Positions 1 to 24,529 of a DNA stretch of 24,529 nucleotides are shown here, in pieces. Source of the stretch: a virus. The stretch is taken from positions 1 through 24,529 of the IMG/VR virus record IMGVR_UViG_3300017781_000127. One strand, 5' to 3'. The position numbers and the translations under genes were made by a program. Numbering within the stretch: the stretch's first letter is position 1; every line of letters starts with the position of its first letter. The notes beneath the pieces were generated by a model that did no database searches, was not told where the DNA came from, and saw only the letters and a list, made by a program, of their open reading frames with translations.

Positions 1-462
1 ACAACCTCTGACGTTACTTTTGATGATATTACCGCAACTACAATAGATGTTACATCTAATAAATTAGCTAAAACTTCTGCAACAGATGCTGATCACCAAG
101 GTGACGTAGTTTTCTTTGGAGGTACTCTTAGTATGGATGCTGGTAAAATCTATCACTATAATTCTAGTGGTAATTGGGAATTATCAAATGCTACAGACAA
201 TACTAAATCTACAGGATTATTAGCAGTAGCATTAGGAACTACATCTGATGGTGATGGTATGTTGCTTAAAGGTATGGTAACATTAGACCATGATCCTGGT
301 GCAGTAGGTGATAAATTATTCCTTAAAACCACTAATGGATTTGCTTTTAGTACTGCCCCCGGTAGTACAGGTAATGTTATTAGAGTAATAGGGTATTGCT
401 TAGATGCCTCTAATGGGCAAATTTACTTTAACCCATCTAATGATCATATAGTACATGCATAA
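1..462 (+). CDS. Tail fibre/adhesin-type structural protein, 3' part (5' end outside window)
   Basis: The frame is open from base 1 to TAA at 460-462, so the true start lies upstream; the internal ATG at 133 is only the first methionine inside the window. The visible part is about 153 residues, rich in Gly, Thr, Ser and Asp, with no charged helices, as expected of beta-rich virion proteins. The segment from about residue 35 (DVVFFGG) through LLAVALG, GMLLKGMVTLDHDPG and VIGYCLDASNGQIYFNP resembles a domain I know from tail fibre proteins of T4-like cyanophages and other marine phages, recalled from memory and not searched. It is the first gene of a tight run (1-nt overlap with the next) of adhesin-like genes, so a distal tail or receptor-contact role is inferred. 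There is no enzymatic motif. The virion-protein class is fairly safe; the exact part is not. Confidence 0.65.
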   Translation, partial: TTSDVTFDDITATTIDVTSNKLAKTSATDADHQGDVVFFGGTLSMDAGKIYHYNSSGNWELSNATDNTKSTGLLAVALGTTSDGDGMLLKGMVTLDHDPGAVGDKLFLKTTNGFAFSTAPGSTGNVIRVIGYCLDASNGQIYFNPSNDHIVHA

Positions 463-1022
463 TGAGTTATTTAAATCAAACATTAACTTTTGAGTCTGGT
501 AAGATTTATTACAACGAAGACAGTAATGAATTTCAAGTAATGATGGATTGGGAAGACCCTATTATGTCTGCTTCTGCGGCTTATGTATGCCAAAATGGAG
601 GTGATATATTAGAAATTGGATTTGGTATGGGTATTTCCGCGGGATATATTCAATCGCATTCTATTAATTCACACACTATTTGTGAAAACCACCCAGATAT
701 AATACCTAGAGCACAAGCGTGGGCTGCTGATAAACCAAATGTTACTATAGTAACTTCAAGTTGGTATGATGTTCGAAGTGAACTAGGTACTTATGATGGA
801 TTATTTTATGATACTTGGGGTGATGATAGTATGAATCAATTTAGTTCTTCATTATCATCTTTAATGAAAGTAGGAGGTGTATCTACATGGTGGAATAACG
901 AACCATCATCTACTAACTTTTATAATATCCCTAATGTTACTTACGATACTCATAACGTAACTCCTACGGAAAACTGTTATTTTAACCACACGACTTATTA
1001 TTTACCTAAATGCCAACACTAA
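462..1022 (+). CDS. Class I SAM-dependent methyltransferase resembling guanidinoacetate/arginine N-methyltransferase
   Basis: The 186-aa product has a complete small Rossmann methyltransferase pattern. The SAM-binding motif I is DILEIGFGMGISAG (residues 48-61), a form (EVGFGMA) typical of guanidinoacetate N-methyltransferase (GAMT) and the related fungal arginine methyltransferase RMT2. Further matches from memory of human GAMT are VMMDWEDPIM (26-35; GAMT VMERWETPYM), GLFYDTWG (113-120; GAMT GILYDTYP), KVGGV, and a C-terminal ENCYFNHTTYYLP that parallels GAMT ADCRYYAFPQMITP. The two acids that hold the guanidino group in GAMT have counterparts at Glu31 and Asp117. It is shorter than GAMT (about 236 aa), mostly at the N-terminus. 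The substrate is unknown; a small guanidino compound or protein arginine is inferred. The start (TAATG) overlaps the upstream stop by one base, and the end overlaps the next gene by 13, so it is translated with fibre genes. Methyltransferase class is secure, substrate is not. Confidence 0.82.
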   Translation: MSYLNQTLTFESGKIYYNEDSNEFQVMMDWEDPIMSASAAYVCQNGGDILEIGFGMGISAGYIQSHSINSHTICENHPDIIPRAQAWAADKPNVTIVTSSWYDVRSELGTYDGLFYDTWGDDSMNQFSSSLSSLMKVGGVSTWWNNEPSSTNFYNIPNVTYDTHNVTPTENCYFNHTTYYLPKCQH

Positions 1023-1696
1023 ATACATCTAAAACAGGAGTTGGTCTTGGTCAATCATCGACAACATTTGCAACAGCCCGACAAAATGGTAGTTCTGTAT
1101 TTAATAATCCGACAAACCAACAATCTACCTCTATATCTTATACAGGTACAGCAGGTCGTGGTTCTCTTACTCATAATATGAGGAGAACATTTCTTTATTT
1201 CGATACTAGTGGTTTAACAGGAACAATATCTAATACTTCACTTAACATTAGGGGTGTTACTAATAATTCAGCTGACGTTATTGTTTTAAAAAGCACAGCT
1301 TTTGGTGGGGATGGAAGTTCTAATTTAAATACCTCAGAATTTTTTTCTTCAATAGACTACAGTACAGCATATAGTAGTGAATATAATTCATGGACTGCTA
1401 CAGGTGATAATGATGTTGATCTTAATTCAACAGCAAATGCTGATATACAAAATAATAATGCTTTTATTTGTGCTATAGTTGAACACACTAATGATTTTGG
1501 TAATACAGCAGCAAGCTCAGCAACAACTAGTCAATCAGGTATAAATTTTGCAGTTACAATTACTCTTACATATACTGAAACAACAGCATCTGGCCCCGCA
1601 AACTTAACATCATTAAATAGTATAGCAAAAGCAAGTATTACAAATGTTAATACAATAACTGTGGCTAATATAACCTCTATTAATACAATAGCATAA
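1010..1696 (+). CDS. Beta-rich tail/adhesin structural protein with C-terminal tandem repeats
   Basis: The product has 228 residues, rich in Ser, Thr and Asn, without signal peptide or membrane segment. The core pattern RRTFLYFDTSGLTGTI (about residues 58-73), followed by alternating hydrophobic strands (LNIRG, DVIVLKS, FICAIVEH, FAVTITLTYTE), looks like a jelly-roll or carbohydrate-binding beta-sandwich of the kind found in surface and phage adhesion proteins. The last 32 residues (197-228) are three 10-11-residue repeats of the form A-N/S-I/L-T-S/N-x-N-T/S-I. The start ATG lies inside the methyltransferase gene (13-base overlap), and the next gene follows after one base, so the cluster is probably one translationally coupled unit. 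A role in receptor binding or capping of a fibre is inferred from context only; no enzymatic residues are seen. Confidence 0.6.
   Translation: MPTLNTSKTGVGLGQSSTTFATARQNGSSVFNNPTNQQSTSISYTGTAGRGSLTHNMRRTFLYFDTSGLTGTISNTSLNIRGVTNNSADVIVLKSTAFGGDGSSNLNTSEFFSSIDYSTAYSSEYNSWTATGDNDVDLNSTANADIQNNNAFICAIVEHTNDFGNTAASSATTSQSGINFAVTITLTYTETTASGPANLTSLNSIAKASITNVNTITVANITSINTIA
1598..1693 (+). repeat. Three tandem 10-11-residue coding repeats at a C-terminus
   Basis: The end of the preceding protein reads ANLTSLNSIAK, then ASITNVNTITV, then ANITSINTIA: three copies with identical hydrophobic spacing, ending exactly at the stop codon. The pattern is in protein and only loosely in DNA, so it is maintained for structure. 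Similar short Ile/Val/Asn repeats at protein ends occur in phage surface proteins; the function here is unknown. Confidence 0.7.
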
Positions 1697-1697
1697 G

Positions 1698-2987
1698 ATG
1701 GCAATCGAAAACACAGATTTTGTATTATATAATAATATAGCTGCTAGTACAGGATTATCTAGTACAGCTATAAATGCTATTAATAATATAGGGGCTAATG
1801 GGGGAAGTCAAGGTGTTTCGGGTTTTGGTAATGGTGATGAACTTATATTAAATTTTAATCCGGGTGAATTTAATATTCCTAATGGAGCTACTATAGTAGG
1901 TTTTAAAGCCAGAATTAGAGCTAGTAAGGTATCATCTGCCCAGGAGGCTGTTACTGTTAATGTTGATATCAGTGATAGTATAACTGCTTTTAGTAATAAT
2001 TATTTTAGTAGCGATAATCTTCTCCCCCAAGGTAACACTTTTCCGATTGATAATAGCCCAACTAATGTTTTAAATTACGAAGTTGGGTTTGGTACTACTA
2101 ATCAGAATAATTTTATAGGAACTGATACCATATCTTTATTCGAAGGTGATGTTCTTAGATTAAGACTGCAATTTATACAAGAGGAGGAGGCTGGAAATGC
2201 TACTATTAGTTTTAATTCTAATCTTGTAAGTATTGGTCTTCGAGCATTTTATGAAGCTCCTACTCCTACTAAAGTAAAATTAGAAAGCGGACCTTCAACT
2301 ATAGCTACTAAAAGTTTAAGATCTTCAGAAGCAGTTAATACTACTTTTAGTGTAGGTAGTAACGCTAATAGACTTACTACTACTAATACCCCCGGTACTG
2401 TAACACTAAATAATAATGCCCAAAATGTTTTTACTGGGGGTGTAATAGGAGTTAGGTTTAACCAAGTAGAAGACTTAAATGGATCTACTTTTAATTTATC
2501 TGACGTGTGGGATAATGTTACTAATATAAGAACTAGATTTATATATTCTTGGAACTCATCTCAAGTAGATAACTCTAATAGCTTTAAAATCGGGTGGACT
2601 GGAGAAGCCAACAGTAGTGATACGACCAGTTTATACAATATTGTATATAATGAAGAAACCATTTTTAATACTGAAGATAACCACGATATCCTTAAATTAT
2701 ATACATCAAATATTAATGGGGCTACTTTAGCTAATTTAAAACAAAATGCAGCTGGTGATCTTACTAAATTAAGATTTATTTTTAGATATAATGATGATAG
2801 TCCTGATAATGCTGTAATACTTTATGGGCAGGGTTCAGATGGGGGAGCTGTTCCTGCAGGTAACTCTCTTGAAAATCAAGCATCCCTTGAATTTAGAATT
2901 ACTTATAATACTACTCCTATAAATTATAAAGTTAAAATCCAAGGATCTCATACTAAAATAAAAATCCAACCAGTTTCCTCAAATTAA
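1698..2987 (+). CDS. Large beta-rich tail/adhesin structural protein, unknown family
   Basis: This 429-residue protein is rich in Asn, Ser and Thr with frequent hydrophobic strand-like alternation and no recognised catalytic motif. It seems to have two halves. The N-terminal half (to about residue 185) has IPNGATIVGFKARIR and VLRLRLQF, a pattern seen in jelly-roll structural proteins. A linker with TPTKVKLESGPSTIATK follows. The second half has IRTRFIYSWN, LRFIFRYN and LEFRITYN strands. The C-terminal tail NYKVKIQGSHTKIKIQ echoes the linker wording. It begins one base after the previous stop (TAA-G-ATG), which places it in the same operon as the other fibre-type genes. I do not recognise a named family; a virion, probably receptor-facing, role is inferred from the neighbours. 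Confidence 0.58.
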   Translation: MAIENTDFVLYNNIAASTGLSSTAINAINNIGANGGSQGVSGFGNGDELILNFNPGEFNIPNGATIVGFKARIRASKVSSAQEAVTVNVDISDSITAFSNNYFSSDNLLPQGNTFPIDNSPTNVLNYEVGFGTTNQNNFIGTDTISLFEGDVLRLRLQFIQEEEAGNATISFNSNLVSIGLRAFYEAPTPTKVKLESGPSTIATKSLRSSEAVNTTFSVGSNANRLTTTNTPGTVTLNNNAQNVFTGGVIGVRFNQVEDLNGSTFNLSDVWDNVTNIRTRFIYSWNSSQVDNSNSFKIGWTGEANSSDTTSLYNIVYNEETIFNTEDNHDILKLYTSNINGATLANLKQNAAGDLTKLRFIFRYNDDSPDNAVILYGQGSDGGAVPAGNSLENQASLEFRITYNTTPINYKVKIQGSHTKIKIQPVSSN

Positions 2988-3015
2988 TTAATACGTATAT
3001 AAAAAATAAACAGTT

Positions 3016-3285
3016 ATGGCTATAAAAAACAACGAAAGTGTTAACTTAACACAAGAAGAAATTCAACAATTAAGCGATCTTCGCACTAAAACAAGTGAAC
3101 TTACCTTTCTAAGAGGACAAATAGGCATTGCCGAAGACAACATCAAACGCCAATTAAACGAACTTGCAGAACAATTTAACGATCTATACAAAACAGAAAG
3201 TGAATTGTCAAATACTATGTTTGAAAAGTATGGTAAAGGGCAAGTAGACCTTGAGAAAGGCACATTTGTTAAGTCTGAAGATTAA
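3016..3285 (+). CDS. Small coiled-coil protein conserved in T4-like marine phages
   Basis: The product has 89 residues, strongly charged and almost wholly helical. The stretch LTQEEIQQLSDLRTKTSEL to about residue 70 has heptad-like hydrophobic spacing, and it ends with EKYGKGQVDLEKGTF. Short proteins with this layout (a helical hairpin or coiled coil followed by a YGxGxxxxxxGxF tail) are common in T4-like phages near structural genes and are usually left as hypothetical; this is from memory. The ATG follows an A-rich leader with no Shine-Dalgarno. It is a single-gene unit between the fibre cluster and the sheath gene, closed by a strong terminator 28 bases after its stop. The function is unknown; a scaffold or assembly-partner role is only a guess. 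Confidence 0.7.
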   Translation: MAIKNNESVNLTQEEIQQLSDLRTKTSELTFLRGQIGIAEDNIKRQLNELAEQFNDLYKTESELSNTMFEKYGKGQVDLEKGTFVKSED

Positions 3286-3305
3286 TTTTTTTAAAATATC
3301 CTCGA

Positions 3306-3313
3306 TATTTATT
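3306..3313 (+). promoter_or_regulatory. TATTTATT element abutting a terminator stem
   Basis: TATTTATT ends on the first base of the terminator hairpin that follows. It matches the element found upstream of several structural genes here, but no gene start follows closely; the next copy, 40 bases on, precedes the sheath gene. It may be chance in AT-rich DNA. Confidence 0.25.
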
Positions 3314-3342
3314 GCCAGCAGGAAACTGCTGGCATTTTTTTT
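3313..3342 (+). terminator. Rho-independent terminator after the small coiled-coil gene
   Basis: A perfect 9-bp stem TGCCAGCAG / CTGCTGGCA closes a GAAA tetraloop and is followed directly by eight T residues. This is a textbook intrinsic terminator on the + strand and separates the fibre/coiled-coil genes from the tail sheath gene. Confidence 0.92.
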
Positions 3343-3345
3343 CTA

Positions 3346-3373
3346 TATTTATTACAAATAAACAACACAAGAT
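3346..3373 (+). promoter_or_regulatory. TATTTATT element and A-rich leader of the sheath gene
   Basis: TATTTATT starts 28 bases before the sheath ATG. It is followed by ACAAA and then AACAACACAA, three bases before ATG. The same parts recur before the tube gene and the gene at 9053. There is no Shine-Dalgarno, so the A-rich leader probably drives initiation. I propose a promoter plus leader; T4 late promoters read TATAAATA, the reverse complement of the related TATTTATA, so this is not simply the T4 element. Confidence 0.5.
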
Positions 3374-5524
3374 ATGGCCGAACAAATAGTATCTCCGGGA
3401 GTATTTCAAAGAGAAACCGATCAATCATTCATAACACCTGCCCCAGTAGAAGTAGGTGCAGCAATTGTTGGCCCAACAGTAAAAGGACCCATCGAACGTC
3501 CTACTGTTGTGACTTCCTTCGCTGACTATAAACAAAAATTCGGGACAACTTTTATTTCTGCTTCCGAAAATTTAGAATTTTTTACTTCTATCGCTGTGCA
3601 AAAATATTTTGCTAACGGGGGTAATAGTATGTTAGTTACAAGAGTAGCTTCTGGTTCTGATAGTGCGTGGAGTAACGCAACTAGTACTGATATTAAATCA
3701 AGTGTAGCTGCTTCTGATTCTGCTAAAGCTAAAGGTAAATTGTTATTTACTCCTACCTTCTTTACAGATGAAGGTGATGAACTTCAAGTTACTGTAGGTA
3801 ATACTGAATTTAGATTTATTGCCTCTGATCCTACTGCTGTTCCTGCTGATAATTCACCTGTATTCTTTGTGGGTACAGGTTCTGATGCTGATACATCTAT
3901 AGATAAATTAGTAGCTAAAATAGGACAAGCAAATGCTTTAGGAGCAGGAATTGAAGCTAATGATGGAGGTACTAGTTTACTTATTACAGCCTCAGCTGCT
4001 GGTACTTCTGGTAACGTAATTACTATTGAAACCGGTTCAGGTGGTTCTATTTCTACTGATACACTTACATTAGCAGGTGGTTTAGATGGTAGTGGTAATA
4101 AAGCATTTACCCTAAAAACTATAGGCGAAGGTAGCATATTTAATGGCAGTACAGGTGCCGCAGACGCTGGTGAATTATTTGATGATGGAGGATTAAAATC
4201 AGGTTCAAAAGACAACCTAAGGTGGGAAGTTAGTGGTGTAAATACAGCTACAGGTACATTTAATCTTTCTATTAGAAGAGGTGACGATAATGCTAAAAAT
4301 AAGGTAGTATTAGAAACATTTATAGGATGTAGTTTAGATCCAAAATCTGATAATTATATTTCTAGAATAGTAGGGGACCAATTTACATCTACTTATGATG
4401 CTGAAGGTCAAACATTCATTACAGTAGAAGGTGAATATCCAAATAAATCAAAATATGTTTACGTTCATAACGTTGACCTTCCAACTGCTGATTATTTACT
4501 ACCTGACGGTACTATAGGTACAGATAAAAATGGAGTAACTTACCAAAATAGCTTACCAGCTGCTACTAGTGGTTCTTTCCAAGGAGGTACTGGAACTAAC
4601 ATCCCAGTAGGATCATCATACAGTAAGGGATTATTAACTTTTAATAATATAGATTCAGAAAATAGCCAAGGATTAATAGCGGGTGATTATACTAAAGCCT
4701 TAAATATCCTTAAGAATGCTGATGAATATAGATTCGCTACTATTACTATCCCAGGAATGTATAGACAAAATTACTCAGCTGCAACTGCTACCGCTACAGA
4801 ATTATGCGAAGGAAGGGGAGATGTATTCTTTATAATGGATTTAGTTCCATATAATGCAGCTCTTACTACTGTAACTAGCCAAGCAGGAAGCGAAAATACA
4901 AACTTTGCGGGTACATATTGGCCTTGGGTTCAAGTTCCATCAGTTGAACTTAGCAGAAACGTTTGGGTGCCTGCTTCTACAGTAATGCAAGGGGTTTATG
5001 CCGCTAATGATAGAGTAGCAGCCCCATGGTTTGCACCTGCTGGTTTAAATAGAGGTGGATTACCTGTAGTAAGAACAGAATTTAAACTTAACCAAAAATT
5101 AAGAGATACATTATATGATAACAGAGTTAATCCAATTGCAACTTTCCCAAGAGTAGGTCCAGTTGCTTACGGTCAAAAAACACTTCAGAAAAAAGCAAGT
5201 GCTTTAGACCGTATTAACGTAAGAAGATTATTAATCTCTCTTAAAAACTTTATTGGAGATACTTCTAAAAACTTAGTATTCGAACAAAACACTACAGTTA
5301 CTAGAAATAGATTCTTAAATGCTGTAAACCCATTCTTAGAATCAGTCCAACAAAGACAAGGTTTATTCGCGTTTAGAGTTGTAATGGATGAAACAAATAA
5401 TACAGCTGAAGCTATTGATAGAAACCAATTAGTAGGTCAGATATTTATCCAACCAACTAAAACAGCCGAATTTATAATTTTAGATTACACAATCCAACCA
5501 ACAGGTGCAACATTTAGCGACTAA
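3374..5524 (+). CDS. 18: Contractile tail sheath protein (T4 gp18-like)
   Basis: The 716-residue protein polymerises around the tail tube and contracts on infection. The N-terminus SPGVFQRETDQS, then VGAAIVGPTVKGP and a SFADYKQKFG box, with AVQKYFANGGNSMLVTRV after it, is the classic opening of phage sheath proteins: a handle that links neighbouring subunits and the start of the conserved core. A middle section (about residues 130-290), with AASAAGTSGNVITIE-like wording, is an inserted surface domain as seen in marine T4-like sheaths. The C-terminal part (about 540-716), with RNRFLNAVNPFLESVQQRQGLFAF and IQPTKTAEFIILDYTIQPTG, is the conserved sheath core. T4 gp18 is 659 aa, so length fits. 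It starts its own unit after a terminator and is followed by the tube gene, the standard gp18-gp19 order. Confidence 0.95.
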   Translation: MAEQIVSPGVFQRETDQSFITPAPVEVGAAIVGPTVKGPIERPTVVTSFADYKQKFGTTFISASENLEFFTSIAVQKYFANGGNSMLVTRVASGSDSAWSNATSTDIKSSVAASDSAKAKGKLLFTPTFFTDEGDELQVTVGNTEFRFIASDPTAVPADNSPVFFVGTGSDADTSIDKLVAKIGQANALGAGIEANDGGTSLLITASAAGTSGNVITIETGSGGSISTDTLTLAGGLDGSGNKAFTLKTIGEGSIFNGSTGAADAGELFDDGGLKSGSKDNLRWEVSGVNTATGTFNLSIRRGDDNAKNKVVLETFIGCSLDPKSDNYISRIVGDQFTSTYDAEGQTFITVEGEYPNKSKYVYVHNVDLPTADYLLPDGTIGTDKNGVTYQNSLPAATSGSFQGGTGTNIPVGSSYSKGLLTFNNIDSENSQGLIAGDYTKALNILKNADEYRFATITIPGMYRQNYSAATATATELCEGRGDVFFIMDLVPYNAALTTVTSQAGSENTNFAGTYWPWVQVPSVELSRNVWVPASTVMQGVYAANDRVAAPWFAPAGLNRGGLPVVRTEFKLNQKLRDTLYDNRVNPIATFPRVGPVAYGQKTLQKKASALDRINVRRLLISLKNFIGDTSKNLVFEQNTTVTRNRFLNAVNPFLESVQQRQGLFAFRVVMDETNNTAEAIDRNQLVGQIFIQPTKTAEFIILDYTIQPTGATFSD

Positions 5525-5540
5525 AAATTTAGGTTTAACA

Positions 5541-5564
5541 TATTTATAACAAAACAACACAACA
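5541..5564 (+). promoter_or_regulatory. TATTTATA element and leader of the tail tube gene
   Basis: TATTTATA begins exactly 24 bases before ATG and is followed by ACAAAACAACACAA. The element and leader are identical over 22 bases, at identical spacing, to the sequence before the gene at 9053. Such conservation in non-coding DNA points to a shared signal (promoter and/or untranslated leader). Confidence 0.6.
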
Positions 5565-6050
5565 ATGGCGATATTAAGTTCAAATGATATGTTCTATACA
5601 GCTTACGAACCTAAGCTGCAAAATAGATTTATATTTTATATAGACGGTATTCCTGCTTATTTAATTAAATCAGCAGATAAACCAAAATACACTGCTGAAG
5701 AAGTAGTTCTCGATCACATTAACGTGAAAAGAAAAGTCAAGGGTAAGTCTGATTGGTCTCCTATTAGCTGTACACTATATGATCCTGTAACTCCTTCAGG
5801 AGCACAAGCAGTGATGGAATGGGTTCGTTTACACCACGAATCAGTAACAGGTAGAGATGGTTACTCTGATTTTTATAAAAAAGACATCAGATTTAATACC
5901 TTAGGACCAGTTGGTGATGTTGTTGAAGAATGGATTTGTAAAGGAGCATATGTTACTAATGCTGAGTTTGGATCAGGTGATTGGACTTCATCTACACCAA
6001 TGGAAATCAGCTTAACTATTGCCATGGATTATGCGATTTTGAACTACTAA
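5565..6050 (+). CDS. 19: Tail tube protein (T4 gp19-like)
   Basis: At 161 residues it is almost the same length as T4 gp19 (163 aa). Typical features are an N-terminal NDMFYTAYEPKLQNRFIFYI, where the subunit begins its beta-barrel, then IPAYLIKSADKPKY, a central VKRKVKGKSDWSPISCTLYDP, and a C-terminal WICKGAYVTNAEFGSGDW followed by ISLTIAMDYAIL. These are the conserved blocks of the gp19 family, whose hexameric rings stack to form the inner tube through which DNA and the tape measure pass. It follows the sheath gene by 40 bases, with its own TATTTATA leader, and is followed by a strong terminator, so it can be made in large amounts as a single-gene message. The call is secure. Confidence 0.95.
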   Translation: MAILSSNDMFYTAYEPKLQNRFIFYIDGIPAYLIKSADKPKYTAEEVVLDHINVKRKVKGKSDWSPISCTLYDPVTPSGAQAVMEWVRLHHESVTGRDGYSDFYKKDIRFNTLGPVGDVVEEWICKGAYVTNAEFGSGDWTSSTPMEISLTIAMDYAILNY

Positions 6051-6073
6051 TATCTTTAATATAAAATAAATTA

Positions 6074-6100
6074 AGAGGTGCGCAAGCACCTCTTTTTTTT
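6074..6100 (+). terminator. Rho-independent terminator after the tail tube gene
   Basis: An 8-bp stem AGAGGTGC / GCACCTCT with a GCAA tetraloop is followed by seven T residues. It sits 23 bases after the tube stop codon and closes that transcription unit. Confidence 0.92.
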
Positions 6101-6135
6101 ACATATGTATATGCAAACATATAATAAGTTATAAT

Positions 6136-6630
6136 ATGGCAGAAAATAAACCAATGTTCCCTACTGAAGAGGTAACATTACCCTCAAAAGGCTTAATTTA
6201 CCCCCAAGACAACCCTTTAGCTAAAGGTGTACTTGAAATGAAGTACATGACTGCTAAAGAAGAAGATATCTTAACCAACGAAAGTTACATTAAAAATGGC
6301 ACTGTAATCGATAAATTATTACAGGCCCTTATAGTAACACCGATTGACTATAACGATTTAATTGTAGGCGATAAAAACGCAATTATGATTGCAGCACGTG
6401 TATTAGGATATGGTAAAGACTATACATTTGAATTAGATGGTGAAGAACACACAGTAGACCTTACAGAAATTAACGATAAGTTAATGAAAGAAGAACACCT
6501 GTTTGAAAAAGGTAAAAATGAATTTGAATTTACCCTTCCTACCATTAAAAAAACTATTACATTTAAAATTTTAACCCACGCTGACGAGAAAAAGATAGAT
6601 TCTGAAATTAAAGGTCTTAAAAAAAATTAA
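6136..6630 (+). CDS. 26: gp26-like baseplate hub/tail assembly protein, N-terminal part (frame 1)
   Basis: The 164-residue open frame begins MAENKPMFPTEEVTLPSKG and has LEMKYMTAKEEDIL and GTVIDKLLQALIV, which I recognise as the start of the T4 gp26-type family (called baseplate hub subunit in T4-like phages). It ends at TAA directly after an A8 run (6619-6626). Homologs known to me are longer (T4 gp26 208 aa), and the missing part is intact in the next frame from 6629 to 6883. The product is therefore either a short form made alongside a frameshifted long form, or one gene split by an error in the A run. Position between tail tube and tape measure matches tail assembly chaperones of other long-tailed phages, so a chaperone role for the tape measure is inferred. 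There is no Shine-Dalgarno at the ATG. Confidence 0.85.
   Translation: MAENKPMFPTEEVTLPSKGLIYPQDNPLAKGVLEMKYMTAKEEDILTNESYIKNGTVIDKLLQALIVTPIDYNDLIVGDKNAIMIAARVLGYGKDYTFELDGEEHTVDLTEINDKLMKEEHLFEKGKNEFEFTLPTIKKTITFKILTHADEKKIDSEIKGLKKN
6619..6626 (+). other. A8 run at the frame 1 to frame 2 crossing (possible slippery site)
   Basis: The sequence CTT AAA AAA AAT TAA ends frame 1. Read one base later (+1, equal to -2), the A run leads to ATT AAT AAA AAT AAT TCC, which continues the gp26-like protein. Eight identical bases allow tRNA or polymerase slippage, and are also a common site of sequencing indels. Confidence 0.55.
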
Positions 6631-6883
6631 TAAAAATAATTCCTCAGAATACACAACTCGTTTAAAACATACTATTCTATCTGTTGAAGGCGATTACGAA
6701 CGTAAAACAGTTAGACAATTTGTAGAAAACAGCTTATTAGCAAGAGATGCAAGAGCATTAAGGGAATATATCAAAGAAATACAGCCTGATGTAGACTTAA
6801 CTTATGATCTTGAAAATGTAGCTGGAGACGTGAAAGGCGTTAGGATCCCAATTGGGATCACGTTTTTTTGGCCTGACTCCTGA
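6629..6883 (+). CDS. 26: gp26-like protein, C-terminal part in frame 2 (reached by frameshift)
   Basis: Frame 2 is open for 84 codons and reads SSEYTTRLKHTILSVEGD, then a helical VRQFVENSLLARDARALREY and a final VRIPIGITFFWPDS before TGA at 6881-6883. These are the C-terminal blocks I expect of gp26-like proteins of T4-like phages. The segment has no ATG in frame; the only GTG is near the end (6830), so it cannot be started on its own in any useful way. Joined to the frame 1 part across the A8 run it makes a protein of roughly 245 residues, close to homolog length. It covers what would otherwise be a gene-free gap between 6630 and 6852. Programmed frameshift and assembly error both remain possible. 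Confidence 0.75.
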   Translation, partial: NKNNSSEYTTRLKHTILSVEGDYERKTVRQFVENSLLARDARALREYIKEIQPDVDLTYDLENVAGDVKGVRIPIGITFFWPDS

Positions 6884-7118
6884 GTATAAATTTACTGTAT
6901 ACAATGAAGTACATGACCTAGTTTACTGGGGCAAGGGGGGATTTCTATATTCTGAAGTATATAATATGCCTATACACATTAGAAGGTATCATATTAGGAA
7001 AATAAATGAACATCATGAACAACAAAATGAAGAACATGAGAAAGCTATGAGGCAATCTGCCCAAGTAGCTAATAGTACACCCAAAACCCCTAATATACCA
7101 AAAAACTTAAGGCGTTAA
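6852..7118 (+). CDS. gp51-like small tail assembly protein (frame 3)
   Basis: Frame 3 is open from 6834 to TAA at 7116-7118; the first usable start is TTG at 6852, and the first ATG (6966) would delete half of the protein. The product (88 aa from the TTG) has TVYNEVHDLVYWGKGGF, SEVYNMPIHIRRYHIRKI and then a charged helix (about residues 50-70) and a basic Pro-rich end. The YxMPIxLRRxY box is typical of the short gene that follows gene 26 in T4-like phages and of second-frame parts of tail assembly chaperones; this is from memory. It overlaps the end of the frame 2 segment by 50 bases of open frame, and a T7 run (6863-6869) lies in the overlap. So it may be read by its own TTG start, by coupling, or by a second frameshift. 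The gp51 name is tentative. Confidence 0.65.
   Translation: MGSRFFGLTPEYKFTVYNEVHDLVYWGKGGFLYSEVYNMPIHIRRYHIRKINEHHEQQNEEHEKAMRQSAQVANSTPKTPNIPKNLRR
6863..6869 (+). other. T7 run at the frame 2 to frame 3 overlap (possible slippery site)
   Basis: ACG TTT TTT TGG ends the frame 2 protein (TFFWPDS); read one base later it is CGT TTT TTT GGC CTG, which leads into the gp51-like frame. The shift needed has the same direction as at the A8 run. Confidence 0.4.
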
Positions 7119-7147
7119 TATTTATATAGGACAACCCCTATTACAAA
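7119..7147 (+). promoter_or_regulatory. TATTTATA element and leader of the tape measure gene
   Basis: TATTTATA at 7119-7126 begins directly after the stop codon of the previous gene and 29 bases before ATG. The leader ends TTACAAA before ATGGC, A-rich and without Shine-Dalgarno. The downstream leader differs from the ACAACACAA type. Confidence 0.45.
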
Positions 7148-9028
7148 ATGGCTAAAAAAGACGAACTAAATAATATGAACGAAACAGCCGCTGAATTAAA
7201 AAAGCTGTTTAAAGAGTTAGGTGGTTTAGTCAATGAATTAAATTCTCAATTAGCCGATTCCGCTGACCTTACAGGTAAGGTAGCAGAAAATACTAGAAAA
7301 ACCACTAAAAATAAAAAAGATGCTGGTTCCTTAAGTAAGGAATTTATGGATAGTGAAAAAAATCGTGAAAACCTTCAAAAGAGGGTTTTAAACATGGATT
7401 TAGACCAGCTTAAGTTTTTACGAGAATCACTAAAGACTGGTAAAGGGTTAAATAGGGAAAAATTAAAAGAATTAGGGCTAGACGCGAATATAGGTAAATT
7501 AGCAGGAGCAGCTGCTAAAACCAAAATGGAACATTTAGGGATATCTAGACAATTAATATTCCTAAAAGAAACAGAAATTAAATTACAAAAAACCGCTAAT
7601 AGGTTAGTTGATGGTTTAATTCAAGGGTTCCTAAAAGCAGATGAAGAAACTGCTAAAATGGGTAGAAACCTAAATTTATCTAGAGCAGAAGCAGCTTCAT
7701 TAAAAATGGAATTTGCTAAAGTTGCTGTAGCATCCGGAGATGTAGCTATTAATTCTACTAGATTAGCAGAAGCTAATGCTGATCTTAATTCTCAATTAGG
7801 GACTGCTGTTGTGTTTAGTGGTGAAATGTTAAAAACAACCTCTAAACTAACTAAATTAGTTGGTTTATCTGCAGAAGCTGCTGGTAGTTTAGCGTTTCAA
7901 GCTCAACGTTCTGGTCAATCTGTAAGAGAAGTAGAAGAAAACGCTTTAGCAGCATCATATGAATTACAACAAGGAGCAGGAGTTGCTCTTAACTTAAAAG
8001 ATGTATTAGAAGCTTCTGGTAAAGTTTCAGGTCAATTAAGAGCTCAATTAGGGGCAAATCCTGAAGAGATAGCCAAAGCAGTTACAAAAGCTAAATTATT
8101 AGGTGCAGAATTAGAAGATTTAGCAGCAGCAGGTAAACAATTACTTGATTTTGAATCAAGTATTGAATCAGAACTAGAAGCCGAATTATTAACGGGTAAA
8201 CAACTCAACCTTGAAAGAGCAAGAGCCGCAGCATTAGCAGGTGATCAAGCAACCTTAGCTGACGAATTGGCTAAAAATATGGGTTCATTTAGTGACTTTA
8301 CTAAAATGAATACCTTACAGCAAGAGGCCTTAGCTAAATCGATGGGTATGAGTTCTGATCAATTATCTGACATGCTCTTTAAACAAGAAACTATGGGTAT
8401 GAACGCCCAACAGTTAAGAGCCCAAGGTAAGGATGAATTAGCAGATAAGTTAGAACAAGTAAGTGCCCAAGAAAAAATGAATCTTTTAGCCGAAAAGTTC
8501 CAGGGTATTATGGGTGATTTAGCAACAGCATTTACTCCCCTTCTTGATACAGTTGCTAATGTAGCTGCTTATTTAGGTTCAATGCCAGGAGTTGTAGGAG
8601 CTATAGTAGCCGCTATGGGAGCCTTATTAGTAATGCAAAAATTATTAGCAATTAGAACTATAATAACGTCTACAGCTAAATGGTTTGGTGAAAGTGCTAA
8701 ATTTGGACCTGGTGGTATTGCTATAGCATTAGCAGGTATAGCAGCTATGGGTGCTGCTGTAGGAGCCGCTAAAGCAACAAACATGGCACAGGGTGGTATA
8801 GTAAAACCTAAAGCAGGAGGTACAATAGCACGTATCGGTGAGGCAGGCCAACCAGAAGCAGTAATTCCATTAAATAAAGCAAGGCAAATGGGATTTGGCG
8901 GCGGTGGAGGAGCACCACAACCTATAATAATTAATAACACATTTGATGCATTCGCCGCTTCAAATGGCAATGGTAGAAAAGGACTTGGGGGAGCTCAAGA
9001 AATGCAGGCAAGTCCTACATTTGCTTAA
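7148..9028 (+). CDS. Tape measure protein (T4 gp29 position)
   Basis: The 626-residue protein sets tail length and occupies the tube lumen. The N-terminal 110 residues are highly charged and helical (MNETAAELKKLFKELGGLV, NKKDAGSLSKEF). The middle is Ala/Leu/Glu-rich helix, with LTKLVGLSAEAAG, DVLEASGKVSGQLRAQLG and MNTLQQEALAKSMGMS, wording common in tape measures of marine phages. Hydrophobic, membrane-like stretches lie at about 477-506 and 520-550. The C-terminal end has GGTIARIGEAGQPEAVIPL (about 557-575), a box typical of tape measure proteins, then a Gly-rich linker and PIIINNTF. T4 gp29 has 590 residues, and its gene follows the tube/chaperone block in the same way. At 1.5 angstrom per residue of helix the tail would be around 90-95 nm; that is an estimate. 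Confidence 0.88.
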   Translation: MAKKDELNNMNETAAELKKLFKELGGLVNELNSQLADSADLTGKVAENTRKTTKNKKDAGSLSKEFMDSEKNRENLQKRVLNMDLDQLKFLRESLKTGKGLNREKLKELGLDANIGKLAGAAAKTKMEHLGISRQLIFLKETEIKLQKTANRLVDGLIQGFLKADEETAKMGRNLNLSRAEAASLKMEFAKVAVASGDVAINSTRLAEANADLNSQLGTAVVFSGEMLKTTSKLTKLVGLSAEAAGSLAFQAQRSGQSVREVEENALAASYELQQGAGVALNLKDVLEASGKVSGQLRAQLGANPEEIAKAVTKAKLLGAELEDLAAAGKQLLDFESSIESELEAELLTGKQLNLERARAAALAGDQATLADELAKNMGSFSDFTKMNTLQQEALAKSMGMSSDQLSDMLFKQETMGMNAQQLRAQGKDELADKLEQVSAQEKMNLLAEKFQGIMGDLATAFTPLLDTVANVAAYLGSMPGVVGAIVAAMGALLVMQKLLAIRTIITSTAKWFGESAKFGPGGIAIALAGIAAMGAAVGAAKATNMAQGGIVKPKAGGTIARIGEAGQPEAVIPLNKARQMGFGGGGGAPQPIIINNTFDAFAASNGNGRKGLGGAQEMQASPTFA

Positions 9029-9052
9029 TATTTATAACAAAACAACACAATT
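9029..9052 (+). promoter_or_regulatory. TATTTATA element and leader before the 103-aa gene
   Basis: This sequence is identical over 22 bases to the leader of the tail tube gene, with the same 24-base distance from the start of TATTTATA to ATG. The element begins within a few bases of the tape measure stop codon. It is the last such element before the long baseplate run, so it may drive genes from 9053 to 16399. Confidence 0.6.
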
Positions 9053-9364
9053 ATGGCACTTAAAGATTTAAAATCAATTCACGACTTAGTACAAGGTGAT
9101 GGCCCTGTTAATGACATGGCAAATCAAACAGGTCCTAACTTTCCTATCGTTGGTCCTGGTGTAACAACAGGCGCTTACCCCTTTGGTATTCCTAATGGAT
9201 CACAGTTACATAGTGGTCCTCTTGAAAATCAATCAGGAGCATCATTAGTAGGACCTGCTTATCAGGGAATTTATGGGGGAGTTAGTCAACCATCTAACCT
9301 TGATAATCCATTAACTAATGGTAACAGTACTCCTCCCCAGTATTTAAATAATCTTCCTGATTAA
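9053..9364 (+). CDS. Small Gly/Pro/Asn-rich protein, unknown function
   Basis: The 103 residues are mostly Gly, Pro, Asn, Ser and short hydrophobic turns (PNFPIVGPGVTTGAYPFGIP, SLVGPAYQGIYGG), with only the first 15 residues charged (LKDLKSIHDLVQGDG). It looks extended rather than globular. There are no cysteines, membrane segments or catalytic motifs. I do not recognise a family. The gene is preceded by a conserved TATTTATA leader and followed after six bases by a baseplate gene, so it is very likely a real late gene, probably a minor virion or assembly protein of the tape measure/baseplate interface. That role is inferred from position only. Confidence 0.6.
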   Translation: MALKDLKSIHDLVQGDGPVNDMANQTGPNFPIVGPGVTTGAYPFGIPNGSQLHSGPLENQSGASLVGPAYQGIYGGVSQPSNLDNPLTNGNSTPPQYLNNLPD

Positions 9365-9370
9365 TGATTC

Positions 9371-11170
9371 ATGGCGATATCGTTAAAGAATCTTTTATTA
9401 ATCGCCGAAGAAACTGGTGTAAATCCTGATGGGTCAAGCTTTGACCAACGTTCATTAGGGTATGGAGATAATGAACCTTTAGTAATTAAAGACTTACCCG
9501 CAGTAGAAAAAGAAACTAACGGTGCTTTAGGTTTAGTAGGAGAAGTAACAGATAATTTTGTAAGAGGAGGAGCAGTAGCATTAGGGATTTCTGTTGTAGA
9601 TGATTTAAAAAGATTAGGAAAATTATTATTATCACCTAATGGTTTAGCTTGGACGGGCGCTCAAGTAGCTTTAGCAGCAACTAACCCTAAAGGTCCTATT
9701 TTACCTATAAAACCAGGAAGTCGCAGTGAAGAAGGGCAAGGAGTTATAGCAAATATAAGAGATAAAATACAAGAAAATCTCCCCCCTCGAAATAGATTAA
9801 AAACCCCTGCTAACTTATTATTAACAGCAGGTACTGGAGCCGCGGGAATTAGATTTAGAAAAGACGGCTTACTTGATACTGAATTTGAAAATGGGTTTAA
9901 CTATGATCCTAATTTGGGGGGCCCCAAATATGAATCTACATTACTTGCATACAGTACAACGGATTCAGAAAATGAAACTGATTTTACTCTTTATGGAAAA
10001 TATACTAATGTATATGGAGGTGGTTTTGAAGATAAGGGAGTAAAAAGAGAAGACTTAATATTAAAATATCCTGGGGGTCCTCATTCGGTCTTTGGAATCG
10101 GAGACACTGAAATAAAAAGATATAAAGCTGATCCCTATAGAGGATATTTACCTTTATTTAACACAAATTTATTTGAATTAAGACAAGGTCCCAATACTAC
10201 TAAAGCTAATTCGGGCGTTCCTGCAGATGGTTATGTAGATTATAGAAATAAAACCAACAGAAGGCAAGAGGTTAAACAAACTAAAATAGGATTATATAAG
10301 TTAGGAGACCCAGGCATTAAAATGGAATCTACTGAAGAGGATTCTTATAATGTTTATAATGTATCTACTGTAGATAAAATATCTGCAGCTAATATATTTA
10401 AAAGAGAAAATTTTGCAGATTATAGTAGTGAATTTGAAGATTACATTAAATTTAGAATCGCTGTAGTTGATACTGAAAATCCCCTAAACGATAATGTAAT
10501 GATTTTTAGGGCTTATTTAGATAGTTTAAGTGATGATTATAGTGGTGATTGGAGTAGTCACAAATATAATGGTAGAGCCGAAAACTTTTACACATATTCT
10601 GGGTTTGATAGAAAAATTAGTTTTTCATTTAAAATTCATACTCAAACTAGATGGGAACAAAAACCTCTTTGGAGAAAATTAAATTATTTAGTATCCCAAA
10701 CTGCTCCTGAATATAAAAATAGAAGAATGAGAGGTGTTTTCTCTCGTTTAACTATAGGAGATTGGATGAATGAAGTTCCTGGTTTCTTTACTTCTGTAGG
10801 CTTAAGTTGGGCTACAGCATATCCTTGGGAAACTCGATATGATAAGGATGGGGCAGATAGAGATTTAAATGAATACCCCCACATCTTAGATGTGCAATGT
10901 GCATTTACTCCAGTACACAACTTTGCTCCTTCAAATAGTCCTACTACACCATTTATATTACCTGAAATTGGGGTTAATGAAAATAGAAAATATGCTAGGC
11001 AAAGTAGTGATGAAAATCGTGACCAATTTGGAGCTGATGGTATAGCTGCTAACACCGAAACATCTACCCCACCAACACCACCTCCAGTTCCTGCACCCCC
11101 ATCAACTCCAATTAATAATATAGCTGGTAACCAACAATTAGCTCAAGCATTTAACTCAGGACTTATATGA
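9371..11170 (+). CDS. Probable baseplate tail-tube initiator/cap protein (T4 gp48/gp54 position)
   Basis: The product has 599 residues. The N-terminal 150 residues (MAISLKNLLLIAEETG, LGISVVDDLKRLGKLL, LAWTGAQVALAATNP) look helical with hydrophobic patches. The C-terminal third (about 375-540) holds IFRAYLDSLSDDYSGDW, then a YNGRAENFYTYSGFDRKIS box, KPLWRKLNYLV, RLTIGDWMNEVPGFFTSVGL and YPHILDVQCAFTPVHNF. This strand-rich block resembles the tube-like domains that initiate the tail tube on the baseplate and that I know from unnamed structural proteins of T4-like phages. It ends in a Pro-rich tail. In T4, genes 48 and 54 follow gene 29, as this one follows the tape measure. It overlaps the gp53-like gene by four bases (ATGA). 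Baseplate membership is likely; whether it replaces gp48, gp54 or both is open. Confidence 0.62.
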   Translation: MAISLKNLLLIAEETGVNPDGSSFDQRSLGYGDNEPLVIKDLPAVEKETNGALGLVGEVTDNFVRGGAVALGISVVDDLKRLGKLLLSPNGLAWTGAQVALAATNPKGPILPIKPGSRSEEGQGVIANIRDKIQENLPPRNRLKTPANLLLTAGTGAAGIRFRKDGLLDTEFENGFNYDPNLGGPKYESTLLAYSTTDSENETDFTLYGKYTNVYGGGFEDKGVKREDLILKYPGGPHSVFGIGDTEIKRYKADPYRGYLPLFNTNLFELRQGPNTTKANSGVPADGYVDYRNKTNRRQEVKQTKIGLYKLGDPGIKMESTEEDSYNVYNVSTVDKISAANIFKRENFADYSSEFEDYIKFRIAVVDTENPLNDNVMIFRAYLDSLSDDYSGDWSSHKYNGRAENFYTYSGFDRKISFSFKIHTQTRWEQKPLWRKLNYLVSQTAPEYKNRRMRGVFSRLTIGDWMNEVPGFFTSVGLSWATAYPWETRYDKDGADRDLNEYPHILDVQCAFTPVHNFAPSNSPTTPFILPEIGVNENRKYARQSSDENRDQFGADGIAANTETSTPPTPPPVPAPPSTPINNIAGNQQLAQAFNSGLI

Positions 11171-11478
11171 AACGTTTCACAGATATAAAGAATTTAATTT
11201 CTGCCCGCGGTAAAAGGTATTATTTAAATACTATATTACCTGAAATCCCCTTAAGCAGAGAAGACATATACATTATTACTCAAGATGGTGATAGATTAGA
11301 TAACTTAAGTTATGAGTTTTACAATGATACCCAATATTGGTGGGTAATACTGGCTGCTAATCCTAATAAATTACGTAAAGACAGTTATTACGTTGCTTTA
11401 GGTGAACAAATCAGAATACCTGCTAACCCTTCTCAATATGTAAACTCATTTATTAATTTTAATAATAATAATAGATGA
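11167..11478 (+). CDS. 53: Baseplate wedge protein, gp53-like with LysM-type fold
   Basis: The 103-residue protein has the signature of the gp53 family: a DGDRLDNLSYEFYNDTQYWW block (residues 41-59) followed by VILAANPN and a short GEQIRIPANP strand (79-88). The family's LysM-like domain is known to join baseplate wedges at the centre of the T4 baseplate. T4 gp53 is 196 aa, so this is a shorter form with a reduced N-terminal region (residues 1-35) and an Asn-rich end. Start and stop both overlap neighbours by ATGA, so translation is coupled to the tube-initiator gene before and the hub gene after. The wedge role is from the family; it is not a peptidoglycan hydrolase. Confidence 0.82.
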   Translation: MKRFTDIKNLISARGKRYYLNTILPEIPLSREDIYIITQDGDRLDNLSYEFYNDTQYWWVILAANPNKLRKDSYYVALGEQIRIPANPSQYVNSFINFNNNNR

Positions 11479-14400
11479 GCATTTTTAAAGATACTTTTAG
11501 ACCATATGTAAGAAAGCAATTATCTCTCCGAGAAGAGTTAATTGCTATAGGAAACACTAATGATCAGGGAATTAGAACTAACCGTGATTCTAAACAACCT
11601 GTAACCTTACAAACAGGTGATAAAATTGAGCTACATGGTGGAGCTTATTATAATTATACTTTAAATAAACAGTGTATACTTAGGATGACCTCTATGGTAG
11701 ACTATGTTGAAAATGTTGGTCTTGAAATTGGTGGATTAGAAGGTGAACAAAGTTTTAATGCTTTAAGAGGAGCATCATTATCTCAAAATTTTATTTTAGA
11801 AGGGGGTGTATTAAGTGATTTCGCTAGAACTAGAAATGAAAAAAGAGAAGTCAGAAGAGCAACCACTCCTAGAGATTCTTTCCCAAGACAAGGACAAAGA
11901 ACCAATTTAGGTTATGGTGATTTAGCTATAGGAGCAGAAGCATCAAGTGATGGGTATGGAATAGTTCCTATGCCTGGTATTACAGATGCTAATATTAGAA
12001 CTAAATCTGCATATGGTTCGTTAAGAGAAGCTAAAGTTAACTTTGTGTGCCATAATAGAAGGCAATTAGAAGTGCTAGAAATGCTTTATATGAGGCCAGG
12101 TTATATGGTTACCCTAGAGTGGGGGTGGAATCCTTACATTAATAATGGGGGTGAATTAGTTACTGAAACCAGATTATTAGAAGATATGTTTTTAGTTGAA
12201 GGAGGAAAATCTTTACTTTATACTAATTCAATAACCCAACAAGACGTATTTAATGCTGTTAATAAGCTAAAAGAATATCATTGTGGTAACTATGATGGAA
12301 TGCTAGGTTTTGTAAAAAACTTTGGATTCCAAGCTCGAGAAGATGGTGGATTTGATTGTTACACAGAATTAACCTCTATAGGTGAAGTAATTGAAAGTTT
12401 AAAAATACCTAACTTAGCTATTGTTAATCCAGTAACAAGTTTATCAACTACGTCTGAAGACGTAAATGGACAACAATCTAATATTACGGTTTCGAGTAAT
12501 TTTGGTTCTAATAAAATAGGTAGAGTTGATGAAGCCACATTTAACACAGCCCTAGAACAAGGCATTTTCCCTAGATATAATGGTTTATTGGGTTTAGTCA
12601 AATCTTTATATAACTATAGTATATTTAATGAATGGGAAGTTGATGGTCAAAGATTATATGTTGCTAAAGATTCAGAGGGCCAAAACGACATAATTAACGA
12701 AATATTTCCTGACTATTCATCAGAAACCTATGATGCTGCGGACAAGGATAGAAAAAAAGAACTTAATGAGATAAAAGAATCCGCTATGGGGACCGCTGAA
12801 AAATCTGGCTATGATAGTAACGCACGTTTTAGGTCTTATTTAGGTGATTTAGTTAGATATCAAGCAACCAGTTTAGGCCAGTATTTAATAAACACATTAC
12901 AATTACAAGATCCTGGAGATATTCTTAATTATATAGTTCCCGTAGGGGGTAAAAACAACCAATCTTTTATAAGATGGGATGCTTTTTGTACATTAATAAA
13001 TGAAAATTTAATTACTAAAGATGAAAAAGCTAATACCCCAGTATTTATAACATCTGATAGAGTATATGATTTAGGAGATAATACAGCAAGATTAGATCCC
13101 CTACTATTTACTGCTATAAGTGACTACACAGATTCTAATCAAAATAACTTAATTGATTATTCTTGTGATGTTAATGTTTGTATTTTACCATTACAATTTG
13201 AAACTAACACACTAGCTAGTGAAGGAGGTAATGTAGATACCTTTGGAGTAAAAGAAAGCCTAGGTTATATTCCAGATACCACTTTATTTCCCACAAATTA
13301 TATAGCAGGAGTTTATGATAGAGGGTTAGATCTAAAATATGATGGACAGTCTTTAAAAGCCCCTGCTGATTTTACAGGCCCTATAGCTCCTAATCCTGTT
13401 AAATTAAAACCTAACGATAAATTGAGAAGAATCGGTAGTATATTTCTTAATATAAACATGATTAATGATATAGCAGAAAAAAATGCTGATGAAGAAGATT
13501 ATACTTTAGGGCAATTTTTAACTGATATATGGGATGAAGTAAATAAAGCATGCCCTAACCATAATTTTGTATTAACTGACGATAAAGAAAGCAATACTGT
13601 TTTTGTTATAGATTTGCCCGTAGATGGTAGTGAAGTACCTAAAGATTTGCATGAATTTATCCCTTTTAGTAATAAAAACATCTTAAGGCAATTTCAATAT
13701 ACAAGTAATGTACCTAAGGCTATGTCAGCTACCGTGGCTATACAAGCACAAGATCCTAGAAGTATCCAAGATATAGACGGTGTTACGTTTGCTGCTTTTA
13801 ACAGATCTATAAAAAATAGAATCTTAAGTAAAGATACAACCTCTAATTATACTAATACAGTAAATCAAATTCGAAATAGAAAAAGCGAATTAATATCAAG
13901 GCAAAACAAAACAAGACAACAAGTAAATGAATATGTTTTAGGGTTTTTTAGAAATTTAAGACTTATTGCTAATGATAAAACCCCTTCATTTGAAGGAAAT
14001 ATAAAAGGTATCACTAAAGAATACCAATCAAACGCTACATATCTTAGTCAAGCATTATCTAAGGCACAGACTTTTACTTCAGTTATACCCCTTGAATTTT
14101 CTGCTACTTTAGATGGCATTTCAGGAATAGTAATTGGTAATTTATTTAAAGTTCAAAAAGACAGGTTACCTAGAGCTTATTCTAGAGCCAATATAGGATT
14201 TATAGTATTTAGTGAAGACCAAAAAATCACAAATGGACAGGACTGGACTACTGAAATTAGTGGAAAAATGACTCTCCTCCCAACCGAAGAATCTCCTATT
14301 AAAATTGATGGATATATTACAAATACTTTCACAGAAGAAAGACTCTTAACAGAAGAATCCACGGTTAGTTATAATAGTGAAACTACAGATATAGACGAAA

Positions 14401-15365
14401 CTCAGAGCAGAGGCACAGATATTATTGATGCGACCGCAGGTGAATCAGTATATCTTAAAAAGATTAAAGATAATAGTATTACAGACTTTTTGATCCCGGG
14501 CATCTACAATGATTGGGATGTCCCTAGTGACCTACCTAATGTATTTAAAGGAAAACGTGTAGAAAGACAACATGGGTTTACTACTGTAAGATCTTCCCCT
14601 GAAATAGATAATGGCATAAAAGGTTTTAATAATGTTATAGGATTGTTTGAAGCTTGGAACCCAGGAGACAATGAACGTCTTTTGGGAATTGTTAAAGCTA
14701 AAGGCAGATCTAATAACCCAGACTACCCAGACGGTATTGCTAAAATTCCTCTTCAAGATGGAAAAGTCCGCCTCCTTCCATCAACTTATGGAGCATATTT
14801 TGACACAACAGATGAAAGATGGGTAAAAAAAGATGAATCCATATTTTTCACCCCAGAAAAAATTAATGGAAGTACTACCACAACCATTAATGGTGAAGAA
14901 TATTATGTTATAACAGAAGCACTTTCAGGAGCAGACATGTATAGTATTAGTCTTAATGGAGATGAAGAAACCACAGTAGGGGCCCCACAAATAGTTAAAT
15001 TTAACGATAAAACTACTAAAAGATACATCAGAAAATCTGATACTACTGGCATAAGTAGTATTTGGTATAACCTTGAATTTGACCCAAGTGCAGACGATAA
15101 ATTTTATAATGGGTGGTCTAGAAGAAGCAGCTATATAGATGTTGGTAGCGCAACTAAATCTGCGTTCTCCTACGGAGGAGTAATAAATTATAATGCTTCT
15201 ATTTCAGAATGGAGTAAAAATAACGATTGTTGGATGAGATTTGACACATTAGCAGCTACTGCTGACTCTGCCGTTGGTCCCGAGAATATTCAAATATTAG
15301 AAACTAATCCCGAATTCCCCGAAGAAAATGAAAGCAAACCTTCGGATGATGAATCTTTTGAATAA
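11475..15365 (+). CDS. Very large probable baseplate hub protein
   Basis: The 1296-residue protein is far longer than T4 gp27 (391 aa). About residues 165-225 have PMPGITDANIRTKSAYGSL, CHNRRQLEVLEMLYMRPGY and TLEWGWNPYI, a pattern I associate with hub proteins of T4-like phages from Bacteroidota and related hosts. About 870-935 carry IPLEFSATLDGISGIVIGN, KVQKDRLPRAYSRANIGFIV and WTTEISGKMTLLP, the strand pattern that ends the core of many hub proteins. Residues beyond about 940 form an extension (including a GFTTVRSSPEI region and Thr/Gly-rich strands) of unknown role and end in an acidic tail. The start overlaps the gp53-like gene by ATGA, and the stop overlaps the next start by one base. 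No lysozyme or protease motif is seen. The hub name is inferred from pattern and position, not proven. Confidence 0.6.
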   Translation: MSIFKDTFRPYVRKQLSLREELIAIGNTNDQGIRTNRDSKQPVTLQTGDKIELHGGAYYNYTLNKQCILRMTSMVDYVENVGLEIGGLEGEQSFNALRGASLSQNFILEGGVLSDFARTRNEKREVRRATTPRDSFPRQGQRTNLGYGDLAIGAEASSDGYGIVPMPGITDANIRTKSAYGSLREAKVNFVCHNRRQLEVLEMLYMRPGYMVTLEWGWNPYINNGGELVTETRLLEDMFLVEGGKSLLYTNSITQQDVFNAVNKLKEYHCGNYDGMLGFVKNFGFQAREDGGFDCYTELTSIGEVIESLKIPNLAIVNPVTSLSTTSEDVNGQQSNITVSSNFGSNKIGRVDEATFNTALEQGIFPRYNGLLGLVKSLYNYSIFNEWEVDGQRLYVAKDSEGQNDIINEIFPDYSSETYDAADKDRKKELNEIKESAMGTAEKSGYDSNARFRSYLGDLVRYQATSLGQYLINTLQLQDPGDILNYIVPVGGKNNQSFIRWDAFCTLINENLITKDEKANTPVFITSDRVYDLGDNTARLDPLLFTAISDYTDSNQNNLIDYSCDVNVCILPLQFETNTLASEGGNVDTFGVKESLGYIPDTTLFPTNYIAGVYDRGLDLKYDGQSLKAPADFTGPIAPNPVKLKPNDKLRRIGSIFLNINMINDIAEKNADEEDYTLGQFLTDIWDEVNKACPNHNFVLTDDKESNTVFVIDLPVDGSEVPKDLHEFIPFSNKNILRQFQYTSNVPKAMSATVAIQAQDPRSIQDIDGVTFAAFNRSIKNRILSKDTTSNYTNTVNQIRNRKSELISRQNKTRQQVNEYVLGFFRNLRLIANDKTPSFEGNIKGITKEYQSNATYLSQALSKAQTFTSVIPLEFSATLDGISGIVIGNLFKVQKDRLPRAYSRANIGFIVFSEDQKITNGQDWTTEISGKMTLLPTEESPIKIDGYITNTFTEERLLTEESTVSYNSETTDIDETQSRGTDIIDATAGESVYLKKIKDNSITDFLIPGIYNDWDVPSDLPNVFKGKRVERQHGFTTVRSSPEIDNGIKGFNNVIGLFEAWNPGDNERLLGIVKAKGRSNNPDYPDGIAKIPLQDGKVRLLPSTYGAYFDTTDERWVKKDESIFFTPEKINGSTTTTINGEEYYVITEALSGADMYSISLNGDEETTVGAPQIVKFNDKTTKRYIRKSDTTGISSIWYNLEFDPSADDKFYNGWSRRSSYIDVGSATKSAFSYGGVINYNASISEWSKNNDCWMRFDTLAATADSAVGPENIQILETNPEFPEENESKPSDDESFE

Positions 15366-16399
15366 TGGCTTATTTACCTAAAAACAAATATAAAGTACTT
15401 TATACTAATGGAGACACCTATAGAAGTACAAAGACTGGCAAGCCCTATACTGGTGAATATATTAGGTTAAATGATGGAAGAGTCTTTGCAGGCAACCACC
15501 CAAGTGATTTAAAGGGCCCCTTAGAACTTATTCCAAGACTTAGAAACAAAAACGTATTAACTAATAACGTTAATAATAGAGTTTATCAAATTTTAAATAA
15601 GGAAAGAACTAAAAAACAAGATTCATATATTAAAATCCAATCTAGCAAACCTCTACCAACTGCTGAAGACTATAATAATTCTTTTTTCATCAGATATTTT
15701 TCAGTTAGAATAAATACTAAAGAGTATCAAGAAATTTCTAAAGACGTTTATGAAAATTTTAATGACCGTAAATATAATCGTATTTTAAATAGAGTATTTT
15801 TTATTAAATGGTCTTTAACTGAAGATAATAGAACAGAAAACACTACTATGTTAGAAAAAATAGAACCTTCTTTACCTGGTTTTAGTGATGTTTTTCTTGA
15901 TAAAGGTGAATATGGTATTAAAGGGGGAATAGTTAGAATCAATACCAACACAAAAACATACATTGATGGAAACATTATTGATAAAAATCTCCCGGCAGCA
16001 TATCAACTAGGTAATAAAAACCCTAATTCTGTAGAAAACCCAAATGTTCCTAAAAACCAACATTGTGGTAATTGTGTTTTTTATAAAAATATGAATTGTA
16101 GTAGGTGGGAAGCTAAAGTAAAAATCGAATTTCATTGTAAAGCATATAAAGGGAAATGGGGTAATAATCTTTCTACTTATATAGATCCGGATTCTCTATC
16201 TGCTGAATTACTAGATCTTACTCAACAAAATCAACCTTCAGAAGATATTTCAACAGATTTTGACCCCCCATCAGACACTGAAGGAACTACATCTTCCCCT
16301 TCATATGGTGGAAATGATCCTATTACTGTAAAAGTTACAAAATCACTAACTAAAGGACCAAATGACCCACCTTCCCCCGGAAAAGGAGGTAGGTATTAA
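15365..16399 (+). CDS. Baseplate/tail structural protein with four-cysteine cluster
   Basis: The 344-residue product starts with a Tyr/Gly-rich segment, KYKVLYTNGDTYRSTKTGKP to VFAGNHPSD (about 8-48), of a kind repeated in structural proteins of T4-like marine phages. A middle region (100-165) is rich in charged and aromatic residues. Four cysteines are clustered at C234, C237, C245 and C258 (CGNC, then NCSRW, then HCKAY), spacing C-x2-C-x7-C-x12-C. This looks like a metal site, either an iron-sulfur cluster of high-potential type or zinc. After residue 280 the protein is Ser/Pro/Asp-rich and probably disordered, ending PSPGKGGRY. It overlaps the hub stop by one base and is the last gene of the tail run, so it is probably part of the baseplate or spike. 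The protein is real; metal binding and exact location are inferred. Confidence 0.6.
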   Translation: MAYLPKNKYKVLYTNGDTYRSTKTGKPYTGEYIRLNDGRVFAGNHPSDLKGPLELIPRLRNKNVLTNNVNNRVYQILNKERTKKQDSYIKIQSSKPLPTAEDYNNSFFIRYFSVRINTKEYQEISKDVYENFNDRKYNRILNRVFFIKWSLTEDNRTENTTMLEKIEPSLPGFSDVFLDKGEYGIKGGIVRINTNTKTYIDGNIIDKNLPAAYQLGNKNPNSVENPNVPKNQHCGNCVFYKNMNCSRWEAKVKIEFHCKAYKGKWGNNLSTYIDPDSLSAELLDLTQQNQPSEDISTDFDPPSDTEGTTSSPSYGGNDPITVKVTKSLTKGPNDPPSPGKGGRY

Positions 16400-16439
16400 A
16401 TTTTTTGGAATTTACTAACTTTTTTTGTATATTAGGGGT

Positions 16440-17765
16440 ATGTACTACCTTATAGAAACACAAGAACAATTAGAACGGTTCTTCGAAGGTGAGGGTAACG
16501 AATGTTACCTTCAATTTGTTACAAATAATGACGACACCCACCCTAAATTACAATCGCTTTGTGCCTTGTACATTTATTCATTTAGTAGAGAAAAGGGTTT
16601 TATGATTAACCTAAATCACCCAGAGGGGTTTGAGCTTGATCTACCAATGAAGTATTTGCGATCTTATACGAACATATTCGTTAAGGAAAAAACAAAAAGC
16701 TTACTATACATTCCAACACTCCCTTATACGGATATACAAAGCATATACTACTTACTAAAAAACGAACCACTACCTGCGTTACCAAAAACCGGAACACACA
16801 CGTTTTATGAGCGCAAATTTGGCGCATATAACGCGAATAAAATCATTCCACTTGCAAAGCACTATGAGGCGATGACTAACGAATTTGAGGCGATTTACCC
16901 GTATATTCGTAGCTATAAAAGTGAGGAATCAAACAAGTGGTATAACGAAATATTTATACCCACACTAGCCAAAATGGTAGGTGAAGGTTTTAAAATTAAT
17001 GATACGTTTAAGCAACATTTTAATATAAATGAAAAATTTAGCATACACGACTCCAAGATATACGGGTGGTATAATTTTTGCACTACAACAGGACGTCCTA
17101 CAAACAACTTTAATAGCGTTAATTTCTCAGCTTTAAAACATGATACAGGTGAACGAGACGGCTTTGAAGCAGACAACGATTTATTGATTGAAATGGATTT
17201 TGAGGGTTATCATCCACGAATTATAGCGCGTTTGTCAGGTGGTGAATTAGATAAAAATGAGTCTGTTCACACACAAATGGCAAAAATGTATTTTAACACT
17301 GAAGAAATAGATGCTGAAATGTACAAGCGAAGTAAGGAGCTTACTTTCCAACAAATGTACGGCGGTATAAATAAAAAATATCTTAAACACAAGTATTTTA
17401 ACAAAGCACAACAATTTATCAACGAATTGTGGCGAGAGTTTAACACACAAGGGTATGTTAAAACTGTAATTGCGAGGCGCAAGCTTTTAAAAGATAACTA
17501 TAAAAACATAACTCCTCAAAAGTTATTTAACTACTACATCCAAGCGTTTGAAACGGAATATAACTTTACAATGTTGTCAAGGTTATTTAAATTACTTGAG
17601 GGAAAGAAAAGCAAAGTTATCTTATATGTGTATGACTCTGTGCTAATAGATTTTTCGTTGGAGGACGGTAAAGAAACACTTCAAGCTATTAAGTCAATAG
17701 TTTCGTCTGATTTCCCTATTAAATTGAAGCGAGGTAGTACATACTCTTCTTTAGAGGCCCTTTGA
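16440..17765 (+). CDS. Compact family A DNA polymerase
   Basis: The 441-residue protein carries the Pol I polymerase motifs: TTTGR (about 215-219), motif A EMDFEGYHPRIIARLSGG (251-268, metal ligand Asp253), motif B with KELTFQQMYGG (299-309; Lys299, Phe303, Tyr307), and motif C VYDSVLIDF (397-405, Asp399). The motif C Glu of the usual HDE is Ser here, and the Arg eight residues before Phe303 is Tyr. The N-terminal 150 residues lie where a 3'-5' exonuclease would be, but no DxE motif or other exonuclease residues are visible. T4 itself uses a family B polymerase (gp43), so this is a different solution. Start: a TTG at 16425 is in frame, but ATG at 16440 is preferred (MYYLIETQEQ). Arg codons are mostly CGN (12 of 15), unlike the tail genes. 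Replicative use is inferred from the neighbours. Confidence 0.88.
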   Translation: MYYLIETQEQLERFFEGEGNECYLQFVTNNDDTHPKLQSLCALYIYSFSREKGFMINLNHPEGFELDLPMKYLRSYTNIFVKEKTKSLLYIPTLPYTDIQSIYYLLKNEPLPALPKTGTHTFYERKFGAYNANKIIPLAKHYEAMTNEFEAIYPYIRSYKSEESNKWYNEIFIPTLAKMVGEGFKINDTFKQHFNINEKFSIHDSKIYGWYNFCTTTGRPTNNFNSVNFSALKHDTGERDGFEADNDLLIEMDFEGYHPRIIARLSGGELDKNESVHTQMAKMYFNTEEIDAEMYKRSKELTFQQMYGGINKKYLKHKYFNKAQQFINELWREFNTQGYVKTVIARRKLLKDNYKNITPQKLFNYYIQAFETEYNFTMLSRLFKLLEGKKSKVILYVYDSVLIDFSLEDGKETLQAIKSIVSSDFPIKLKRGSTYSSLEAL

Positions 17766-17796
17766 TATTTATTGTAGAATACTACAATAATACAAA
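17766..17796 (+). promoter_or_regulatory. TATTTATT element with inverted repeat, leader of the 129-aa gene
   Basis: TATTTATT begins one base after the polymerase stop and 31 bases before ATG. It overlaps an inverted repeat at 17769-17790: TTATTGTAG / CTACAATAA, nine base pairs with an AATA loop. There is no T-run after it, so it is not a terminator. It may be a promoter with a hairpin leader or an operator. Confidence 0.45.
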
Positions 17797-18186
17797 ATGA
17801 ACAATAAACTTTACTGCACTTTTCTCCAAGACGAGGGTGTTGATGAAGTTGTAGATAGAATTCTTGAGGAGCACGATATATTATTTAATAAGATTTTTGT
17901 TCTAGTTGCCTTAGATGACGATAAAACAATGTTAACTTATAATATTGACGGACCAGTTTATAACCTACAACTACCAAACACTATACTTGTACATAGAAAA
18001 AAACAAACTAATACTTTATATACCATAAATGCTTTAAACGAAGTAATAAAATACCTAAATGGTGGCGTTTTAGATACTACGTATCAAGTAGACTGGAGTA
18101 AGTTCCGTAACAGCCTTCTTTTAACTCGCCCTGGTGGGTTTAAAAAGGTTAGAACACGATTAAAAACCATAATTGAAATAGAATAA
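17797..18186 (+). CDS. Hypothetical phage protein, 129 aa
   Basis: This soluble, mixed-charge protein of 129 residues opens with YCTFLQDEGVDEVVDRI. Hydrophobic strands KIFVLVALDD and TILVHRKK follow, then TLYTINALNEVIKYLNGG (about 86-103), VDWSKFRNSLLL, and a basic KKVRTRLKTIIEIE end. I recall similar short proteins in marine T4-like phages with no assigned function. The alternating strand/helix layout suggests a small alpha-beta fold, but I see no catalytic or nucleotide-binding motif. It lies between the polymerase and cysteine synthase genes with its own leader element, and ends 18 bases before the next gene. Its role could be early (replication-linked) or regulatory; nothing in the sequence decides this. 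Confidence 0.65.
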   Translation: MNNKLYCTFLQDEGVDEVVDRILEEHDILFNKIFVLVALDDDKTMLTYNIDGPVYNLQLPNTILVHRKKQTNTLYTINALNEVIKYLNGGVLDTTYQVDWSKFRNSLLLTRPGGFKKVRTRLKTIIEIE

Positions 18187-18204
18187 AATCAAAAGAAAAA
18201 GGTT

Positions 18205-19083
18205 ATGTTGTTATTAGATACAGTAGGTAACACCCCCTTATTAAGGTTTGATTTTCCAAACGGCACTTTATGGGGTAAAGCAGAGTTTTTAAATCCAGGT
18301 GGATCAGTAAAAGATAGACCTGTAGCTTGGATTCTAAAAATTGCTATGCGTAATGGTAAACTTAAACCTGGAGATACTATAATTGAAGCTACTTCAGGTA
18401 ATATGGGCATTTCATTAGCTATGTTTTGTGCTAATTTAGGTTTTAAATGTGTTATAGTAATGCCTTCTAATATGAGTACTGAACGTAAAGTTATGTTAAA
18501 ATCGTTTGGTGCTGAATTGATAGAGGTACCTGCTGGTGATTTTGATGGTGCTATTTTGCTTAGAAATAAATTAGCTAAAGATAATGGTTGGTTTAATTTT
18601 AATCAATTTCATAACGAACAAAATATAGAATCTCATTGGTATACTACAGGTATGGAAATCTGTAAAGATTTTGATTATAATAAACCTATTGATGCTTTTG
18701 TAGCAGGTACAGGAACAGGGGGGACTATAATGGGTGCTGGTAAATTTATAAAAAATAGATACCCAGTATGTAAATTAATAGCATTAGAACCTGCTGAATC
18801 ACCTGTTATGTCAGGCGGAGAACCTGGGTTACATGGTATTCAAGGTATAGGAGACGGTAGTAAATTTTTAGTAAACCTAAAAGATATAGACCGTATTGAA
18901 ACTGTATCTACTGAGGAATCAATTAAAAAATCTAAATCATTAGCTAAACAATATGGCTTATTTGTAGGCTTTTCTGCAGCAGCTAATTTTTTAGTTGCAG
19001 AAAGGCTAATTAAAGAAGGATATGCTAAAAATGTAGTTACTATCCTTTGTGATAGAGGAGAAAGATATTTTAGTTGTTTGTAA
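18205..19083 (+). CDS. Cysteine synthase (O-acetylserine sulfhydrylase, CysK/CysM family)
   Basis: A PLP-dependent enzyme of 292 residues that would make cysteine from an activated serine and a sulfur donor. All landmarks are present: VGNTPLLR (7-14), NPGGSVKDRP with the PLP lysine Lys36, EATSGNMGISLA (61-72; the substrate loop with Asn66), MPSNMSTERK (86-95), the phosphate-binding GTGTGGT (168-174), and CDRGERYFS (282-290). The last block and MPSNMSTERK resemble CysM (isozyme B), while GIQGIGDG (211-218) is CysK-like. Length is slightly below CysM (303 aa) and CysK (323 aa), with a short C-terminus. The start ATG at 18205 gives the canonical N-terminus. It sits between replication genes, as an auxiliary metabolic gene; Arg codons are mostly AGA/AGG (7 of 10), unlike the polymerase, gp32 and UvsX genes. 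Whether it uses O-acetylserine or O-phosphoserine, sulfide or thiosulfate, cannot be told. Confidence 0.92.
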   Translation: MLLLDTVGNTPLLRFDFPNGTLWGKAEFLNPGGSVKDRPVAWILKIAMRNGKLKPGDTIIEATSGNMGISLAMFCANLGFKCVIVMPSNMSTERKVMLKSFGAELIEVPAGDFDGAILLRNKLAKDNGWFNFNQFHNEQNIESHWYTTGMEICKDFDYNKPIDAFVAGTGTGGTIMGAGKFIKNRYPVCKLIALEPAESPVMSGGEPGLHGIQGIGDGSKFLVNLKDIDRIETVSTEESIKKSKSLAKQYGLFVGFSAAANFLVAERLIKEGYAKNVVTILCDRGERYFSCL

Positions 19084-19148
19084 AGGCCTTTTGGTAAAAT
19101 TTGGATTCCCTGATCTAGGGTATTATATTTACCCAAAATTAAAAGGTC
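19082..19148 (+). promoter_or_regulatory. Structured leader upstream of the gp32-like gene
   Basis: The 65-base gap has a 10-base palindrome AAAGGCCTTT (19082-19091), a small hairpin CCCT-GATCT-AGGG (19108-19120), and outer segments CCTTTT and AAAAGG that can pair across it. There is no T tract, so it is not a standard terminator. T4 gp32 represses its own mRNA by binding its leader, so a structured leader is worth noting. The pairing is imperfect and this is a weak call. Confidence 0.3.
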
Positions 19149-19901
19149 ATGAATCTAGATGAAATTAGAAAGCGCATGGACCGCTTGCAAAACAAGTCCA
19201 ACGGCAAGTCAAAATCCGACTACAAAGCCAACTTTTGGAAACCACCTAGCGGTGAAAAATCAGTTATTCGTATTGTGCCCTATAAGCACAATAAGGAAAT
19301 ACCATTTACTGAATTGTATTTCTACTTCGGTATTGACAAACCCAGAATGATGTCACTCTCAAACTTTGATGAGTCTGACCCGATTTTGGAGTTTGCATCA
19401 CAACTACGTAAGTCCAATGATCCCGACAATATGGCATTGGCAAAGAAACTTTACCCCAAAATGCGTACGTTCGCACCTGTAATTGTTAGAGGTGAGGAAG
19501 ATAAAGGTGTACGTTTTTGGGAATTTGGTAAAATGGTTTACCAAGAACTCCTTGGAGTTATGATGGATGAAGATTATGGTGACATTACTGACATTGCTCA
19601 GGGACGAGATATTACTGTTGAAGTTATTCCAGCGGCTGAAACTGGTAAGATGTACGACACAACTACTGTTCGTGTCAAACCAGTTCAGACCCCACTTTCA
19701 GATAGTGCTGAAACAGTTGAGTCACTTCTTGAAAATCAAAAGAATGTTATTGACTTGTTTAACAAGTACTCATTTGATGAAATGAAGGAATCACTTCAGA
19801 AGTACTTAGCACCAGGTGAAGAGAAGGAAACAGTAGAGGCAACATCACCTGTAAAAGAAAAGGTTGACCTCGATTCTAAAATAGACGATTTATTCGGTTA
19901 A
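19149..19901 (+). CDS. 32: Single-stranded DNA-binding protein (T4 gp32-like)
   Basis: The 250-residue product begins with a basic N-terminal region (MNLDEIRKRMDRL, KSNGKSKSDYKANFWKP), then GEKSVIRIVPYKHNKEIPF, which opens the OB-fold core of gp32-like proteins. The core continues through RTFAPVIVRGEEDKGVRFWE and the VTVEVIP-type strands to about residue 165. The last 40 residues are acidic and end DLDSKIDDLFG, the tail that contacts helicase, polymerase and recombinase. T4 gp32 is 301 aa. There is not one cysteine in the protein, so the zinc site of T4 gp32 (three Cys, one His) is absent. It lies two bases upstream of uvsX, and it protects single strands in replication and loads UvsX in recombination. 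Confidence 0.88.
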   Translation: MNLDEIRKRMDRLQNKSNGKSKSDYKANFWKPPSGEKSVIRIVPYKHNKEIPFTELYFYFGIDKPRMMSLSNFDESDPILEFASQLRKSNDPDNMALAKKLYPKMRTFAPVIVRGEEDKGVRFWEFGKMVYQELLGVMMDEDYGDITDIAQGRDITVEVIPAAETGKMYDTTTVRVKPVQTPLSDSAETVESLLENQKNVIDLFNKYSFDEMKESLQKYLAPGEEKETVEATSPVKEKVDLDSKIDDLFG

Positions 19902-19902
19902 T

Positions 19903-21048
19903 ATGGCAAAAAAATCTAACAATACGACCCTAGACGGGGGAAGTCTTACTGACGAACTAGCAATTTCGCTAAATAAAAAATTCAGTAAGGAATACAATAA
20001 AGTAGCTTACTTTCTTAACGGTGGGGATGAATCACCAACAGACGTTACATCTTGGGTATCTACAGGGTGTACACCACTCGATTTGGCGATTTCTAACAGA
20101 CCAAATGGAGGTTTACCTGTTAGTAAGATTGTTGAGATTACGGGCCTAGAGCAAAGTGGTAAATCCCTCCTAGCAGCTCACGTAATTGCTTCTACACAAA
20201 AGCAAGACGGTGTGGCAATATATATTGATACTGAATCAGCACTAGATGCACAGTTCTTAACCGCCATAGGAGTTGATGTTGATAAGATGCTTTACATCCC
20301 TCTTGATACAATTGAGGATGTTTTTGAAGCAATGGAAGACATCATCGTAAAGATTCGCGAAAAAAATAAGAACAAGCTAGTGACTATTGTAGTAGACTCT
20401 GTAGCCGCCGCAACCACTAAAATTGAATCTGCAGCCGACTATGATAAAGATGGTTATGCTACTGCTAAAGCAATCATCATGTCTAAATCAATGCGCAAAA
20501 TTACTAATTTAATAGGTAAGCAAAAAATCCTGTGTGTATTTACTAATCAGTTACGTCAAAAACTAAACGCGATGCCGTTTGGAGATCAATACACAACGTC
20601 AGGAGGTAAAGCGCTCCAATTCCACGCCTCAGTTCGTTTGCGACTCAAAGGAGTAGGCAAGATTAAAGAGAAAGTTAATGGTGTGGATGAAGTAGTTGGA
20701 CAGGAAGTTGAATGCGTAGTTGTTAAAAACCGCCTAGGCCCACCTAACCGAAAAGTTCGTTATAACGTCTTTTACGATTCCGGGATTGACGACATTTATG
20801 GTACCTTAAAATTGCTTAAAGAATACAAGATTGTTAAGCAGGGAGGAGCGTGGTACAAGTATACCACAGCAGATGGAGAAACTCACCAGTTTTTAGCTAA
20901 AGAGTTTGGAGATCTGTTAGACAGCCACCCCACAGCTAAAGAAGAATTGTATGAAGCTCTTTGTGACAAATATATTATGAAGTATCGTCACGAAAAGGAG
21001 GATGGTCTAGATCGTGACCCCGAAGAAACCATAATTGAAAATGAGTAA
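19903..21048 (+). CDS. uvsX: UvsX/RecA-type recombinase
   Basis: The 381-residue ATPase has Walker A GLEQSGKS (81-88, Lys87), the catalytic Glu at 111 (YIDTESALD), Walker B LVTIVVDS (159-166, Asp165), and the DNA-binding L2 area FTNQLRQKLNAMPFGDQYTT with SGGKALQFHASVRLRL (about 213-248). This is the RecA core with UvsX-like N- and C-terminal parts, the latter acidic (EEDGLDRDPEETIIENE-like end). T4 UvsX is 391 aa, so it is full length. UvsX forms filaments on single-stranded DNA, helped by gp32 whose gene is directly upstream, and drives strand invasion and recombination-dependent replication. The stop overlaps the nuclease start by eight bases. Arg codons are CGN in 10 of 11 cases. Confidence 0.93.
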   Translation: MAKKSNNTTLDGGSLTDELAISLNKKFSKEYNKVAYFLNGGDESPTDVTSWVSTGCTPLDLAISNRPNGGLPVSKIVEITGLEQSGKSLLAAHVIASTQKQDGVAIYIDTESALDAQFLTAIGVDVDKMLYIPLDTIEDVFEAMEDIIVKIREKNKNKLVTIVVDSVAAATTKIESAADYDKDGYATAKAIIMSKSMRKITNLIGKQKILCVFTNQLRQKLNAMPFGDQYTTSGGKALQFHASVRLRLKGVGKIKEKVNGVDEVVGQEVECVVVKNRLGPPNRKVRYNVFYDSGIDDIYGTLKLLKEYKIVKQGGAWYKYTTADGETHQFLAKEFGDLLDSHPTAKEELYEALCDKYIMKYRHEKEDGLDRDPEETIIENE

Positions 21049-22060
21049 TTTCGAAGATATCTTAAACAACATATCCCGTGAAGAGAAGCATCCTAATGAC
21101 AGGGTGCTTCTCATTGACGGATTAAATATATTTTTAAGAGCATTTGCTGTAAACGGTGCACTGAATGAAAAAGGTGTACCCGTAGGAGGTATTATGGGAT
21201 TTATGAAATCTCTTGCGCTTGCTATTAGGCAAATGGAACCGACTCGGGTAGTTGTTGTTTATGATGGAGCTGGAGGTAGTAAAAGACGAAGAAAAATTAA
21301 CCCAGACTATAAATCAAACAGAACTCCTAAGCGTGTAACTAAGTTTGATGCTTTTAATTCATTACAAGACGAAAAGGAAGCAATGAAAATCCAATTTAGA
21401 AGACTACTCAGTTACCTTGAGTTACTTCCAATTGATGTTTATAGCGTGGATAATGTTGAGGCAGACGATGTAATTGCGTATATCGCACAAAATATGCTAG
21501 AAAACGAAGTAATTATTATGTCTGCTGACCAAGATTTTTTACAGTTAGTAAACGATCGAATTGTAGTCTGGTCACCAAATAAGAAAAAGTACTACACAAA
21601 AGAGCAAATATTTACTGAATATGGAATACCGGCTCACAACTTTTTGATGTATAAATGTTTAATGGGTGATAAATCAGATAACCTTGAAGGTATTAAAGGT
21701 TTAGGCCCTAAAAAAATGACTAAAGTAATACCTGAAATTACAGGTAAAGAAATAAATTTAGATTATCTTATACACTATGCGTCAACACAAGATAGTTTAA
21801 TGCATAAACGAATCGCTGAAAACCGAGTAAAATTAGAAACTAACGAAAAGATGATGTCACTTAAAGATCCGATTATGTCTGGACAATTAAAAATTCAAAT
21901 AAGTGATTTGGCTTCTCGCCCAACAAATTTGCTCCACCGAAATGATTTTATTATGTTATATAACGAAGATTATATGGGGACTAATTTACAAAACCCAGAT
22001 ATCTGGTTAAAGGAACATTTCCTTAAATTAAATAATCTTGCAAAAATAACACATGAGTAA
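21041..22060 (+). CDS. 5'-3' exonuclease / FEN-family nuclease (T4 RNase H-like)
   Basis: The 339-residue product has the acidic metal-site motifs of flap/5' nucleases: LLIDGLN (Asp26), VVYDGAGGSKRRRK (Asp75), VEADDVIAY (Glu140, Asp142, Asp143), SADQDF (Asp163, Asp165) and MGDKSDN (Asp210, Asp213), followed by the helix-three-turn-helix box GIKGLGPKKMTK (217-228) for DNA binding. KINPDYKSNR near residue 86 is the classic FEN arch start. T4 RNase H (305 aa) belongs to this family and removes RNA primers and adjacent DNA from lagging strands. A TTG at 21035 is in frame, but ATG at 21041 overlaps the uvsX stop by eight bases and gives a better start. The stop also overlaps the helicase start by eight bases. 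Confidence 0.92.
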   Translation: MSNFEDILNNISREEKHPNDRVLLIDGLNIFLRAFAVNGALNEKGVPVGGIMGFMKSLALAIRQMEPTRVVVVYDGAGGSKRRRKINPDYKSNRTPKRVTKFDAFNSLQDEKEAMKIQFRRLLSYLELLPIDVYSVDNVEADDVIAYIAQNMLENEVIIMSADQDFLQLVNDRIVVWSPNKKKYYTKEQIFTEYGIPAHNFLMYKCLMGDKSDNLEGIKGLGPKKMTKVIPEITGKEINLDYLIHYASTQDSLMHKRIAENRVKLETNEKMMSLKDPIMSGQLKIQISDLASRPTNLLHRNDFIMLYNEDYMGTNLQNPDIWLKEHFLKLNNLAKITHE

Positions 22061-23396
22061 GTTAGAACAGTACGGCCATAATTTTCAGGTTAAAGTACTA
22101 TCTACACTTGTTAAAGACCGAGAGTTTATACAACAAGTAGCAGATATTGTATCGCCTGATTTCTTCGATAACGAAGCAAATAAATGGATTGTAGGTAAGA
22201 CTTTAGAATATTTTAATGAGTTTAGAACTACTCCTACAATGGAGGTATTTAAGGTTGAAGTAGAAAAAATTCGTAATGAAATTCAACAAGTTGCCGTAAA
22301 AGAACAACTTAAAGAAACATTTAAATCTACTAAATCACAAGATCTTGATTATGTTAAACAAACATTCCTTGATTTTTGCCGAAACCAAACACTTAAATCT
22401 GCTCTCCTTTCATCAGTTGATCTCCTTGAAATAGGAAATTACGAAGATATTCGCCGCCTTATTGATAATGCCCTTAAAGCCGGTGTAGAAAAAAATCTTG
22501 GCCACGATTATATGGACGAAATTGAAGCCCGTTACCAAGAAGAAGCTAGAAACACAATAGAAACACCTTGGAATGAAATTAACAGTTTATTAAGTGGTGG
22601 TTTAGGTACAGGTGATTTAGGGTTACTTGTAGGTAATCCAGGCGGGGGTAAATCGTGGGCACTTGTTGCCTTAGGGGGCCATGCAGTTAAACTTGGTTAT
22701 ACTGTTTTACACTATACTCTTGAACTTTCTGACATGTATGTTGGTCAGAGATATGATGCTTTCTTTACAGAAATACCAGTTAATGAAATTAAAATCCATA
22801 AAACAACTGTTAAAGAAGAATTAGGAAATATGAGAGGGAAATTGTATATTAAACAATATCCGGCGGGTAAAGCCAATGTAAATACGATATTAGCGCATAT
22901 AGATAAATGCCGTGGCCAAGGTATTGAACCTGACCTTATCGTGTTAGATTACGCAGACCTTTTATACACTAAAAATGGAAAAGAAAAACGAGATCGATTA
23001 GATGATATCTATACTTCATTAAGAGGTATGGCTACTGAATTAAAAATCCCAATTTGGACAGCATCTCAAAGCAATAGATCAGCAGCTCGAGATAATATCA
23101 TTCAAGGAGACCAAATCGCTGAAAGTTATTCTAAAATTATGATTTCAGACTTTGCCCTTTCACTATCAAGAAAAACAGAAGATAAAGAAAACGGTACAGG
23201 AAGATTTCACGTTATGAAAAACAGATATGGAGCTGATGGTTTAACATTTAATGCGCTTATGGACACATCTACCGGAAAAATCGATTTTACCAATCGTATA
23301 AATAATGAAGAAACCAACAGTCCTGACGGAGCTGGCTTTACAGGAAATGAAAGAAGAAATCTCCAAAGGGCTGCTGAAAATATTTTTAACTTTTAA
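22053..23396 (+). CDS. 41: Replicative DNA helicase, DnaB type (T4 gp41-like)
   Basis: The 447-residue product has an N-terminal helical domain (1-165, as in DnaB/gp41) and a RecA-type motor from about 170. Motor motifs are Walker A GNPGGGKS (194-201, Lys200), the catalytic Glu in HYTLELS (224), Walker B LIVLDYADLL (295-304, Asp299), the sensor Gln in TASQSNR (339), and KNRYG (389-393), which holds the Arg/Lys fingers. T4 gp41 is 475 aa. The hexamer unwinds the lagging-strand template at the fork and would act with the polymerase, gp32-like protein and nuclease encoded next to it. The primase partner (gp61) is not in this window. Start ATG is eight bases inside the nuclease gene. Confidence 0.92.
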   Translation: MSKLEQYGHNFQVKVLSTLVKDREFIQQVADIVSPDFFDNEANKWIVGKTLEYFNEFRTTPTMEVFKVEVEKIRNEIQQVAVKEQLKETFKSTKSQDLDYVKQTFLDFCRNQTLKSALLSSVDLLEIGNYEDIRRLIDNALKAGVEKNLGHDYMDEIEARYQEEARNTIETPWNEINSLLSGGLGTGDLGLLVGNPGGGKSWALVALGGHAVKLGYTVLHYTLELSDMYVGQRYDAFFTEIPVNEIKIHKTTVKEELGNMRGKLYIKQYPAGKANVNTILAHIDKCRGQGIEPDLIVLDYADLLYTKNGKEKRDRLDDIYTSLRGMATELKIPIWTASQSNRSAARDNIIQGDQIAESYSKIMISDFALSLSRKTEDKENGTGRFHVMKNRYGADGLTFNALMDTSTGKIDFTNRINNEETNSPDGAGFTGNERRNLQRAAENIFNF

Positions 23397-23409
23397 CAGT
23401 ATATACTGT
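23396..23409. repeat. 14-base perfect palindrome before nrdB
   Basis: ACAGTATATACTGT is a perfect palindrome that starts at the last base of the helicase stop codon and overlaps the first base of a TATTTATC element. It may be an operator or part of a promoter. It does not align in register with the NrdR box, which is 16 bp with a different half-site. Confidence 0.4.
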
Positions 23410-23444
23410 ATTTATCACTACACTAATAAAAAATTTAAAGTAAA
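23409..23444 (+). promoter_or_regulatory. TATTTATC element and A-rich leader of nrdB
   Basis: TATTTATC begins 36 bases before ATG. The leader ends in AAAGTAAA before ATGGC, with no clear Shine-Dalgarno. It is a weaker match to the elements found before tail genes. Confidence 0.3.
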
Positions 23445-24428
23445 ATGGCAAAGAAGGACCTGAAAGAAGAACGAATTGTTTACAAACCATTTGAATACCC
23501 CAAAGCTTTTGATTATTGGCTTAAACAGCAACAAGCGCATTGGATTCATACTGAAGTACCAATGATGAGTGATATTAATGATTGGAAACAAAACTTAACC
23601 GAGACGGAAAAAAATATAATTGGTTCTATCTTAAAGGGCTTTGCCCAAACTGAAACAGTAGTAAATGACTATTGGACAGGATTAGTTACAAAATGGTTTA
23701 GAAAACCAGAAATCATAGCGATGGCGACCACTTTTGGGGCTATGGAAACAATACACGCCGAAGCATATTCACTATTAAATGAAGAACTTGGACTTGATGA
23801 CTTTTCAGAATTTCTCGAAGATGAAACTACAATGGCTAAGATTGAGAATCTTATGTCAGTTAGGGATAGTTTTAATGATCAAAAAGATTGGCACGAAATT
23901 GCCAAATCACTTGCTATATTCTCAGCTTTCACAGAAGGAGTTAACCTCTTTTCATCATTCGCCGTACTACTGTCTTTTAAATTGCGAAACAAGCTTAAGG
24001 GAGTGGGTCAAATTGTTGAATGGAGTATTAGGGATGAAAGCATGCACTCAGAAGCAGGATGTTGGCTATTTAGAACACTTATCAAGGAAAACCCTGAGCT
24101 CGACACTCCGGAGCTCAAAACAGCAATAACTGAAGCTGCACTTCTTTCATTACAACTTGAACTTGATTTTATTGATAAAGTTTATGAAATGGGCGATCTT
24201 GAAGGATGTTCTAAGGATGATCTAATCAGCTTTATTAAACATAGAGTTAACACAAAAATGGGTGATCTTGGCTACGAAGGTGTAGTTAATGGAATAGACC
24301 CAACAGCACTTAAAAGAATGAAGTGGTTTGATAGCCTTTCAGCTGGAAAACAACACACAGACTTTTTTGCAAATCGAGTAACAAACTACAGCAAGGGTCA
24401 CTTGCAGTGGGACGAATCAATATTTTAA
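23445..24428 (+). CDS. nrdB: Class I ribonucleotide reductase beta subunit (radical-generating)
   Basis: The 327-residue beta subunit holds the dimetal site that generates the radical used by alpha to reduce ribonucleotides. Ligands line up with E. coli NrdB spacing: Glu70 (FAQTETVV), Glu101 and His104 (METIHAEAY), Glu164 (FTEGVNLF), Glu198 and His201 (RDESMHSEAG). The spacings 31, 3, 34 and 3 are those of the family. Tyr108 sits four residues after His104, the position of the radical tyrosine Tyr122 of E. coli. The first ligand is Glu instead of the Asp84 of E. coli; Glu is used in class Ic and Id enzymes. No ATP cone is present. The C-terminal end (WDESIF) would bind alpha. The alpha gene starts three bases downstream. 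It provides dNTPs for phage replication. Confidence 0.92.
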   Translation: MAKKDLKEERIVYKPFEYPKAFDYWLKQQQAHWIHTEVPMMSDINDWKQNLTETEKNIIGSILKGFAQTETVVNDYWTGLVTKWFRKPEIIAMATTFGAMETIHAEAYSLLNEELGLDDFSEFLEDETTMAKIENLMSVRDSFNDQKDWHEIAKSLAIFSAFTEGVNLFSSFAVLLSFKLRNKLKGVGQIVEWSIRDESMHSEAGCWLFRTLIKENPELDTPELKTAITEAALLSLQLELDFIDKVYEMGDLEGCSKDDLISFIKHRVNTKMGDLGYEGVVNGIDPTALKRMKWFDSLSAGKQHTDFFANRVTNYSKGHLQWDESIF

Positions 24429-24431
24429 ATT

Positions 24432-24529
24432 ATGGACGGAAATTTAGTAGCAGATACAACCCACTGGGTTGCGGGGAAAGATTACCCTGAATGGATGGAT
24501 GAAGTTGGCGTAGCAACTATTTCAAAAGG
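24432..24529 (+). CDS. nrdA: Ribonucleotide reductase alpha subunit, N-terminal fragment (cut by window end)
   Basis: The frame from ATG at 24432 is open to the last base (32 full codons). It reads PEWMDEVGVATISKG at its end, which resembles the start of class I alpha subunits just before the conserved first catalytic-domain helix. It begins three bases after the beta-subunit stop, the usual pairing of the two genes, although the order is beta then alpha, opposite to T4. The fragment is too short to show the catalytic cysteines or an allosteric cone. The call rests on the neighbour and the short motif. Confidence 0.72.
   Translation, partial: MDGNLVADTTHWVAGKDYPEWMDEVGVATISK

Follow-up and report, generated by a model that had tools for sequence, protein, structure and literature searches.

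A gp26-like gene in a phage tail module

The window, by which we mean the whole 24.5 kb stretch of DNA analysed here (24,529 nucleotides), is a viral contig fragment with a tail module encoded on the + strand. The module includes a tail sheath gene (3374–5524; phrog_23, E 1.9e-69; 49% to Flavobacterium phage immuto), a tail tube gene (5565–6050; phrog_4542, E 2.4e-25; 55% to the immuto tail tube), a gp26-like gene starting at 6136, and a tape measure gene (7148–9028; 30% identity to the immuto tape measure, E 2.9e-18). The gp26-like gene is thereby located between tail tube and tape measure, as frameshifted tail assembly chaperones of the G/GT type are. An earlier reading, made from the sequence alone, had given it this position, and the phrog_4542 match and the immuto comparisons of tube and tape measure bear it out.

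The phrog_150 profile matches the window protein and that of its nearest relative, L094 (E 1.2e-9), and T4 gp26 and T4 gp51 match it as well. Profile comparison with the single T4 gp26 and gp51 sequences returned nothing, whereas the phrog_150 profile did match. PF12322 gave no direct match with the window protein and is matched by the relatives SP-15 (1.5e-28), LIS04 and LR756508. An AlphaFold model of the N-terminal chaperone domain (TAC-N) of L094, with a pLDDT of 90, shares its fold with annotated family members in BFVD, namely the SP-15 baseplate hub subunit (TM 0.82) and T4-like baseplate hub assembly proteins. A PDB fold search with the same model found nothing significant, the HK97 tail assembly chaperone 2ob9 appearing only at E 6.4. 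Profile and predicted fold place the gene in the T4 gp26/gp51 family (phrog_150) of tail assembly chaperones (TACs). The gp26-like identity proposed from sequence alone stands, and so does the statement that this chaperone family produces two forms via frameshifting.

An extra base in the A8 run

The gene is split between two frames. Frame 1, carrying the 5′ two thirds of TAC-N (6136–6630), runs from the ATG at 6136 to a TAA at 6628–6630, a total of 164 codons, and stops directly 3′ of a run of eight A residues (6619–6626). Frame 2 is open from just past a TAG near 6600 to a TGA at 6881–6883, has no ATG, and carries the 3′ third of TAC-N (6632–6883), its product being NKNNSSEYTTRLKHTILSVEG...VRIPIGITFFWPDS in translation of the window. 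Since this product is 94–98% identical to the uninterrupted relatives L094–L099, frame 2 does not represent a chance open frame. Joining the two frames needs a shift of +1 or −2. In all of these respects (the split at A8, the C-terminal blocks in an ATG-less next frame, and the shift required) the coordinates and translation agree with the sequence-only reading. Three A8/T8 runs are observed in the window against 11.7 expected, the other two, at 3335 and 6093, both being intergenic.

The same reading proposed a programmed shift at A8, and here the relatives speak against it. A tblastn scan of viral contigs with the frame-1 protein gave at least 598 matches, of which 80 were kept; the frame passes the A-run site in 78 of them, the exceptions being one interrupted locus (L075) and one whose contig stretch ends (L080). 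Using the frame-2 protein as query brought in closer relatives; with both scans combined there are 136 distinct loci, and the frame is open across the position in 135 of them. The sole interrupted locus, again L075, has its own separate indel at the same homopolymer (around 2150–2190 of that contig). That the run is hit in another contig as well suggests a hot spot for indels, be it in assemblies or in genomes. An exact-match search around the A run, in which the gap could vary in length, matched no further contig.

L094, whose protein is 98% identical to that of the window in the frame-2 part and whose DNA is 87% identical across 5.3 kb, has seven A residues. Its A-run sequence is CTT AAA AAA ATC and that of L001 is CTT AAA AAA ATG, both within one unbroken frame, and an uninterrupted frame across a similar A run is exactly what the sequence-only reading had named as evidence against its own proposal. 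In the 5.3 kb comparison with L094, no coding indel lacks a balancing neighbour except the extra A at 6619, and against L001 over 6.4 kb this A is again the only uncompensated one. Because 135 of 136 relatives are intact, L094 has A7, and no other coding indel is unbalanced, the A8 split is private to the window sequence, its run being one base above that of every close relative.

On these comparisons A8 is best read as a one-base insertion, arising either from sequencing or assembly error or from a private, recent loss-of-frame mutation. A sequencing indel had been held up as the main rival of programmed shifting at A8; the insertion itself is upheld, as either an error or a private mutation. 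That it is a real mutation, in a defective phage genome or a minority variant, is somewhat unlikely. Homopolymer slippage also occurs during replication, and the assembly seems otherwise clean since no other unbalanced coding indel lies nearby; against this, such a mutation would cost the phage a presumably essential tail gene, so that a population consensus should seldom show the variant.

It is highly improbable that A8 is truly shifted in this phage alone, as a programmed or tolerated event, be it through slippage of the ribosome (+1 or −2) or of RNA polymerase; the gene would then need two shifts for its long form. In favour, the deposited sequence requires a shift, and the strong constraint on the downstream part (6 substitutions in about 235 bases versus L094) implies that the gene was still functional very recently. 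Against it, the split is common to no relative, L094 included, L075 has an indel of its own in this run, and no obvious gain would come from placing the TAC-N end behind a shift.

A conserved site and a third coding frame at the T7 run

Besides the unsplit relatives, the sequence-only reading overlooked a second frame change, at a run of seven T residues, which leads into a third coding frame extending to 7118. The T7 run (6863–6869) lies about 240 bases 3′ of A8 in the context TTT TTT TGG CCT GAC (6863–6877). In the TAC-N frame, this stretch encodes the C-terminus ITFFWPDS, followed by the TGA at 6881–6883; in the +1 frame it begins FFGLTPEYKFTVYNEVHDLVYW... and opens the TAC-C domain (6870–7118), which lacks an ATG of its own and is 48% identical to immuto over 42 aa.

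The site is conserved throughout the group. YTT followed by T is found in all 135 intact distinct relatives without a single loss, as well as in cultured Flavobacterium and Microcystis phages. TTT TTT TGG CCT GAC is exact in 123 of the 132 loci with the Trp codon, the remaining ones retaining YTT then T, and three more loci read TTT TTT TTC CCT GAC. Among the Trp-codon loci, every complete +1 ORF (126/126) has 68 or more codons beyond the site. The two Phe codons of the site are TTT in 260 of 262 instances versus 1016 of 1183 (86%) for the other Phe codons of the gene, a difference partly expected from two-frame coding and AT-rich usage, and drawn from relatives that are not independent of one another. 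The overlap thus contains a conserved slippery sequence of the kind known from G/GT-type chaperones, here T7 with YTT T variants.

The downstream ORF is itself maintained. Relative to L094, its substitutions are distributed 14:2:1 over codon positions 3, 1 and 2 (14 of 17 at the third position), and the third-position excess recurs against seven other relatives. The third frame up to 7118 is conserved, coding, and under purifying selection. As in the G/GT type, this conserved ORF overlaps the upstream gene in another frame and has no consistent start: across 77 loci, the +1 frame ahead of the conserved domain is free of ATG, GTG and TTG in 25, and ATG is present in only 19.

A −1 shift at T7 (XXXYYYZ) was our first suspicion and was rejected, as frame arithmetic on the 77 loci placed the conserved downstream frame at +1. 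By the same arithmetic, this frame is equivalent to −2. A −2 shift, as in phage Mu, would reach it equally, and TTT TTT T permits −2 re-pairing in most loci; yet in the loci reading TTT CTT TGG (two contigs and immuto) or TTC TTT TGG (two contigs) the −2 re-pairing is broken while the +1 re-pairing is kept, which makes a −2 mechanism a rather poor candidate.

It is more doubtful still that the 6870–7118 ORF is a gene in its own right, initiated independently and not reached through a frameshift. A TTG does occur at 6852 of the window in the third frame, and the annotation of Microcystis phage Mel-JY01 shows two overlapping genes. However, start codons are missing in many loci, as counted above, the conserved part starts right at the shift site, and the homology to the SP-15 TAC-NC protein is unbroken over the TAC-N/TAC-C junction, with hhalign giving E 1.4e-27 for the fusion and 3e-6 for TAC-C alone when SP-15 itself was left out of the relatives' alignment. 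The TTG lies just 5′ of the shift site (6852–6863), and a low-level internal start there is conceivable for this one phage.

Accessory signals were sought on both sides of T7. Downstream RNA structure showed no conserved signal (mean z −0.75 versus −0.02 to −0.66 in controls). A Shine-Dalgarno-like element upstream was considered and discarded, as the G-rich columns at −12 to −15 fall within IPIG codons and are not universal.

Proposed mechanism and known systems

We consider it very probable that the split at A8 comes from one inserted base and has no programmed role, and that a programmed +1 shift downstream, at T7, gives the long form of the chaperone. The likely site of recoding, which was the core of the earlier claim, is therefore relocated from A8 to 6863–6869. 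In this scheme, the 6136–6883 gene would yield the short form, TAC-N, which is about 248 aa in intact relatives. A minority of ribosomes would slip +1 at TTT TTT TGG (6863–6871), the P-site tRNA-Phe re-pairing from UUU at 6866–6868 to the overlapping UUU at 6867–6869, with GGC (6870–6872) as the next codon. The shifted ribosomes would then read GGC CTG ACT and onward to 7118, producing a TAC-NC long form of about 326 aa in L094. If the analogy to lambda gpG/gpGT holds, the N part may bind the tape measure and the C part may recruit tail tube subunits.

This interpretation removes a false recoding claim that depended on one homopolymer base, and it brings out a well-conserved, predicted +1 recoding site missed by the examined annotations in a very common environmental phage group. 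The T7 recoding site in the window gene is apparently unannotated, and the fused chaperone is unannotated in NC_055915 (immuto), PP395634, NC_031245 and OQ999172. In immuto, the "hypothetical protein" gp38 (L082 3851–3961, equal to NC_055915 150651–150761) corresponds to no more than the final part of the TAC-C ORF in the +1 frame (3656–3961).

The predicted direction of shifting differs among gp26-like chaperone genes. The +1 arrangement is present in the cultured phages immuto, Mel-JY01, SP-15, LIS04 and GXN1; Bacillus, Listeria and Streptococcus phages share it with the window group. A −1 arrangement with TTTTTTC is found in LR756511 and in Agrobacterium phage Atu_ph07 (L089 and L090). This variation within one family offers a natural comparison set for the interconversion of +1 and −1 recoding sites.

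Immuto is a cultured counterpart of the window phage. Its gp39 shares the synteny and a TAC-N that is 59–61% identical, and its shift site, TTT CTT TGG CCT GAC, is of the same +1 type; unlike the window, it has no interruption at the A-run position. Two contigs assigned to Winogradskyella and Flavobacteriales MAGs (L174 and L176) also carry TAC-N homologues, which points to flavobacterial hosts for the window phage group.

At the level of the site, a comparison can be made with Escherichia coli prfB (RF2), where a +1 frameshift occurs at CUU UGA. In both, a P-site YUU followed by U permits +1 re-pairing, and the CUU U of prfB is also present at the T7-equivalent site of immuto and of two contigs. 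The window site differs from prfB in having no A-site stop codon and no established match in Shine-Dalgarno spacing.

Tail chaperone genes frameshift by −1, −2 or +1, depending on the phage (PMC5009743). In lambda, the gpG/gpGT gene lies between tail tube and tape measure and gives a short form and a minor, frameshift-extended form through a programmed −1 shift (PMC5009743). The window gene occupies the same position with a predicted short and extended form; it differs in its predicted +1 direction and its contractile-tail, T4-like context.

T4 itself is organised differently from the window, its genes 26 and 51 being separate and on opposite strands, and PMC10274946 describes separate short and fused genes in some T4-like phages. 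The sequence-only reading held that a genuine shift would be new for T4-like phages, which is too strong: PMC12846349 attributes to Vladimirov, Gautam and Davidson (2022, Virology 566:9-15) the TAC genes that carry polyT shift sites in T4-like phages. These genes belong to the same family as the window gene (phrog_150) and likewise have a TAC-N with a polyT shift site, which PMC12846349 describes as −1, in contrast to the predicted +1 of the window group. Since TAC frameshifting, T4-like phages included, has already been published, the T7 shift would be another case of a known type, and perhaps a directional variant of it. More tentatively, a large and mostly uncultured T4-like clade, Flavobacteria-linked where the host is known, may make its long chaperone via +1 shifting at YUU-U rather than via the −1 described for T4-like TAC genes, the direction having switched within a single gene family, from which immuto, Mel-JY01, SP-15, LIS04 and GXN1 represent the +1 side and Atu_ph07 and LR756511 the −1 side.
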